Shown here: piece after piece, positions 1-64,000 of the stretch
How the letters are laid out: every line of letters starts with the position of its first letter
Position numbering within the stretch: position 1 is the stretch's first letter
Notes under the pieces: model-generated
The model's database searches: none
What the model was told of the DNA's origin: nothing
The model's input: the letters and a program-made list of their open reading frames with translations, nothing else
Program-made: the position numbers and the translations under genes
Source of the DNA: Ornithinibacillus bavariensis
Lineage (GTDB): Bacteria; Bacillota; Bacilli; Bacillales; Amphibacillaceae
Length of the DNA stretch: 64,000 bases
Direction: 5' to 3'
Assembly: GCF_018333235.1 (NCBI RefSeq)
Contig: NZ_BORP01000004.1
Coordinates: 248,001-312,000 of the forward strand

Positions 1-127
1 GTCCATAAGGACAACGCAGTGTATCTCCCAAATAGATAAGCTGTTCTTTAGGTAATTGTCTCATAAGTTCATGAACAACTGTTAACCCTCCGACACCAGA
101 ATCGATTACTCCAATAGGTTTATTCAA
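1..127 (-). CDS. racE: Glutamate racemase, N-terminal part (cut by window edge)
   Basis: Glutamate racemase converts L-glutamate to D-glutamate for peptidoglycan in the cytoplasm. Only about 42 N-terminal codons are present. They read [17 protein letters not shown] followed by a [11 protein letters not shown] segment, the family's N-terminal active-site region with the first catalytic-loop serine and aspartate. The start is a TTG at 125-127 with AGAGGCGG a few bases upstream. The gene runs off the left edge. It lies just downstream of a MarR-type gene on the same strand, the racE-ysmB-gerE order known from Bacillus subtilis, which favours the name racE over a second racemase copy. Confidence 0.93.
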
Positions 128-160
128 AAAGACCGCCTCTTCTAAGATGTTATTTTTTAT

Positions 161-616
161 TTACGAATTTTCATTTATAGTTTTCATTTGATCATGAAGT
201 AAGTCAAGTAATTCAATTAATGAATTGGTTTGTTCTTCTGTAAAATTCTCTAATACTTCACCTAAGTATTGTTGACGTTTGATTATAACTTCTTTAATAA
301 TTCTTTTTCCTTTTTCAAGTACATGAATTCGTACAACACGTCGATCATTCGTATCCCGTACTCTTTCCACTAGTTCGTTTTTTTCCATACGGTCTACGAG
401 ATCAGTTGTTGTACTAAATGCTAAGCCATTTTTAGCGGAGAGTTCACCTATTGTCAAATCCCCTTCCTCATGTAACCATTGAAGCGCAATAAATTGAGGA
501 TTGGTTATCGGATAATTATTTAGTATCTTTCGACCATTTTGCTTGATTGCACCAGCAATGTGTCGAAGTTTTTTTTCTAATTTTGCTAAGGCTTCTTCTG
601 AGATTTGATTTTCCAA
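161..616 (-). CDS. ysmB: MarR-family transcriptional regulator YsmB
   Basis: This is a winged-helix MarR-type DNA-binding protein. The central part (ALQWLHEEGDLTIGELSAK, then STTTDLVDRMEKNELVERV and RDTNDRRVVRIHV) is the helix-turn-helix plus the beta-wing with its DxRxxR motif. An upstream ATG at 661 is in frame, but it has no ribosome binding site. GGGAGGT sits seven bases before a TTG at 614-616, so I use that start, giving 151 residues beginning LENQISEEAL (Met in the protein). The gene is transcribed towards racE with only 33 bp between them and is probably co-transcribed with it. The regulated genes cannot be told from sequence. Confidence 0.88.
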   Translation of the reverse strand: MENQISEEALAKLEKKLRHIAGAIKQNGRKILNNYPITNPQFIALQWLHEEGDLTIGELSAKNGLAFSTTTDLVDRMEKNELVERVRDTNDRRVVRIHVLEKGKRIIKEVIIKRQQYLGEVLENFTEEQTNSLIELLDLLHDQMKTINENS

Positions 617-759
617 GTCTTTACCTCCCGAACTTCTATCGATATAGTCATATTTTATCATAAAAGCTCGAATAACCTATATTATATTTATAAAATCATG
701 AAATTCAATTAAAAAATTGAGGTATATTAATATATTTTATACTTATTTGAAATGTGCGC

Positions 760-786
760 ACCGTTTAGTGTTACTCACATAAGCTA
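760..786 (+). promoter_or_regulatory. SigmaK-type promoter of gerE
   Basis: CATAAGCTA at 778-786 fits the SigmaK -10 consensus CATAnnnTA exactly. AC at 760-761 lies 16 bases upstream, as expected for the short SigmaK -35. It is about 60 bases before the gerE start. In B. subtilis gerE is transcribed by SigmaK in the mother cell, so the match fits known biology, although it is a short motif. Confidence 0.65.
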
Positions 787-847
787 TTAGTGACTAAATA
801 ATTTCCCTTCGTACTGCAGCTCTATGACAGCAAGGAGGGGTTAACAT

Positions 848-1072
848 TTGAAGGACAACGAGTACAAACCGAAGCAACTACTGACTAAACGGGAAAAAGA
901 GGTATTCGAGCTCTTAGTTCAAGATAAAACAACAAAAGAAATTGCCCAGGAATTGTTTATATCCGAAAAAACTGTCCGTAACCACATTTCAAATGCTATG
1001 CAAAAATTAGGAGTCAAGGGGCGTTCTCAGGCAGTTGTAGAGCTTATCCGTATGGGTGAATTAAAGCTCTAG
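848..1072 (+). CDS. gerE: Spore germination/coat regulator GerE
   Basis: GerE is a LuxR/FixJ-type helix-turn-helix regulator that acts late in the mother cell during sporulation, activating and repressing spore-coat genes. The 74-residue length is exactly that of the B. subtilis protein. Nearly the whole chain is the HTH: LTKREKEVFELLVQDKTTKE, then IAQELFISEKTVRNHISNAM and QKLGVKGRSQAVVELIRMGE. There is no receiver domain, as is normal for GerE. The start is TTG at 848, with AAGGAGGGG seven bases upstream. It is the only plus-strand gene in this block and is followed at once by a strong terminator. Confidence 0.97.
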   Translation: MKDNEYKPKQLLTKREKEVFELLVQDKTTKEIAQELFISEKTVRNHISNAMQKLGVKGRSQAVVELIRMGELKL

Positions 1073-1075
1073 AAA

Positions 1076-1107
1076 AAACCGACTTTCCTTAAAGGAAGTC
1101 GGTTTTT
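1076..1107 (+). terminator. Rho-independent terminator of gerE
   Basis: The arms CCGACTT and AAGTCGG (1079-1102, extended by CC/GG across a one-base bulge) form a hairpin followed by five T residues. It starts six bases after the gerE stop codon. Confidence 0.9.
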
Positions 1108-1283
1108 ATTGAATAGATAATATCGACCAATACTTCTATAACTTATTCTTCTTGAATTTGCATACAATTATCAAACAAGTAATAATTTAATAACTCAGTC
1201 TTCACAGAATAAAGATGTAGTTTAAATTAGACACAGTATAAGTAAATAACCAATGAATTATGATACTTAGCTAATTATCCTTT

Positions 1284-1739
1284 TTAGTTACTTCGAAACG
1301 CTGACGATAAACGCTCTTTTACCTGTTCTCCTAAAGCGAGTGGTTTACCTGTTGACGCATTAATATAAACAATCCGTCCTCTTCCAGTTAAGCACACTTC
1401 ATCATTTTGATTAACACCCATGTAATGGATGTCAAATGATGTTTTTCCAACCTCAGCTGCCTTAACATATATTTTTAAACTATCCTGGAAAAATAATTGC
1501 TTTAAATAATCGCATTGTAGATCTGCTACGATAGGTATACCTTCCATATCAGATTCATTTTCAAATAAACCGACTGATTTTAAGTATTCGATACGTGCCT
1601 CTTCAAAATAGATAAATGGGCTTACATTATTGACATGCCCAAACATATCGGTTTCAGAAAAACGAATGCGGATAGGAATAGAAAATGTAAATTCATCCTT
1701 CCACTTTACAAAGTCTTCTATATAATTTATTTTCCGCAT
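1284..1739 (-). CDS. ysmA: 4HBT hotdog-fold acyl-CoA thioesterase YsmA
   Basis: This is a 151-residue single-domain hotdog thioesterase of the 4-hydroxybenzoyl-CoA type, which hydrolyses acyl-CoA thioesters in the cytoplasm; the physiological substrate is unknown. The diagnostic motif is FSETDMFGHVNNVSPFIYFE near residues 28-47, with the catalytic-type aspartate followed by GHVNN and the YFEEAR helix. The start is ATG with AGGGAGAGA upstream. It lies downstream of sdhB in the same direction, with a clear terminator between them, so its transcription is at least partly separate. In B. subtilis ysmA occupies the same place between gerE and sdhB. Confidence 0.9.
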   Translation of the reverse strand: MRKINYIEDFVKWKDEFTFSIPIRIRFSETDMFGHVNNVSPFIYFEEARIEYLKSVGLFENESDMEGIPIVADLQCDYLKQLFFQDSLKIYVKAAEVGKTSFDIHYMGVNQNDEVCLTGRGRIVYINASTGKPLALGEQVKERLSSAFRSN

Positions 1740-1764
1740 AAGATCTCTCCCTTTGTTCTATGAT

Positions 1765-1801
1765 GAAAAAAGACCCTTACCTTGGTATGAGGTAAGGGTC
1801 T
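1765..1801 (-). terminator. Terminator of the sdhCAB operon
   Basis: On the minus strand, AGACCCTTACC and GGTAAGGGTCT pair around a short loop (1771-1801) and are followed by six T residues. It lies 18 bases past the sdhB stop codon. Confidence 0.92.
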
Positions 1802-1818
1802 GGTTGTTTATATTCTAC

Positions 1819-2583
1819 TTAGTGTGCGTTATCGCTACCAAAGAAGTTTTTAAATGATTGAATAGCAGCTGCACGGTTCATAGCTGCAAGTGAGGTTGTT
1901 AATGGAATACCTTTTGGACAAACTTGAACACAGTTTTGTGCGTTACCACAACCTACAAGTCCGCCTTCCTCCATTAATCCTTCTAATCTTTCACTTGCAT
2001 TCATTTCACCTGTTGGATGCGCATTGAATAAACGAGCTTGTGAAATTGCAGCAGGTCCAATAAAGTTTGATTTATCATTCACATTCGGACAAGCTTCTAA
2101 ACAAACTCCACAGGTCATACATTTTGATAATTCATATGCCCATTGACGTTTTTTCTCAGGCATACGTGGTCCAGGTCCAAGATCATAAGTACCATCAATT
2201 GGAATCCATGCTTTTACCTGTTTAAGTGCATCAAACATACGCTCACGGTCAATTAGTAAATCACGAACTACCGGGAATGTAGACATTGGTTCAAGACGAA
2301 TTGGTTGTTCTAATTCATCTACTAGTGCCGCACAAGATTGTCTTGGCACACCATTGATTACCATAGAACAAGCACCACATACCTCTTCTAAGCAGTTCAT
2401 GTCCCATACAACTGGTGTAGTCTTTTCCCCTTTTGCATTAACGGGATTTTTACGAATTTCCATTAAGCCAGAAATAACATTCATATTTTTACGATATGGA
2501 ACATTAAATGTTTCTTGATATGGAGCAGAATCTGGACTATCTTGACGCGTAATAATAAATGTAACCGTATTTTGTTCAGCCAT
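1819..2583 (-). CDS. sdhB: Succinate dehydrogenase iron-sulfur subunit SdhB
   Basis: SdhB carries electrons from the flavoprotein to the membrane cytochrome of respiratory complex II. Three iron-sulfur ligand sets are visible: C64, C69, C72 and C84 for the 2Fe-2S ferredoxin domain; C155, C158, C161 and C165 in CMTCGVCLEACP; and C212, C218 and C222 in CGNAQNCVQVCPKG. Together they supply the 2Fe-2S, 4Fe-4S and 3Fe-4S centres. The length of 254 residues is normal. It is the last gene of the operon sdhC-sdhA-sdhB, 35 bp after sdhA, with a terminator directly downstream. Confidence 0.98.
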   Translation of the reverse strand: MAEQNTVTFIITRQDSPDSAPYQETFNVPYRKNMNVISGLMEIRKNPVNAKGEKTTPVVWDMNCLEEVCGACSMVINGVPRQSCAALVDELEQPIRLEPMSTFPVVRDLLIDRERMFDALKQVKAWIPIDGTYDLGPGPRMPEKKRQWAYELSKCMTCGVCLEACPNVNDKSNFIGPAAISQARLFNAHPTGEMNASERLEGLMEEGGLVGCGNAQNCVQVCPKGIPLTTSLAAMNRAAAIQSFKNFFGSDNAH

Positions 2584-2618
2584 TTCTGATTACCCCCTTC
2601 GCTTTTTGTTTTCCCGTC

Positions 2619-4370
2619 TTAGTGTTTTTTCGTGTAGTCACGTTCACGTGGCGGAATTAACGATACATCAATTTCTTCATAGGAGAATACTGGAGCGTTT
2701 TGTTCAGCATCATATTGTGCAATCGTAGTTTTTAACCACTCTGCATCATTCCGTTTAGGGAATTCTGGTTTATAATGTGCTCCACGACTCTCGTTACGAT
2801 TATAAGCACCAATAGTAATAACACGTGCTAGTTGAAGCATATTTTTCAGCTGACGAGTGAACATTACACCTTGGTTATTCCAGCGAGAGGTGTCGTTAAT
2901 ATTAATATTGTCCCAACGTTGCAGTAACTCTTGAATTTTCTCGTCGGTTTTTAGTAGTTTAGCATTTTCACGAACTACTGTAACATTAGCGGTCATCCAT
3001 TCGCCAAGCTCATGATGAATTTGATAAGCATTTTCGCTTCCTTCCATCTTTAATAGAGCTTCGAATTTCTCTTCTTCTTCTTTTACACGATTTTCAAATA
3101 AACTAGAATCCAAATCTTGAACATGCTTGGATAAGCCCTCCACATATTCAATCGCCTTAGGACCAGCAACCATTCCACCATAAATAGCAGAAAGTAAAGA
3201 GTTTGCTCCTAAACGGTTAGCACCATGCTGTGAATAATCACATTCTCCAGCGGCAAAAATACCCGGAATACTAGTCATTTGATTATAATCAACCCATAAT
3301 CCACCCATTGAATAGTGAACTGCTGGGAAAATTTTCATTGGAACCTTACGTGGATCTTCTCCGACGAATTTTTCATAGATTTCAATAATACCACCAAGCT
3401 TAACATCAAGCTCATGTGGATCCTTATGTGATAAGTCTAGGTAAACCATGTTCTCGCCATTGATTCCGAGCTTTTGATTTACACAGACATCAAAAATTTC
3501 ACGTGTTGCAATGTCCCTAGGAACAAGGTTTCCATATGCAGGATATTTTTCCTCTAAGAAATACCATGGTTCTCCATCTTTATATGTCCAAATACGACCA
3601 CCTTCACCACGAGCTGATTCACTCATTAAACGAAGCTTATCATCACCTGGAATTGCTGTAGGATGGATCTGAATAAATTCTCCATTTGCATATTTAGCAC
3701 CCTGTTGGTATAAAATACTTGCAGCAGAACCCGTATTAATCATGGAGTTCGTTGATTTACCAAAGATAATACCAGGGCCACCTGTTGCCATTATCGTAGC
3801 ATCTGAAGGGAATGATTTGATTTCATGAGATTTCATGTTTTGAGCTATAATCCCACGACCAACACCTTCATCATCGATTACGGCTCCTAAGAATTCCCAG
3901 CCTTCATATTTTGTAACCAATCCCTCTACCTCATACCGACGAACCTGTTCATCTAAAGCATAGAGTAATTGTTGACCTGTTGTAGCCCCAGCAAATGCTG
4001 TGCGGTGATGTTGTGTACCACCAAAACGACGGAAATCAAGTAAGCCTTCTGGAGTACGGTTAAACATTACTCCCATACGATCTAGCATATTGATAATTCC
4101 TGGTGCAGCTTCACACATTGCTTTTACTGGTGGTTGATTTGCTAAAAAGTCTCCACCGTACACTGTATCATCAAAGTGAATCCAAGGAGAATCCCCTTCT
4201 CCTTTTGTATTTACAGCACCATTAATACCACCTTGGGCACAAACAGAGTGAGAACGTTTTACTGGTACAACTGAAAATAAGTCTACACTTACCCCAGCTT
4301 CAGCAGCTTTAATGGTTGCCATCAAACCAGCTAAGCCTCCGCCTACTACAGCGATTTTACGATTATTCAT
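2619..4370 (-). CDS. sdhA: Succinate dehydrogenase flavoprotein subunit SdhA
   Basis: SdhA oxidises succinate to fumarate in the TCA cycle and passes electrons to SdhB at the inner face of the membrane. The N-terminus has the Rossmann FAD site VVGGGLAGLMATIKAAEAG (residues about 8-26). The HSVCAQGGINGA segment supplies the histidine that binds FAD covalently in this family. Further on, FIQIHPTAIPGDDKLRLMSE and SARGEGGR mark the active site. The 583-residue length is full size for the Bacillus-type enzyme. It is preceded by sdhC (28 bp gap) and followed by sdhB. Confidence 0.98.
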   Translation of the reverse strand: MNNRKIAVVGGGLAGLMATIKAAEAGVSVDLFSVVPVKRSHSVCAQGGINGAVNTKGEGDSPWIHFDDTVYGGDFLANQPPVKAMCEAAPGIINMLDRMGVMFNRTPEGLLDFRRFGGTQHHRTAFAGATTGQQLLYALDEQVRRYEVEGLVTKYEGWEFLGAVIDDEGVGRGIIAQNMKSHEIKSFPSDATIMATGGPGIIFGKSTNSMINTGSAASILYQQGAKYANGEFIQIHPTAIPGDDKLRLMSESARGEGGRIWTYKDGEPWYFLEEKYPAYGNLVPRDIATREIFDVCVNQKLGINGENMVYLDLSHKDPHELDVKLGGIIEIYEKFVGEDPRKVPMKIFPAVHYSMGGLWVDYNQMTSIPGIFAAGECDYSQHGANRLGANSLLSAIYGGMVAGPKAIEYVEGLSKHVQDLDSSLFENRVKEEEEKFEALLKMEGSENAYQIHHELGEWMTANVTVVRENAKLLKTDEKIQELLQRWDNININDTSRWNNQGVMFTRQLKNMLQLARVITIGAYNRNESRGAHYKPEFPKRNDAEWLKTTIAQYDAEQNAPVFSYEEIDVSLIPPRERDYTKKH

Positions 4371-4398
4371 AATGAAAACTCACTCCCTCTCTTAAAAC

Positions 4399-5019
4399 TT
4401 ACACTCCATATGCGAATGCAATTAACGATCTAATACCAATATAGCTAACTAGTAAAAAGACAATTAATGTAAAATATGTAACAATTTTTTGTGATCTTGG
4501 AGATTGTGCAATGCCCCAAGAAACCAAGAAGCCCCATAAACCATTTGAAAAATGGAATACGGCAGACACTACACCGATTACATAGAACCAAAACATTGCT
4601 GGATTATCAAGAATTCCTTGCATTAAACTGTAGTTTAAATCTACATTACCAAGAGCAATTTGCACACGGGTTTCAAATACATGCCATGCAAGAAATACTA
4701 AGGTAATTATTCCAGTAATACGCTGTAAATAAAACATCCAGTTACGGAAAAATCCGAATCTTCTTACATTGTTTTTTGCGATAAACACAATGTAAACCCC
4801 TAATATTGCATGGAAAAGGATTGGTAAATAAATTACAAAAATTTCAAGTAGCAGTAAAAATGGAAGGCTTTCCATAAAATCGATCGCCTGATTAAAGCTT
4901 TCTTCACCATATACCGCAAAATGGTTAACTACCAAGTGCAAAATTAAGAAAAGTCCAATAGGTACTACCCCTAGTAATGAGTGCAGCCTTCTGTAAAAAT
5001 ACTCCCTATGTTCCGCCAT
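4399..5019 (-). CDS. sdhC: Succinate dehydrogenase cytochrome b558 subunit SdhC
   Basis: This is the di-heme membrane anchor of complex II, which reduces menaquinone. The 206-residue protein has five hydrophobic segments. Histidines lie in or near the helices (HSLLG, LHLVVNHFAVYG, FHAILGVY, LAWHVFETR, VFHFSNGLWG), as expected for the ligands of two b hemes in the single-chain Bacillus type; no separate sdhD is present or needed. The start is ATG with a G-rich ribosome binding site. It is the first gene of sdhCAB, divergent from yslB. Confidence 0.96.
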   Translation of the reverse strand: MAEHREYFYRRLHSLLGVVPIGLFLILHLVVNHFAVYGEESFNQAIDFMESLPFLLLLEIFVIYLPILFHAILGVYIVFIAKNNVRRFGFFRNWMFYLQRITGIITLVFLAWHVFETRVQIALGNVDLNYSLMQGILDNPAMFWFYVIGVVSAVFHFSNGLWGFLVSWGIAQSPRSQKIVTYFTLIVFLLVSYIGIRSLIAFAYGV

Positions 5020-5170
5020 GTGATACCCCCCTTAATTCTTCTGATGATTAGTCCTTCGTTCCTCACAAAAAAAGACATGTTTTTTGGAAGAAACATGGAA
5101 TTATAACATGTTTATTGTACTTCTATCTTCTCTAAGCGTCAAGGAAAGGTATTTAATAAACCCGTATAAT

Positions 5171-5185
5171 TTAAATCGCTTTCAT
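5171..5185 (-). promoter_or_regulatory. Candidate CcpA (cre) site upstream of sdhC
   Basis: Read on the minus strand the bases are ATGAAAGCGATTTAA, which match the cre consensus WTGNAANCGNWNNCA at all fixed positions but one. The site lies about 150 bp upstream of sdhC in the sdhC/yslB intergenic region. It is a candidate only; a 15-base degenerate motif can arise by chance. Confidence 0.35.
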
Positions 5186-5283
5186 TCTGTAAATGTTCCT
5201 TGCGTTTATAGTAAATTGCATGGATAATAGCAATATACTTATCATGTTACTAGGTGACTTTTCATACAGGAAGGGAACGGGCT

Positions 5284-5721
5284 ATGCAGAAAAAACAAGA
5301 AAAAATTCCTATCTCATTAGTGGATGAGATCCAATCAACAGGGGCTGGATATGATTTATTGCGTTATGTATGTCTTCCAGATGTATTCGGTTCAGAAGCT
5401 GAGGCACTACTATATTTTATGGGTAGGAATTTAGCGAGAAAATTTGATATACAATCCTTAAGTGACATATATTACTTTTTTGAAAAGGTAGGATGGGGAC
5501 GACTAGAATTATTTAAAGAGAAGCGAAAAGAACTTGAATTTCATTTAATGGCAGATGCGGTCGTACAACGGCTTTCTATGCCAGTTTCAACAGAATTTCG
5601 TTTAGAGGCTGGTTTTTTAGCAGAAGCTATTTCCACTATTAAAGGAATCGAATGTGAATGTGTTGAAGATGTTCGAACTAAGATTCATCAAATAGAATTC
5701 AGGGTTGTATTTACAGAATAA
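5284..5721 (+). CDS. yslB: YslB family protein (DUF2507), unknown function
   Basis: This is a small cytoplasmic protein of the Bacillales YslB/DUF2507 family. Features shared with B. subtilis YslB are YDLLRYVCLPDVFG near the N-terminus, MGRNLARKF, FFEKVGWGRLELFKEKRKELEF, and the C-terminal EAGFLAEAI segment. The fold is related to the V4R/TRAPP-like group. No catalytic residues are obvious. A GTG at 5254 would add ten residues, but AGGAAGGGA is placed for the ATG at 5284, giving 145 residues, close to the family length. It is divergent from sdhC, and the same gene sits between sdhC and uvrC/lysC in B. subtilis. Confidence 0.88.
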   Translation: MQKKQEKIPISLVDEIQSTGAGYDLLRYVCLPDVFGSEAEALLYFMGRNLARKFDIQSLSDIYYFFEKVGWGRLELFKEKRKELEFHLMADAVVQRLSMPVSTEFRLEAGFLAEAISTIKGIECECVEDVRTKIHQIEFRVVFTE

Positions 5722-5732
5722 GGGCCTGTTAT

Positions 5733-5786
5733 GGTAGTGACCCCCAAAAGTTAGGTTTTTTACTCTTACTTTTGGGGTGCAGTACC
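5733..5786. repeat. 54-bp imperfect palindrome resembling fused IS ends (copy 1)
   Basis: Left arm 5733-5754 (GGTAGTGACCCCCAAAAGTTAG) and right arm 5765-5786 (reverse complement GGTACTGCACCCCAAAAGTAAG) pair with about four mismatches around a ten-base T-rich loop. It lies between the convergent ends of yslB and uvrC, so the hairpin may serve as a terminator, but there is no clean T tract. The arm sequence resembles terminal inverted repeats of IS3-family elements as I recall them. A related copy is at 46667-46712. Confidence 0.6.
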
Positions 5787-5797
5787 TATCCAGCTCC

Positions 5798-7582
5798 TTA
5801 TTTTTCATTTTCCTTATTTAATTCAGTTAAAATTTGTTCGGCAATATTATGGGGTATTCCTAATCTCGTTATCTCTTCAATTGGGGCCTGACGTATTTCA
5901 TTAACCGATTTAAAATGCTTCAATAATAGCTTTTTTCGCTTTTCCCCAACACCAGGAATAGTGTCTAATGCCGATTGAATTAAATTTTTCCCTCGAAGCT
6001 GCCTATGAAAAGTAATAGCAAAGCGATGAACTTCATCTTGAATACGCTGAATCAAATAAAACTCCTGTGACTGCCTTGATAGCTCGACAACACTTGGTGG
6101 TGTTCCATATAGTAATTCGCTCGTTCGATGCTTGTCATCTTTAGCTAATCCACAGAGTGGGATATCTAAACCAAGTTCATTTTCCAACACATCAAGTGCA
6201 GCATTCATTTGTCCCTTCCCACCATCTACAATAATTAAATCTGGTAAGGGTAGAGCTTCCTTCAAGACCCGTGTATACCTTCTTCTGATTACCTCACGCA
6301 TTGTTTCATAATCATCTGGGCCTTTAACATCTTTAATTTTATATTTACGATAGTCCTTTTTACTAGGCTTCCCATCAACGAATACTACCATAGCTGAGAC
6401 TGGATCAGTTCCTTGAATATTAGAGTTATCAAACGCTTCGATGCGATGTGGAATTTCTATATTCAAAATTTCTCCTAATTTCTCCACCGCAAGGACGGTT
6501 CGTTCCTCATCCCGTTCGATAATTGAAAACTTTTCCGTTAACGAGGCTTTAGCATTTTCCATCGCTAATTCTACTAATTCCTTTTTCTTACCGCGATAAG
6601 GCGTATGGACTTCAATTTCCAATAGTTTTTCTAGAAGAGTCGTTTCAGTACCTATTGGGACTAATATTTGTTTAGGCTTTGGATGAGCCTGATGAAGATA
6701 AAATCGACCTATATAACTCAAAAAGGTATCTTCTGCTTCATCAAAAAAAGGAAATACAGAAACATCGCGCTCAATTAATTTGCCTTGACGAATAAAGAAT
6801 ACTTGGATACACATCCAGCCTTTGTCATAACTAAAACCAAAGACATCCCGGTCCATCGTATCATTTAAGGTCATCTTTTGTTGTTCCATAACTACTTCAA
6901 TATGCTGAATCTGGTCTCTAAGCTCTTTCGCTCGTTCAAAATTCAATTGTTCACTTGCTTCAAGCATTTTTTCGGTGAGTTGCTTTTTAATTTCTTTATA
7001 CCCACCTTGTAAGAACGAGGTTACATTTTGAACAATTTCTTTATATTCCGCCTCTGAAGGAGGTTTGTCACCACAAGCTAAGCATTGATTCATATGGTAG
7101 TATAAACATGGCCTACCCGGCGGATTATTGCATTTTCGAAGTGGATATAGTCGATCTAGCAGTTTTTTTGTTTCACGTGCTGCTATTACATTGGGATAGG
7201 GTCCAAAATATTTTCCCTTGTCTTTCTTTATCTTTCTCGTAATTAATAACCGGGGATGTCTTTCTGAAGTAATCTTCAAATATGGGTAGGATTTATCATC
7301 CTTCAACATGACATTATATTTTGGGTCATACTTCTTTATAAGATTCATTTCTAAAATGAGTGCTTCAATTTCTGAAGAGGTAATAATATACTCAAAATCT
7401 TCTATTTCTTGAACAAGTCGTTGTGTTTTTTGATCATGAGCACCAGTGAAGTAAGAGCGGACTCTATTTTTTAAAAGCTTTGATTTACCAACATAAATTA
7501 TAGTGCCATGTCGATCTTTCATTAAGTAGCACCCTGGCTTGGCAGGCAAGACGGCTAATTTCTCTTGAATATTCTGGTTCAT
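5798..7582 (-). CDS. uvrC: Excinuclease ABC subunit C
   Basis: UvrC makes the dual incisions around DNA lesions in nucleotide excision repair, together with UvrA and UvrB. The N-terminal GIY-YIG nuclease domain spans about residues 14-95 ([19 protein letters not shown]). A UVR domain that contacts UvrB lies near 200-235 ([14 protein letters not shown]). The RNase H-like second nuclease domain includes [20 protein letters not shown] and [10 protein letters not shown]. Tandem helix-hairpin-helix motifs end the protein ([16 protein letters not shown]). The 594-residue length is typical. It is transcribed after trxA, as in B. subtilis. Confidence 0.98.
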
Positions 7583-7620
7583 AGAATTTCATTCCTCACT
7601 AAAAGCGTGCAATTAGAAAT

Positions 7621-7649
7621 AATCCCCTGTCACTGTGTAACAAGGGATT
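7621..7649 (-). terminator. Probable terminator hairpin between trxA and uvrC
   Basis: AATCCC and GGGATT with adjoining TGT/ACA form a stem with one mismatch between trxA and uvrC. The T tract on the minus strand is weak (ATTATTT), so this is only a probable terminator. Confidence 0.45.
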
Positions 7650-7668
7650 TTATCTTTTCCATTTATCA

Positions 7669-7983
7669 TTAAGCGTGCTTATTGATTAGTTCAACAAGAG
7701 CTTCTTTTGGTTGGAAACCAATTACTTGATCAACAACATTACCATCTTTAAATAATAATAATGTTGGAATACTCATTACGCCAAATTTGCTTGCTGTTTC
7801 TTGATTATCGTCAACATCAAGCTTAACGATTTGAACTTTATCAGACATTTCGCCATCAATTTCTTCAAGAACTGGAGCAATCATTTTACAAGGACCACAC
7901 CAAGGTGCCCAAAAATCTACTAGGACCAAACCTTCAGCAGTTTCACTTGCAAAGTTTTGATCAGTAACGTTTTTAATTGCCAT
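7669..7983 (-). CDS. trxA: Thioredoxin
   Basis: Thioredoxin is the general cytoplasmic protein disulfide reductase, recycled by thioredoxin reductase. The redox motif WCGPC is at residues 28-32, inside [20 protein letters not shown]. The conserved cis-proline is in [12 protein letters not shown]. The 104-residue length and lack of a signal peptide fit the housekeeping TrxA. A good GAGGAAAATCG ribosome binding site precedes the ATG. It lies between etfA and uvrC in the same orientation, separated from etfA by a strong terminator, so it has its own promoter in the roughly 120-bp gap. Confidence 0.98.
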
Positions 7984-8103
7984 CGATTTTCCTCCTCTAC
8001 TTACTTCATTTCAACATGAGTATACCATTATTAGAAAAACCTTACTAACAGTTTGCTTATCTTAAGCATAATTATCCGTAAGAAGCTATGGCACTTCTAT
8101 AGG

Positions 8104-8145
8104 TAAAAAAAGGTTATCAGGAGAGTGATAACCCTCTTGATAACC
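8104..8145 (-). terminator. Terminator of the fadR-fadB-etfB-etfA operon
   Basis: GGTTATCA (8138-8145 on the minus strand) and TGATAACC (8112-8119) form a perfect eight-base stem followed by seven T residues. It lies 12 bases beyond the etfA stop codon. Confidence 0.9.
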
Positions 8146-8156
8146 ATTTCTTACTA

Positions 8157-9134
8157 TTAATTGCCCTTTAACTTCTTAATTTCTTCTGTTAGCATTGGAA
8201 CTACTTCAAATAAGTCACCAACGATTCCGTAATCAGCAACATTAAAAATATTTGCTTCTGGGTCTTTATTAATTGCTACAATTACCTTTGAATTAGACAT
8301 CCCGGCTAAATGTTGAATAGCACCAGAGATTCCAACAGCTATATAAAGATCTGGCGTTACAACTTTACCAGTCTGACCTATTTGTAGCGAGTAATCACAG
8401 TAATCTGCATCACATGCTCCACGAGATGCCCCCACTGCTCCTCCTAATACTTCTGCTAATTCATATAATGGCTTGAACCCATCTGCACTTTTAACTCCTC
8501 GTCCCCCAGCTACTACTACTTTTGCTTCTGATAAATCTACACCCTCAGATGCTTTTCGTAATACCGCTTTAATAACTGTACGCAAATCAGAGATTTCAAC
8601 AGACTTCTCTTCCACATTTCCCGAACGGGATTCATCACGATCCAATGCCGGTATGTTGTTTGGGCGAATTGTTGCAAACAATAACCCATCTGTAATTACC
8701 TTCTTTTCAAAGGCTTTTCCAGAATAGATAGGTCTTGTAAATACAGTTTGACCACCATCAACATGAATATCAACAGCATCTGAAATCAAACCAACCTCTA
8801 ATTTACTTGCAATTTTTGGAGTTAAATCTTTTCCTACTGCAGTATGCCCCATTATAATACCGTAAGGGTTTTCATCTTCGATCACAGCAAGTACAGCTTG
8901 ACCATAACCTTCCGAAGTATAAGAAGTTAATTTTTCGTTTTTTACAGTAACGATGCGATCCGCTCCATAGTAAATCATTTCTTGGGCTAGGTCGTTTAAG
9001 TTTTCACTTCCACAAATTACGCCGACAACTTCTGCATCAGCATTAATTTTTTTCGCTGCAGCAATCGCTTCAAAAGTAACATTACGAAGGACGCCATCTC
9101 TAGATTCACCAATAACTAGTATTTTTTCGCTCAT
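8157..9134 (-). CDS. etfA: Electron transfer flavoprotein alpha subunit
   Basis: EtfA pairs with EtfB to carry electrons from acyl-CoA dehydrogenases to the respiratory chain. The 325-residue protein has the N-terminal nucleotide-binding-like domain (residues about 3-180). The C-terminal FAD domain has the signature GGRGVKSADGFKPLYELAEV, then GGAVGASRGACDADY and QIGQTGKVVTPDLYIAVGIS. It follows etfB by 27 bp and ends the fad operon at a terminator. Its neighbours place it in fatty acid beta-oxidation. Confidence 0.97.
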   Translation of the reverse strand: MSEKILVIGESRDGVLRNVTFEAIAAAKKINADAEVVGVICGSENLNDLAQEMIYYGADRIVTVKNEKLTSYTSEGYGQAVLAVIEDENPYGIIMGHTAVGKDLTPKIASKLEVGLISDAVDIHVDGGQTVFTRPIYSGKAFEKKVITDGLLFATIRPNNIPALDRDESRSGNVEEKSVEISDLRTVIKAVLRKASEGVDLSEAKVVVAGGRGVKSADGFKPLYELAEVLGGAVGASRGACDADYCDYSLQIGQTGKVVTPDLYIAVGISGAIQHLAGMSNSKVIVAINKDPEANIFNVADYGIVGDLFEVVPMLTEEIKKLKGN

Positions 9135-9161
9135 GAGTATTTCTCCCTTCTGTCATCCAAA

Positions 9162-9935
9162 TTAAAGTACTTTCGCTTCATTTCTAAGCAGCGAAACAAG
9201 TTCCTTCACTTGATCCTCTAACTCTCCATTAAGCACTCTTCCAGCCTCTTTTTGTGGAGGTAAGAAAATATCAATTGTTTTTGTTTTTGGCTCTAACTCG
9301 TCTTCATCTAAATCAAGATCATCGATTTCTAATTCATCCAATGGCTTTTTCTTCGCCTTCATAATTCCAGGTAAAGATGGATATCTTGGCTCATTTAGTC
9401 CTTGCTGACAAGTGACAAGTAATGGTAATGTTGTTTCTACTTTCTCGACATCACCTTCTACGTCTTTATCAATTTTTGCTGTATTACCATCAATTGCTAG
9501 GCTTGTAATCGTTGTTACATAAGAAAAACCTAAGCGTTCTGCTAAACGTGGACCTACTTGCCCACTTGCTTCGTCAATGGCAACATTTCCAGCAAGAATT
9601 AAATCTACATCTTTATCTTCAAAAAACGCTTCCAATATTTTAACTGTTGTATATTGATCTCCGTCTTCAAGATCATCTTCTGTATTTATTAATACAGCCT
9701 TATCAGCACCCATTGCTAAAGCTGTGCGTAATTGCTTTTCTGAATCTTCATCCCCTACTGTTACGACAGTTACTTCTCCACCGTGCTCATCACGCTGTTT
9801 AATCGCTTCCTCTACCGCATATTCGTCATAAGGATTGATGATAAACTCAGCACCATCATCCTCTATACGACCGTTTGAAACAGAAATTTTTTCTTCTGTA
9901 TCAAATGTTTTCTTTAATAATACGTAAATGTTCAT
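9162..9935 (-). CDS. etfB: Electron transfer flavoprotein beta subunit
   Basis: EtfB is the AMP-binding partner of EtfA in the cytoplasmic electron-transfer flavoprotein. The 257-residue length is usual. Family marks are NPYDEYAVEEAIKQRDEHGG near residues 35-54, AMGADKAVLI, VDLILAGNVAIDEASGQVGP, and the LPLLVTCQQGLNEPRYPSLP loop. A short acidic linker (DELEIDDLDLDEDELEP) occurs towards the C-terminus. The gene lies 33 bp after fadB and 27 bp before etfA, a tight operon arrangement. Confidence 0.97.
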   Translation of the reverse strand: MNIYVLLKKTFDTEEKISVSNGRIEDDGAEFIINPYDEYAVEEAIKQRDEHGGEVTVVTVGDEDSEKQLRTALAMGADKAVLINTEDDLEDGDQYTTVKILEAFFEDKDVDLILAGNVAIDEASGQVGPRLAERLGFSYVTTITSLAIDGNTAKIDKDVEGDVEKVETTLPLLVTCQQGLNEPRYPSLPGIMKAKKKPLDELEIDDLDLDEDELEPKTKTIDIFLPPQKEAGRVLNGELEDQVKELVSLLRNEAKVL

Positions 9936-9968
9936 TTGACTTCCTCCTCTAGTAAACTATTAAGCTGA

Positions 9969-10742
9969 TTATCTATCGATAAAATTAGGCTTTCTCTTTT
10001 CAATGAAAGCTTGGACCCCTTCTTTAGCATCCTCAGAACCAAAGATTTCACCAAATGCCTTGGCTTCTGCTTTTACCCCAATTGCAAAATTATCATTTTT
10101 CGCATACGAAACTAATTGCATAATACGATTAATGGTTGGCTTGCTTTTAGCTGCAATTTTACTTGCGACTGAAAAAGCAACATCAAAAACCTCTTCCTCA
10201 CTCGTAATTTGATTAACCAGTCCTAATTGATATGCTTCTTTCGCAGAAATCGGCTCACCAGTTAATATCATCTCATAAGCTTTCGGTGTTCCAACTAGTT
10301 GTGGCAATCTTTGTGTTCCAGCAAAACCTGGGATTATACCAAGAGTAAGCTCTGGTAGCCCTAATTTTGCGTTTTCGGTAGCTATACGAATATGACAAGC
10401 CATTGCAAGTTCCAATCCACCACCAAGTGCAGCACCATGAATGGCCGCAATAACAGGAATGGAGAGATTCTCTATTCGATCAAATATTTGCTGACCAAAT
10501 TCTGAAAGGGATTGGTAATCAGAAGCTTCCTGAAGGGATGTAAATTCTTTTATATCTGCTCCTGCAGAAAAAAATCTTCCCTCTCCCTTTAAGACAATTG
10601 CTTTTACTTTTTCCTCGCGTTGAATCTCATCCAGCCTTTCTGAAAGCGCTTTTAATAGATTGCTAGATAATGCATTAGCAGGTGGGCTCTGGATAGTTAG
10701 AGTCGCCACATGCTGATGCAATTCATACAAAATTGTTCCCAA
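9969..10742 (-). CDS. fadB: Enoyl-CoA hydratase/isomerase FadB (YsiB)
   Basis: This crotonase-family enzyme hydrates trans-2-enoyl-CoA in beta-oxidation. The oxyanion-hole regions are visible as FFSAGADIKEF (residues about 57-67) and IHGAALGGGLELAMACH (about 100-116). The catalytic glutamate lies in GLPELTLGIIPGFAGTQRLP. The length is 257 residues. The start is TTG at 10740-10742, preceded by AGAGGTG. It stands between fadR and etfB on the same strand, as in the B. subtilis lcfA-fadR-fadB-etfBA cluster. It is a stand-alone hydratase, without the dehydrogenase domain of proteobacterial FadB. Confidence 0.94.
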   Translation of the reverse strand: MGTILYELHQHVATLTIQSPPANALSSNLLKALSERLDEIQREEKVKAIVLKGEGRFFSAGADIKEFTSLQEASDYQSLSEFGQQIFDRIENLSIPVIAAIHGAALGGGLELAMACHIRIATENAKLGLPELTLGIIPGFAGTQRLPQLVGTPKAYEMILTGEPISAKEAYQLGLVNQITSEEEVFDVAFSVASKIAAKSKPTINRIMQLVSYAKNDNFAIGVKAEAKAFGEIFGSEDAKEGVQAFIEKRKPNFIDR

Positions 10743-10791
10743 GTTTACACCTCTTCTCGAAAATCAATTCTTTTTATAAAACTATGTAATT

Positions 10792-11376
10792 CTATCTAAC
10801 CATAATACCTTTTGTAAGTAAATCATGAACAGCAGGAGCAAGACCAACTAGATCATATTTTTCCTCATTCATTACCCAGTTTGTCACAGTCTCATCAAGC
10901 GTACCGAATATCATTTGTCTCATTAATTGTTTATTCATATCATTCCGGAAAATTTTTTGCTCAATTCCTTCTTTGATAATGCCATCAATAACATCTAGGT
11001 ACGGCTTTAAAATACTATTGATTTGATGTCTTAATGTTAGATTCGATTGTCTAAGCTCCAACTGTGTCACGATTGCTAAGTGATGATTAGCTGCAAGCTG
11101 TCTAAAATGCATTTGGATAAGCGTTAACAGCTTATCACTTGCAGTTTCTCTTTGACTTGTTGCAGAAGCAATTTGTTCAATAAATTGGCCCATCTTTTCT
11201 TCAAATACGGAAACAAGAATGTCTTCTTTATTTTTAAAGTACAAATAGATGGTCCCATCTGCTACACCAGCTTTCTTAGCTATCTTTGACACCTGTGATC
11301 CATGGTAGCCATTTTCTGCTATAACATCTACTGCTGCATCTATAATTAAATTATATTTAGGTTTATTTTTCTTCAT
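10792..11376 (-). CDS. fadR: TetR-family fatty acid degradation repressor FadR
   Basis: FadR (YsiA) represses beta-oxidation genes and is released by long-chain acyl-CoA. The N-terminal TetR helix-turn-helix covers residues about 8-54: IIDAAVDVIAENGYHGSQVS followed by IAKKAGVADGTIYLYFKNKE. The ligand-binding all-helical domain follows, to 194 residues, the size of the B. subtilis protein. A perfect inverted repeat of the FadR-operator type lies just upstream (11411-11430), so the gene probably controls itself along with fadB-etfBA. Unlike a simple lcfA-led operon, there is a 129-bp gap with its own operator after lcfA. Confidence 0.94.
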   Translation of the reverse strand: MKKNKPKYNLIIDAAVDVIAENGYHGSQVSKIAKKAGVADGTIYLYFKNKEDILVSVFEEKMGQFIEQIASATSQRETASDKLLTLIQMHFRQLAANHHLAIVTQLELRQSNLTLRHQINSILKPYLDVIDGIIKEGIEQKIFRNDMNKQLMRQMIFGTLDETVTNWVMNEEKYDLVGLAPAVHDLLTKGIMVR

Positions 11377-11410
11377 TTTCTTTCTCCTTCACACTTAACC
11401 ATGCTGACAA

Positions 11411-11430
11411 ATGAATGAATCATCATTCAT
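11411..11430. promoter_or_regulatory. FadR-type operator
   Basis: ATGAATGA-ATCA-TCATTCAT is a perfect inverted repeat of eight bases per arm, 34 bp upstream of the fadR start. It matches the TGAATGA/TCATTCA half-sites known for Bacillus FadR. I did not see a similar site directly upstream of lcfA. Confidence 0.8.
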
Positions 11431-11505
11431 TTTATATTGTAAAATGATATACCTAATCTGTCAATAACTAGGCATGTACTTTTGGGAAGGAAAAGAGATT
11501 TTTGT

Positions 11506-13206
11506 TTAAGAAGTAGGTGACTCTGTCTTATATTTACTTTTCTCTTCATCAATTAATTGCCTTCTCAGGATTTTTCCTACGGCTGTTTTTGGTAACTCAT
11601 CACGAAAATCATAAATTCTTGGTACCTTATATGCAGCAAGGTTTTCACGACAATATGCATTTAATTCCTCTTCCGTTACGGCATACCCTTCTTTTATCAC
11701 GACATACGCCTTCACCGTTTCACCTCTGTATGGATCGGGAACACCGGCCACTACTGCTTCTAAAACGGCTTCATGTTCATATAAAACCTCTTCTACCTCA
11801 CGCGGATAAATATTGTAACCACCCGCAATAATCATATCCTTTTTACGGTCTACAATATAGAAATAACCATTCTCATCCATGTATCCTAAATCACCTGTTA
11901 ATAACCAACCGTCCTTCAACGTATTTTCTGTATCCTCTGGCTTGTTCCAATAACCCTTCATCACCTGTGGACCTTTTACTGCTAATTCTCCAACTTCACC
12001 AGCTTTGACCTCATCTTCATAGGTCTCCATGTTTAAGATTTTAGCATCTGTATCTGGCCATGGTATTCCAATACTACCACTTATTCGATTTCCGTAGACT
12101 AGATTAGCATGTGTTACTGGAGATGATTCGGTTAACCCATATCCTTCAACGAGTCGACCACTTGTCACTTTTTCAAATTTCTCTTGAACCTCTACTGGGA
12201 GTGGAGCCGATCCACTAATACAAGCTTGAACAGAGGAGAGATCATATTTTTGTAAATCTGGATGGTTTAACAATCCGATGTATATTGTCGGCGCTCCAGG
12301 AAACAAGGTTGGCTTCAACTTATGAATGGTTTTTAGGACTTCTCCCGCATTAAACTTTGGTAGGAGGATCATTTTTGCCCCGTTAAAGATAGAAATGTTC
12401 ATGACTGCGGTCATACCATAGACATGGAAGAAAGGTAATACACCGAGTACTACTTCTTCACCCTTTTTCATTTTGTAAATCCATGCTTCACACATCTTTG
12501 CATTGGCTACTAAATTACGGTGAGTTAGAATAACGCCTTTAGGAAAGCCTGTCGTTCCACCTGTGTATTGTAATAAGGCAATATCCTCTACTGGATCAAC
12601 CGCTACCTTTTGATAAGCTGCTTCCGCTTTCGCCATAATGGATGTCCATAAATGTGTATTGCTAGACTCTTCTACTTTCACAACCATATTGTATTGCTTT
12701 TTTTGAATAAATGGGTAAATAAGGTTTTTCGGAAACGGTAAATAATCCTTTATCCCTGTAACAATCATGTGTTCTAGAGACGTGTTACCTTTCACACTAG
12801 TTACCCTTGGAACAAGAATGTCCAGGCAAACAATTACCCTCGAACCAGAATCCTTCATTTGATATTCTAGTTCTCTTTCGGTGTAAAGTGGATTAGTTTG
12901 CACAACAACCGCTCCAGCCATCAATGCACCATAATAGCCTATGACAGCCTGTGGACTATTTGGTAACATGATAGCAACTCGGTCTCCCTTTACTACACCC
13001 AAGCCTTGTAAATAATTTGCAAACTTCTTCGCAGACTGACACAGCTCCTCATAAGTTAATTCTTTTCCCATAAAATAAAGCGCTTTCTTTTCTTTGTACC
13101 TTAATGCAGTATCTTCTAAAAAATGATGTAATGGCTTCTCATCATAATGTAGAGAAGTCGGTATTTCCTTAGGATAATGCTGATGCCATCTTCTTTCTTC
13201 AACCAT
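11506..13206 (-). CDS. lcfA: Long-chain-fatty-acid--CoA ligase
   Basis: LcfA activates long-chain fatty acids to acyl-CoA with ATP, at the cytoplasmic side of the membrane, ahead of beta-oxidation. The AMP-binding signature YTGGTTGFPKGVILTHRN lies near residues 214-231. VEGYGLTESSPVTH is the acyl-adenylate motif. The TGDLGYMDENGYFYIVDRKK segment and the C-terminal PKTAVGKILRRQL lysine motif complete the ANL fold. The 566-residue length matches B. subtilis LcfA. It precedes fadR on the same strand; the intergenic operator suggests that part of the cluster can be transcribed separately. Confidence 0.96.
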   Translation of the reverse strand: MVEERRWHQHYPKEIPTSLHYDEKPLHHFLEDTALRYKEKKALYFMGKELTYEELCQSAKKFANYLQGLGVVKGDRVAIMLPNSPQAVIGYYGALMAGAVVVQTNPLYTERELEYQMKDSGSRVIVCLDILVPRVTSVKGNTSLEHMIVTGIKDYLPFPKNLIYPFIQKKQYNMVVKVEESSNTHLWTSIMAKAEAAYQKVAVDPVEDIALLQYTGGTTGFPKGVILTHRNLVANAKMCEAWIYKMKKGEEVVLGVLPFFHVYGMTAVMNISIFNGAKMILLPKFNAGEVLKTIHKLKPTLFPGAPTIYIGLLNHPDLQKYDLSSVQACISGSAPLPVEVQEKFEKVTSGRLVEGYGLTESSPVTHANLVYGNRISGSIGIPWPDTDAKILNMETYEDEVKAGEVGELAVKGPQVMKGYWNKPEDTENTLKDGWLLTGDLGYMDENGYFYIVDRKKDMIIAGGYNIYPREVEEVLYEHEAVLEAVVAGVPDPYRGETVKAYVVIKEGYAVTEEELNAYCRENLAAYKVPRIYDFRDELPKTAVGKILRRQLIDEEKSKYKTESPTS

Positions 13207-13310
13207 TAGAATACCTCCTTTTTAGTATACTTATATCCTATTATACCGACTTATTAATATTTTTTGAATTCTTATTTTCCTTTATTGTTAAAATTATTTG
13301 ATTTCTCGCA

Positions 13311-13409
13311 TTAAAATATACTGAAATCAATATCAAATGTAAGGTAGATAACACCTACTATTACGAAAACTACTGCTACACCAATACATATCTTTGCTAA
13401 AGTTTCCAT
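13311..13409 (-). CDS. Small single-pass membrane peptide (32 residues)
   Basis: This short reading frame lies between yshE and lcfA. The start is ATG at 13407-13409 with GGGAGAG seven bases or so upstream, and the stop is TAA at 13311-13313. The peptide starts METLAKICIGVAVVFVIVGV and ends in YLTFDIDFSIF, so residues about 6-24 form one hydrophobic helix. It starts 20 bp after the yshE stop codon and reads in the same direction, so it may be the last gene of the mutS2-yshE unit. I do not recognise a family. It is supported by the ribosome binding site, the spacing and the clear transmembrane pattern, not by homology. Confidence 0.6.
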   Translation of the reverse strand: METLAKICIGVAVVFVIVGVIYLTFDIDFSIF

Positions 13410-13429
13410 CTGACTCTCCCTCACATAAA

Positions 13430-13837
13430 TTAGATGATACTTGCCCCAATTATAAACGATAAACCAATTGAAATTATCATAGAAATTAGTCCAACAGCTT
13501 TATTTCCTTTGCCAATCTCTTCATCAATTTTCATTGTTGGTGTCAAAAACTCAAAGATAAAATACCCTAATAAAAGTAGTACAAACCCTACCGTTCCCCA
13601 TGCAATACTAATTAATAACGTATCATTATGTTCAATAGAGTAACGGAATATGGTAGCAATCCCGAATATTTTCCCACCAGTGGCCATTGCTACCGCAAGA
13701 TTTCCTTTTCTAATCTCTTCCCAGTTTTTATACGAAGTAACTAATTCAAAAATAGCTAAAAAAACTATTGTGCATAGAATAACAACACTGTATCGTGCCG
13801 CAGTATCTACTAGTACATTCTCCCAAAATCCGTTCAT
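13430..13837 (-). CDS. yshE: DUF350 membrane protein YshE
   Basis: This is a 135-residue integral membrane protein of the DUF350 family (the UPF0719 family in B. subtilis). Four hydrophobic segments are visible: residues about 13-33, 45-66, 72-95 and 112-134. The conserved spacing includes GNLAVAMATGGKIFGIA and IGKGNKAVGLISMIISIG, two similar GNxAVxxxxxG motifs that suggest an internal duplication. Its function is unknown. It begins 28 bp after mutS2 and is followed by the 32-residue membrane peptide. Confidence 0.88.
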   Translation of the reverse strand: MNGFWENVLVDTAARYSVVILCTIVFLAIFELVTSYKNWEEIRKGNLAVAMATGGKIFGIATIFRYSIEHNDTLLISIAWGTVGFVLLLLGYFIFEFLTPTMKIDEEIGKGNKAVGLISMIISIGLSFIIGASII

Positions 13838-13865
13838 CTACGTACCCTCCCCCTCTAATTCCAAC

Positions 13866-16205
13866 TTATCGAAATTCAATAACAGTCACACCACTACCAC
13901 CTTCTCCTGCATCACCAGGACGAGAAGAGGAAATACTTGGGTGCTTTTTCACATACTCCTGTACACCCTTCCGAAGTGCACCAGTACCTTTACCATGTAT
14001 GATAAAAGCTTTCGGATATCCTGCCAATACAGCATCATCAATATATTTCTCCAATTTGAGTAAAGCATCTTCAAAACGTTCGCCACGCAGATCCAACTCT
14101 AATGGTACATGATAGTTAGATCCTTTTACAGTTGTTAAAGGTTTTTCATAGGTCTTTTTAGGCTTGCCGACCAAATGTATGTCATTTCGTTTTACCTTTA
14201 CCTTCATAATACCTACTTGAACTAAATATTCATTGTCATTAACCTTTTCTAGAACTGTACCATTTTGATTTACTGTTAATAGTTTAATTTCATCACCAGG
14301 TTGTAATTCTGCTTTTGTTACATCCTGTTTAACTTCTTTTACTTGCTTAGTAGAAAGCTTAGGTTGTGCCTCTTCTAACATTTTTCTCGCTTCTATCCAT
14401 TCATGCTCCTTCAGCTGGGCATCAGTCTTCATCTTACGAATTTCTCCGACAATAATTTCAGCTTCCTCACGTGCCTTATTTAAAGCTTTTTCTGCTTTTT
14501 CCTCTGCCTTCTTATATAATAATTCACGCTTACGCTCGAACTCCTGCCATTCCTCTTGAATTTGATTTCGGAGTTTTTCACTTTCTAATAAGACCCTATG
14601 CGCCTCTTCATATTCTCTTTCAGCCTGAAGCTTTGACGTTTCAAGGGAAGCAATCATGTTTTCTACACTCTTAGAATCAACTCCAATAAGGCTTTTTGCT
14701 CTTTCAATAATTGTATCTTCTAGTCCAAGCCGTTTGGAAATTTCAAATGCATTACTTCTTCCAGGTACACCAATTAATAATCTGTAGGTTGGTTGAAGTG
14801 TTTCAACATCGAATTCCATCGATGCATTGATCACGTTTTCCCGGTTATAGCCATATGCCTTTAATTCAGGATAGTGAGTTGTAGCGATGACACGAGCATT
14901 TCTAGAAATTACTTCATCTAATATTGACATTGCAAGCGCTGCACCCTCCTGTGGATCCGTTCCAGCACCTAATTCATCAAACAACACAAGCGTATGATCA
15001 TCCACCTGCTTTAAAATATCAACAATATTCGTCATATGAGAGGAAAATGTACTCAAGTTTTGTTCAATGGACTGCTCATCACCAATATCAGCAAAGACAT
15101 GCGTAAATACTGCTAACTCACAACCATCTAGTGCAGGCACTTGTAGACCAGATTGTGCCATAAGTATACACAGACCAACCATTTTTAAGGTTACTGTCTT
15201 TCCACCAGTATTAGGTCCCGTTATCACAATAGAGGTGAAATCTTTACCAATTTCAATATCATTTGCTACTACTTCATCTATTGCAATTAATGGATGACGA
15301 GCTTGCTGCATCTTAATATATCCTTGATCATTCATTTTTGGTCTTGATGCCTTCATCTCGCGACCTAGATTTGCTCTGGCAAACATATAATCAATTTTGG
15401 CTAATCGAATAACATTCTCCATTAAAAAAACCTCTTCAGCCGCAATACTTTGGCTAAGTTCCTTTAATATCCGATCAATTTCTTGTTTCTCCTTTGCATG
15501 CAATTCTTGTAATTGGTTATTTAAATCGACTACTACTTTTGGTTCCATAAACAAGGTTTGACCGGAGGCAGATTGATCATGTACAATTCCACCTACTGCT
15601 CCGCGATACTCATGTTTAACTGGTAATACATAACGATCATTTCGAATCGTTATAATCGCATCAGACAGCATATTACTTTTCATTCTTGTATAGCTTTCTA
15701 GCTTTTCTCGGACTCTGCTTTCATTTGTTCGAATCGACGAACGAATACCTCTTAGTTTTTCAGAAGCACTATCCATTACATTTCCGTGATCATCTATACA
15801 GCTTTTGATTTTCATTTCTAAATTGCGTAGGGCTGTAATTCCTTCAACCGTCTCTTTTAGAATAGGGACTTCCTCTTCAAGTCCCTCGATAAACTCTTTT
15901 GCCTGACGTCCGCCGTATATTGTGTTCGCTATATCGAGGCATTCTGAAGTACTTAATACCCCACCGATAACACTCCGTTTAATACTTGCACGGATATCAG
16001 AAATTCCCCCTAATGGAACTTGTGCATTTAATCGCAATACATTTGCCGCTTCATCGGTTTCAGCTTGGAGCTGATTTACCTCTTCTATATTTGTGGATGG
16101 CTTCAATCGGGCAGCAAGGTCTTTTCCCAAGCTAGTTGCTGCATGATTACTTAATCGCTCGATTATTTTTTTAAATTCTAACACTCGTAATATTCGCTCG
16201 TTCAT
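13866..16205 (-). CDS. mutS2: Endonuclease/ribosome-splitting ATPase MutS2
   Basis: MutS2 is a MutS-like ATPase without the mismatch-recognition domain; in Bacillus it has been linked to suppression of recombination and to rescue of collided ribosomes. The core and clamp helices span residues about 1-310. The ATPase follows with Walker [10 protein letters not shown] near 330, then [20 protein letters not shown] and [18 protein letters not shown] long coiled coil occurs at about 510-620. The C-terminal Smr nuclease domain (about 705-779) begins [20 protein letters not shown] and includes [14 protein letters not shown]. The length of 779 is standard. Confidence 0.96.
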
Positions 16206-16244
16206 GTACTTGCTCCTTTAACCATGTTGTTTATTTCTTCTAAA

Positions 16245-17963
16245 TTACTTACTACGATTAAAATACGCTATAAGTTTCTCCTTTGTCCATGTATTTAGAA
16301 TCGTTTCTTTTCGGAGCCATCCTTTTCTAGCTACTCCAATGCCATATTTCATATGCTCGAGCATTTGATAGCTATGTGCATCTGTATTAATCGCTATATT
16401 CACCCCTGCTTCTTGAGCTAGCTTAGCCCATTCAGCGGAAATATCAAATCGGTTCGGATTGGCATTAATTTCTAATGCGGTATTAGTCTCTTTTGCTCGT
16501 TCAAGTAGTTTTTCCATATTTACCTTGTAACCAGGTCTTCTGCCGATTAATCGCCCGATTGGATGGGCAATTAATGAAACATATGGATTTTCTAATGCTG
16601 TATACAATCGTTTCATTATCTGCTCTTCTGTCTGACTAAAGCTAGAATGAATCGCCCCAATGACATAGTCCATTTCCTTAAGAAAATCATTTGAAAAATC
16701 AAGTGTACCATCTGGAAGAATATCCATTTCTACACCAGCAAAAATATGGATATCCGAATATTTTTCATTTAATTTCATAATTTCTTCTCGCTGGCTACGA
16801 AGGCGATCCTCATCTAATCCATTGGCTACTCGTAAATGTTTAGAGTGATCAGTGATTGCGATATAGTCATAACCAATACTTCTTGCTTGATTAACCATTT
16901 CCTCCAGTGTCTGAGCACCGTCACTCCAGGTCGTATGCATATGCAAATCCCCACGGATATCATCTAATTCAACAAGTTTAATCTGTTCCCTAAAAGCACT
17001 TATTTCACCATTATCTTCTCTAATTTCAGGCGGAATATAGTTTAGTCCAAAGTGCTGAAAAAAGTCCTTCTCCGATTGGAAAGTTAAGATCTCATTTGTT
17101 TCTTCCACTTCAATTCCGTATTCATTAATTTTTTCACCGAGAGATTTAGCCAATTGTCTCATTGCAACATTATGGTCTTTAGAACCAGTAAAATGATGTA
17201 GAGTTGTTACAAATTCATTGTCAGAGACAAGTCTAAAATCAACATTAATATCATAGACATCATCAATTGTAATAGATACCTTTGTATCACCATGAGCAAT
17301 AATATCCTTAAGTCCAGGAATTTGGACGATGGCTGCTTTAACTTTTTCAACATGATCAGTGGAAATAATAAAATCCAAATCCTTAATAGTCTCCCTCATT
17401 CTTCTGAGAGAACCGGCTCTTGAAAAGCGAATGATTTCAGGTATTGTATGCAGGTATTCTTCTATGCGCTCAGCAAGCGGTAACATATCCGCAATAGGAA
17501 TACGTTCTGGTCGCTTACCAACTTCTTGCAAAGCTACTAATATCTTTTCAGCAGATTTTTTTCCAAACCCTGCTAAGCTCTCCACTTGCCCTGATTCAAT
17601 TGCCCTCCTTAAGCTATCTGCATCAACTACGTTCAGTTCTTGATATAGCTTCGCGAGCTTTTTACCACCTAGTCCAGGTACATTGAGTAATGGCACTAGT
17701 CCCTGTGGTACTTCTTTTTGAAGGTCTTTTAACGTTGCAGATTCTCCGTTCTGTACATACTCTAGTATTACCGTACTTGTTCCTTTCCCAATGCCTTTTA
17801 TCGTTGTAAAATCCGCTATATCGGTTAAAGACCGTTCATCTCTTTCTAGTGCTTGAGCGGCTCTTCTGAACGCAGAAATTTTAAATGGATTCTCGCCTTT
17901 TAGTTCTAAATATATTGCTATTTTCTCTAATAATTTGATAACATCTTTTTTATTAACAGACAT
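16245..17963 (-). CDS. polX: DNA polymerase/3'-5' exonuclease PolX
   Basis: Bacterial PolX fills short gaps in base-excision repair and also has a PHP-type 3'-5' exonuclease and AP-endonuclease activity. The N-terminal 8-kDa and helix-hairpin-helix segments (IKGIGKGTSTVILEY, VPGLGGKKLAKLYQEL) come first. The nucleotidyltransferase palm follows, with DLDFIIS and DINVDFRLV. The C-terminal PHP domain (about residues 335-572) carries the metal motif DLHMHTTWSDG plus ITDHSKH, AGVEMDIL, IGAIHSSF and INTDAHS. The 572-residue length matches YshC of B. subtilis. It lies between cvpA and mutS2. Confidence 0.96.
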   Translation of the reverse strand: MSVNKKDVIKLLEKIAIYLELKGENPFKISAFRRAAQALERDERSLTDIADFTTIKGIGKGTSTVILEYVQNGESATLKDLQKEVPQGLVPLLNVPGLGGKKLAKLYQELNVVDADSLRRAIESGQVESLAGFGKKSAEKILVALQEVGKRPERIPIADMLPLAERIEEYLHTIPEIIRFSRAGSLRRMRETIKDLDFIISTDHVEKVKAAIVQIPGLKDIIAHGDTKVSITIDDVYDINVDFRLVSDNEFVTTLHHFTGSKDHNVAMRQLAKSLGEKINEYGIEVEETNEILTFQSEKDFFQHFGLNYIPPEIREDNGEISAFREQIKLVELDDIRGDLHMHTTWSDGAQTLEEMVNQARSIGYDYIAITDHSKHLRVANGLDEDRLRSQREEIMKLNEKYSDIHIFAGVEMDILPDGTLDFSNDFLKEMDYVIGAIHSSFSQTEEQIMKRLYTALENPYVSLIAHPIGRLIGRRPGYKVNMEKLLERAKETNTALEINANPNRFDISAEWAKLAQEAGVNIAINTDAHSYQMLEHMKYGIGVARKGWLRKETILNTWTKEKLIAYFNRSK

Positions 17964-18066
17964 AACTTCATCACCTACTTAAAAATAATGGCTAATTCAT
18001 ATAGGATATAGTCTAATTGTACAGAGCATACAATATTAATCCTAGTATTATGAATTAGCCATCTAA

Positions 18067-18621
18067 TTATAATTTTAACATTGTCACAATATGCGTAAAC
18101 CATAAATCCTTTATTTTTTCCGAGAAATAAGGGGTGTTCTCGACAATAAATAATGCTACATTCGATTTATTAATCCATTCTTGTATAATTTCAATAGGTG
18201 TCAATACGACAATATAGAGCAAGACAAAAAGAATAAGATAAATCTCTATAAATCCTAGAATAGCTCCCGCAATCTTATTTATAGAATGCAAGATAGGTAA
18301 AGACGCAATTACATCAATCATTGATGCAATAATCTGTAAGACTATTTTTACAGCAAAGAAAATTATAGCAAAAGCTATTGCATTATAGAAGGCATCTTTA
18401 ATTGGAAGTGCTTGGAGGAAATTAGCCCAGAGGCTTTCATCCCCTAAATCTGGATACGGTATCCAAATTGCTAATTTCGTAGCAAGCTTATCATAATTAA
18501 TTGCTGCTACTATAAACGCAACAATAAAGCCAACAAGATGAACCGCTTGTAAAATTAGCCCCCTTTTTAGTCCCATTAAGGTCCCAAATAGTAGTAAAAG
18601 TATAAGTATAAAATCAACCAT
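18067..18621 (-). CDS. yshB: CvpA-family membrane protein (YshB)
   Basis: This is a 184-residue membrane protein of the CvpA family. Four hydrophobic segments are visible, at about residues 2-12, 22-42, 76-98 and 110-142, with the typical N-terminal LxxGTLMGLKRGLILQAVHL motif near residues 14-33. CvpA relatives are required for colicin V production in enteric bacteria, but the role in Bacillus is not established. It starts 7 bp after zapA and precedes polX, the conserved zapA-cvpA-polX-mutS2 order of Firmicutes. Confidence 0.9.
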   Translation of the reverse strand: MVDFILILLLLFGTLMGLKRGLILQAVHLVGFIVAFIVAAINYDKLATKLAIWIPYPDLGDESLWANFLQALPIKDAFYNAIAFAIIFFAVKIVLQIIASMIDVIASLPILHSINKIAGAILGFIEIYLILFVLLYIVVLTPIEIIQEWINKSNVALFIVENTPYFSEKIKDLWFTHIVTMLKL

Positions 18622-18628
18622 ATGTCTT

Positions 18629-18892
18629 TTATCCTCTTTCTCTCTTTATTGAACCTAGCATCGTTGCATAATCTTCCTTCAGTTTTAAATAATCATTCAT
18701 CGCGTTTATAGCGGTTAATACAGCGAGACTAGTAGTATCCAGCTGCGGATTCATCTCTTGAATCTCACGCATTTTTTGATCAACAAGACTAGCTACTAAA
18801 CGAACATGGCTTGCATCTTCTTCTCCAACAATTTTATAGGATCTATTACGGATTTCAACGGTTACCCGTGTTTTATCGTGATTTTGGGTCAC
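18629..18892 (-). CDS. zapA: Cell division protein ZapA
   Basis: ZapA binds and bundles FtsZ protofilaments at the division site. The 87-residue size and sequence fit the Bacillus YshA/ZapA type. The globular N-terminal part reads TRVTVEIRNRSYKIVGEEDA, followed by HVRLVASLVDQKMREI. A C-terminal helix, LAVLTAINAMNDYLKLKEDY, is where the dimer coiled coil lies. It is the first gene of the zapA-yshB-polX-mutS2 run and is divergent from rnhC. Confidence 0.94.
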   Translation of the reverse strand: MTQNHDKTRVTVEIRNRSYKIVGEEDASHVRLVASLVDQKMREIQEMNPQLDTTSLAVLTAINAMNDYLKLKEDYATMLGSIKRERG

Positions 18893-19072
18893 TATGTGTC
18901 CCTCCCATTAATACTAGCATAACTACTTTTCTATTGACCTGTCATATTTTTTCTATATTTTATCTTAACATGAAGCCTAACAATTAGGAAACTGTTCCTT
19001 CACATTTTTTTACTTTTCTTTCTTACAAATACTTTGTTATAGTCTATATAACAAGAAAGGATGTCGGTTTTG

Positions 19073-20002
19073 ATGTCGCAAAACGTCTATACATTTACAA
19101 TAGATAAAATCGAAACGATGCAACATTATTATCATAAATATTTACAAGAAGCTCCTCAAGGGTCCATTTTCCGTGCAAAGACTGAGAATGCAGTTATTAC
19201 TGCATATCGCTCTGGCAAGGTATTATTTCAAGGAAGTAACCCTGAGGTAGAGATTACGAAATGGGTAGGGGGATTAAATGAAGCGGAGCCTGTGAAAAAA
19301 AAGGAACCCGTGTTATCTAGCTTCTCACCACCCAATTCCTTATTTTCAGCTTCCCATATTGGTTCCGATGAAGCTGGTACCGGAGACTATTTTGGTCCTA
19401 TTACGGTGGCATGCACCTATGTAAAGAAGGAACAAATCCCATTTTTAAAAGAATTAGGAGTTAGAGATTCTAAAAATTTAACAGATAGTACGATAGTAAA
19501 AATCGCCTCTGAGTTGGCACAAATGCGTTTACCTTACTCCTTATTAATTTTACATAATCCGAAATACAATGCACTACAGCGAAAGGGCTGGTCACAAGGA
19601 AAGATGAAGGCAATGCTCCATCATCATGCCATTCAAAAATTATTAAAAAAGTTAGGAACTAGTGAGTATGAAGGAATTTTGATTGATCAATTTTGTGAAC
19701 CGGGAATTTATCGGAAACATATTGCTTCAGAAAATGAAAGACTCCCAGAGAGTACCTATTTCATGACTAAAGCAGAGAGTTATTCCATAGCCGTTGCAGC
19801 AGGATCTATTATTGCACGAGCAAGCTTTGTGAAGGAAATGGATAAATTATCAGAGCAAATTGGTTTTGAACTGAATAAAGGGGCATCGAAAAAGGTTGAT
19901 CAAACAATTGCACGAATTATCCGCGAAAAAGGTGAAGCTGTATTAGACAGCTGTGCTAAGGTACATTTTGCTAACACAGCTAAGGCAAGACAATATTTGT
20001 AA
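19073..20002 (+). CDS. rnhC: Ribonuclease HIII
   Basis: RNase HIII cleaves the RNA strand of RNA/DNA hybrids. The N-terminal TBP-like substrate-binding domain (residues about 1-80, including AVITAYRSGKVLFQG) marks it as HIII and not HII. The catalytic domain begins with HIGSDEAGTGDYFGPITVAC (the DEAGxGDxxG motif) and includes GVRDSKNLTD and the acidic position in ILIDQFC. An upstream in-frame ATG at 19061 overlaps the Shine-Dalgarno AAAGGA, so the ATG at 19073 (MSQNVYTF) is chosen, giving 309 residues. It is divergent from zapA, as in B. subtilis. Confidence 0.96.
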   Translation: MSQNVYTFTIDKIETMQHYYHKYLQEAPQGSIFRAKTENAVITAYRSGKVLFQGSNPEVEITKWVGGLNEAEPVKKKEPVLSSFSPPNSLFSASHIGSDEAGTGDYFGPITVACTYVKKEQIPFLKELGVRDSKNLTDSTIVKIASELAQMRLPYSLLILHNPKYNALQRKGWSQGKMKAMLHHHAIQKLLKKLGTSEYEGILIDQFCEPGIYRKHIASENERLPESTYFMTKAESYSIAVAAGSIIARASFVKEMDKLSEQIGFELNKGASKKVDQTIARIIREKGEAVLDSCAKVHFANTAKARQYL

Positions 20003-20030
20003 TTCATAAAAGCATATGACTTAATCTATT

Positions 20031-20071
20031 AAAGAATTGTCAATTGGATTCTGGCTAATTGACAATTCTTT
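20031..20071. terminator. Bidirectional terminator after rnhC
   Basis: AAAGAATTGTCAATT (20031-20045) pairs perfectly with AATTGACAATTCTTT (20057-20071) around an 11-base loop. It lies between the convergent rnhC and GNAT genes, about 30 and 60 bases from their stop codons. T-rich ends suit termination on both strands. Confidence 0.85.
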
Positions 20072-20132
20072 ATGACATTAAAATCAATAATTTTATTCTA
20101 CTTAAAGTACCTATTTTTCCCATTCTATCATT

Positions 20133-21002
20133 CTATAGAATCCTCTTTTTAAAAAAACACAACTCATCCTGAAGATTAAATCCTACCTTTTGATACAATC
20201 GAATAGCATTATCATTATTCACATTCACGCAAAGGGTTATAGAGTCAATTGCTTCAAAGGTAAACAGCCATCTTATGGCACCTTTTAATAACTGTCCTCC
20301 AATTCCCAGGCCTCTCTTATCCTCAAGCACACCAAAAAATTCAATACTTGCATCACCGAATTCTGGCTCCGCTTCGACATAAATATAACCTATTAGTTCT
20401 TCATTTTCTTTTCGTATGAACACCTTTTTATACTCATCTAATCGTTCAATAATTTGTCTTCCTGAGTAATACGTTCCTGGAAATGTCTTATCATGTAATT
20501 GTTCCATAGCATCATAAAATTTAGGTGTTAATTCTTCTAATGACGCCTCCTGAAGCAGATGACTATTTGAACGATCAAAAACTAAAATTGCCTCTTCACT
20601 TTCTTTGTTAAATTGATATTTCTGTGCAAATTCTAGTACATGCTTATTCATTTTATTAGGGAATAAAGAAACTGAGCTTATATTTTTAGGTAGTATTTCA
20701 ATCATTTTCTCCCACATTTCATCTACTGTATTCCAATGATTCGCCAAAGCAAAAGGTCCCCAAATTTCTGCATTCCCACTATCAATATCTGGATCAAATC
20801 CTAGTACTCCTACTAGCTTTCCTCCATCATAAGCAGTAATAAAGCTCGTATTATAAGGAATTTCTTCCTTTATGTATTGCTTTATCTCAGTACTATCCCT
20901 TCCACAATAACCGATATGAAATGATTCCTTATTGTTCATTTCCGCTATAAAATTCGCTACAGCTTCCAGTTTATTTTCTTGCATGAATGATATTGTGGCC
21001 AT
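20133..21002 (-). CDS. Tandem GNAT-family N-acetyltransferase
   Basis: This 289-residue protein appears to hold two GNAT domains. The N-terminal half (about 1-130) is degenerate, with YDGGKLVGVLGFDPDID but no clear acetyl-CoA loop. The C-terminal half (about 140-289) has the acetyl-CoA binding signature EDKRGLGIGGQLLKGAIRWL and the end motif ITLCVNVNNDNAIRLYQKVG. The substrate is unknown. It is followed on the same strand by a terminator region and preceded, 23 bp upstream, by a DUF6176-like gene, so the two are probably co-transcribed. In B. subtilis these genes are not present between rnhC and pheT, so this looks like an accessory insertion. Confidence 0.82.
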   Translation of the reverse strand: MATISFMQENKLEAVANFIAEMNNKESFHIGYCGRDSTEIKQYIKEEIPYNTSFITAYDGGKLVGVLGFDPDIDSGNAEIWGPFALANHWNTVDEMWEKMIEILPKNISSVSLFPNKMNKHVLEFAQKYQFNKESEEAILVFDRSNSHLLQEASLEELTPKFYDAMEQLHDKTFPGTYYSGRQIIERLDEYKKVFIRKENEELIGYIYVEAEPEFGDASIEFFGVLEDKRGLGIGGQLLKGAIRWLFTFEAIDSITLCVNVNNDNAIRLYQKVGFNLQDELCFFKKRIL

Positions 21003-21025
21003 ATTATTTCTCCTCTGTTTATTAT

Positions 21026-21370
21026 TTAATCCATAGCTTTTCTAACCTTCTCAGGTATCATAACAACCTCTGTATTTAAATCCACCGGTCTAAAGGTAGG
21101 ATCAATGCATTCATCCCAGAACTGTAAATGTTTTTTATCAATCCAGCTTTCCGACTCTTCTACAGCTTGTCCACCTTCTCCTTGAACAGAATACCAGTAC
21201 AAATACACTTCTCCATTCAGGGTTTCTCGGAATATCGTTTCTACATACATTTTTTCATCTTCTAGTGTGAGTAGTACATCCTTCATATTATCATTTAGAA
21301 ACTTCAACCACTCATCGACTTTTTCAGTTTTACCTTCTTTCACTTTAAACCGAGTTAATTCAACGTTCAT
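21026..21370 (-). CDS. DUF6176-like small protein
   Basis: This 114-residue soluble protein resembles the DUF6176 group. It begins MNVELTRFKVKEGKTEKVDE and continues WLKFLNDNMKDVLLTLEDEK, with an aromatic YWYSVQGEGG segment and a conserved LQFWDECIDP motif. The alternation of beta strand and helix suggests a small ferredoxin-like, dimeric alpha/beta-barrel fold, but this is inference. No function is known. The start is ATG, preceded by a fair AGGTGGCAGGAGA ribosome binding site. It lies 23 bp upstream of the GNAT gene on the same strand; the pair may form one accessory transcription unit. Confidence 0.7.
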   Translation of the reverse strand: MNVELTRFKVKEGKTEKVDEWLKFLNDNMKDVLLTLEDEKMYVETIFRETLNGEVYLYWYSVQGEGGQAVEESESWIDKKHLQFWDECIDPTFRPVDLNTEVVMIPEKVRKAMD

Positions 21371-21508
21371 TCTCCTGCCACCTTTTATCTAGTTTCTTGT
21401 TGTAAATAATTACTTAGCTTCTAATTTATACTATTCTATCATATTGTCTTAGAATATTTACTAATATTTTCAAACATATGATACTAGTCAATAAATATAA
21501 AATGGTCA

Positions 21509-21573
21509 CAAAAAAATACTCCCCTCCTAGCAACCAGATTTATACCTTTAATCTGCCTCTCTAAAAGGGGAGC
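21509..21573 (-). terminator. Terminator of pheST
   Basis: On the minus strand GCTCCCCT and AGGGGAGT enclose an inner CAGATT/AATCTG hairpin, and the structure is followed by seven T residues. It starts about 30 bases after the pheT stop codon. Confidence 0.85.
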
Positions 21574-21603
21574 ATATACGTTGAATATTAAATTATCATC
21601 AAC

Positions 21604-24030
21604 TTACGATCTTAGATATGATTTAAACTTCTCATTAACTGCTGCAATTACTTTTTGATAAGACTCTTCTACTTCTTCATCAACAAGTGTCCGTTCTGGA
21701 TCTTGGTATAGTAGACTGTACGCTACTGACTTCTTACCTTTTGGAAGGTTCTCTCCTTTATACAGGTCAAAGATATGGACTTGCTTAACAAGTGGCGCTC
21801 CTACTTCTTCAATAGTTGCCTGAACATCGCCTGCATTTATTTGGTCATCCAATATAAAAGCAATATCCCTTGTAATCGAAGGGTATCTTGGAATTGCTGT
21901 ATATGTTGGTTCATAACGATGAACTTCCAAGACTTTTTCTAGATTAATATCAAACACATAGGTTTCTTTTAAATCCAATTCTTTTTCTAAAGCTGGATGT
22001 AATTGACCTATAAATCCAATACTTTCACCATCTACTAATAAGCCTGCGGTACGGCCTGGATGCATATCTGGTAATTGAGCTTGTTGGATGGATAATTCAA
22101 GCTCCAAATGGTCAAATAAACCTTCTACTATACCTTTTACAACATAAAAATCCACTTTTTTATTTTCTTGTTGCCAAAGATGCTCTAACCATTTACCAGA
22201 AAGAACACCCGATAGACGTAATTGTTCATTTGGTTGTTTTGTAAGTTCTTTTTCCTCTGTAATAAAGATTGAACCTAATTCGTAGTATGCTATATTGGAT
22301 TGGTTTCTCGCTAGGTTATAGCTAACGGTTTTTAATAGCTCTGGCAAGATACTTAAGCGCAAGAATTTATGATCTTCACTCATTGGCATAGCAAGGCTTA
22401 TAGGCTCTGGATTTAATGATTCAATCTCAGGACTAATTAACTTGTTAATTAATGATTCACTAGTCAGCGAGTAGGTTCTTGTCTCAGATAAACCTACACC
22501 CTCTAGATAGTTTTTCACTGCTCTTCGTAAGTGCTGTCTTTTTGTTAAGCCACCAGCTTGTGCAGTTCCGGTTGGTAATGTATATGGGAGATTATCATAG
22601 CCAAAGATTCGAGCTACTTCTTCTAGCATATCTTCAAAGATTGTTATATCACCACGACGTGTTGGTGCAAACACTTTAAAATGCTCTCCTTGTTGCTCAA
22701 AGTTAAATTGAAGTCTTTCAAGGATTTTAGCTATCTCATCAGATGCAATATCGGTTCCAAGTCGGTTATTAATGGTAGCTGTATCCATTTCAACAACCTT
22801 TTCAGAACGATCCAACACATCAGCCTCTACGACACCTTCTAGTACTTTTCCTCCGGCATATGCTTCCAGAAGATGACATGCTCGTAGGCCAGCATGTTTC
22901 ACGCGATTTGGGTCAATCCCTTTTTCATAACGAGTGCTCGCTTCACTACGTAAACCTGTTGCTTTAACGGTTTTACGGATGGAGATGGAATCAAAATAGG
23001 CAGCTTCTAATAAAATAGTTTTCGTCTCACTAGAAACTTCTGTATTTGCTCCACCCATTACTCCTGCTAAGGCAATTGGCTCTTTACCATTTGTTATTAC
23101 AAGATTTTCCGAAGTTAATGTTCGCTCTACATCATCTAAGGTAACAATTTTTTCAGCCTGTTTTGCAGGGCGGACTACAATTTCCTTGGAGTTCAATTTA
23201 TCATAATCAAAGGCATGTAGTGGCTGTCCATATTCCATTAATACATAGTTTGTAATGTCCACAACATTATTGATTGGACGTACTCCTGCAGCTAGAAGAT
23301 AATTTTGCATCCACAATGGAGAAGGCTTAATTTCTACATCCTTAATGATAAAAGCTCCATAGTAAGGATTTAGCTTCTCATCCTCCACCTTAATGGAGAT
23401 ATAATCGGATGCCTTTTCTGAGATCGTTTTTACCTTCTCACTTGGAAGACTAACAGGTTTATCTAAAAGTGCACCAACCTCATAAGCAACACCAAGCATA
23501 TTTAAACAATCTGCACGGTTAGGTGTAAGGTCAAATTCTAAAATAGCATCATTGGAATTTAAATAAGAAGCTACACTTTCTCCAACTGGAGTGTCTTCTG
23601 GAAAAACATAAATTCCCTCTGCATACTCTTTAGGGATGTGCTTCTCATCAAAGCCAAGTTCCTGTAACGAACAAATCATACCGTTAGACTCTACACCGCG
23701 AAGCTTTGCCTTTTTGATTTTGAAGTTTCCTGGTAATACAGCTCCTGGTTTGGCAACAGCAACTTTCTGACCTTGGCGAACATTCGGTGCTCCGCAAATA
23801 ATTTGCAGCTTCTCTTCTCCAACATCAACCTGACAAAGGTTTAACTTATCTGCATTCGGATGCTTTTCACATGATTCCACATAACCGATAACCACATTTG
23901 TACTCTTCTCGGCTACATACTCAACACTATCTACTTCAATCCCAGATTTCGTAACCTTTTCCGCTAATTCCTCTGGGGTAATACCATCTATATCTACATA
24001 ATCCTTCAACCAATTTAATGAAACTAACAT
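21604..24030 (-). CDS. pheT: Phenylalanyl-tRNA synthetase beta subunit
   Basis: PheT forms the alpha2-beta2 synthetase with PheS and carries the editing site against tyrosine. In order, the 808-residue protein has the tRNA-binding EMAP-like domain (residues about 40-150, including HPNADKLNLCQVDVGEEKLQ and GAPNVRQGQKVAVA). It then has B3/B4 editing (near 210-400, with LHAFDYDKL and ALAGVMGG), B5 (near 405-475, with MLEEVARIFGYDNLP at its end), the catalytic-like core, and the C-terminal FDX-ACB anticodon domain from about 715 (YTAIPRYPSITRDIAFILDD). It follows pheS by 15 bp and is controlled by the upstream Phe T-box. Confidence 0.98.
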   Translation of the reverse strand: MLVSLNWLKDYVDIDGITPEELAEKVTKSGIEVDSVEYVAEKSTNVVIGYVESCEKHPNADKLNLCQVDVGEEKLQIICGAPNVRQGQKVAVAKPGAVLPGNFKIKKAKLRGVESNGMICSLQELGFDEKHIPKEYAEGIYVFPEDTPVGESVASYLNSNDAILEFDLTPNRADCLNMLGVAYEVGALLDKPVSLPSEKVKTISEKASDYISIKVEDEKLNPYYGAFIIKDVEIKPSPLWMQNYLLAAGVRPINNVVDITNYVLMEYGQPLHAFDYDKLNSKEIVVRPAKQAEKIVTLDDVERTLTSENLVITNGKEPIALAGVMGGANTEVSSETKTILLEAAYFDSISIRKTVKATGLRSEASTRYEKGIDPNRVKHAGLRACHLLEAYAGGKVLEGVVEADVLDRSEKVVEMDTATINNRLGTDIASDEIAKILERLQFNFEQQGEHFKVFAPTRRGDITIFEDMLEEVARIFGYDNLPYTLPTGTAQAGGLTKRQHLRRAVKNYLEGVGLSETRTYSLTSESLINKLISPEIESLNPEPISLAMPMSEDHKFLRLSILPELLKTVSYNLARNQSNIAYYELGSIFITEEKELTKQPNEQLRLSGVLSGKWLEHLWQQENKKVDFYVVKGIVEGLFDHLELELSIQQAQLPDMHPGRTAGLLVDGESIGFIGQLHPALEKELDLKETYVFDINLEKVLEVHRYEPTYTAIPRYPSITRDIAFILDDQINAGDVQATIEEVGAPLVKQVHIFDLYKGENLPKGKKSVAYSLLYQDPERTLVDEEVEESYQKVIAAVNEKFKSYLRS

Positions 24031-24045
24031 TTAATTACCCTCCTT

Positions 24046-25080
24046 TTACGCTTGATGGAATTGCTTTAAGAAACGATTATCATTCAAATAGAACTGACGA
24101 ATATCACTTACACCATATTTCAGCATTGCAATACGCTCAGGTCCCATTCCAAAAGCAAACCCAGAATAAACTTTAGGATCATAGCCACCCATTTCTAGTA
24201 CATTTGGATGTACCATTCCAGCACCTAAAATTTCAATCCAACCTGTTCCCTTACAAACAGAACACCCTTCACCATGACATACCTTACATGAGATATCCAT
24301 TTCAACAGAAGGCTCTGTAAATGGGAAGAAGCTTGGGCGAAGGCGAATATTACGGTCTTCTCCAAACATTTTCTTAGCAAAAATATTAAGTACTCCTTTT
24401 AAATCACTCATCTTCACGTCTTTATCGACATATAAGCCTTCGATTTGTGTAAATTGGTGCGAGTGTGTGGCATCATCGGTATCTCGGCGATATACTTTCC
24501 CTGGACAAATCATTTTAAATCCTTTTTCACCTTTATATTCACGCATTGTACGAGCTTGTACTGGAGAAGTATGTGTTCTCAGTAAAAGTTCATTCGTGAT
24601 ATAAAATGAATCCTGCATATCCCTTGCTGGGTGGTTTTTAGGTAAATTTAGTGCTTCAAAGTTGAAATAATCCGTTTCTACCTCCGGACCTTCTCGTACT
24701 TCATAGCCCATTCCGATAAATAAATCCTCAATCTCTTCAATTACCTTTGTTAATAAATGAGGACCGCCTACCTTTACCGGACGACCTGGTAAGGTCACAT
24801 CAATCGATTCTTCCTTTAATTTTTCTTCCAGGGCAGCTTTTTCAAGTAGGTCACTTTTTTCATCGATAGCCTTTGTAATTGCTTCACGTACTTGATTAAC
24901 AATTTCCCCAACTACTGGTCTTTCCTCAGGTGAAAGTTTCCCCATACCACGTAATACTTGTGTTAAGGAACCTTTTTTACCTAAATACGCTACTTTAAGT
25001 GCTTGCAATTCTTTCATATCATTAATTTGTTCTAATGTAGCAAGTGCCTCTTCCTGAATGGCTTTTAATTCTTCTTGCAT
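24046..25080 (-). CDS. pheS: Phenylalanyl-tRNA synthetase alpha subunit
   Basis: PheS is the catalytic class II subunit that charges tRNA-Phe. The N-terminal coiled coil (residues about 1-85) binds tRNA. The catalytic core contains [22 protein letters not shown], the zinc-like [20 protein letters not shown] segment, [17 protein letters not shown] and the class II motif 3 [17 protein letters not shown]. An in-frame start at 25134 would add 18 residues inside the leader, but GGGAGGT is spaced for the ATG at 25078-25080, giving 344 residues, the normal size. It is first in pheST. Confidence 0.98.
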
Positions 25081-25136
25081 GGTTTTACCTCCCATATAAA
25101 AAATAATAATTAAAATGACTCGCGTCTTAAACAAAC

Positions 25137-25399
25137 AAAAAAGCCCCTATCCCAAAATAAGGGACGAGGCTTTGGTCGCGGTACCACCCTTGTTGACACA
25201 GATTGTGTCCAACTTACGTTTCGATAACGGATTTTTATCCGGAACACCTTTACTGTTAATCAGGTCCAAGTGTCAGCTCCAGAGTGAATGATTAATCAGT
25301 TCATGGTAGAATTGCTTCCAGTCTGTGGCAATTCCTCCCTGTCAAACCATGTTTATAACTGGTAATCGCTCTTTCATTGCTTTTTACTATTTACATATA
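25137..25399 (-). promoter_or_regulatory. T-box leader of pheST (Phe specifier UUC)
   Basis: This is a tRNA-sensing antitermination leader. Stem I pairs GAG and GATTA with TAATC and CTC. The internal loop between these helices reads ATTCA on the 3' side, placing the specifier TTC (Phe) at 25286-25288. The conserved T-box GGGTGGTACCGCG lies at about 25177-25189 on the minus strand. The terminator AAAGCCTCGTCCC with GGGATAGGGGCTT and a T run (25138-25173) follows. Uncharged tRNA-Phe would stabilise the antiterminator and switch on pheST. Confidence 0.95.
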
Positions 25400-25405
25400 A
25401 CATAG

Positions 25406-25434
25406 ATTATAGCGATAATACTGCATAATTTCAA
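25406..25434 (-). promoter_or_regulatory. SigmaA promoter of pheST leader
   Basis: TTGAAA (25429-25434) and a perfect TATAAT (25406-25411) are 17 bases apart on the minus strand, placing transcription start near 25399 at the foot of the T-box. The promoter lies immediately after the ysgA stop codon. Confidence 0.85.
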
Positions 25435-25437
25435 TAC

Positions 25438-26211
25438 CTATCCTTTTAGATGATACATTAATATCCCAGCAGCAATGCTTACATTTAGAGATTCAGCTTT
25501 TCCGTATATTGGAATCTTCACAATTTCATCTGCAAGCTCTAAAATTGTTCCCTCTATTCCTGCACCTTCATTTCCTAATATAAGTGCTACCTTCGAAGTT
25601 GGCTTTAGTGTATGAAAATCCTTTGAATTGGTCAATGCACTTGCCCATATACGAAAGCCTTCTTGTTTAAGCTTATTAATTTCAGTAGGTAGGCTTTCTT
25701 GAATGATAGGAATATGAAATAAGGACCCTTGTGTGGCTCTTATCACTTTATCATTATATAAATCGACAGTTCCTTCCCCTAGCATTACTGCATCAAATCC
25801 AGCTGCATCTGCAGTACGAATTATCGTACCAAGATTACCAGGATCTTGAATACGATCTAGTAAAAGATAAAGATTTCCATTTATTTCATGACTATTTTTC
25901 ATTCTTACGACAGCCGCAATTCCTTGTGGTGTCTTCGTTTGTGAAATGTGCTGGAAAACATTTTCCGCAACCTCTACAGTAGGTGCATCACACTTCCACG
26001 CTGGTAATGAAACATCTTCTTGAAGGATTATCTCCAATACATCCCAATTACTTTTAATAGCTTCCTCTATTAAATGAAATCCCTCAATCAAAAATGTTCC
26101 CGCTTTTGTTCGCTCTTTTCTATTATGTAGCTTTCGCCAATTTTTTACTTTTTCATTTTTCACTGATGTTATCAATTTCTTCATTCCTATCCTATTATCT
26201 TCCATCATCAT
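25438..26211 (-). CDS. ysgA: TrmH/SpoU-family RNA 2'-O-methyltransferase YsgA
   Basis: This SPOUT-class methyltransferase probably modifies rRNA with S-adenosylmethionine. An N-terminal substrate-binding domain (residues about 10-90, KAGTFLIEGFHLIEEAIKSN) precedes the knotted SpoU domain. Its three motifs are visible: LLDRIQDPGNLGTIIRTADA, ALILGNEGAGI and IPIYGKAESLNVSIAAGIL. The exact target base cannot be read from sequence. It is 257 residues long if the triple-ATG start at 26211 is used; AGGTG lies nine bases upstream. It lies upstream of pheST, as in B. subtilis, but does not share its leader. Confidence 0.92.
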   Translation of the reverse strand: MMMEDNRIGMKKLITSVKNEKVKNWRKLHNRKERTKAGTFLIEGFHLIEEAIKSNWDVLEIILQEDVSLPAWKCDAPTVEVAENVFQHISQTKTPQGIAAVVRMKNSHEINGNLYLLLDRIQDPGNLGTIIRTADAAGFDAVMLGEGTVDLYNDKVIRATQGSLFHIPIIQESLPTEINKLKQEGFRIWASALTNSKDFHTLKPTSKVALILGNEGAGIEGTILELADEIVKIPIYGKAESLNVSIAAGILMYHLKG

Positions 26212-26274
26212 ACATATTTACACCTAATCTGGTCAAACTATCCATAGTTTAATCTTAATAAGGGGTGATTTTTT

Positions 26275-26496
26275 TTGGATTTAAATTTACGAAAGGCCAT
26301 CTTATCAAATATTGCCACCAATGACCAAAGCCAATTAGAAGCAACGATAGTCGATGCTATTCAGTCAGGTGAAGAAAAAATGCTACCAGGTCTTGGAGTA
26401 CTTTTTGAATTAATTTGGAACCAATCCGATACCGCTGAAAAACAAGAAATGATCGAAGCTCTTGAGCAAGGTGTCAAGAATGCAGTATCTGAATAA
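26275..26496 (+). CDS. sspI: Small acid-soluble spore protein SspI
   Basis: SspI is a minor small acid-soluble protein of the spore core, made in the forespore. The 73-residue chain starts [20 protein letters not shown] and contains the very conserved [20 protein letters not shown] stretch of this family. The start is TTG at 26275 with AAGGGGTG upstream. It is divergent from ysgA and ends in a strong hairpin terminator. A SigmaG promoter is expected from knowledge of the family, but I could not place one with confidence. Confidence 0.95.
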
Positions 26497-26506
26497 TTAG
26501 AATTTG

Positions 26507-26536
26507 GAGGTACCTAATAGGTACCTCATCTTTTTT
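26507..26536 (+). terminator. Terminator of sspI
   Basis: GAGGTACC (26507-26514) and GGTACCTC (26520-26527) form a perfect stem with loop TAATA, followed by ATC and six T residues. It begins ten bases past the sspI stop codon. Confidence 0.92.
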
Positions 26537-26630
26537 AAAAAATGAGTCTAAAGACTCAGCAAACTTTTTGGAAGCCACATTTCCTATTTTTTAGTTAAAT
26601 TATGTCGATTAAGTTTAAAACATCAAGACT

Positions 26631-26665
26631 AAATACCTATTCAATAAAAAGATAGATAGGTATTT
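26631..26665. other. Hairpin in the sspI to 26818 intergenic region
   Basis: AAATACCTAT (26631-26640) and ATAGGTATTT (26656-26665) form a perfect ten-base stem. It lies in a 321-bp gap that otherwise holds the sspI terminator and the promoter at 26703-26731. It could be a second terminator; nothing else was recognised there. Confidence 0.45.
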
Positions 26666-26702
26666 TACATCATTTTATAATTTTCTTCCTTTTAAAAATT
26701 CG

Positions 26703-26731
26703 TTGACTGTTTCACATCTTGATGATATACA
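26703..26731 (+). promoter_or_regulatory. SigmaA-type promoter of the 26.8-31.5 kb operon
   Basis: TTGACT (26703-26708) and TATACA (26726-26731) are 17 bases apart, about 85 bp before the first gene of the membrane-protein/ABC-2 operon. Confidence 0.55.
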
Positions 26732-26817
26732 ATTGTTGTATTATATTTATTTTTATGTGATATAACCTTACTGAATTAATAAACTAGTACAAAGGTTATT
26801 ATCGAAAGGGGATTACG

Positions 26818-28404
26818 ATGGAAGTAAACAATCAAGATGTTCAAGTCAAAAAGAAGGGGTTCAACAAATTACTAGCGATAATTATTGCAGCTGCAATTTT
26901 ACTAGTTGGTGGAAGTGTTGCTGCATTTGTACTGTTAGATAATTCGTTAAAAACAAAGTACTTTCTTTCAGAAAAAGAAACCATGAATATGTATGCAGAA
27001 CAAATGAAAGAACGCTATGCACCTGAGCTAGAATGGGCAGAAAAATCACTTGAAAAGCCAGTAGAAAACACTTATAAAGTGTCCGCAGAGATGAATATGC
27101 AACTACCTAGCTCTGGCCCGATTACCCCAGACCAAATACTTAATAATTCTACGTTATCCATTAAAAGTGGTGTAGATCGTAAAGAAAAGATTGCTACAGC
27201 AGAAATTGCTGGAAGCTTCGGTAATTTTGAAATTGATGGTGTGAATTTCTTTCTTACTTCTGACAGCATGATGTTAGGTCTACCGTTTTTAAAAGAGGTA
27301 CTTCAGCTTAAAGGTGAAGATTTTGGTAAAGTGATGCAGCAGGTTGATCCTACTACCTTTACAGGTGAAGAAAAAATCGACTTTAGCATGCTATTTGAAG
27401 GAAACGTTCTTCCTGAAAAGGATTTAAAATATATAGAGGAAGAGTACGGAAAATTTATTTATAATGCAATTCCAGAAGAAGCGTTTAAATCTACTAAAGA
27501 AACTGTAAAAATTGGTAGTGATAATGTAGATACAGAGAAGATTACATTTCATTTAACTGAAAAAGAAGTAAAATCATTATTATCCGATACATTAGAAAAA
27601 ATGGCTAAGGATAAGCGTTTAAAAGAAATTATCCATGAATATGCTGTACAACAAGGTTCTGGTCCATTTGTTTTTGCAGAAAATTCTGATCTAACCATCT
27701 CGAAAGAAGACTTTGAGGAGGCTTACAATACGGCTATAGAAGAAGCAATAAATGGCTTAGATGATTTTGTAATACCAGACGGATTCACTTCCACTATTTG
27801 GGTGAAAAAGGATATTATTGTGAAACGCGATCTCTCTATAGAATTTGGACCATCTGAGGATGATCTTCTCACATTATATATTAAGGGTCATTTAAACCAA
27901 GATAGCAAAGAATTAGCATTTGAATATGACTTTGGTTTTGTTTATGATGACGTTGATCAAGCATTAACACTTGAAGGAACACTTGCAAATAATGATGGAA
28001 AGATTAAGGATTCTATCAAAGTATCTGTTGCAGATATGGAACTTAGCTATAAAACGGATGAAAGCCTGAAGAAAAACAAACGAGACTTTGATCGAACATT
28101 CTCCTTTGTTGAACCTACTGGGTATACACTTGAACTATTCTGGACTGGGAACTCAGAATACGATGGTGACAAGATGAACTCTAAGCATGAAATTACTGTT
28201 GCAGGTGATGACTTTGAAAAGGATTTAGTTACCCTATTTATTGATAATGAATCAACCGTTAAAGATTCTATCAAACTACCAAAAGAAGAAGATGTAAAAG
28301 ATGTCGGTAGTATGAGCTATGAAGAAATGATGACATACTTTGAAAATGAAGTTTACCCTCAATTTGAGGAGTGGCTAATGAGTGTTTTCGGTTTTGGATT
28401 TTAA
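26818..28404 (+). CDS. Membrane-anchored extracytoplasmic protein (DUF6583-like), unknown function
   Basis: This 528-residue protein has a short lysine-rich cytoplasmic start, one hydrophobic helix (residues about 17-41, LLAIIIAAAILLVGGSVAAF), and a long, acidic, lysine-rich extracytoplasmic part. It is not a lipoprotein, because no lipobox cysteine is present. Repeated beta-rich stretches (SAEMNMQLPS, LDDFVIPDGF, GHLNQDSKELAFEYDFGFVY) suggest a large beta-rich domain. I associate it with the uncharacterised Bacillales DUF6583 group, with moderate confidence. It starts the operon that continues with two ABC-2 permeases and an ATPase (30 bp gap), which suggests a role with that exporter, but no function is established. 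Confidence 0.72.
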   Translation: MEVNNQDVQVKKKGFNKLLAIIIAAAILLVGGSVAAFVLLDNSLKTKYFLSEKETMNMYAEQMKERYAPELEWAEKSLEKPVENTYKVSAEMNMQLPSSGPITPDQILNNSTLSIKSGVDRKEKIATAEIAGSFGNFEIDGVNFFLTSDSMMLGLPFLKEVLQLKGEDFGKVMQQVDPTTFTGEEKIDFSMLFEGNVLPEKDLKYIEEEYGKFIYNAIPEEAFKSTKETVKIGSDNVDTEKITFHLTEKEVKSLLSDTLEKMAKDKRLKEIIHEYAVQQGSGPFVFAENSDLTISKEDFEEAYNTAIEEAINGLDDFVIPDGFTSTIWVKKDIIVKRDLSIEFGPSEDDLLTLYIKGHLNQDSKELAFEYDFGFVYDDVDQALTLEGTLANNDGKIKDSIKVSVADMELSYKTDESLKKNKRDFDRTFSFVEPTGYTLELFWTGNSEYDGDKMNSKHEITVAGDDFEKDLVTLFIDNESTVKDSIKLPKEEDVKDVGSMSYEEMMTYFENEVYPQFEEWLMSVFGFGF

Positions 28405-28434
28405 TCAAATGTTTTTATAAAGCAGGTGAACTTA

Positions 28435-29661
28435 ATGCAATTCCTGAAGTTTGTCCCATTATTCACCAAATATAATTTCTTGCAACTCAGGAGGAAGTGG
28501 CTTTCACTTCCTCTTCTTTTACTTTTTCCATTCCTTTTAATCGGACTGGTTACTGTTATTATCGTCTCCTATTTTTCCAATTTAGAAGAAAATCCATTGC
28601 AAATTGGATTGGTAGACCTAGATCAAACAGCAGAAACTGAGATGGTGGTCAGCCTACTTGAACAATCATCACAGCTCGGTGATTTCATACATATGAAGCA
28701 AACTTCTGAACAGAAAGCACAAACAGCTATAGAGAAGGATGAATTCGTGTCTTACATACTTTTTCCAGAGTCATTTACAAAAAAACTCTATTACGGAGAA
28801 TCGGTAGTTGTTACAGTTGTAGGGAATCCGAATCGTCAGCTTGAAAGTTTTCTTATTAAAGGTTTAGTTGATAGTGCTGCTCGACATATTAGTGCGTCAC
28901 AGGCGAATATTTTAACGATTAACCATTTTGCTAAACAATTAGATCTTGATACGAAAACTAGAAATGAAATTGTGTTAGCACAGTTTAATGAATTTTTGCT
29001 TTATGCAATCGGGAAGGACCAATTACTGGATCAAAACAAATTAACCAATAATTCCACCACTTCACCAATAAAATATTTTGGCATTGCAGGAGCGTTCTTT
29101 GTTATCACGATGTGGACAGTAATGGTCTATCTATTCCTTTATAAAGAGGCATCAAATGAACTACAAACACGAATGTCACTTTATGGTGTTACAGATTTTC
29201 AGCAAATAGTCGCAAGAATTATAGTTACTGTCTTAATAACTAGTTTACTAGGTGTACTGTTATTTATCGGATTAAATTATTCACTATCTATTTCCATGAA
29301 CACAGCTAGTTATGGAAAACTAATTCTGTTCATCGTGTTATATAATCTTACTTTATTATCCTTCTTGGCGTTAATAGAAGCTATCGTGCCCTCACAGATG
29401 CTACGGCTAACCGTACAAATTCTTGTGACCAGCCTCCTACTTCTTGCCAGCGGATCATTAATACCAGCTATATATTTACCATTGTATATTCAAGACATCC
29501 TTCCGTTTATTTTTTCCAATCAAGTTTTTTACTGGTTAGAAGAAATCATGCTTAATGGACGGAATTATGTAGAATTCATTCCCATAATTTTAACGTTGGT
29601 AGTCGGCTTTTTACTACTAATAGGGGCATCGTTTGTAAAGGAGCGTGTGAGAAATGAATGA
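28435..29661 (+). CDS. ABC-2 type transporter permease A
   Basis: This is a permease subunit of an ABC-2 type exporter. One N-terminal transmembrane helix (LPLLLLFPFLLIGLVTVIIV) is followed by an external domain of about 160 residues. Five or six more helices follow, beginning near residue 215 (YFGIAGAFFVITMWTVMVYL), the layout of ABC2_membrane_3 proteins such as YhgE-like and LnrM/N-like subunits. A GTG nine bases upstream is in frame, but AGGTG is spaced for the ATG at 28435, giving 408 residues. The end overlaps the next permease by eight bases, a sign of translational coupling. The substrate is unknown. Confidence 0.82.
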   Translation: MQFLKFVPLFTKYNFLQLRRKWLSLPLLLLFPFLLIGLVTVIIVSYFSNLEENPLQIGLVDLDQTAETEMVVSLLEQSSQLGDFIHMKQTSEQKAQTAIEKDEFVSYILFPESFTKKLYYGESVVVTVVGNPNRQLESFLIKGLVDSAARHISASQANILTINHFAKQLDLDTKTRNEIVLAQFNEFLLYAIGKDQLLDQNKLTNNSTTSPIKYFGIAGAFFVITMWTVMVYLFLYKEASNELQTRMSLYGVTDFQQIVARIIVTVLITSLLGVLLFIGLNYSLSISMNTASYGKLILFIVLYNLTLLSFLALIEAIVPSQMLRLTVQILVTSLLLLASGSLIPAIYLPLYIQDILPFIFSNQVFYWLEEIMLNGRNYVEFIPIILTLVVGFLLLIGASFVKERVRNE

Positions 29662-30787
29662 TATGTTATATGCACGTTTTCTATTGTGGAAAAAAAGACC
29701 CTTTTCCATGCTACTTTGGTTAATACTGCCTATCATAGGAACGATTCTTATCATAACGATGACTAATTCGATTCAAGAAGATTCCCGTATACCGATTGGA
29801 TTAGTAGTAGAGGATGATTCTGCCTTAGCTCATGCGCTTATGGAAAAAGTTAAAGCTTCTAATCTTGTACAGGTATATACTCTTACGGAAGAAGAAGCAA
29901 TCTATCAATTAGAGAAACATGATTTAGACAGTGTTTTTGTCATCCATGATGGGTATGAAAGCTCTATTTTGAAAGGAAAACGAAATAATATTATATCCAG
30001 CTATCAAACAGACTTGTCCCTTGCTTATGCACCAGTAAAGGAAATGATTGTATCCCTTGTTCAAGAAGAAACAGGTCGTGCTAAAGCAGCACATTTTATC
30101 TTGGACATGAATGAACAATATAATGGACAAGCGTCCTGGACATGGGATGAAATTTCCGAAAAAAGCAAGGAGATTCAACAAGATGAAAATTTATTAAATA
30201 CAGCTTTTCGTTATTATCATTCAGAACAACAAGTGGAAAATACGCCATTAATAGCATGGAATACTTGGGGTCTATGGGCAATTATAAGTTTTATCACTAC
30301 ATTATTTTTATCGGATTGGGTGATACAAGAAAAATCGATGACTGTTACGACACGATTTTCATTTTTGAGAATATCGAGAGCTTCCTACTATTTTCAAAAT
30401 ATATGCCTATATCTCCTACTGTTTTTGCTGTTTGATTTACTTGCTATAACCTTATTCACGGTACTTTTACATGAATTTGTGTCCGTTCCGTTAGTAATAC
30501 ATATATTGAGTTTTCGAATTATGATGACAGGACTTGCCTTCAGCATTGCCAATTGTTTTCGCTCCAAAGGCACATTCTATACTGTTACTATATTACTAGC
30601 ATTAATCATTGCAATTATAAGTGGCACTATCCTCCCTATTGAAGGATTTATACCAAAAACACGATTATTAACACAAATTAATCCATTACACGAATTTCTT
30701 GCCGGTAAAATCACTATAATTTGGGGAGTTATTAGTATCTTTTTAGTACTGATTACCCTGTTCAGAAAGGAGAGATTCAATGCTTAA
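29654..30787 (+). CDS. ABC-2 type transporter permease B
   Basis: This is the second permease of the same exporter, with the same architecture as permease A: helix 1 at about residues 17-35 (MLLWLILPIIGTILIITMTN), an external domain to about 200, then a bundle of helices. The two subunits are distantly similar in design, so they probably form a heterodimeric pore, as in linearmycin-type LnrMN exporters (analogy, not demonstrated homology). It overlaps its neighbours by eight bases at both ends. The length is 377 residues. Confidence 0.8.
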   Translation: MNDMLYARFLLWKKRPFSMLLWLILPIIGTILIITMTNSIQEDSRIPIGLVVEDDSALAHALMEKVKASNLVQVYTLTEEEAIYQLEKHDLDSVFVIHDGYESSILKGKRNNIISSYQTDLSLAYAPVKEMIVSLVQEETGRAKAAHFILDMNEQYNGQASWTWDEISEKSKEIQQDENLLNTAFRYYHSEQQVENTPLIAWNTWGLWAIISFITTLFLSDWVIQEKSMTVTTRFSFLRISRASYYFQNICLYLLLFLLFDLLAITLFTVLLHEFVSVPLVIHILSFRIMMTGLAFSIANCFRSKGTFYTVTILLALIIAIISGTILPIEGFIPKTRLLTQINPLHEFLAGKITIIWGVISIFLVLITLFRKERFNA

Positions 30788-31451
30788 GGTAGATTCTTTG
30801 TCAAAGCGCTATGCAAAAAATCAGGTTCTCCATCAACTCTCTTTTCAGATTCATCCTGGAGAGATTATTGGATTGGTCGGTGAAAATGGCGCTGGCAAAT
30901 CAACTCTATTAAGACTGCTAGCTACTATTGATAGTCCAGATAAGGGCACTATTTCATTAGATTCATTAACATACGGAAAAGACAAAAAAGAAATTCGAAA
31001 ACATATTGGATTCGTTCCTCAGGATATCGCTATTTGGGATGAGCTAAGTGTAAGGGAAAACATGCATTTCTTTGAAAAGCTATCCTATCAATCGAAGTCG
31101 GAAGTACAATTGAAGCAATTATGTCTTGACATGAATCTCAACAAATGGGATGAGCCAGTAAAAACATTATCGGGCGGAATGAAACGTAAGTTAAACCTAG
31201 CGATTACGTTAATTCATGATCCCAAAGTATTATTATTAGACGAGCCTACTGTAGGAATTGATTTAAAATCGAAAAAAGAAATTGGGACTTATCTATGGAA
31301 ACAAGCAAAAGAATTTAACCGAATCATTGTTTATACCTCTCATGATATGGACGAAATACGTGAGCTATGTGATCGAATCCTTTGTATTGGAAATGATCGA
31401 TTCTACGAAGAACTCTTACGCAAATCTGGAAAAGAAATAATTTCGGTCTAG
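30780..31451 (+). CDS. ABC transporter ATP-binding protein
   Basis: This is the ATPase of the two-permease exporter. Walker A is GENGAGKST at residues 34-42, the Q-loop is in GFVPQDIAIWDEL, the signature is LSGGMKRKLNLA near 129-140, Walker B is KVLLLDEPTVGID, and the switch histidine is in YTSHDMDEI. At 223 residues it is a compact single-domain protein that lacks the C-terminal extension seen in many drug-exporter ATPases. It overlaps the upstream permease by eight bases and is the last gene of the operon. Confidence 0.92.
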   Translation: MLKVDSLSKRYAKNQVLHQLSFQIHPGEIIGLVGENGAGKSTLLRLLATIDSPDKGTISLDSLTYGKDKKEIRKHIGFVPQDIAIWDELSVRENMHFFEKLSYQSKSEVQLKQLCLDMNLNKWDEPVKTLSGGMKRKLNLAITLIHDPKVLLLDEPTVGIDLKSKKEIGTYLWKQAKEFNRIIVYTSHDMDEIRELCDRILCIGNDRFYEELLRKSGKEIISV

Positions 31452-31511
31452 CATTTTATCAATGATATATAGTAGAATAGTAGTAGAGAAATTAAGGGGC
31501 GACTTTTCACG

Positions 31512-32138
31512 ATGGATATTAGACAAATACAATCACTAATGCAATTACAAGCTATGTCAATTCTGAACTCTGGAAATAGTTCTTTATCTAGCTTTTCTCC
31601 TATTGTAGATATGGCATTTAAGCAAATATTGGAGAATGAATTGCTTGAGAATGGCCAACAGAATACACAGACTTATACACCAACAAACACGATTAATTAT
31701 CCATATATCAACATGATGGGTTCGTTAGATACATATAATACTGCTATTCCCAACACATCTACAAAGGATTTTGATGCATATATTAAAAATGCCTCACAGA
31801 AATATGGTATTAATGAGAAATTAATCCATTCGGTTATTGAAACTGAATCTAATTATAATCCCTTTGCAAAGAGTAGTGCAGGAGCTCAAGGTTTGATGCA
31901 GCTAATGCCCGGTACTGCCAGAGGCCTTGGAGTATTAAATCCATATGATCCGCAACAGAATATAAATGGTGGTACGAAATACTTACGTGACATGCTTAAT
32001 CGGTATAATGGGAATATTGAACTAGCGTTAGCCGCATATAATGCGGGCCCAGGTAATGTAGATAAATATCAAGGTATACCACCATTTAAAGAAACGCAGA
32101 ACTATGTTCAAAAAGTAATGCAACGATATCTCGCCTAA
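31512..32138 (+). CDS. Lytic transglycosylase (SLT domain), CwlQ/YjbJ-like
   Basis: This is a cell-wall hydrolase that cleaves the glycan strand of peptidoglycan. The C-terminal SLT domain (residues about 86-205) holds the catalytic glutamate E112 in [11 protein letters not shown], followed by [18 protein letters not shown], then [10 protein letters not shown] and [14 protein letters not shown]. The first 85 residues are a low-complexity, Gln/Asn/Ser-rich linker without a normal signal peptide, as in B. subtilis YjbJ (CwlQ), which it resembles. How it is exported is therefore unclear. It is followed by a perfect bidirectional terminator. Confidence 0.85.
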
Positions 32139-32139
32139 C

Positions 32140-32183
32140 AATGAAAAAGCCTGAACTTTTTTATCAGTTCAGGCTTTTTCATT
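32140..32183. terminator. Bidirectional terminator between the SLT gene and ysdC
   Basis: AATGAAAAAGCCTGAAC (32140-32156) pairs perfectly over 17 bases with GTTCAGGCTTTTTCATT (32167-32183). The stem has T-rich flanks on both strands and sits two bases from each of the two convergent stop codons. Confidence 0.95.
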
Positions 32184-32185
32184 TG

Positions 32186-33271
32186 TTATGCTAAAAAAAT
32201 TTCATCTACCGTTTTACGGTCAAGCTTTTTAATCACTTCTACAATAAGCTTTACTGCATTTTCAAAATCATCACGATGGAGTATTCCGGCATGTGAATGG
32301 ATATAACGAGTTGCTATAGTAATGGATAATGAAGGCACACCATTCGCTGTTAAGTGAATAGAACCCGAATCTGTACCACCAGCAGCAATAGAAGTGTACT
32401 GGAATGGAATATGATGCTCCTCTGCAGTTTGAATGACTAGGTCACGAACTCCTTTGTGAGAAATCATCGAAGCATCATAAAGGACTATCTGTGGTCCTTT
32501 ACCAATTTTATTATCTGCATCCTGTTCTTTAATTCCTGGCGTGTCCCCTGCAATACCAACATCCACTCCAAAGCCTATATCGGGCTTTATCGCATAAGCA
32601 CTTGTTTTAGCTCCCCGTAGTCCTACTTCCTCCTGTACAGTTCCAACACCATAAACAATATTAGGATGTTTTTCATCCTTCAATTTTTTCAATACTTCAA
32701 TAGCAATGGCACAGCCGATACGGTTATCCCATGCCTTTGCAAGTAGTAATTTTTCATTTTTAAGTGGCGTAAACTCAAAGTAAGGAACAATGGAATCTCC
32801 TGGTCTTACCCCAAATTCTCCTGCCTCTTCCTTACTTGATGCTCCAATATCAATAAACATATCTTTTATGTCAACAGGCTTTTTCCGATCTGCAGCAGAA
32901 AGAATATGTGGTGGTTTTGAACCAATAACCCCGGTGACATCTCCTTTTGACGTCATAATTGTTACACGTTGGGAAAGCATGACCTGGCTCCACCAACCAC
33001 CAATCGTCTGAAAATAGACAAATCCTTTATCATCGATTCTTGTTACCATAAAACCAATTTCATCAAGATGCCCTGCAACCATAATTTTAGGACCATTTTC
33101 GTCGCCTACTTTTTTGGCGATTAAGCTACCGATATTATCTGTAAATACTTCATCCGCATAAGGTTGTATGTATTTTTCCATAACATCTCGAGATTCCTTT
33201 TCATGACCTGAGATTCCTTTAGCTTCTGTTAATTCCTTTAACATCGACAATGTTTCATCTAATTGAGCCAT
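32186..33271 (-). CDS. ysdC: M42-family metallo-aminopeptidase YsdC
   Basis: This is a cytoplasmic M42 peptidase or glucanase-like protein with a dinuclear zinc or cobalt site, forming large tetrahedral assemblies in relatives. Metal ligands are visible as [11 protein letters not shown] (His and Asp, residues about 66-76), [11 protein letters not shown] (bridging Asp), [13 protein letters not shown] (Glu-Glu pair), the [12 protein letters not shown] aspartate, and the C-terminal RYIHSHAG histidine. The length is 361 residues. The true substrate is unknown. In B. subtilis ysdC lies next to ysdB and ysdA; here a dUTPase gene intervenes. Confidence 0.93.
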
Positions 33272-33330
33272 AGTGATACCTCCTTTGATTATTTCCCCTT
33301 TAGTATACAGTTTTTTTAATAATTAGGGTA

Positions 33331-33819
33331 TTAATAGCCATTGTTTTGGCGTTTATAATTTACTTCATTTTTTTTCATATATGCCTTATAGATGTCTTCT
33401 TCTTCAAAACCAAGCTTCAAACCTAATAGTAAATATCCTTGGAATAAACGTTCATAGTTTGTCTGAGATGGATTATTTTTAAACGATACACAATCTTCAA
33501 AGACATTGTTAAATAATTCCGTTTCCGTGAGATCTACTAACACCAGTGGGGTTGTAGATGTATAGACTAGTCCCTTTTCAAGTCCTAATGATAACATAAA
33601 ATGAATTCCGTCTACATATTCTTCTAAAATAACTTCCTTACTACTTCTCGCTTTATTACTCCAAAACTTAAAACATCTCGTTTCATTTGCTAATTCACCA
33701 AGCTCAACCAATAAAGCTAAATACTTTTCTTGAAATAAATCCTTATCGGACAAATTGTGATTAGATTCGATGTATGAATCTAGTTGCCTCTGCATGGAAA
33801 ATAATGATTGCCAGTCCAT
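33331..33819 (-). CDS. Dimeric (all-alpha) dUTP diphosphatase
   Basis: This enzyme hydrolyses dUTP to dUMP to keep uracil out of DNA. The 162-residue protein is of the all-alpha MazG-related dUTPase_2 family, not the trimeric beta fold. The first magnesium motif ELGELANETRCFKFW lies near residues 39-53, and the second, EEYVDGIHFMLSLGLE, near 67-82; both are acidic helices with the ExxE and ExxD pattern. It stands alone between ysdC and ysdB and is transcribed towards ysdC, possibly in one unit with it. Confidence 0.88.
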   Translation of the reverse strand: MDWQSLFSMQRQLDSYIESNHNLSDKDLFQEKYLALLVELGELANETRCFKFWSNKARSSKEVILEEYVDGIHFMLSLGLEKGLVYTSTTPLVLVDLTETELFNNVFEDCVSFKNNPSQTNYERLFQGYLLLGLKLGFEEEDIYKAYMKKNEVNYKRQNNGY

Positions 33820-33885
33820 TGTAAAACTCCTTTTTAAGCTATTTTCCCTGATATTTACTATGTAACAAATATTTAATAAAAATAA

Positions 33886-33912
33886 TGAAACCTTCTATGC
33901 TACTATTTCGTA
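33886..33912 (+). promoter_or_regulatory. SigmaW-type promoter of ysdB
   Basis: TGAAAC (33886-33891) and CGTA (33909-33912) are separated by 17 bases, matching the extracytoplasmic-function SigmaW consensus. ysdB belongs to the SigmaW envelope-stress regulon in B. subtilis, so the motif and the gene agree. Confidence 0.75.
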
Positions 33913-33950
33913 TTGCAGAATAATAACGATTACCAGGGAGACGATGGTAC

Positions 33951-34337
33951 ATGATAGTCATTTTGTTTCGCATCTTAATAATAGCGGCCATTATTTTACT
34001 TTTGTATTCTATTATACAATACTTTCGTAATCCAGAAAGACTCTTGCAGCATGCAAAAATCTCAAATGGATTTTATTTTATTGATGAACAATGGAATAGT
34101 AAGAAAAATATTCGTCTTGTATATAAGGGATGTCAGTTCGAAGGAGAAAAATATGTGGGAACAACAGAGAATTCATTTGAGATAGTCGATATTCATGTTA
34201 CTGTGACAGACCCCATTGAGCTGCAGGGATTAACAAGGGATGATATTTATTTTTTAGAAAAAGAACTTCTTATCCGTTACCCGTACGCTAAAGTAACCTG
34301 GAAGCATCCTATTGATAAACTAATCGTGACAAAATAA
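33951..34337 (+). CDS. ysdB: SigmaW-regulon membrane protein YsdB
   Basis: This is a 128-residue protein with one N-terminal transmembrane helix (residues about 3-23) and a cytoplasmic domain. The conserved parts are RNPERLLQHAKISNGFYFID, then NIRLVYKGCQFEGEKYVG, and TWKHPIDKL at the end, as in B. subtilis YsdB. The function is unknown; the SigmaW-type promoter upstream suggests a role under envelope stress. It is divergent from the dUTPase gene and convergent with the TVP38 gene. Confidence 0.88.
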   Translation: MIVILFRILIIAAIILLLYSIIQYFRNPERLLQHAKISNGFYFIDEQWNSKKNIRLVYKGCQFEGEKYVGTTENSFEIVDIHVTVTDPIELQGLTRDDIYFLEKELLIRYPYAKVTWKHPIDKLIVTK

Positions 34338-34368
34338 AGGGCGCAGCTATAAAACTAGATGCGCCTTT
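34336..34368. terminator. Terminator between ysdB and the TVP38 gene
   Basis: AAAGGGCGCA and TGCGCCTTT pair with a single bulged G between two convergent genes. T-rich ends occur on both strands, so it can act for both. Confidence 0.75.
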
Positions 34369-34939
34369 ATGTAGTGGTTTGAAAGAATTCTTCCCATTTA
34401 ATCACGATCTCTTTTCTGCGCAATGCATAGATTAGTAGTAATAAAGCAGTTAAAGATAAGAGAATATGCATTGGCGATAAACTGGATAGCCACTGTCCTA
34501 TTGATGTATATATAACCGCAAGTGGTATATTCGTCAAAATGGATGATTTAGTATAATCCTTAAAGCTAGTTGTGATTTCAATTAAACATAGTGATAACAA
34601 GTGAAAATGGATAAATGGTATAAGTCTCAATAAAGAGATTTGAGTTGTCGTCAATTCCACATGCTTTCCTAATAACTTCTTCTTCATTCGTAATAATCGT
34701 TCAGACATTTTAGGCATGAAGCGAATAAGAAAATAAAAGATAATACTAGATAAGGTAATTCCTATAATGGAATATACAGTTCCTGCCAGTACACCAAATA
34801 GGATTCCCCCGGATACACAAATAAACACGACAGGTAAAAAAAACATCGGACGAAGCAAATGAACAGCAATGAATATAAGTGGGGCAAATAGTCCACCTGT
34901 TTGTACGATGGCCATTATATAGTTACCAAATAGCTCCAT
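34367..34939 (-). CDS. TVP38/TMEM64 (VTT-domain) membrane protein
   Basis: This 190-residue integral membrane protein belongs to the TVP38/DedA-like VTT superfamily. About five hydrophobic segments are visible. The signature region is HLLRPMFFLPVVFICVSGGI, then LFGVLAGTVYSIIGITLSSI, and later RLIPFIHFHLLSLCLIEIT. Relatives are implicated in lipid scrambling or membrane homeostasis, but no specific function can be given here. It is close to B. subtilis YtxB or YdjX-type proteins in size. It lies between ysdB (convergent) and ysdA (same strand). Confidence 0.82.
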   Translation of the reverse strand: MELFGNYIMAIVQTGGLFAPLIFIAVHLLRPMFFLPVVFICVSGGILFGVLAGTVYSIIGITLSSIIFYFLIRFMPKMSERLLRMKKKLLGKHVELTTTQISLLRLIPFIHFHLLSLCLIEITTSFKDYTKSSILTNIPLAVIYTSIGQWLSSLSPMHILLSLTALLLLIYALRRKEIVIKWEEFFQTTT

Positions 34940-35023
34940 AACCTTCCTCCTTCTTGATCGAGTAAGAAAGAATACATATATAACCTAGCCTAACGGTACA
35001 TGTATATGACATAAGACGAGCTA

Positions 35024-35293
35024 TTATGACATGAAAAAATAACCAAATAATGCAACATCTATTACTACTAGTAAAGGCATTCCAATCCGAAATGAGTTAT
35101 GTTTCGTTTTATGATGAAAAACTTTCATTCCTATATAGGATCCAAGTGCACCACCTAGGACCGCAATTCCCCAAAGAGTCCGTTCTGGTATCCTCCATTC
35201 ATCATTTCTTGCCTTTTTCTTATCTACTCCCATAAAAATAAAACCGATGATATTTGCAAATCCTAAATAATATACTAGTTCTTGTATTCCCAT
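35024..35293 (-). CDS. ysdA: DUF1294 membrane protein YsdA
   Basis: This is an 89-residue membrane protein of the DUF1294 family. It has about three hydrophobic helices. The conserved motif DKKKARNDEWRIPERTLWGI is followed by LGGALGSYIGMKVFHHKTKH and then SFRIGMPLLV. The function is unknown. In B. subtilis ysdA is also next to ysdB and rplT. The start is ATG with GAGGGGGCTG upstream. Two inverted repeats lie in the 222-bp region upstream. Confidence 0.9.
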   Translation of the reverse strand: MGIQELVYYLGFANIIGFIFMGVDKKKARNDEWRIPERTLWGIAVLGGALGSYIGMKVFHHKTKHNSFRIGMPLLVVIDVALFGYFFMS

Positions 35294-35355
35294 GAATGCA
35301 GCCCCCTCATTAAATCGTAATAAATAATCACAGTTAATTCCAATTCTTTATAACA

Positions 35356-35372
35356 AGAACAGCAGCTGTTCT
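35356..35372. other. Inverted repeat upstream of ysdA
   Basis: AGAACAGC and GCTGTTCT flank a single central A, a perfect eight-base inverted repeat 63 bp upstream of the ysdA start. Operator-like, but it does not match the Bacillus SOS box (CGAAC-N4-GTTCG). Confidence 0.4.
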
Positions 35373-35457
35373 CTCAGGCAATATTGCAAATTATTTTAAC
35401 TGGGCTTTCTACTGTAACATGTTTTTTCTTACTGATATTCCTTCATTTTCACTTCAC

Positions 35458-35473
35458 TCTTTACCGGTAAAGA
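35458..35473. other. Perfect 16-bp palindrome upstream of ysdA
   Basis: TCTTTACCGGTAAAGA is a gapless perfect palindrome about 165 bp upstream of ysdA and 44 bp from the rplT terminator. It could be a dimeric operator. No known regulator was assigned. Confidence 0.4.
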
Positions 35474-35516
35474 ATCTCTCAACTTTTTTTATTAATCATA
35501 ACCTGAGCCAATTTAT

Positions 35517-35555
35517 AAAAAAAAATGAGGCAGGGGCATAGCCCCATTGCCTCAT
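35517..35555 (-). terminator. Terminator of infC-rpmI-rplT
   Basis: On the minus strand ATGAGGCA-ATGGGGC and GCCCC-TGCCTCAT form a long stem followed by at least nine T residues, five bases after the rplT stop codon. Confidence 0.95.
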
Positions 35556-35559
35556 CGTC

Positions 35560-35919
35560 TTAGTTATTTAATGCAGCTTTAGCCTTTTCAGCTAGTTGAG
35601 CAAATGCTTGCTCATCATGGATAGCAAGATCTGACAACATTTTACGGTTGATTTCAATACCTGCTAATTTTAATCCGTGCATTAGTTTGTTATAAGAAAG
35701 GTCATTCATACGTGCTGCAGCGTTAATACGAGCAATCCAAAGCTTACGGAATTCACGTTTTTTCGCTTTACGGTCACGATATGCATATTGACCTGATTTC
35801 ATAACTTGTTGTTTTGCAGTTTTAAATAAAGTTCTCTTTGAACCGTAATAACCTTTAGCTAATTTAAGTACGCGTTTACGACGAGCACGCGTAACTGTTC
35901 CACCTTTAACACGTGGCAT
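35560..35919 (-). CDS. rplT: Ribosomal protein L20
   Basis: L20 is an early-assembly protein of the 50S subunit and, in Bacillus, the autogenous repressor of its own operon through the infC leader. The 119-residue protein starts [20 protein letters not shown] (the Arg/Lys-rich tail). The globular part includes [38 protein letters not shown] and [19 protein letters not shown]. It ends the infC-rpmI-rplT operon with a strong terminator. Confidence 0.99.
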
Positions 35920-36003
35920 AGTAATTCCCTCCTAATACAATACGTTACGTTGTATGTCCATTTAGTTTATTTAGTAGTTGTTATTTCACAAATACAATAC
36001 TTC

Positions 36004-36198
36004 TTATTTAGGAAGCATTGCTTTGATACGCTTGTAGTCACCAGAAGATACTAAAGTACCTTTACGTAATTTACGTTTTTGCTTTTGAGACTTATGAGCA
36101 AACATATGGCTTGTATAAGCATGTGATCTTTTTACTTTTCCAGATCCGGTTTTTTTGAAACGTTTTGCAGAACCCTTATGGGTTTTCATTTTTGGCAT
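36004..36198 (-). CDS. rpmI: Ribosomal protein L35
   Basis: L35 is a small basic protein of the 50S ribosomal subunit. The 64-residue sequence [20 protein letters not shown] is followed by [20 protein letters not shown] and [20 protein letters not shown], the full-length family pattern. It lies between infC (32 bp gap) and rplT (84 bp gap) on the same strand, and carries a good GAGGAGGAAAT ribosome binding site. Confidence 0.99.
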
Positions 36199-36230
36199 GT
36201 AGATTTCCTCCTCGAATGCTTAAATGCTTA

Positions 36231-36749
36231 TCATTTATTTTCATTATTTGGAGCAAGCATCATAAACATATTACGACCTTCCATCTTAGGCTTAGATTCC
36301 ACTGTTGCGATATCCTTAACCTCTTCTGCAAAGCGGTCTAATACTTCTTGACCAAGCTCCTTATGCGTAATTGCACGTCCGCGGAAACGAACTGCAGCTT
36401 TTACTTTATCACCTTTTTCAAGGAACTTACGTGCATTCTTTAATTTTGTATTAAAGTCATGATCGCCAATTCCAGGTGTAAAGCGCACTTCTTTAACGTT
36501 AATAACTTTTTGATTTTTGCGAGCTTCTTTATCCTTCTTTTGTTGCTCGTAACGGAATTTACCGTAGTTCATGATTCTACAAACTGGTGGTTTTGCATTA
36601 GGTGCTACCATGACAAGGTCAAGATTTGCTTTTTGAGCAAGTTCTAGAGCCTCTTGACGTGTTTTAACACCTAGTTGATCACCGTTAGAATCAATTAATC
36701 GTACTTCTTTCGCACGAATCTTTTCATTAACGTTCATATCTTTGTTAAT
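36231..36749 (-). CDS. infC: Translation initiation factor IF-3 (AUU start)
   Basis: IF-3 binds the 30S subunit, prevents premature 50S joining and proofreads the start codon. The N-terminal domain starts [20 protein letters not shown], the linker runs through [10 protein letters not shown], and the C-terminal domain has [19 protein letters not shown] and [14 protein letters not shown]. The chosen start is the rare codon ATT at 36747-36749, with GGAGGTGG eight bases upstream, giving 172 residues; this is the classical autoregulated infC start. An upstream ATG at 36839 lies in the leader terminator and is not used. Confidence 0.95.
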
Positions 36750-36807
36750 AGCCAGCCACCTCCAAGTGATTTTTGGGTTTCTGATCATTACGGACAAGTT
36801 CTTCAAT

Positions 36808-36950
36808 AAAAAAATGTGGGCACACAAATGCACCCACACGTCTTTTAGTCATTCATAAAGCTGTGAACCAGTCAACTGCTTGTAGGCGTTGAACAGGTGA
36901 GAAGCGGGTGCCTCTACTTGTCTTTTGATCATTCAATTTTATTCAACTGT
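36808..36950 (-). promoter_or_regulatory. L20-type leader with attenuator upstream of infC
   Basis: The untranslated leader between the promoter (36955-36983) and infC ends in a terminator-like hairpin. TGTGGG and CCCACA with inner TGC/GTG (36815-36838) are followed by seven T residues. In Bacillus, L20 binds this leader and promotes premature termination of infC-rpmI-rplT. The leader's position and the terminator fit that mechanism; the L20-binding fold itself was not verified base by base. Confidence 0.75.
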
Positions 36951-36954
36951 TATA

Positions 36955-36983
36955 GATTAACATATGCTTGAATAAAGTGTCAA
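36955..36983 (-). promoter_or_regulatory. SigmaA promoter of infC operon
   Basis: A perfect TTGACA (36978-36983) lies 17-18 bases upstream of TTAATC/TAATCT (36954-36960) on the minus strand, at the head of the infC leader. Confidence 0.65.
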
Positions 36984-37221
36984 CCCTTCATACTCTATTT
37001 AGTATACACTACTTATTCGTTTTTTGGAAGTTTAGTGTAATTCTACTGGTATTTCTCTTTAATTTGTTTAAACATTGCGGCAAAAAGAAAACTATCAATA
37101 ACCAATAAAACCCATGAACTTACCTATCCTAGATGAACAATACACCATCCATTCATTTGGTTTGAATAGGTAACATCGACTTCAAAATTATCATTGAAAG
37201 AAGGTAAAACAAAATAATTAG
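36984..37221. other. Intergenic stretch between infC promoter and thrS terminator
   Basis: Besides the infC promoter and leader on one side and the thrS terminator (37222-37270) on the other, no open frame with a ribosome binding site, repeat or RNA structure was recognised here. Confidence 0.6.
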
Positions 37222-37270
37222 ATAAAAATAAAACCACATGAAATCCGTATCGTGACGATTTCATGTGGTT
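37222..37270 (-). terminator. Terminator of thrS
   Basis: AACCACATGAAATC and GATTTCATGTGGTT form a perfect 14-base stem around an 11-base loop (37232-37270), followed on the minus strand by TTATTTTTAT. It lies about 60 bases after the thrS stop codon. Confidence 0.9.
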
Positions 37271-37333
37271 AAGCACCATTTTATCATAGGCTTTATTCTT
37301 TCTTTTATAGGATCATCTATGCTTAAATAGAAT

Positions 37334-39283
37334 CTATTTCTTTACACGTAATACTTTCTTGTCAATCTCATCTTTGATTAACTTTTCAAAATCAGCATAG
37401 GAAAGTGTTTCTGATTTTTGCTCTCCGTATCTTCTTACATTTACAGCATCATCTTCCATTTCTTTATCCCCAACTACAAGGGCAAATGGAATTTTTTCAG
37501 TTTGAGCTTCACGTATCTTATATCCAATCTTCTCGTCACGCTCATCTACTTCAACACGAATTCCTTGGTATTGTAATTTCTCAGCTACCTTCTTCGCGTA
37601 ATCTAAATGCGCTTGAGGAGAAACTGGAATTACTTTCACTTGAACTGGTGCTAACCATGTAGGGAATGCCCCTTTATATTCCTCAAGAAGGAATGCAACA
37701 AATCGCTCCATCGTTGAAACTACTCCACGGTGAATGACAACTGGGCGATGTTCTTTACCATCTTCTCCGATATAAGAAAGCTCAAATCGCTCTGGTAATA
37801 ACACATCAATTTGAACAGTGGACAATGTCTCATCTTTACCTAAAGCGGTTTTTACTTGGACATCTAGCTTAGGACCATAGAATGCTGCTTCCCCTTCTGC
37901 TTCCACATAGTCTAGGTTCATATCTTCCATTGTTTCCTTTAGGATACTTTGTGTTTTTTCCCACATTTCATCATCATCAATATATTTTTCCTTATCTTCA
38001 GGATCACGATAAGAAAGACGGAAGTAGTAATCGTCTATACCGAAATCTTTGTACACATGCTGAATTAATTCAACAACGCGAATGAATTCTTCCTTTAATT
38101 GATCTGGTCGAGCAAAAATATGGGCATCATTGAGTGTCATTGCACGTACACGCTGTAATCCAGCAAGTGCCCCAGACATCTCATAGCGATGCATAGTTCC
38201 AAGCTCCGCAATACGGACTGGTAGGTTACGATAGCTCCACAATTGGTTTTTAAATACCATCATATGATGTGGGCAGTTCATCGGACGTAGAACCAATTCT
38301 TCATTATCCATTTGCATAGTAGGGAACATATCCTCTTGGTAGTGATCCCAGTGTCCACTAGTTTTATATAGGTCTACATTTGCAAGAACTGGAGTATATA
38401 CATGGTTATAGCCTAGTCTTTCTTCTAAATCAACAATATAGCGCTCAATCTGACGACGAATTGTTGCTCCCTTAGGTAACCAAAGTGGTAATCCCTGACC
38501 AACCTTTTGATTGATTGTAAATATTTCAAGATCTTTTCCAAGCTTACGGTGGTCACGCTCTTTCCGCTCTTCTAAGATATGAAGGTATTCTTCTACCTGA
38601 GATTGTTTTTCAAATGCCGTACCGTAAATACGTTGTAGCTGTTTGTTGTTACTATCCCCACGCCAGTATGCTCCAGAGATACTTAAAAGCTTAAACGCCT
38701 TTAATTTACTAGTTGAAGGTACATGCACACCACGACATAGGTCAAAAAATTCGCCTTGTTTATAGATTGTAACTTGTTCATCATCTGGAATAGCGTCGAT
38801 TAATTCTAATTTTAGGTTATCACCAATTTCAGTAAACATTCTCTTTGCTTCGTCTCGAGTAACCTCAATACGTTCAATTGGTAAATTTTCATCGACAATT
38901 CGCTGCATTTCTTTTTCGATTTTGGATAAATCATCAGGAGTTACCTTCTCCTCCATATCGAAATCATAATAGAATCCCTCTTCAATAACTGGCCCAACAC
39001 CAAATTTTACGTTTTTATATAAACGTTTAATCGCTTGTGCCATTAAATGGGCAGTTGAGTGGCGTGCAATTTCAACACCCTCTTTATTTTTATATGTGAT
39101 AATTTCAATAGCTCCACCTTGGTTTAGCTCACGCTTTAGGTCGTATAGCTTACCATCTAGTTTAATAGCTAAGGCTTGTTTTTTTAAGCCAGGTGAAATG
39201 GAAGCGGCAATTTCTTCACCAGTTGTACCTTGTGGGAAATCCTTACTAGCTCCATCAGGAAAAATGATTTTGATTTCTGCCAT
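37334..39283 (-). CDS. thrS: Threonyl-tRNA synthetase
   Basis: ThrRS charges tRNA-Thr and clears serine mis-charging. The 649 residues hold, in order: a TGS domain (about 1-62); the editing domain with the zinc-type motif [15 protein letters not shown] and later [10 protein letters not shown]; the class II catalytic core ([30 protein letters not shown], and [20 protein letters not shown] with [16 protein letters not shown]); and the C-terminal anticodon-binding domain from about 540 ([20 protein letters not shown]). The zinc ligands C and H of the core are present. A Thr T-box leader lies immediately upstream. Confidence 0.98.
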
Positions 39284-39348
39284 TTTTTACACTCCTTATA
39301 AAATATTCTTTCTCTTTCGTTGGAGAAGTTACTATTACTCCTGAAATT

Positions 39349-39607
39349 AAAAAACGCCCATCCCTCTGCATTATTGCAAAGGGACGAGCGTTGGTCACGT
39401 GGTTCCACCCTATTTCCCGTATATAAATACGGCTTTAATCTTTAACGCAGATTTACGCTACTTTTTACTAATCCTTCAAAAGTAGAGCTCGAAGGTGGTA
39501 ATCATTCGGCTGTATGAGGAAGCTTTCAGCAAGCTACTTCCCTCTCTGGGCATAACAGGTAACAAATGATCATGTCCTTGTCGTTACTGATAAACCTATT
39601 AAATATA
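39349..39607 (-). promoter_or_regulatory. T-box leader of thrS (Thr specifier ACC)
   Basis: In stem I, AAGG pairs with CCTT and ATCATT with AATGAT. The internal loop between these helices reads TACCA on the 3' side, so the specifier is ACC (Thr) at 39497-39499. The T-box core GGGTGGAACCACG lies at about 39398-39410 on the minus strand. The terminator AACGCTCGTCCCT with AGGGATGGGCGTT and six T residues (39349-39391) ends it. Uncharged tRNA-Thr is the expected inducer. Confidence 0.95.
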
Positions 39608-39613
39608 ATCCAC

Positions 39614-39642
39614 ATTATAGCGCTACTTTTAACAATAATCAA
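39614..39642 (-). promoter_or_regulatory. SigmaA promoter of thrS leader
   Basis: TTGATT (39637-39642) and a perfect TATAAT (39614-39619) are 17 bases apart on the minus strand, at the start of the thrS T-box and just after the ytxC stop codon. Confidence 0.85.
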
Positions 39643-39648
39643 GTCCTG

Positions 39649-40503
39649 TTATTGATTTTTAAAATAATAGGGAAAAGGAAACTTATTAAACGGCTCAAAA
39701 TCAACTCTTTCCTGAAAAACATTGATGACCGTTAATGTTTTTGGCTCTGATGGATGATCACCATAAATTTTGATTTTACGAGGTGCCATTGCAACTAATG
39801 GTGCCAAATTTAACTCATCCTCATCTAAACCAACGATATAAAGCGGTTCCTTTTGCATTAGCACACGTAGCTCCATTCTAGTAAACGGTTTACCACTCGA
39901 TTTAAAAAATGAAAAATCGTTTCCTTGTAGAATATGTACTACATTGTAAGATGGTTCTTTCTTCGCAATATATTCTCTTAACATATTTACAAATTCTTGG
40001 TGGTCCTCTTCTCGTTTATATTCCTCTATTGCCAAACCAACCAAATTTGCTAAATTATCCTTGAAAAGTTTTAACCTAAAATTAACAATGGAATCAAAAT
40101 GTATCGTTGTCGTATTTTTTACATCTGCCACCATCAAGGAATACAATAATTGTATAGGGTCGTCCTTTTGGTTTCTTACCTTGACACTTTCATCATCTTC
40201 ACCGGCAAACAACCAATGTGTTAGATCAACTATCTTTTCAATCTCATCCTGATTAGAGTAATAATAATATTCCTCTACTATTCCCTTTATCATTGTAGTT
40301 AATCGATGGGTAACAAAGACATCGACCATTGCTTTAACAATAGCATCTATTAACACTGAATCAGTTGGATTATACTCTATTTGTAAATGATTCCCCCATT
40401 CTTCACTTGTTTTCCAATGCAATTCAATTTTCTTGTTATAATGGAATAATTGCTCACAAAAACTGATTACTTCTTTGTTAGACGTAAAATAAATATCCAG
40501 CAA
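39649..40503 (-). CDS. ytxC: YtxC family sporulation-associated protein
   Basis: This 284-residue protein matches the YtxC family of spore formers in sequence pattern and location between dnaI and thrS. It begins MLDIYFTSNKEVISFCEQLF and carries the segments LTHWLFAGEDDESV, TTIHFDSIVNFRLKLFKDNL and EFVNMLREYIAKKEPSYNVV. No catalytic motif is visible. The molecular role is unknown; the association with sporulation comes from family annotation only. It is downstream of dnaI by about 165 bp, with a terminator between them. Confidence 0.85.
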   Translation of the reverse strand: MLDIYFTSNKEVISFCEQLFHYNKKIELHWKTSEEWGNHLQIEYNPTDSVLIDAIVKAMVDVFVTHRLTTMIKGIVEEYYYYSNQDEIEKIVDLTHWLFAGEDDESVKVRNQKDDPIQLLYSLMVADVKNTTTIHFDSIVNFRLKLFKDNLANLVGLAIEEYKREEDHQEFVNMLREYIAKKEPSYNVVHILQGNDFSFFKSSGKPFTRMELRVLMQKEPLYIVGLDEDELNLAPLVAMAPRKIKIYGDHPSEPKTLTVINVFQERVDFEPFNKFPFPYYFKNQ

Positions 40504-40626
40504 ATCCTCTCACCCTCATCCAAAACCAAACTGTTACATTATATGGACATAGCTTTTAAAAAATGAATAATCCAGTAAAACTAGTAACTTTAGTAATTGA
40601 AAAAGAGTGATATACCTTAATTTACA

Positions 40627-40664
40627 ATAAAAAAAGTCAATAAAAGATAGACTTTTATTGACTT
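40627..40664 (-). terminator. Terminator of nrdR-dnaB-dnaI
   Basis: AAGTCAATAAAAG and CTTTTATTGACTT form a perfect 13-base stem with loop TCTAT, followed by a T tract, five bases after the dnaI stop codon. Confidence 0.93.
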
Positions 40665-40668
40665 CAAT

Positions 40669-41607
40669 TTAATTCCTACGATTGTCTGCAAAAATTGGTA
40701 CTTCTTGGCTTACTTGTTTAATTCTTTCCATAATTCTGCCCGCTTTGACGGTTTCTATATCACCACGAGTAGACTTGGCTAATTGTTCCTCTAATTGTTC
40801 CATACTGTAATTGGATGTAAAAAACACTGGTAATCTTTCCATCATCCGATACTGTAAAATTGTACCAAGAACCTCATCCCGGAACCATGCTGATTGTGTT
40901 TCTGCACCAATGTCATCAAGCATTAAAACATCAGCCTTTTTAAAATAATCGATTTTTTCATTAATAGAATCATCTTTGATGGATGACTTAATTTCACGGA
41001 CAAATTCCGGCATATAAATTAGCATAGAAGAAATATTATATTTTTTTAATTCGTTTGCGATTGCCCCTAGAAAATATGTTTTTCCTACTCCGAAGGGACC
41101 GTAAAAATAAATTCCTTTTGATGGTATACCATTTTTTAATTCGCTTAAGAAATGTCCCATTTCTATAATAGCCTTGCCTCTATTTGGATCACGATCAATA
41201 CCATCCATCGTAGCCTCTAATATCTCCCTAGGCATATACAAACTTTCTATAAGCTTATGTTGCTGCTGCTCTTTCTCAAACATAATTCGACTATGACACT
41301 TTTCATAAGAAAGATGAATTTCATTATTCTCCACACGAAGTATTGGAGAATATCCTTGCAACATATTCTTACAAGCACCAAAAGACGCACAATGATTACA
41401 TTGTTTGGATTGTGTTTTGTATTCATAGAATTTAATCAAGCTTTTTTCTATTTCTTGCTTTGGTAGGTCAGGATGCAGAGACAAAAATTCCTTAATTTCC
41501 GGGTCTTGTAAGACCTCATTTCGTATTTTTACATAATTTTCCTGGAAATTCTCATTTTTTTCCATCCATTTTTTTAATGTAGATTGTACTGGTTTCATTT
41601 CAATCAT
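40669..41607 (-). CDS. dnaI: Primosomal protein DnaI (helicase loader)
   Basis: DnaI is the AAA+ ATPase that loads the replicative helicase DnaC at the origin, with DnaB and DnaD. The N-terminal half holds a zinc-binding cysteine set, C70, C73 and C79 plus C104, in KQCNHCASFGACK and YEKCHSR. The AAA+ domain has Walker A GPFGVGKT at residues 170-177, Walker B VLMLDDIGAE, and the sensor region FFTSNYSMEQLEEQL. The 312-residue length matches B. subtilis. Its start overlaps the end of dnaB by four bases. Confidence 0.96.
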   Translation of the reverse strand: MIEMKPVQSTLKKWMEKNENFQENYVKIRNEVLQDPEIKEFLSLHPDLPKQEIEKSLIKFYEYKTQSKQCNHCASFGACKNMLQGYSPILRVENNEIHLSYEKCHSRIMFEKEQQQHKLIESLYMPREILEATMDGIDRDPNRGKAIIEMGHFLSELKNGIPSKGIYFYGPFGVGKTYFLGAIANELKKYNISSMLIYMPEFVREIKSSIKDDSINEKIDYFKKADVLMLDDIGAETQSAWFRDEVLGTILQYRMMERLPVFFTSNYSMEQLEEQLAKSTRGDIETVKAGRIMERIKQVSQEVPIFADNRRN

Positions 41608-42959
41608 CCTTGCAAATGACTATTTTTTCCGCCACTAGAATATTTGTTCAAGATACTTTCCATTTCTTGTAGTTCTACTTCACTGATCGTATCGGTTTGT
41701 ATAGTGGTAGTCTTTTGTTTTCTTTCCTTAAACCAATCTGGAACAACTTCTTTAGAAGACTGTTTTCGGTATGTTCGTTGATTTTGTTTTTTCTCTATTG
41801 ATTGGCGGTATCGCTCTTTTTCTCTTTTGGCAAATTCCATCGCTTCTTTAGCTGTTTTTAAATTTGCTCGTGACCAGTGACTTGCAATCGTCTCTAGATA
41901 TGCCTTCGAAAGCTTCATATTAGTTTGTAATAATACGTAATGTATTAATACATTCATTACTGGAGAAGGTAGACCTTGGGTTGTCATAATTTCTCGAATT
42001 ACCTTTAAATCTTGTTCAGAAGCATGGTTACCACTAGATAGATCCTCTAGCAATTGCTTCGGAGAAATCCTCTCTAATTCAAGAATGAACTGCTCTTCTT
42101 TAGTGATTGGCTGCTGCCTATTCGTTGGAGCTGGTTCTGCCTCTCGTGTAACCAATTGTACACTCGCCTCTTTACGTGCATTCTTAAAGGTGTCATGACA
42201 GGCTTCTTTAAATTCATCAATATCAAGATAATTTTCATCTGTTAATGCCCAAAGAACACATTTTTCGACTTCATATTCAGCTAATCCATATAAGTGCATC
42301 ATTTGAGTAATAATTCGCTTGTTTTCAGTAGTTAACACCCGTCTATAAGGTATCATTCGAGACTTCAGCATATGCTCCATCCAGGAAAAATCAATGGAAT
42401 CTATATGTGGACCTTGATTCTCGGGAATTCTCTCAACTTTATGGTAGGCATTTGCATCTGGAATTATCGTATCAAAAACTTCATGGAATGATGCTGTTAC
42501 ATTTTGACCACTTGGCTGTTCGAAATGACCAACATAATGCGACTTAAGCATTGAATATTTATCTTGTCCCACATGATGGAATAATAATTGTGATAGCATA
42601 GCATCTTTAAAGAAGTCATTTGGAGAAAAAGGACTTTGTAAAACATAATAATAGACTGTTTGCTCTGGTGTTTTATTTTCAAAGGTCTTTAGTAGTCCTA
42701 TTCCTTCCAACCTTAGTCTTGCCTCATATATATCAACTAATGATATGTTTAAGTAATTCATGATTGTATGGTGTGTCTGAATAGGTGCTATTTCTTTAAA
42801 CTCCATTTCATGAAGTAAGGTTTGATAAAGCATCACTGCTTTTATACCAATTAAAGGTAAATATAGATGGGTTAACGATTTTGAATAATCTACTGGTAGA
42901 TTACCATGTAAGTCGACCATATAGCCATCTACTGGCAAGATTTTTCCAATATAGTTCAT
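41604..42959 (-). CDS. dnaB: Replication initiation and membrane attachment protein DnaB
   Basis: This is the Firmicute DnaB, a helicase co-loader (not the replicative helicase), which acts with DnaD and DnaI at oriC. It has two DnaB/DnaD-type domains: the N-terminal winged-helix region (HLYLPLIGIKAVMLYQTLLH) and a C-terminal DDBH2 region (SPVMNVLIHYVLLQTNMKLS, followed by KAYLETIASHWSRANLKTAK). The latter carries the characteristic Trp-Asn-like YxxxIAxxWxR motif. The length of 451 residues is slightly below the 472 of B. subtilis. It lies between nrdR and dnaI. Confidence 0.94.
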   Translation of the reverse strand: MNYIGKILPVDGYMVDLHGNLPVDYSKSLTHLYLPLIGIKAVMLYQTLLHEMEFKEIAPIQTHHTIMNYLNISLVDIYEARLRLEGIGLLKTFENKTPEQTVYYYVLQSPFSPNDFFKDAMLSQLLFHHVGQDKYSMLKSHYVGHFEQPSGQNVTASFHEVFDTIIPDANAYHKVERIPENQGPHIDSIDFSWMEHMLKSRMIPYRRVLTTENKRIITQMMHLYGLAEYEVEKCVLWALTDENYLDIDEFKEACHDTFKNARKEASVQLVTREAEPAPTNRQQPITKEEQFILELERISPKQLLEDLSSGNHASEQDLKVIREIMTTQGLPSPVMNVLIHYVLLQTNMKLSKAYLETIASHWSRANLKTAKEAMEFAKREKERYRQSIEKKQNQRTYRKQSSKEVVPDWFKERKQKTTTIQTDTISEVELQEMESILNKYSSGGKNSHLQG

Positions 42960-42987
42960 CTTAACCCTTCCTTTTTAAAGTATCTGC

Positions 42988-43449
42988 TTAATTCTTCTTA
43001 TCTGTGATTAAATCTTTTAGTTCATCTAAGAACACATTGATGTCCTTGAATTGGCGATATACGGAAGCAAAACGAACATAAGCCACATCATCGACCTTGG
43101 AAAGTCGTTCCATTACCATTTCTCCTACATCTTTACTATCAATTTCAGAAGCACCAATATTCCGTAGCTCTTTCTCGACATCAAATGCAATTTCTTCCAT
43201 TTGGTCAATAGAAACAGGTCTTTTCTCACAGGCTTTTATTAAACCGCGGACAAGCTTTTCCCTGCTAAACTCTTGTCTTGTCCCATCTTTTTTTACAACG
43301 ATTAATGGAACTTCCTCAATCCGTTCAAACGTAGTAAATCGGTAGCCACATTTCTCACATTCTCTTCTTCTACGAATGGAACGGCCATCTTCAATTGGTC
43401 TAGAATCTAACACTTTCGTATTTTTATAATGACAATTAGAGCATCTCAT
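42988..43449 (-). CDS. nrdR: Transcriptional repressor NrdR
   Basis: NrdR represses ribonucleotide reductase genes in response to (d)ATP. The N-terminal zinc ribbon has C3, C6, C31 and C34 ([31 protein letters not shown]). The ATP-cone domain follows, from about residue 48 to 138 ([20 protein letters not shown]). The start is the ATG at 43449; a GTG one codon upstream is less well spaced from GAGG. The length is 153 residues. It lies upstream of dnaB, as in other Bacillaceae, probably in one operon with dnaB and dnaI. Confidence 0.97.
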
Positions 43450-43473
43450 CACATAAACCTCATTTTTTCATGC

Positions 43474-43863
43474 TTAGTTTTGTTTATCCAATAAAGGAAG
43501 GTCTTTATTTATTCTCTCGTATAACTTTTTTATTAGCTTCGAACTATAACCAAAATCAAAAGGTAATGCTGACTCCGTTGTAACAGTGAAATCAATTGCG
43601 GTTTGGTATGGGCGAACCATAATAACCGTTCCGATAACAAACGCCTTTTTTCCTTTTACAACATGGAAGCTAATTTCTCCGTGATCAGTAGAAACAGAGT
43701 TGATTTTGTATTCACTAGAGCCACTTATTATTTCTTCTAATTTTGCTAGGCCCTTATCTTTAGTAGTTTTATAATAATGTGTTTGGAGATCCTTATCCCA
43801 ATGTTTTTCAGACGTCTCCGCACGATTATTAAAATACTTCGATAATGTATTTCCTAAAGACAT
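43474..43863 (-). CDS. Conserved small cytosolic protein, unknown function
   Basis: This 129-residue soluble protein has no signal or membrane segment. It begins MSLGNTLSKYFNNRAETSEK, continues with SLQTHYYKT-like text (DLQTHYYKTTKDKGLAKLEE), and has a beta-strand part (HGEISFHVVKGKKAFVIGTV, followed by YQTAIDFTVTTESALPFDFG). It resembles an uncharacterised Bacillaceae family of cytosolic proteins, but I cannot name a domain. It is 20 bp or so upstream of nrdR on the same strand, so it is likely the first gene of the nrdR-dnaB-dnaI unit. In B. subtilis speD and gapB occupy this neighbourhood. Confidence 0.72.
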   Translation of the reverse strand: MSLGNTLSKYFNNRAETSEKHWDKDLQTHYYKTTKDKGLAKLEEIISGSSEYKINSVSTDHGEISFHVVKGKKAFVIGTVIMVRPYQTAIDFTVTTESALPFDFGYSSKLIKKLYERINKDLPLLDKQN

Positions 43864-44187
43864 TCAATTCAACTCCCATATCTTTACGTCCGCTTTACAG
43901 TTACTCTTTTTATTTTAACATGTTTTTAAGGATTACCCTAGTATAATTTTTGCTAGAGGGGAACACGGAAGCTTCAATCGAAGCTTACTGGATGGATATG
44001 TCTAGTGAAAGCATAGGGTTGATTAATGAAAATATGGTTATAGGCTAAGAGCATGCTCTCAATAATGATAAACAAGTACTCAGGGACTGTTAGCATGTAC
44101 TAATTTGTGAGACCTTCGTACCTTAGGTCAAGCGTATATGTCCGATTTTAAAAATTATTTACCATTTCTTCCCTTAACAAAGTACAA
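43864..44187. other. 324-bp gap, no recognisable gene
   Basis: No intact gene is seen. One stretch on the plus strand (about 43957-44049) stays open for 30 codons without a ribosome binding site and then stops. A small inverted repeat, AAGCTTC-AATC-GAAGCTT, occurs near 43968-43985. In B. subtilis the speD gene lies next to gapB; no speD sequence is present here. Confidence 0.5.
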
Positions 44188-44230
44188 TAAAAAAAGAGTT
44201 AGGCACAAAGTAGCCACCTAACTCTTTTTT
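44188..44230 (-). terminator. Terminator of gapB
   Basis: AAAAAAGAGTTAGG and CCTAACTCTTTTTTT form a 14-base stem on the minus strand, with the T run downstream. It is 17 bases past the gapB stop codon. Confidence 0.92.
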
Positions 44231-44247
44231 CCAGCAGTAATCTATAA

Positions 44248-45279
44248 TCATGAAACAGAAACTTTCTTATTCACTAAAAAACTACCAACATATTTCACAA
44301 GGTCTACAACTCTAGCAGAATAACCCCACTCATTATCATACCATGCTAGCACTTTAATTTTATTATCCCCCATTACCATTGTGGACAATCCGTCAATAAT
44401 AGCTGAATATGGTGAGGTTGTAAAATCTATCGAAACCAAAGGTTCATCACTAAACTCCATGATCCCCTTTAATTCACTTTTAGCAGCTGTCCGGAACACT
44501 TGATTGACTATTTCAGCTGTAACTGGTTCTTCTACATCAACTACCAGATCGACCAAAGAGACGTTTGGAGTTGGTACACGTAAAGCCATACCATGCATTT
44601 TACCATTTAAATGTGGGAGCACTTCCCCTAATGCTTTGGCTGCACCTGTAGAGGTTGGAATAATGGATTGCGTACATCCCCTTGCCCTTCGTAAATCTTT
44701 ATGTGGATTATCTAGATTCTTTTGGTCATTCGTAAAAGCGTGAACTGTAGTCATTAAACCATTCACAATGTTAAAATTGTCATCTAAAACTTTTACAACT
44801 GGTGCTAAACAATTTGTAGTACATGATGCATTCGATATGACATCGTCTTGATCCTCATCATACGAATGATGATTTACTCCCATTACAATAGTTTTATCTA
44901 CTTGTTTACCAGGTGCTGTAATGACAACTTTTTTAGCTCCTGCAACTAGATGTAATCCTGCATCAGTTTTTGATTTAAATTTACCTGTAGCATCAATCAC
45001 CACATCAATATCTAAGTTACTCCAGGGTAGTTTATCCGGCTCTCTAGAATTAACAAGTTCAATTTGTTTACCATTAATTTCAAGTCCATTTTTAAGCGCT
45101 TTCACTTTTCCATTAAAAATGCCGTGTACACTATCATACTTAATAAGATGTGCTAAAGTTTCTGGAGGATAGCTCGCATTAACAGCTACAACGTCTAACG
45201 TTGGATCTGTCACCGCTTGCCTAAAAACCATTCTTCCTATTCTCCCAAAGCCACTGATGGCAATACGTGTTTTATTCAT
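44248..45279 (-). CDS. gapB: Glyceraldehyde-3-phosphate dehydrogenase, gluconeogenic type
   Basis: GapB catalyses the NADP-linked, gluconeogenic direction of the GAPDH reaction. The N-terminal Rossmann motif ISGFGRIGRMVFRQA is followed by AVNASYPPETLAHLIKYDSV. The second-strand region lacks the acidic residue typical of NAD-specific GapA and reads VNAS, as in GapB. The catalytic cysteine is in SNASCTTNCLAPVVKVLDD, near C153, with AWYDNEWGYSARV at the C-terminus. GGGAGGAG points to the ATG at 45277-45279, giving 343 residues; a start five codons earlier lacks a site. In B. subtilis gapB is repressed by CcpN on glucose. Confidence 0.95.
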   Translation of the reverse strand: MNKTRIAISGFGRIGRMVFRQAVTDPTLDVVAVNASYPPETLAHLIKYDSVHGIFNGKVKALKNGLEINGKQIELVNSREPDKLPWSNLDIDVVIDATGKFKSKTDAGLHLVAGAKKVVITAPGKQVDKTIVMGVNHHSYDEDQDDVISNASCTTNCLAPVVKVLDDNFNIVNGLMTTVHAFTNDQKNLDNPHKDLRRARGCTQSIIPTSTGAAKALGEVLPHLNGKMHGMALRVPTPNVSLVDLVVDVEEPVTAEIVNQVFRTAAKSELKGIMEFSDEPLVSIDFTTSPYSAIIDGLSTMVMGDNKIKVLAWYDNEWGYSARVVDLVKYVGSFLVNKKVSVS

Positions 45280-45326
45280 CGATACTCCTCCCAATATGTT
45301 ATACTAATTATCAATATTTTAGATAA

Positions 45327-45354
45327 AGTATAACATAATTAACTTTAAAAGTAA
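45327..45354 (-). promoter_or_regulatory. Candidate gapB promoter
   Basis: TATACT (45327-45332) lies 16 bases downstream of TTACTT on the minus strand, about 48 bp before the gapB start. The -35 is weak; the operator of CcpN was not identified. Confidence 0.4.
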
Positions 45355-45460
45355 TCATTAAATAGTTAAAATCAGATGAAATATTTCGAATGAAAGCAAG
45401 AAATCCTTGCTAGATTTTTCCTGTATATCTTGAGAAAATTTATTTAAGGAGTGGATGATC

Positions 45461-46597
45461 ATGTATATTGGCGAAAAGTTAAAACTAAGAAGAAAAAAAG
45501 CTGGATTTACACAGGAACAAGTTGCCGAGAAAATGAATATTACCCGGCAAACATTATCCAATTGGGAGGTCGGAAAAAATTATCCTGATATTGACTCCAT
45601 CATTTCACTTAGCCAAATCTATAATCTCTCCTTAGACGAATTGTTGTTAGGAAAAATCCATTTTAAAGGAGAGTTTGTCATGAATAAGAGATTAACATTA
45701 GATGAAATTACTGCTTTATTAAAAAAGCATTACCCGACCGCTATAAATATGAAAGAACTAAATGGTGGCCTAGTTTCGCAAACTTATTTGTTTGAAGACG
45801 GAAAACAACACTTTATTTTTCAAGTAGGAAATCAACATGAAAGTTATAAGAAAGAACAATTTATTGGGAAGGAACTTATGAAGTGGTTACCTGTTCGGAA
45901 TGTATTAGAAATTAATCAGGACGATAATGGAATTGCTTATTCTATCTCAACATTTATAGAAGGCGAAAAATTATATGACCTCAATAGCCAAGAGCTTCTC
46001 GACATCGTTCCTGCTGTTTTAGAAACATTAGAAACTTTGGAATCCATTGAGGTGCCTGTGGATAAACAGGGATATGGCTATTTTGATAGTAATGGCAACG
46101 CTTCTTACCCGACCTGGTTAAATTTTATTGGTGCTGTATACAACAACGACATTTATAACTGGTCATCCTTAGAACAAAAAGGATTGGATTCTGAAGTAGT
46201 TCATCAGGCAATGAAAGAGTTAAAATCTCATATAAAAAACATTCCTATCAGCTCAAGAAATATTGTTCACGGTGATTTAGGCTCATTTAACTTATTGGCT
46301 AAGAATAATAAGGTCACAGGTATTATTGATTGGAGTTTATCCTTATATGGGGACCATTTATACGATAAAGCAAATATTCTATTTTGGAATGAGAAGAAGC
46401 TTCAACCACTTATCAAAGAAATAACAAATAAATATATTACAACGTTCGAAACAAGAGAAATTGTATATTGCTATATGCTTCGGATAGGATTAGAAGAGTT
46501 ATATAACACAGTAATTCGCGAATTTGTGGGCTACGATATTGAATGGGTAGCCAATCGGTTAAATGAGATTATGCGTAACTTTTTATATCAAAAATAA
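45461..46597 (+). CDS. XRE helix-turn-helix fused to aminoglycoside-phosphotransferase-like kinase
   Basis: This unusual two-domain protein is 378 residues from the ATG at 45461, which suits AAGGAG nine bases upstream better than the ATG two codons earlier. Residues about 4-62 are an XRE/Cro-type HTH (MYIGEKLKLRRKKAGFTQEQ, then ITRQTLSNWEVGKNYPDIDS). Residues about 75-378 are an APH-like kinase with catalytic NIVHGDLGSFNLL, the metal motif GIIDWSLSLYGD, and a hygromycin-phosphotransferase-like pattern. The junction contains a second start, ATG 45680, with AAAGGAGA seven bases upstream, which would yield a free 305-residue kinase. The substrate is unknown. It lies divergent from gapB, in a position absent from B. 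subtilis. Confidence 0.85.
   Translation: MYIGEKLKLRRKKAGFTQEQVAEKMNITRQTLSNWEVGKNYPDIDSIISLSQIYNLSLDELLLGKIHFKGEFVMNKRLTLDEITALLKKHYPTAINMKELNGGLVSQTYLFEDGKQHFIFQVGNQHESYKKEQFIGKELMKWLPVRNVLEINQDDNGIAYSISTFIEGEKLYDLNSQELLDIVPAVLETLETLESIEVPVDKQGYGYFDSNGNASYPTWLNFIGAVYNNDIYNWSSLEQKGLDSEVVHQAMKELKSHIKNIPISSRNIVHGDLGSFNLLAKNNKVTGIIDWSLSLYGDHLYDKANILFWNEKKLQPLIKEITNKYITTFETREIVYCYMLRIGLEELYNTVIREFVGYDIEWVANRLNEIMRNFLYQK
45666..45682 (+). promoter_or_regulatory. Internal ribosome binding site and start within the HTH-APH gene
   Basis: AAAGGAGA (45666-45673) is placed six to seven bases before the ATG at 45680-45682, in frame with the HTH domain. Independent initiation would produce the kinase domain alone, at the size usual for APH-family enzymes. 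Confidence 0.7.
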
Positions 46598-46666
46598 CTA
46601 CGGTTTGGTTGGTTTAAAGCAAGTAAAGCTAAAAGCAACAATATAAAAATTAGAAAGAACTACAAA

Positions 46667-46712
46667 GGTAGTGTCCCCCAAAATATATCGTTACTTTTTT
46701 GGGGGACGGTAT
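46667..46712. repeat. 46-bp palindromic repeat (copy 2, related to 5733-5786)
   Basis: The left arm begins GGTAGTGTCCCCCAAAA (46667-46683), identical to the copy at 5733 at 16 of 17 bases. GTCCCCCAAAA (46673-46683) pairs perfectly with TTTTGGGGGAC (46697-46707). It lies 70 bp past the HTH-APH stop codon, in a 328-bp gap, and may serve as its terminator, though it has no T tract. The rest of the gap shows nothing recognisable. Confidence 0.6.
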
Positions 46713-46925
46713 ATGTAATTAAATAATCTCTTTCTTATTAATCTTACTTTTGAAATTCGTGTTGCTATTAAGGTGGCATATAACTGATATCAAATTCCTT
46801 GATTATAATTTTCAATTCTGATTCTATACACCTACATGAAAGATAATGATAAGATAGTTATTGTCAAGCAATGAAGTAATGGAAAAAGTTTGTAGAGATA
46901 ATGTTTAGGAGGCATCGTTCAATAT

Positions 46926-47369
46926 ATGGATAGAATTTCCTTTAGAGATATTGATAGCTCTAATGAACGGATTGTTAGAAGTATAAAATTAAAACCCGGA
47001 CAAGAAAAATTTATTGAAACTGTCGATGAATGTTTGAAAGAAGCTCAAACATACCAAGAATGGCATCCAGTCGCAATATATTACGATAAGGAAATTGTTG
47101 GCTTTGCGATGTACGGTTCCTTTGGTCCTAATAAAGATACTTGGATTGATCGAATAATGATCGATGAAAAATACCAGGGTAAAGGCTTAGGTAGAATTGC
47201 AATGATCAAGCTCATTGATATTGTGTCAATGGAGTATGGGGTAAACGTTATCTATTTGAGTATCATCGAGGAAAATAGAGCAGCTCAACATTTATACGAA
47301 AGCTTAGGATTTGAATATATTAATGAAAAAGACCCGAATGGAGAACTCATCTTTAAATATACTGTTTAA
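46926..47369 (+). CDS. GNAT acetyltransferase, BltD (spermine/spermidine) type
   Basis: This 147-residue GNAT protein is close in pattern to BltD, the B. subtilis polyamine acetyltransferase linked to the Blt drug exporter. Matching parts are SFRDIDSS, FIETVDECLKEAQTYQEW, PVAIYYDKEIVGFAMYGSFG, the acetyl-CoA loop DEKYQGKGLGRIAMIKLI, and IYLSIIEENRAAQHLYESLG. It would acetylate spermidine or spermine or a similar diamine. AGGAGG lies 13 bases upstream of the ATG, a long spacing. It stands alone between the HTH-APH gene and coaE, with a terminator downstream; no blt exporter gene is adjacent. Confidence 0.82.
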   Translation: MDRISFRDIDSSNERIVRSIKLKPGQEKFIETVDECLKEAQTYQEWHPVAIYYDKEIVGFAMYGSFGPNKDTWIDRIMIDEKYQGKGLGRIAMIKLIDIVSMEYGVNVIYLSIIEENRAAQHLYESLGFEYINEKDPNGELIFKYTV

Positions 47370-47525
47370 GATTATCAAAGAAAGCCATTGTCACTCTAGT
47401 AAAGGATCTAGCAACTTTCTTATCTACCAACTAAATTCGTGCTATAGTCAATAAAAGAGTTCAATAGAAAAAACTTCAACAAAATAGAAAATCGACATTA
47501 GCAATTATAGTTCAACCATACTAAA

Positions 47526-47580
47526 AGGGAGTGTAAGATAATCTGTGCATATCACAGTTTTCGTTTACACTCCCTCTTTT
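47526..47580. terminator. Terminator between the BltD-like gene and coaE
   Basis: AGGGAGTGTAA (47526-47536) pairs with TTACACTCCCT (47565-47575), with an inner CTGTG/CACAG hairpin. TCTTTT follows on the plus strand. It lies about 155 bp after the BltD-like gene and 75 bp from the end of coaE. Confidence 0.75.
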
Positions 47581-47651
47581 ATTAATTAATGTAGTAGTGA
47601 ACTATTCTGGCAGTTTTCTCGATCTTCTAAAAATCAATAAACACTACTTGA

Positions 47652-48251
47652 TCATAGAACATTCCACTTCCTTAAGATGTCCTTTAGCTGCCCAAAACTA
47701 TCTTCCTTCGTACCATTATTATTAATTACTGCATCAGCAAGTTCTATTTTTTCACGAACAGGGATTTGTGAACGAATTCGTTGCAATGCCTCTTTCTCAC
47801 TAGAGCCATCTCTACTCATTAATCGTTCAAGCTGCGTGTTTTCATCGACATAGACGACCACAATTTTCTCTACAAAATGGGTTAGCTTGCTTTCAAACAA
47901 CAATGGAATATCCATCACTACACATTTCTCCAATTCCTTAGTATAAGCTTCCTTCTCTTCAAGCATCCGCTTCCGTATAGCAGGGTGAACGATCCCATTT
48001 AATTTCTTACGCTTCCCCTCATCTGTAAAAATAATGGAACCAAGTTTCTTACGATCAATCGACTGATCCTCCAATAGAATTGTTTCACCAAATTCCTTTA
48101 CAATCTCTTGATAGGCAAATTCACCAGGTTCAACGACTTCACGTGATATCTTGTCCGCATCAATTACTGGAATATGAAGCTCTTTAAACATAGTGGAAAC
48201 CGTACTTTTTCCACTTGCAATACTTCCTGTTAATCCAATTACTAAGGTCAT
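47652..48251 (-). CDS. coaE: Dephospho-CoA kinase
   Basis: CoaE phosphorylates dephospho-CoA, the last step of coenzyme A synthesis. The P-loop IGLTGSIASGKSTVS is at the N-terminus (residues about 5-19). The lid and substrate regions are visible as VIDADKISREVVEPG, VMDIPLLFESKLTH, VVVYVDENTQLERLMSRDGS and the C-terminal ADAVINNNGT. The frame extends 19 codons upstream into mutM, but AAAGGAGAG directly precedes the ATG at 48249-48251, giving 199 residues. It begins 13 bp after mutM, in the B. subtilis order polA-mutM-coaE. Confidence 0.95.
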   Translation of the reverse strand: MTLVIGLTGSIASGKSTVSTMFKELHIPVIDADKISREVVEPGEFAYQEIVKEFGETILLEDQSIDRKKLGSIIFTDEGKRKKLNGIVHPAIRKRMLEEKEAYTKELEKCVVMDIPLLFESKLTHFVEKIVVVYVDENTQLERLMSRDGSSEKEALQRIRSQIPVREKIELADAVINNNGTKEDSFGQLKDILRKWNVL

Positions 48252-48264
48252 GCTAGTCTCTCCT

Positions 48265-49092
48265 TTACAACTTCTGACACTGAAGGCAGACATGGGTACC
48301 ACGTCCACCCACTTTCATTTTTGTAATAGGAGCTCCGCAATTTTTACATGCTTTATTTTCTTGACCATATACATATAGCTCCTGCTGAAACATCCCCATC
48401 TCACCCTGGCCATTAACATAGGATCGAATGGTAGTTCCTCCCTGCCTTACTGCTTCTTCAAGCGTTGCGATCGCTTGTTTTTGTATTTCTTGGACCTCTT
48501 TTTTCTTAAGCTTATTTGCTTGTTTAAGAGGATGTACCCCGGCTTTAAACAAGGTTTCATCTACATATATATTTCCAAGACCTGCAACCACAGTCTGATC
48601 TAATAACACTGCTTTAATGGAACGGTTTGTATTTTTAAGCTTTTTGTAAAAGTAATCCAGTGTGAAATCCTTATCAAATGGGTCAGGTCCTAGCTTCTTT
48701 AAGGGCTCTTGAATAAGTTCTTCTCCCTTATTTACTAGATGCATCGTACCGAATTTCCGGACATCGTTATAGCGTAATTCCTCTTCAGTCGTAAAAGAAA
48801 AAATGACATGGGTATGTTTTTTTATCGGTTCATCCTTGTAATGAACACTATATTTTCCTTCCATTCGCAGATGTGAAATTAACGTATAATCATCCAATTC
48901 AAATAAGAGATATTTTCCTTTTCGTTTAATATCATGAATCGTCTGTCCGATTAAAAGATGCTTAAATTGTTCTGTATCCTCTGGTTTTTTAACAATTTTC
49001 CCCCAATAAACGGATACCTGGTCAATGGTTCGATTTAATACAAATCGCTTTAATGTTCTACGTATTGTTTCTACTTCTGGTAATTCTGGCAT
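48265..49092 (-). CDS. mutM: Formamidopyrimidine-DNA glycosylase (Fpg/MutM)
   Basis: MutM removes 8-oxoguanine and formamidopyrimidines and nicks the abasic site. The catalytic N-terminus PELPEVETIRRTL provides Pro2 and Glu3 after Met removal. The helix-two-turn-helix region contains LDQTVVAGLGNIYVDETLFK with the conserved GNIY. The C-terminal zinc finger, near residues 246-275, has four cysteines in CKNCGAPITKM and THVCLQCQ. The 275-residue length is typical. It follows polA by 11 bp and precedes coaE, as in B. subtilis. Confidence 0.97.
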   Translation of the reverse strand: MPELPEVETIRRTLKRFVLNRTIDQVSVYWGKIVKKPEDTEQFKHLLIGQTIHDIKRKGKYLLFELDDYTLISHLRMEGKYSVHYKDEPIKKHTHVIFSFTTEEELRYNDVRKFGTMHLVNKGEELIQEPLKKLGPDPFDKDFTLDYFYKKLKNTNRSIKAVLLDQTVVAGLGNIYVDETLFKAGVHPLKQANKLKKKEVQEIQKQAIATLEEAVRQGGTTIRSYVNGQGEMGMFQQELYVYGQENKACKNCGAPITKMKVGGRGTHVCLQCQKL

Positions 49093-49103
49093 GTTAATTC
49101 TCC

Positions 49104-51740
49104 TTACTTTGCATCATACCAACTATCGCCATAAGCATATTCTGCCTTTAATGGTACAAGTAGCTCAACGGTTTGCTCCATCATGGCCGGAACAATTTCT
49201 TTCAGTTTCTCTAGTTCTTCCTTTGGAGCCTCTAAGATTAATTCGTCATGAACCTGAAGCAGCATTCTAGCTTGCATCTTTTCATCGATGAGTTTTTCAT
49301 GTAAGTCAATCATAGCCTTCTTAATGATATCAGCAGCTGTTCCTTGAATTGGCGTGTTCATCGCTGTTCTTTCTGCAAAACTACGAAGATTAAAGTTTCT
49401 GCTCGTGATATCAGGTAAATATCTTCTTCTATTCATTAATGTCGTGACATAACCTTTATGCTTGGCTTCCTGAACGATATCATCCATATAGGCCTTAACA
49501 CCAGGATAACTAGCAAAATAGCGCTCGATAAATTGCTTAGCTTCCTTACGGGTAATGCCTAGATTTTGCGAAAGACCGAAATCACTAATACCATAAACAA
49601 TTCCAAAATTAACTGCTTTCGCCTGTCTTCTCATATTCGAGGTGACTTCGTCTTCAGATACATGGAAAACGTCCATAGCTGTTTGCGTATGAATATCTTG
49701 TCCCTTTTTAAACGCAGCAATTAATTTTTCATCATTTGCTATATGGGCTAACACTCGTAATTCAATTTGCGAGTAATCTGCAGCAAACATAATCCAGCCT
49801 TCCTGAGAAGGAACAAAAGCTTGTCTAATCTTTCTTCCCTCTTCTATTCGGATTGGAATGTTTTGTAAATTTGGATCGATTGAGCTCAATCTACCTGTTT
49901 GTGTTAATGCTTGATTATAGCGAGTATGAATTTTGCTTGTCTTTTTGTCTACAACCTTTAATAAACCTTCAATATAGGTTGACTGAAGTTTTCCTAATTG
50001 ACGATACAATAGAATTTTGGGGATAATCTCATGCTCATGTTGCAGTTGCTCTAAAACATCTGCAGCAGTCGAATAGCCTGTTTTTGTTTTCTTAACTACC
50101 GGCAAGCCCAATTTTTCAAATAAGATTGGACCTAACTGCTTAGGAGAATTTAAATTAAAGGTTTCTCCAGCAAGTTCATATATCTCTTTTTCAATTTCGC
50201 CTAACCGCTCTTTTAGTTCCGTACTCATTTGCTCGATACGTTCCACATCGAGTATAACACCTGTATGCTCCATCTCTCCTAAAATAAGTGCTAATGGCAT
50301 TTCTAGTTCTTTTAATAATTCAAACTGTTCATTTGCTCGTAGCTCTTCTTCCATTTTCTCTTTTAGTGTGAACAAAAGCATGGTTTTCCGTACGATATGG
50401 TCAGCTAGCACCTCTTGGTCTGGTACTTTCATTTTTGCTCCCTTACCATATACTTCTTCATCATATAGAACCGTCTTTAATCCTATACGATGTCCAATTG
50501 CTGGAATATCATGATTATTCTCAGAAGGATCTAGTAAATAAGACGCGAGCAATACATCAAAGGTCATGCCTTTCAAATGAATTCCCTTTTTCCAAAGAGA
50601 AACTAACGACTGTTTTGCATCAAAGACAATTTTTCTTTGCTTTTCGTCTTCTGCCCAAGTTTTAAAAGCTTCTGATTGAAGTGCAATATCTGTAGGAATA
50701 AAATATGCATGTTTGCTATTCACTACTCCTATTCCCTCAATAGGTGCAGTATGATAACTATCCGTTAATATTTCAACAATTAATGCTTCTTCACCAGTAA
50801 ACATATCTTCTTGAACCTTGTCTACTATTTGGAAATCTATTGCTTCAAACTCATTCGTTGATTCCTCTATGGCTACATCTGAGCCAACTCTATCAAGTAG
50901 GGATTGGAAGCCTAAATCCTTAAAGATGCTAGTCAAATCCTGAGGAGCAAAACCATCATATTGGAGATCTTCTAATTGTATCTCAACTGGAGACACACAA
51001 TTAATCGTTGCAAGTTCTTTACTCATAAATGCATCTTCTTTATGATTGGTTAAGTTTTCTTTTAATTTCTTGCCACTTATTTCATCTAAATGATCATAAA
51101 CATTTTCTAATGTTTTATACTCTTTTAGTAGCTTTGTGGCAGTCTTTTCTCCAACTCCAGGTACTCCAGGAATATTGTCTGAGCTATCACCCATTAGCGC
51201 CTTTAAATCGATAATTTGATCTGGTGTTAACTCCATCTTTTCAACCATATATTCTGGAGTATATGCTTCAACTTCACTTATACCCTTTTTCGTAACATTA
51301 ACGGTTACATGCTCGGATACAAGTTGTAACATATCCTTATCACCGGAAATAACCTGAACATCCCACTTCTTTTCTTTCGCTTGTATAGCTAATGTACCAA
51401 TAATATCATCAGCCTCATATTGGTCTAGCTCATAATGACGAATTTGAAATGCGTTAAGTAATTCTCTTACTAGTGGAAACTGTTCAGACAACTCTGGTGG
51501 TGTCTTTTGGCGTCCACCTTTATACTCCTTAAACGTGCTATGTCTAAATGTTGTCTTCCCAGCATCAAATGCTACTAAAATATGTGTCGGCTTTTGCTCC
51601 TCTAAAATACGTAAGAGCATTGTTGTAAATCCATACACTGCATTTGTATATACTCCCCTATCATTGTTTAATAGTGGAAGAGCAAAAAACGCACGGTATG
51701 TAATACTGTTACCATCAATTAGTACTAATTTTTCCGCCAA
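49104..51740 (-). CDS. polA: DNA polymerase I
   Basis: Pol I processes Okazaki fragments and fills repair gaps. The N-terminal 5' nuclease domain (residues about 1-290) has LVLIDGNSITYRAFFALPLL and YEADDIIGTLAIQAKEKKWD plus the VPGVGEKTATKLL helix-hairpin-helix. The middle exonuclease-like domain (about 300-470) keeps the fold, but the usual catalytic acidic motifs are not clear, as in other Bacillus Pol I enzymes with an inactive proofreading domain. The polymerase domain has TGRLSSIDPNLQNIPIR, FAADYSQIELRVLAHIA, KAVNFGIVYG and VHDELILEAP. The length is 878. Confidence 0.97.
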   Translation of the reverse strand: MAEKLVLIDGNSITYRAFFALPLLNNDRGVYTNAVYGFTTMLLRILEEQKPTHILVAFDAGKTTFRHSTFKEYKGGRQKTPPELSEQFPLVRELLNAFQIRHYELDQYEADDIIGTLAIQAKEKKWDVQVISGDKDMLQLVSEHVTVNVTKKGISEVEAYTPEYMVEKMELTPDQIIDLKALMGDSSDNIPGVPGVGEKTATKLLKEYKTLENVYDHLDEISGKKLKENLTNHKEDAFMSKELATINCVSPVEIQLEDLQYDGFAPQDLTSIFKDLGFQSLLDRVGSDVAIEESTNEFEAIDFQIVDKVQEDMFTGEEALIVEILTDSYHTAPIEGIGVVNSKHAYFIPTDIALQSEAFKTWAEDEKQRKIVFDAKQSLVSLWKKGIHLKGMTFDVLLASYLLDPSENNHDIPAIGHRIGLKTVLYDEEVYGKGAKMKVPDQEVLADHIVRKTMLLFTLKEKMEEELRANEQFELLKELEMPLALILGEMEHTGVILDVERIEQMSTELKERLGEIEKEIYELAGETFNLNSPKQLGPILFEKLGLPVVKKTKTGYSTAADVLEQLQHEHEIIPKILLYRQLGKLQSTYIEGLLKVVDKKTSKIHTRYNQALTQTGRLSSIDPNLQNIPIRIEEGRKIRQAFVPSQEGWIMFAADYSQIELRVLAHIANDEKLIAAFKKGQDIHTQTAMDVFHVSEDEVTSNMRRQAKAVNFGIVYGISDFGLSQNLGITRKEAKQFIERYFASYPGVKAYMDDIVQEAKHKGYVTTLMNRRRYLPDITSRNFNLRSFAERTAMNTPIQGTAADIIKKAMIDLHEKLIDEKMQARMLLQVHDELILEAPKEELEKLKEIVPAMMEQTVELLVPLKAEYAYGDSWYDAK

Positions 51741-51805
51741 TTGTTATTCCTCCTTACACGACAAGTCTACTTGCATCTATTCTACCATTACTATTTCGAT
51801 AGGTA

Positions 51806-51842
51806 AAAAAATTTAGAAGCATCCCTAAAGCGGAATGCTTCT
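51806..51842 (-). terminator. Terminator after phoPR
   Basis: On the minus strand AGAAGCATTCC and GGGATGCTTCT pair with one mismatch and are followed by a T-rich tract. The first arm touches the phoR stop codon region. Confidence 0.75.
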
Positions 51843-53203
51843 CATTTTGGAAAATATAGATGAAAAGTAGTTCCAGTATTTAATTCACTCTCTACTTCAA
51901 TCATTCCCTTATGCAGCTCGACAATATGCTTCACAATTGCAAGCCCAAGGCCAGTACCACCTGTATTACGGCTTCGAGCTTTATCTACCCGATAAAAGCG
52001 TTCAAAAATTCTAGGTAGCTCTTCCTTTGGAATGCCGATTCCTGTATCCTTCACGCATAGATGGATAAAATCCTGTTCTTCCTTAACGTTTAACGTGACT
52101 CTTCCATCCTTGGGTGTATAGTTTATCGCATTTGCGACTAGATTAATCATAACCTGCTTAATTCCATTTAAATCTGCAAGAAAATCTATTTCAGAGTCAT
52201 TGTCAATGATTAGTTGAATACCTTTTTGATCAGCCTGCTGTTTTAAAACTGGGATAACATCATCTATCAGCTTTCGGGTATTTACCAAAGTAAGCTCCAG
52301 TTTGGAATCTTCATTTTCCAACTTTGACAACGTTAATAAATCCTGTATTAATGATTGTAGCCGTCTACTCTCTTCATTAATAATACCTAGAAATTGTCTC
52401 GCTATTTCCTTATCTTTTAAATCATCATCTAATAGCGTTTCGGAAAATCCTCGAATAGAAGTTATTGGGGTTTTCAGCTCATGAGAAACATTTGCTACAA
52501 AATCCTTACGCATTACTTCAAGTTGCTTCAAATCAGAAATATCATACAAGACTAGTACAACACCTTTTATAATATTACGCTCATCAAATATAGGTGCTGA
52601 AACTATTTCAAAATACTGTTTTACCTCAGCATCAAGCGTAACAAAATCCTTTACATTCTCTTCATATAAAAAGGTTTGCTGGATTGTTTTGTGAAGTTTC
52701 TCCTGCTCCATTACATCATAATATAAATATCCAATATAATCCTTCTCCAGCTTCCCAAAAATGGATAAAAACTTCTTGTTGACTAGGTGTATATATCCTT
52801 TTTCATCGATCAACACTAGCCCACTCTGAATATTTTCAATTACTGTAGTTAATTGTTCTGCAACTATCTTTTCATGAATGGAGATTTCACTAAGACTTCT
52901 TGCAAGTGAATTAATTTTCATCAGCAAAGATGCCATACTTCCACTCACTGGATGATGCATTCTGGCTCGAAAGTTCCCTTTTACTAGTTCATCTAAAGTT
53001 ACTGTTGCTTTCTCAATTGGTTTAATGTATTTATCATAAATGTAATGAAGCAAGGACATAAAAACTACAAATTCGGTCAGCAAAACAAGCAACAGGACAA
53101 ACAGATTATTCGTAAATTGGCTTAAAACGATTCCAGTTACAATTAAGGTAATCATTACAATGATTACTAAGTTTAGAAATGGTTTTATCGTAGTGAACTT
53201 CAC
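51842..53203 (-). CDS. phoR: Phosphate-regulation sensor histidine kinase PhoR, without extracytoplasmic domain
   Basis: PhoR autophosphorylates and passes phosphate to PhoP in phosphate starvation. Here two transmembrane helices (residues about 10-30 and 34-55) are joined by only a few residues, so the roughly 150-residue extracytoplasmic domain of the 579-residue B. subtilis PhoR is missing; total length is 453. The cytoplasmic part is complete: HAMP-like (about 57-110), PAS (about 115-225), dimerisation with H241 in ANVSHELKTPITSIRG, and the HATPase boxes MINLVANAINYTPK, VKDTGIGIPKEELP and TGGTGLGLAIVKHI. The start codon overlaps the end of phoP by four bases. Confidence 0.93.
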   Translation of the reverse strand: MKFTTIKPFLNLVIIVMITLIVTGIVLSQFTNNLFVLLLVLLTEFVVFMSLLHYIYDKYIKPIEKATVTLDELVKGNFRARMHHPVSGSMASLLMKINSLARSLSEISIHEKIVAEQLTTVIENIQSGLVLIDEKGYIHLVNKKFLSIFGKLEKDYIGYLYYDVMEQEKLHKTIQQTFLYEENVKDFVTLDAEVKQYFEIVSAPIFDERNIIKGVVLVLYDISDLKQLEVMRKDFVANVSHELKTPITSIRGFSETLLDDDLKDKEIARQFLGIINEESRRLQSLIQDLLTLSKLENEDSKLELTLVNTRKLIDDVIPVLKQQADQKGIQLIIDNDSEIDFLADLNGIKQVMINLVANAINYTPKDGRVTLNVKEEQDFIHLCVKDTGIGIPKEELPRIFERFYRVDKARSRNTGGTGLGLAIVKHIVELHKGMIEVESELNTGTTFHLYFPK

Positions 53204-53892
53204 GTCGGATCCTCCATTTTATAACCAAGTCCACGAATCGTCTTAATATAAATCGGCTTTTTCGTATTGGGTTCAATTTTCTCACGTAAATGACTAACAT
53301 GAACATCAACAATTCGAGTATCCCCAACAAAGTCATAATCCCAAACTGCACTTAATAACTGGTCCCGTGATAAAACTCGATCCTTATTCTTAGCAAGATA
53401 ATACAGTAATTCAAACTCTTTACGAGTAAAAGCAAGGACTTCTTCATCCTTCTCCGCTTCATAACGTTCCGGATAGATAATTAAGTCGCCAATTTTTATA
53501 CGAGTGGTTGGATTAATACTAGAAGTAGTGGTCCTTCTTAAAATTGCTTTGATACGTGCAATTACTTCCTTTGGACTAAATGGTTTTGTTAAATAATCAT
53601 CCGCCCCAATTTCTAAACCAAGTATTTTATCAAACTCTTCATCCCGAGCTGTTAGCATTAAAACTGGTGTATCTATTTTATTTCTTCTTAATTGCTTACA
53701 TACTTCAATTCCATCCATTTCAGGGAGCATTAAATCCAGAATGATAAAATCATAATTGTTTTTATCGGTTTTTCGAATTGCCTCTAAACCATCATAGGCA
53801 ACATCCGTAACAAAACCAGCCTTCTCTAAATTGAATTTTAATAACGTTACAATTGATGCCTCGTCATCAACAATCAAAACCTTTTCATTCAT
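53200..53892 (-). CDS. phoP: Phosphate-regulation response regulator PhoP
   Basis: PhoP is an OmpR-type regulator controlling phosphate uptake and wall teichoic acid genes. The receiver domain (residues about 1-118) has acidic DDEA, the phosphoacceptor aspartate in FIILDLMLPEMDG and the switch lysine in ADDYLTKPFSPKE. The C-terminal winged helix runs from about 135 to 228, with AFTRKEFELLYYLAKNKDRV and TRIVDVHVSHLREKIEPNTK. The ATG at 53892 is preferred because GGGGA is nine bases upstream; the ATG three codons earlier overlaps it. The length is 230 residues. It is first in phoPR. Confidence 0.95.
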   Translation of the reverse strand: MNEKVLIVDDEASIVTLLKFNLEKAGFVTDVAYDGLEAIRKTDKNNYDFIILDLMLPEMDGIEVCKQLRRNKIDTPVLMLTARDEEFDKILGLEIGADDYLTKPFSPKEVIARIKAILRRTTTSSINPTTRIKIGDLIIYPERYEAEKDEEVLAFTRKEFELLYYLAKNKDRVLSRDQLLSAVWDYDFVGDTRIVDVHVSHLREKIEPNTKKPIYIKTIRGLGYKMEDPT

Positions 53893-54029
53893 GCAATCCA
53901 TTCCCCATTTCTATTTTTAATAGGAAAAGCTTTATATATATATATTTATCTTACAATGAATGCTTGGGAAAGAAAATCAAAGAGCCTATTTGTAAAGAAA
54001 ACTTTATAATTGTTTGAAATTGTTTGCTT

Positions 54030-55494
54030 TTAATTAATTTTTCGTATCGTATGTGCGATTGGGTTAATTTCATATTGTATATCAGCAATCCCTTGAACGA
54101 ATGATTTGTCATGCGACGTAAAAATAATCATTCCTTCATATCCTTGACAATACATCTCTAGTGCAGTCATGGTAGGAATATCCAAAAAATTAGTTGGTTC
54201 ATCTAATAACAAAATATTGTAATCACCAAGAAACAATTGACAAAGCTGTAATCGGATTATTTCCCCACCACTTAGTGAGCTAATTTTCTTTGTTATATCC
54301 ATTTCTGAAAACAGCATGTTATGGAGAACACTTCTTACAAAGCCCTCTTTATGATTAGTATGTTGTTTTATAAATGATAGTACCGTTTCATCACTTTTCT
54401 CACGATAACTCATTTGCTGAAAAAAGCCAATCCTAGCTTTCGGAGATAGAATAAGTCCATCCCCTTTTTTTTGCTATATGTTGTAGCAAGGAACTTTTAC
54501 CAGCACCATTTGGGCCAGTAATTGCAATTCTCTTTCCTAATGGAAATTGGAAACTGACATTATTTAGTAGGTGTTTCTTTCCTCTACTTAGACTAAGTTT
54601 CTCTGCAATAATAGGGTATTTATTGTTCAGTTCCAATGCTTTGGATAATGGAAAAGAAATCCTTTTTTCTCCTCTCAACGGTTCAACTGGATGAAGCTTT
54701 TCTATTCTATTTGCAATAGATTTTGCTGCACGATACATATTCTTTTGACTAGTACCTTTCGATTTAGTTTTACCTAGTCGACTTGGCTTTTCCTTTTTCT
54801 GTGTTTTTTTATCTGTTCTCATCATTTTTTGAGCCCTTACCATTTTATCTTGGACTGCTGTTTCTAACCTACTTCGTTCTTTTTCATAAATTTTTTGTTC
54901 ATGAATTTTTTGTTCCTTCTCCTTTACTTTTTGTGATGCATATGATGAATAATTTCCGGAATAGACCTTGACTGTACCATCAGCAATCTCCCAAATTGTC
55001 GTAACCAAGTTATCTAGAAGACTTCTGTCGTGGCTGACAATTACCATTGCACCATAATAATTTCTAAGCTGTTCCGTAAGGAAGGTAATTCCTTCTTGGT
55101 CTAAATGTGTAGTAGGTTCATCGATTAATAGTGCTTCATGGTAACCAGTAAATAAGTGGGAAAGTTTTAATTTTGTCTGCTCTCCCCCACTATAATTTTT
55201 ATTTAGATTACTAATGTGAAGCTTTGAAAGTAAAGTAGCATCCACTGATTCTACCAACTTATTCGGTATTTCTAACTGAGAGAAATATGCATGTTTAACA
55301 AACCGCTTTACACATCCTTTATTAGGTTGAATGGTGCCTGCCAATAATTTTAGTAAAGTACTTTTCCCCACTCCGTTCCTTCCAACAATTCCAATTCGGT
55401 TAAACTGATGGACAGCTAAGTGATCAATGTTTAGTATCTCCTTATCACGAAATGATAAGCTGACATCCTCCATTAGGAATACAATATTATCCAT
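54030..55494 (-). pseudogene. Antibiotic-resistance type ABC-F ATPase, disrupted by a one-base frameshift
   Basis: This is an ARE-type ABC-F protein, the group that protects ribosomes from macrolides, lincosamides or streptogramins (Msr/Vga/VmlR-like). ABC1 has Walker A GRNGVGKST, signature NYSGGEQTKL and Walker B ALLIDEPTTHLD. A lysine-rich interdomain linker follows; ABC2 begins with GPNGAGKSS. The frame shifts in a run of eight A residues (minus strand, 54471-54478): as read, it stops after 353 residues. With seven A the frame continues AKKGDGLILSPKARIGFF through QQMSYREKSDETVL, LSGGEIIRLQL and LLLDEPTNFLD to a 487-residue protein, the length of Msr(A). Real inactivation, slippage or sequencing error are all possible. 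The gene sits between phoP and mdh, unlike B. subtilis. Confidence 0.88.
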
Positions 55495-55572
55495 AAAAAA
55501 ACCTCCTACAGTTTATTGAATCTGTGAGAAGGCTGAGGATATAGTATCAATAAGATATTAGCTTTATAGCTA

Positions 55573-55611
55573 TAAGAAAAAAAGAAAGCGCTAAGAATGA
55601 CGCCTTCCTTT
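55573..55611 (-). terminator. Attenuator terminator in the ABC-F leader
   Basis: On the minus strand AAAGGAAGGCG and CGCTTTCTTTT form an 11-base stem (two G-T pairs) with a ten-base loop, followed by a T tract. It lies about 80 bp before the ABC-F start and downstream of the leader peptide, as expected for transcription attenuation. Confidence 0.8.
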
Positions 55612-55704
55612 AACCTTTTTTCAAGAACTATTTTAGAGTTTGTTAAAAGTGAACAGACTATTCCCGTTACCTTGTCTCACAGACAGGTCTTTGAACGTAT
55701 AAAA

Positions 55705-55737
55705 TTACGAGTTCAAAGTAGGAAAACGTAGTCTCAC
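55705..55737 (-). CDS. Ten-residue leader peptide of the ABC-F gene
   Basis: A GTG start at 55735-55737 with AGGAGGG seven bases or so upstream opens the short frame MRLRFPTLNS, closed by TAA at 55705-55707. It is followed by a hairpin CTTTGAA/TTCAAAG that overlaps its last codons, and by a CCTGTCT/AGACAAGG hairpin. Then come the terminator and the ABC-F gene. The layout is that of ribosome-stalling leader peptides controlling resistance ABC-F genes. The peptide is inferred from the signal layout, not from homology. Confidence 0.7.
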   Translation of the reverse strand: MRLRFPTLNS

Positions 55738-55771
55738 GATTAACAACCCTCCTAACATTATTATTAAAGGT

Positions 55772-55800
55772 ATAGTATATAATGTAAGCTCGATTGTCAA
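55772..55800 (-). promoter_or_regulatory. SigmaA promoter of the ABC-F gene
   Basis: A perfect TTGACA (55795-55800) and TACTAT (55772-55777) are 17 bases apart on the minus strand. This gives a leader of about 270 nt before the ABC-F start. Confidence 0.8.
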
Positions 55801-55974
55801 TAGGTAGTAGCACTGTCTGCAAATATTAGATTAGTATTATACTTAAGGCTTGTACATAGTTAGAAAGGGATATTTCACTTTTCTTGGTTTTTTCTGTTAA
55901 AAATACTCAATATATGTCAGATTCTCTGACGGCACAAGGTCTTATCTCAAAAAAACTCTATAATACAGCCTACA
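55801..55974. other. Intergenic stretch between the ABC-F promoter and the mdh terminator
   Basis: No gene, repeat or RNA structure was recognised in these bases. The larger 523-bp gap is otherwise taken by the ABC-F leader and the mdh terminator. Confidence 0.5.
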
Positions 55975-56010
55975 AAAAAGCTTCATCCTCATAATTGAAA
56001 GGATGAAGCA
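55975..56010 (-). terminator. Terminator of citZ-icd-mdh
   Basis: GCTTCATCCT and AGGATGAAGC form a perfect ten-base stem on the minus strand, followed by six T residues, eight bases past the mdh stop codon. Confidence 0.95.
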
Positions 56011-56017
56011 TCATTAT

Positions 56018-56956
56018 TTATTCTAGGACCTTTAAAACATTCTTAACAGAATCAGCTGATTTATCAAGAGCTGTTTTTTCGTCATCTGTTAATTCTAACT
56101 CGATAATTTTTTCAATACCATTTGCGCCAAGAATTGTTGGTACTCCAAGGTAGATATTCTGGTAACCATACTCACCTTCAAGATAAGCTATAGCAGGTAG
56201 GATACGGCGCTGATCTTTTAATATTGCCTCTGCCATTACCGTCAGTGAAGCGGCAGGAGCGTAATACGCGCTACCGTTTCCTAGTAGGCTAACAATTTCT
56301 CCCCCACCGGTTCTAGTTCGAGCAACAATCTCATCTAAGCGTTCTTTTGCTATTATTTTTTCTAAAGGAATACCACCAGCATAAGAGTACCGAATGAGTG
56401 GCACCATATCATCACCATGGCCACCTAATACAAACCCGGTTATATCCTTAACAGATATATTTAACTCTTGTGCAATAAAAGTTCGGAAACGAGCCGTATC
56501 TAAAACTCCTGATTGACCAATAACACGTTCTTTCGGGAATCCAGATTCTTTATAGACTGTATATGTCATAGCATCAACAGGATTTGTTAAAACGACAATA
56601 ATAGTATTTGGAGAATACGTTACAATTTCTTTCGTTACGGACTTCATGATTTTGGCATTTGTATTGACTAAATCATCTCGACTCATGCCAGGTTTTCTAG
56701 CGATGCCTGCTGTAATGATAACCAAATCTGAATCCTTTGTTTCTTCATAATTTGAAGTTCCAATAATGTTAGCATCGAAGCCTTGTACTGGACTTGCTTC
56801 TAGCATATCTAACGCTTTTCCTTTAGTTGGATCTTCCATACTTGGAATATCCACTAATATAATATCTCCTAGCTCCTTTTGAGCAAGCATTAAAGCTGTC
56901 GTTGCCCCCGTAAAACCAGATCCAATGACTGAAATCTTGTTGCGCTTGTTTCCCAT
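56018..56956 (-). CDS. mdh: Malate dehydrogenase
   Basis: Mdh oxidises malate to oxaloacetate with NAD in the TCA cycle. The Rossmann motif [20 protein letters not shown] is at residues about 10-29. The acidic NAD-ribose ligand is in LVDIPSM. The substrate arginines are in [12 protein letters not shown] and [13 protein letters not shown], and the catalytic histidine is in [15 protein letters not shown] near residue 180. It is the LDH-like Mdh type of Bacillus, 312 residues. It is third in citZ-icd-mdh, 18 bp after icd. Confidence 0.97.
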
Positions 56957-56974
56957 TGGTTTCCTCCTTTTGGA

Positions 56975-58246
56975 TTAGTCCATGTTCTTAATTAATTCAG
57001 TACCAAACTCAGAACATTTCACTTCAGTTGCACCATCCATTAAACGAGCAAAGTCATAAGTTACGACTTTAGAAGCGATTGTCTTATCCATTGCTTTCGT
57101 AATTAAATCAGCTGCTTCTCTCCATCCAAGATGCTCAAGCATTAATACCCCTGATAGAATTACGGAAGAAGGGTTTACTTTATCTAAGCCAGCGTATTTT
57201 GGAGCTGTTCCATGGGTAGCTTCAAAAATAGCATGACCAGTATTGTAATTAATATTTGCTCCTGGAGCAATACCAATTCCACCAACCTGCGCAGCTAAGG
57301 CATCAGAGATATAATCTCCGTTTAAGTTCATAGTAGCTACAACGTCAAATTCTGTTGGACGAGTAAGGATTTGTTGTAGGAAAATATCTGCAATAGAATC
57401 TTTAACAATAATTTTCCCTGCTTTTACAGCTTCATCCTGAGCTTTGTTAGCAGCATCCTTACCATCTTTTTCAGCGATACGGTCATATTCTGCCCATGTG
57501 AATACTTTATCACCAAACTCTGCTTCTGCAACTTCATAGCCCCAGCCTTTAAATGCACCTTCTGTAAATTTCATAATGTTACCTTTATGAACTAAAGTAA
57601 CACTCTTACGGCCTTCGTTAATTGCATACTGAATAGCAGAACGAACAAGACGCTTAGTTCCTTCTTCTGAAACTGGTTTAATACCAATACCAGAAGTTTC
57701 TGGGAAACGAATTTTATGTACTCCCATCTCATTTTGAAGGAAGTTAATTACCTTTTTCACTTCATCAGAGCCTTTTTGCCATTCAATACCAGCATAGATA
57801 TCCTCTGTGTTTTCACGGAAGATAACCATATCAACATCCTCTGGACGTTTTACTGGCGATGGAACTCCTTCAAAATAACGAACTGGACGTAGGCAAGTAA
57901 ATAGATCTAGTTCTTGACGTAGTGCTACGTTAAGAGAACGAATTCCCCCACCAATTGGTGTTGTAAGAGGACCTTTGATTGCAATTTTATATTCATCAAT
58001 TTTATCTAATGTATCTTGTGGTAACCATTCACCAGTTTTATCAAACGCCTTTTGACCAGCATATACCTCTAACCATTCAATTTTTTTCGTTCCGTTATAT
58101 GCCTTCTCAACAGCTGCTTCTAATACACGGCTTGCTGCTGCCCAAATATCTGGACCAGTTCCATCCCCCTCAATGAAAGGAATAATTGGGTTATTTGGTA
58201 CATTTAGTTTACCATTTTCAACAACGATTTTTTCACCTTGTGCCAT
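56975..58246 (-). CDS. icd: Isocitrate dehydrogenase (NADP)
   Basis: Icd converts isocitrate to 2-oxoglutarate with NADP. The 423-residue enzyme shows [20 protein letters not shown] near the N-terminus. The substrate and regulatory serine loop is [20 protein letters not shown] (RSLNVALR). Also visible are [15 protein letters not shown], the catalytic Tyr/Lys region [28 protein letters not shown], and the NADP site [20 protein letters not shown]. It is second in citZ-icd-mdh and has an independent hairpin in the gap after citZ. Confidence 0.97.
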
Positions 58247-58283
58247 AATTTTCTCCTCCTAAATACTTATAGCTTATCATAAT

Positions 58284-58306
58284 AATAGCCGGAAGAACCG
58301 GCTATT
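58284..58306 (-). other. Hairpin between citZ and icd
   Basis: AATAGCCGG and CCGGCTATT form a perfect nine-base stem with loop TTCTT in the 80-bp citZ-icd gap. No T run follows. It may be an mRNA processing or partial termination site that sets the citZ to icd-mdh ratio. Confidence 0.5.
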
Positions 58307-58326
58307 AGAACGAACTTCTCTTAATA

Positions 58327-59442
58327 TTAACGATTTTCAATTGGAATGTATTGTTGCGTTGTTGGTCCAACGTATTCTGCACGAGGACGAATTAGGCGGT
58401 TATTCGAATATTGCTCTAGGATATGAGCAATCCAACCTGAAACTCGGCTCATAGCAAAAATTGGTGTAAATAAGTCATGATCAATTCCTAGGCTATGATA
58501 TACCGAAGCTGAATAAAAGTCTACATTTGCTGGTAGGCCTTTCTCTTTCTTAATGTAATCCTCAATTTTTACAGACATATTATACCATTTCTCTTGTCCA
58601 GTTAAAGTAGTTAATTCTTTCGACATCTTCTGAAGATGCTTTGCTCTAGGATCACCATTACGATACACACGGTGTCCCATACCCATAATTTTTTCTTTGT
58701 TCGCTAGTTTTTCTTTAATGTAAGGCAGTGCATTTTCTTCAGTACCTATTTCTGTAAGCATCTTCATAACCTGCTCATTCGCTCCACCATGAAGTGGTCC
58801 TTTTAATGCACCGAGAGCAGCAACTATTCCTGAATACATGTCGGAAAGTGTTGCTACACATACTCTAGCAGTAAAAGTAGAGGCATTTAGCTCATGATCG
58901 GCATGTAGTACTAATGCTTTATCGATGGCTTCTACTTCAATCGCATTAGGCTTTTCTCCATTTAGCATATAAAGGAAGTTTTCCGCATAGCTAAGGTCTT
59001 TTAAAGGTTTAATTGGTTCTTTTCCTTGTCTAATACGGGAAAACGCAGCAATAATAGTAGAGATTTTAGCTTGAATGCGAATCGCTTTACGATGGTTAGC
59101 TTCCTCCGTCATTACATCAGCCTCATCATCATAAAGACCAAGTAAAGAAATAGATGTTCTTAAGGCAGCCATAGGATGAACCTTAGACAAATCATATGAA
59201 CGTAATTGTTCGATAACCTGCTCAGGAACTTCCATGTTATTTGCTAGCTCTTGTTTAAATGCTTGTAGCTCAGCTTGAGTCGGTAATTTTAAATTCCATA
59301 GTAAATATACTACTTCCTCAAAGCTTGATTTCTCAGCTAAATCATCAATTCTATATCCAACATAGGTAAGCTGGTCATCAATAATAGAACTAATGGATGA
59401 TTGAGTTGCAACAACCCCTTCAAGACCTTTCGTTGCTGTCAT
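58327..59442 (-). CDS. citZ: Citrate synthase
   Basis: CitZ condenses oxaloacetate with acetyl-CoA at the head of the TCA cycle. Catalytic residues are seen in LVLHADHELNASTFTARV (His), MGMGHRVYRNGDPRAKHL (His and Arg), and NVDFYSASVYHSLGIDHDLF (Asp region), with RPRAEYVGP at the C-terminus. The 371 residues make it the short, Gram-positive dimeric type. It is first in citZ-icd-mdh. In B. subtilis it is repressed by CcpC and CcpA; a cre-like site is upstream. Confidence 0.97.
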   Translation of the reverse strand: MTATKGLEGVVATQSSISSIIDDQLTYVGYRIDDLAEKSSFEEVVYLLWNLKLPTQAELQAFKQELANNMEVPEQVIEQLRSYDLSKVHPMAALRTSISLLGLYDDEADVMTEEANHRKAIRIQAKISTIIAAFSRIRQGKEPIKPLKDLSYAENFLYMLNGEKPNAIEVEAIDKALVLHADHELNASTFTARVCVATLSDMYSGIVAALGALKGPLHGGANEQVMKMLTEIGTEENALPYIKEKLANKEKIMGMGHRVYRNGDPRAKHLQKMSKELTTLTGQEKWYNMSVKIEDYIKKEKGLPANVDFYSASVYHSLGIDHDLFTPIFAMSRVSGWIAHILEQYSNNRLIRPRAEYVGPTTQQYIPIENR

Positions 59443-59892
59443 GTTAAAACCCTCTCCTTTTTCTATAATGTTCTAACAATAAAGTTGAAAATAATGTTAT
59501 ATTATTACGACAATTTCCTATTATATTCATCGGATATTGTCATCCCCAACCTAATTATAAAGGATTCTCCTATTAAAGTGAAATGAAACCGTTTGAATTC
59601 CCATAATTTTTATTATCGGAATCTTTATAGTAAATAAATATTTCTATCCTTGCATTTACTTATTTATTGACATAGCCAAATTATATTTTCGACGTGAAAT
59701 CCTTTCAAAGGTTAATTCGTGTAGCCTTTACGAGGAGCTCATATTTATATTCTTACGAAGTCAACATGTTAGTTTTCTTTAGAAATGAAAAAGACTTTGA
59801 TTTCTTATGAAGGACTTCAATAATAATCTCCTATTTTCTTTCATATAGTTTATTAGTTATTAGTAATTTAATTCAAATGGGGTCTGAAAAAA
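59443..59892. other. 450-bp divergent region between citZ and ytvI
   Basis: This holds the promoters of both flanking genes. For citZ a -10 TATAAT (59520-59525, minus strand) lies 18 bases from a weak TTGGGG. A cre-like site is at 59583-59597. No open frame with a ribosome binding site was recognised. Confidence 0.45.
59583..59597 (+). promoter_or_regulatory. Candidate CcpA (cre) site upstream of citZ
   Basis: ATGAAACCGTTTGAA matches WTGNAANCGNWNNCA except at one fixed base, about 140 bp upstream of the citZ start. CcpA control of citZ is known in B. subtilis, so the match is plausible but not decisive. Confidence 0.4.
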
Positions 59893-60999
59893 TTGTACAA
59901 GCAAATATTGGAACGGTTACTTAGAGGAATATTAGTCGTGATTATTTTAGTTCTTTCTTATTTCACCTTAAAGCTGTCAATCAACTATATCTTTCCCTTT
60001 ATTGTAGCTTTTTTTCTTGCGGCAATATTAAACCCGTTTGTTACATCGATAGAAGCAAAATGGAGGATTCCTAGATCTCTAGCTACTTTAATTGTTATTT
60101 CTACTATATTCCTTATATGTACTGGACTTCTAATCCTAATTATTACAGAAGTTATCCAAGGAACTACTTATTTATTAGAAAGAATGCCAATCTATTTTAC
60201 TTCTCTACTAGAATTTGTAGAGAGCATATTAGAAGATCATATTTTTCCTTTTTATCAGTCTATTACATCCTACTTTCAATCATTAGATCCATCTCATCAG
60301 GCTACCATACAAGAAAACATCGAAAAGTTTGTAACAAACTTAGCTGACAATGGAACAAACTTCCTTCAGTCATCTCTATTGCAGATTCCTGAAATTGTAG
60401 GTTTTATACCAGGATTACTAACCATATTTATTGTAGTATGGTTAGCAACATTTATGATCATAAATGACTGGAACAATCTAACAAAAAAATTAATAAACCT
60501 TTTACCTAAAAAAATTCATTACTTTTTTATAGATTTTCAGCAAGGGGTAAAAAAGGCTTTCTCTGGATATTTAAAGGCACAGCTCATCCTAATACTAATA
60601 ACAGCTATTCTAATTCTACTAGGGTTGATGCTTTTAAAAGTTCAACATGCTTTAACAATTGCTCTTTTTGCTGCATTAGTGGACCTGCTACCACTAGTTG
60701 GAACGGGAATAATTTTCATTCCATGGATACTATTTACTTTTATTACCGGTAATTATTCGTTTTCAATTGCGATTAGTGTTCTATATATGATTGTGATTAT
60801 TACGAGGCAAGTAATCGAACCTAAAATATTAGCGACAAGCATAGGTATTAACCCACTCCTAAGTCTCATAATCCTATTTATAACCATCCAAGTCTGGGGA
60901 ATCATTGGGGTCATTGCTGCCCCATTCATCCTTATTATCGCTTATGTCTTATTTCAATCAGGAATATTTCTCAAGCTCTTCCATTTCATTAAAGGCTAA
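59893..60999 (+). CDS. ytvI: AI-2E family (PerM/YtvI) membrane transporter
   Basis: This 368-residue membrane protein belongs to the AI-2E/UPF0118 transporter family, as does B. subtilis YtvI, whose position next to the pyk-fxsA block it shares. Seven or eight hydrophobic helices are visible, in the family layout of two N-terminal pairs, an external loop of about 90 residues with LVGLIPG-like GFIPGLL, and a C-terminal block (LVDLLPLVGTGIIFIPW, with IEPKILATSIGINPLLSLII). The substrate is unknown. The start is TTG at 59893 with GGGG upstream. It converges with fxsA, three bases between their stop codons. Confidence 0.9.
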   Translation: MYKQILERLLRGILVVIILVLSYFTLKLSINYIFPFIVAFFLAAILNPFVTSIEAKWRIPRSLATLIVISTIFLICTGLLILIITEVIQGTTYLLERMPIYFTSLLEFVESILEDHIFPFYQSITSYFQSLDPSHQATIQENIEKFVTNLADNGTNFLQSSLLQIPEIVGFIPGLLTIFIVVWLATFMIINDWNNLTKKLINLLPKKIHYFFIDFQQGVKKAFSGYLKAQLILILITAILILLGLMLLKVQHALTIALFAALVDLLPLVGTGIIFIPWILFTFITGNYSFSIAISVLYMIVIITRQVIEPKILATSIGINPLLSLIILFITIQVWGIIGVIAAPFILIIAYVLFQSGIFLKLFHFIKG

Positions 61000-61002
61000 C
61001 CA

Positions 61003-61395
61003 TTAGAAGCGACGGAATGTTATTGTCTTCTTATCTAATAGCTTTTTAAAGAGAATTAGTAAGAATGGCTTCACTACTCTTCTTGTCCAAGGTAAAACTA
61101 ATATAAAGCCCATTATATCCGTTATAAACCCTGGAGATAAAAGGAATACTCCACCAACAAAGATACAAATCCCATCTATAATTTCACGAGTTGGGACTTG
61201 GCCGTTATTAATAGCTCGTTGTGCCCGATACCAGGTTTCGACTCCTTCTTTTTTTGCCAAGGTAATACCTGCTAATCCAGTAAGCAAGATTAATCCTACA
61301 ACCCACCATGGTCCTATTAATCCGCCTGCCCATACAAAAACCCCAATTTCAGCTGCACCTAAAAGTAGAAATACTAATAAGAATCCTCTCACCAA
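61003..61395 (-). CDS. fxsA: FxsA family membrane protein (YtwI)
   Basis: This 130-residue membrane protein of the FxsA family was named after suppression of F exclusion of phage T7 in Escherichia coli. The family marks are FLLLGAAEIGVFVWAGGLIG at the N-terminus, LLTGLAGITLAKKEGVETWY, and the FVGGVFLLSPGFITDIMGFI segment followed by LVLPWTRRVVKP. Three or four hydrophobic helices are present. Its function in Bacillus is not defined. It lies downstream of pyk on the same strand and converges with ytvI. Confidence 0.9.
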   Translation of the reverse strand: MVRGFLLVFLLLGAAEIGVFVWAGGLIGPWWVVGLILLTGLAGITLAKKEGVETWYRAQRAINNGQVPTREIIDGICIFVGGVFLLSPGFITDIMGFILVLPWTRRVVKPFLLILFKKLLDKKTITFRRF

Positions 61396-61415
61396 TATCC
61401 CCTCCCCTTTGATAT

Positions 61416-61444
61416 AGGAAAAAGAAGGGAATCATCCCTTCTTC
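61416..61444 (-). terminator. Terminator of pfkA-pyk
   Basis: AAGAAGGGA and TCCCTTCTT pair on the minus strand around a short loop and are followed by TTTTCC, just after the pyk stop codon and before fxsA. It may be leaky, so fxsA could receive some pyk transcripts. Confidence 0.7.
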
Positions 61445-61450
61445 CATTCT

Positions 61451-63211
61451 CTATAGAACTCCTGCATGTCCTTTATAGATGTCGCCTTTTGTTCCATCAA
61501 TCGTGATATCTTCACCATCATTTATTTGTTCGAATGCATTACTCACACCTACAATGACTGGAATACCTAAGCTTAATCCAACCACTGCAGCATGTGAAGT
61601 TAGTCCACCTTCTGTTGTAATAAGTCCGCTAGCCAATTCAATGGCAGGCATCATATCACGGTCGGTACCATAAGTAACAATGATATCGCCTTGCTTTACT
61701 TTTTCAAGTGCTTCGTTTGCATTTTTAACAATTACAGCACGGCCATAGGTACTTTTCTTACCGATACCTTGTCCCTTGGCAATCACATCTCCAATGATAT
61801 GCACCTTCATTAAATTCGTTGTACCTGCTTCTCCTACTGGAACACCAGCTGTAATGACCACTCTGTCCCCACGTTTTAAAAGATTTGTTTCAAGTCCTTT
61901 TTCAATCGCGACATCAAGCATCTCGTCTGTTGAAGCAGCTCTTCCACCAGACACGGCATGAACACCCCATACTAGGGAGAGATGACGATTCACTTGTTCA
62001 CTATAAGTAACTGCAACAATAGGTGCCTTAGGGCGATATTTTGCTATCATACGAGCAGTATGTCCACTTTCCGTTGGAGTCACTATTGCACTAGCAGATA
62101 AATTCATTGCTGTATGAGTAACGGATTGACTAATTGCATCAGTAATTGTCATATCAACTGATTGACTACGGTTTTTAAGAATTGCTTCATGGTTCAGTGC
62201 TGTTTCTGCCTTAACTGCAATATTATGCATTGTTTTTACCGATTCAACAGGATAATTACCAGCTGCAGTTTCACCAGATAGCATAATCGCATCTGTTCCG
62301 TCAAATATCGCATTTGCAACATCTGAAGCCTCTGCCCTTGTAGGACGAGGATTCCGTTGCATCGAATCAAGCATTTGTGTTGCAGTAATTACTGGCTTAC
62401 CTACTGTATTGCATTTTCGGATTAGTTGTTTTTGGACAAGTGGAACATCCTCAGCAGGGATTTCTACACCTAGGTCACCACGAGCAACCATTAAACCATC
62501 ACTAACCTCTAAAATACTATCGATATTATCTACACCCTCTTGGTTTTCAATCTTAGGGATTATTTGGATATGGTTTGCATTATGTTTTTCCAATAACTCT
62601 CTAATCTCCAAAATATCTGATGGTCTGCGAACAAAGGAAGCAGCAATAAAGTCAATGTCCTGCTCAATACCGAACTCGATATCCTTCGCGTCCTTATCCG
62701 TAATCCCTGGTAACTGAACGGAAACATTAGGAACGTTTACTCCTTTTTTATTCTTAATTAACCCCGAGTTAAGTGCTACCGTTTTTAGTTCATCATTTCC
62801 TTTATCAATATCAACCACTTCAAGCTCTATTAAGCCATCGTCAAGTAGTATTCTTGATCCAACATGAACATCGTCAATTAATCCTGGATATGTAATGGAG
62901 AAGCGCTCTTTTGTTCCTTCCACTTCCTTCATTGAAATATAAACGGTGTTTCCTTGAATCAATTCAGCTTGTCCATCCTTAAAGTTCCCAGTTCTTATTT
63001 CTGGTCCCTTCGTATCCAGTAAAATCGCAACAGTCTTCCCTGTATTTTTAGCTGCTTCACGGATATTTCTGATACGTGCACCATGCTCCTCAAAATCACC
63101 ATGCGAAAAATTAAGTCGGGCTACATTCATTCCCGCATTAATTAGATTTTCTAATGTTTCAACTGATTCTGAAGCTGGTCCAATCGTACATACAATTTTT
63201 GTCCTTCTCAT
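61451..63211 (-). CDS. pyk: Pyruvate kinase with C-terminal PEP-utiliser domain
   Basis: Pyk makes pyruvate and ATP from phosphoenolpyruvate and ADP, the last step of glycolysis. The barrel domain starts [20 protein letters not shown]. Catalytic and metal residues lie in [35 protein letters not shown] (lysine-region), [13 protein letters not shown] and [13 protein letters not shown]. The allosteric domain follows to about 475. Residues about 485-586 are the extra PEP-utiliser-like domain with [18 protein letters not shown], present in Bacillus-type Pyk. The length of 586 is normal. It lies 56 bp after pfkA. Confidence 0.97.
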
Positions 63212-63267
63212 AAAAAAATCCTCCTTAAAACGTTACATTCTCTTTTAAACATACTTAAATTCGTTTA

Positions 63268-64000
<733 letters not shown>

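Follow-up and report, generated by a model that had tools for sequence, protein, structure and literature searches.

A single gene of Ornithinibacillus bavariensis would, in our reading, give rise to two proteins: a kinase fused to a helix-turn-helix (HTH) domain, which represses its own synthesis at an operator of its own, and a free kinase made by internal initiation of translation; we give this reading a probability of about 0.6. Sequence comparison within the window (the whole 64,000-nucleotide stretch analyzed) and among homologues establishes the fusion, the conservation of a second start at its junction and that of a palindrome upstream, and the features involved are the following.

45395..45411, no strand: palindrome AGCAAG-N5-CTTGCT, a probable operator for the HTH of this gene; its core is present in 12 of 12 upstream regions
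45430..45439, + strand: conserved leader block TTGAGAAAAT between palindrome and start, from the alignment of 12 leaders
45446..45451, + strand: Shine-Dalgarno (SD) sequence AAGGAG serving the full-length protein, spaced 9 nt from ATG 45461, pairing -9.0 kcal/mol
45461..46597, + strand: full-length HTH-kinase, a 378-aa open frame with Pfam domains
45461..45658, + strand: XRE/HTH_3 DNA-binding part, residues 1-66; Pfam HTH_3 at 7-61, nearest solved chain 7t8i
45665..45671, + strand: internal SD AAAGGAG at the junction, identical in 12 of 12 genes
45680..46597, + strand: predicted free kinase, 305 aa, APH(4)-like; start codon in 12 of 12 genes, nearest solved chain hygromycin-B 4-O-kinase

Translation of the window gives one open frame at 45461-46597 with no internal stops, and ATG 45461, 9 nt from AAGGAG, is the start common to six aligned homologues; an alternative ATG at 45455 opens the same frame, yet lies only 3 nt after AAGGAG. 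The HTH had been predicted to run in frame into an APH-like kinase with an intact HGD motif, and so it does: Pfam HTH_3 (PF01381) covers residues 7-61 (E 4e-16, 59.2 bits, curated cut-off 23) and Pfam APH (PF01636) residues 98-326 (E 1e-17, 64.8 bits, curated cut-off 23.2), both above cut-off in a stop-free frame, and HGD is read in the kinase translation. The catalytic-loop residues Asp272, Asn277 and Asp290 are unchanged in seven of seven aligned fusion proteins; the kinase of locus L007 has DGD where the others among the seven have HGD, with the catalytic Asp retained.

In a sequence search against the PDB, the nearest solved chain to residues 1-64 was the Xre regulator of ICEBs1 (7t8i, E 1.9e-12), which, as other XRE repressors, resembles the HTH part and differs in being without a kinase; the RstR repressor model (NF041951) reached 52.7 bits, below its curated cut-off of 80. 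Structure prediction of the fusion protein was unusable (pLDDT 52, pTM 0.38). The combination of an XRE HTH with a kinase might also suggest a HipBA-like toxin-antitoxin unit compressed into one chain, a notion which the weak PDB match of the HTH to HipB (E 0.017) favors; we find it hardly credible, as the kinase domain is Pfam APH, the HipA family is missing from the seven Pfam matches of the fusion protein at E<=0.001, and the relatives are stand-alone drug kinases.

A contig search of genomes returned 24 loci, six of them full-length fusions (L006-L011) and 18 matching the HTH region only or nearby, and further genome searches added five fusions (L030, L031, L070, L071 and L072). These 11 come from as many further species and, with the window gene, make up the comparison set of 12 fused genes; L062-L067 and L074-L077 duplicate loci already included and were left out of the counts. 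The record of L006 is titled Paenibacillus bovis DE0126, and its genome is grouped with Lederbergia species, so the title is probably wrong. That the frame might be a read error across separate HTH and APH genes, the outcome named at the outset as fatal to the original prediction, was rejected: all 12 homologous genes are fused, with no split seen in the clade and no homologue carrying a stop between its parts. The TAA flagged inside L071 and L072 proved to be their terminal stops, both frames being full length.

In the host's family only one of 159 genomes matched at E<=1e-20, namely the host itself, leaving 158 without; at the same threshold a sample of the class gave 5 matches in 398 genomes (three fused, two kinase only). 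Matches were found in 2/39 genomes of the family of G414, 7/34 of the family of the L008 genome and 2/261 of the family of the L007 genome, while two order samples gave 5/377 each, none of them new. The per-family counts include the window wherever the host belonged to the set, and since scoring in the large samples was limited to a few top candidates from each genome, weak relatives may escape. The fusion is rare and patchy, across four families including that of the host. The best matches listed for phages and viral contigs were either confined to the HTH or very short, and among the plasmid matches listed (part of 1871 and 769 records) those to the kinase begin at residue 69 or later and those to the HTH end at residue 76 or earlier.

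By eye, the neighbors of the fusion gene in the window are taken to be gapB on one side and, on the other, a GNAT gene with coaE after it. The 12 genes occupy, also by eye, six places: that of the window, one common to L008, L009, L010, L070 and L071, one to L007 and L072, one to L030 and L031, and one each for L006 and L011; this is what would be expected of a gene that travels by itself, control region included. The GNAT neighbor (46926-47369) has relatives at 68-81% identity in six of ten congeners; these lie in other places, and the HTH-kinase is missing from the 3.4-kb loci read around them, so the two genes are not a fixed pair.

This distribution bears on a further alternative, in which the protein is a metabolic enzyme-regulator whose kinase acts on a cell metabolite and whose HTH reads its level. 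NadR is an enzyme-regulator of this kind, with an N-terminal HTH and an enzyme in one chain, and to our knowledge a second start yielding the bare enzyme is not part of the NadR or BirA systems. The gene described here resembles both in joining an enzyme to an N-terminal HTH in one chain and in the probable self-control of its expression; it differs in enzyme fold and substrate. Its operator-like site would also fit this alternative. BirA has been described as an enzyme-regulator with an N-terminal HTH (PMC4016012). We consider this alternative quite unlikely, given that occurrence in one of 159 family genomes and in six neighborhoods among 12 genes fits a resistance-type gene better, and that the nearest characterized relative is a drug kinase.

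That relative is hygromycin-B 4-O-kinase, whose solved chains are the nearest to residues 77-373 (E 2e-36; 7.5e-46 with a profile). The dedicated APH(4)-Ia model (NF000107) gave 128.5 bits, far under its curated cut-off of 725, and the same model produced eight matches at E<=1e-15 in 329 class genomes, none above cut-off, three in frames of 384-387 codons (fused) and five in frames of 308-317. APH(4)-Ia (PDB 3tyk, 3w0m-s) and the fused kinase align end to end and have the catalytic loop in common, together with the stretches ..DW....GD..Y..AN..FW and ..LRIGL..LY..; APH(4)-Ia differs in lacking an HTH and a fused form, and is only 24-29% identical. APH(4)-Ia is reported to accept no substrate but hygromycin B, by means of a pocket that is compact and contains hydrophobic residues (PMC3691515). 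At that level of identity any substrate assigned to the fused kinase would be tentative.

A kinase tree was built from the 12 fused kinases, seven stand-alone relatives and APH(4)-Ia, rooted for drawing only. The fused kinases fall on one side of one branch (support 100/99, 200/200 bootstrap trees); APH(4)-Ia is on the next branch to the fused clade, a placement made unsure by the tree program's warning of long branches. The seven stand-alone relatives, 305-312 aa long, begin to align close to the internal start; none in the tree is closely related to the fused clade, and loss of the HTH was not seen there. A single fusion event is likely. Identity of the 11 homologues to the window protein is 82-92% in the HTH and 49-74% in the kinase, with mean pairwise values of 86% and 64%, respectively.

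At the junction, a strong ribosome site 6-7 bases ahead of ATG 45680 had been proposed to yield a 305-residue product, and this was borne out: the spacing is 7 nt counted from AAAGGAGA (8 nt from AAAGGAG) and the predicted product is 305 aa. We scanned 48 window genes for internal in-frame ATG, GTG or TTG codons no nearer than 30 codons to the start and 100 to the end, scoring their pairing with the 16S tail. Such codons numbered 487, in 45 of the 48 genes, and only two reached -9.4 kcal/mol; both belong to the fusion gene, one at the junction (-9.4) and one at codon 140 (-9.7). The junction pairs about as well as the main start of its gene (-9.0), and its value is near -10.15, the median over the 48 genes for the best start among the first 40 codons. 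Within the window genes scanned, a ribosome site with an ATG of this kind is confirmed to be more than chance. The ATG at codon 140 (45878) exceeds the junction in SD strength, and its column is without a shared start in the homologues.

The second start at the junction, also part of the original prediction, is kept in every fused gene: AAAGGAG occupies codons 69-71 in 12/12, and codon 74 is ATG in ten and TTG in two, the non-Met residue being Leu both times and TTG also serving as a start codon. In a scan of the coding alignment that ran from column 21 to some 60 columns short of the end, no column but 74 carried a start codon in every one of the 12 genes; the same column had the strongest SD pairing on average (-9.0 kcal/mol, worst -8.3), and the runner-up columns with at least nine start codons were 25 (10 genes, mean -1.9) and 171 (9 genes, -6.9).

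Codon choice points the same way. The junction Gly is the sole one of 19 invariant Gly columns with zero codon changes on the tree (the others have 2-7), and the junction Lys is one of three unchanged codons among eight invariant Lys columns, a column-rank chance of about 3/8 x 1/19 = 0.02. Three invariant 7-base runs exist in the coding alignment; AAAGGAG is one, and the other two contain a Trp codon. The probability that each gene's own codon usage would give AAA and GGA everywhere is, assuming independence, 8e-7 for the 12 genes, 3e-5 for nine representatives and 0.012 for four deep lineages. This last value and the column-rank chance make the junction-codon statistics modest under a strict view of relatedness; the start codon and the spacing add weight.

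Because a single fusion is likely, the junction site may be a relic: only the fused protein would be made, and the SD would be what is left of the ribosome site of a kinase gene captured by an HTH. The grouping of the fused rows in 200 of 200 bootstrap trees fits this view, and Lys69 and Gly70 are invariant residues, so that Lys-Gly may be kept for the protein. We regard a relic as unlikely, since the site persists between the window gene and those of G414 and G180 at 49-50% kinase identity, and since the start codon is present in 12/12, with both Leu codons being TTG.

Upstream of the junction, CTCTCCTT in codons 56-58 (45626-45633) is complementary to the AAGGAG of the junction SD, with the rare Leu codon CTC in 12/12 genes; Leu56 is the sole one of 23 invariant Leu columns with zero codon changes. 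The HTH could on this basis be mainly a translated leader: ribosomes reading it would melt a hairpin that covers the internal site, and free kinase would be the one product of importance. Between the SD and codons 56-58 the predicted pairing reaches at least 0.70 in seven of the 12 genes; in the other five it is at most 0.24, and in the window 0.00. A hairpin hiding the internal site was rejected as a general mechanism on these figures. The window does fold locally tighter than shuffles (z -2.26), via a different structure. The HTH protein is moreover the best conserved part (86% vs 64%), which a leader would not need, and we hold the leader explanation to be very unlikely.

The long form would have a target of its own in the palindrome. 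Its core GCAA-N7-TTGC occurs in 12/12 upstream regions (300 nt), at -63 to -65 in 11 genes and at -141 in L009; the full 6-bp arms are found in nine of them, with 5-bp arms in L006 and 4-bp arms in L007 and L072, the latter type reflecting a change on one side. In L009, about 150 nt upstream of 4001, the leader and first codons are tandemly duplicated, giving a second palindrome half and a 19-codon mini-ORF before the real start. The genome scan, made with the strict form GCAAN7TTGCTAG, found one occurrence in the host, at the fusion gene, and none of the reversed control. The earlier suggestion that the kinase regulates itself is strengthened in part, by an upstream palindrome that is conserved and, in strict form, unique in the host genome; substrate may in turn control the HTH, as was proposed with it.

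Among five lineage representatives, leader identity is 0.73 in the last 68 nt against 0.57 in shuffles and falls to background beyond (0.60 vs 0.57 from -102 to -68; 0.59 vs 0.58 from -204 to -136), which places the upstream edge of the conserved unit at the palindrome. Promoter-like sites were at chance level (9 found, 9.1 expected), and the operator therefore cannot be positioned relative to a promoter. The palindrome is the sole terminator-like site by scan (1 found, 0.6 expected) and could be an RNA element. An attenuator or terminator was rejected on three grounds: the T-run has not been conserved (TTTCCCC in G414, TTTCCC in G759, TTTACC in L007), two genes have 4-bp arms, and the window leader folds no better than shuffles (z -0.47). 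We prefer to read the palindrome as a putative DNA operator. An upstream mini-ORF over the palindrome of the window (ATG AAA GCA AGA AAT CCT TGC TAG) was also dismissed, as by eye it is not kept elsewhere: L006 and L008 are without the in-frame start and L072 without the stop. Rfam gave one sub-threshold snoRNA match only, downstream and on the other strand.

From this evidence we infer DNA binding, autorepression, a class of substrate and induction, in the following form. Translation from 45461 would give the HTH-kinase, most likely a dimer on the palindrome 45395-45411, which would repress its own transcription, and the internal site at 45665-45682 would give the bare 305-residue kinase, responsible for the bulk of the chemistry. 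The free kinase would probably phosphorylate an aminocyclitol-type compound like hygromycin B; in the presence of such a substrate, repression may weaken and output rise, either because the fused kinase is occupied or because the ratio of long to short form shifts. As a more tentative extension, the gene may perhaps be a one-gene inducible resistance unit, in which the drug kinase represses its own gene and senses the drug, and the short form destroys the drug and, by taking up substrate, restores repression after the drug has disappeared; operator, HTH-kinase and internal start would travel together from genome to genome.

Genes with a second in-frame start form a small but established group, among them CheA (L/S), InfB (alpha/beta), CcmM and SsaQ, with about 50 candidates in Salmonella (PMC11005335). 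As in those, one gene would give a long and an N-terminally truncated form, and a second in-frame start with a ribosome site, kept in relatives, is present in 12/12 of our genes; the differences are that the short form would lack an entire DNA-binding domain and that the evidence comes from comparison of sequences alone. A literature search, with most subscription journals outside its scope, found no title on an HTH-APH fusion or an HTH-fused aminoglycoside-type kinase. We rate the arrangement as new in form and as belonging to the known enzyme-regulators and dual-start genes.

Drug-modifying enzymes are usually under separate regulators or leader attenuation. If our reading is true, this kinase would be both enzyme and repressor, with the free enzyme coming from an internal start, a very compact control circuit that could be moved as one gene. 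The conserved internal start can be detected by comparative sequence alone, and automated annotation records the long form only. The keeping of the junction start signal in distant bacteria suggests a compact, self-controlling gene of the resistance type.
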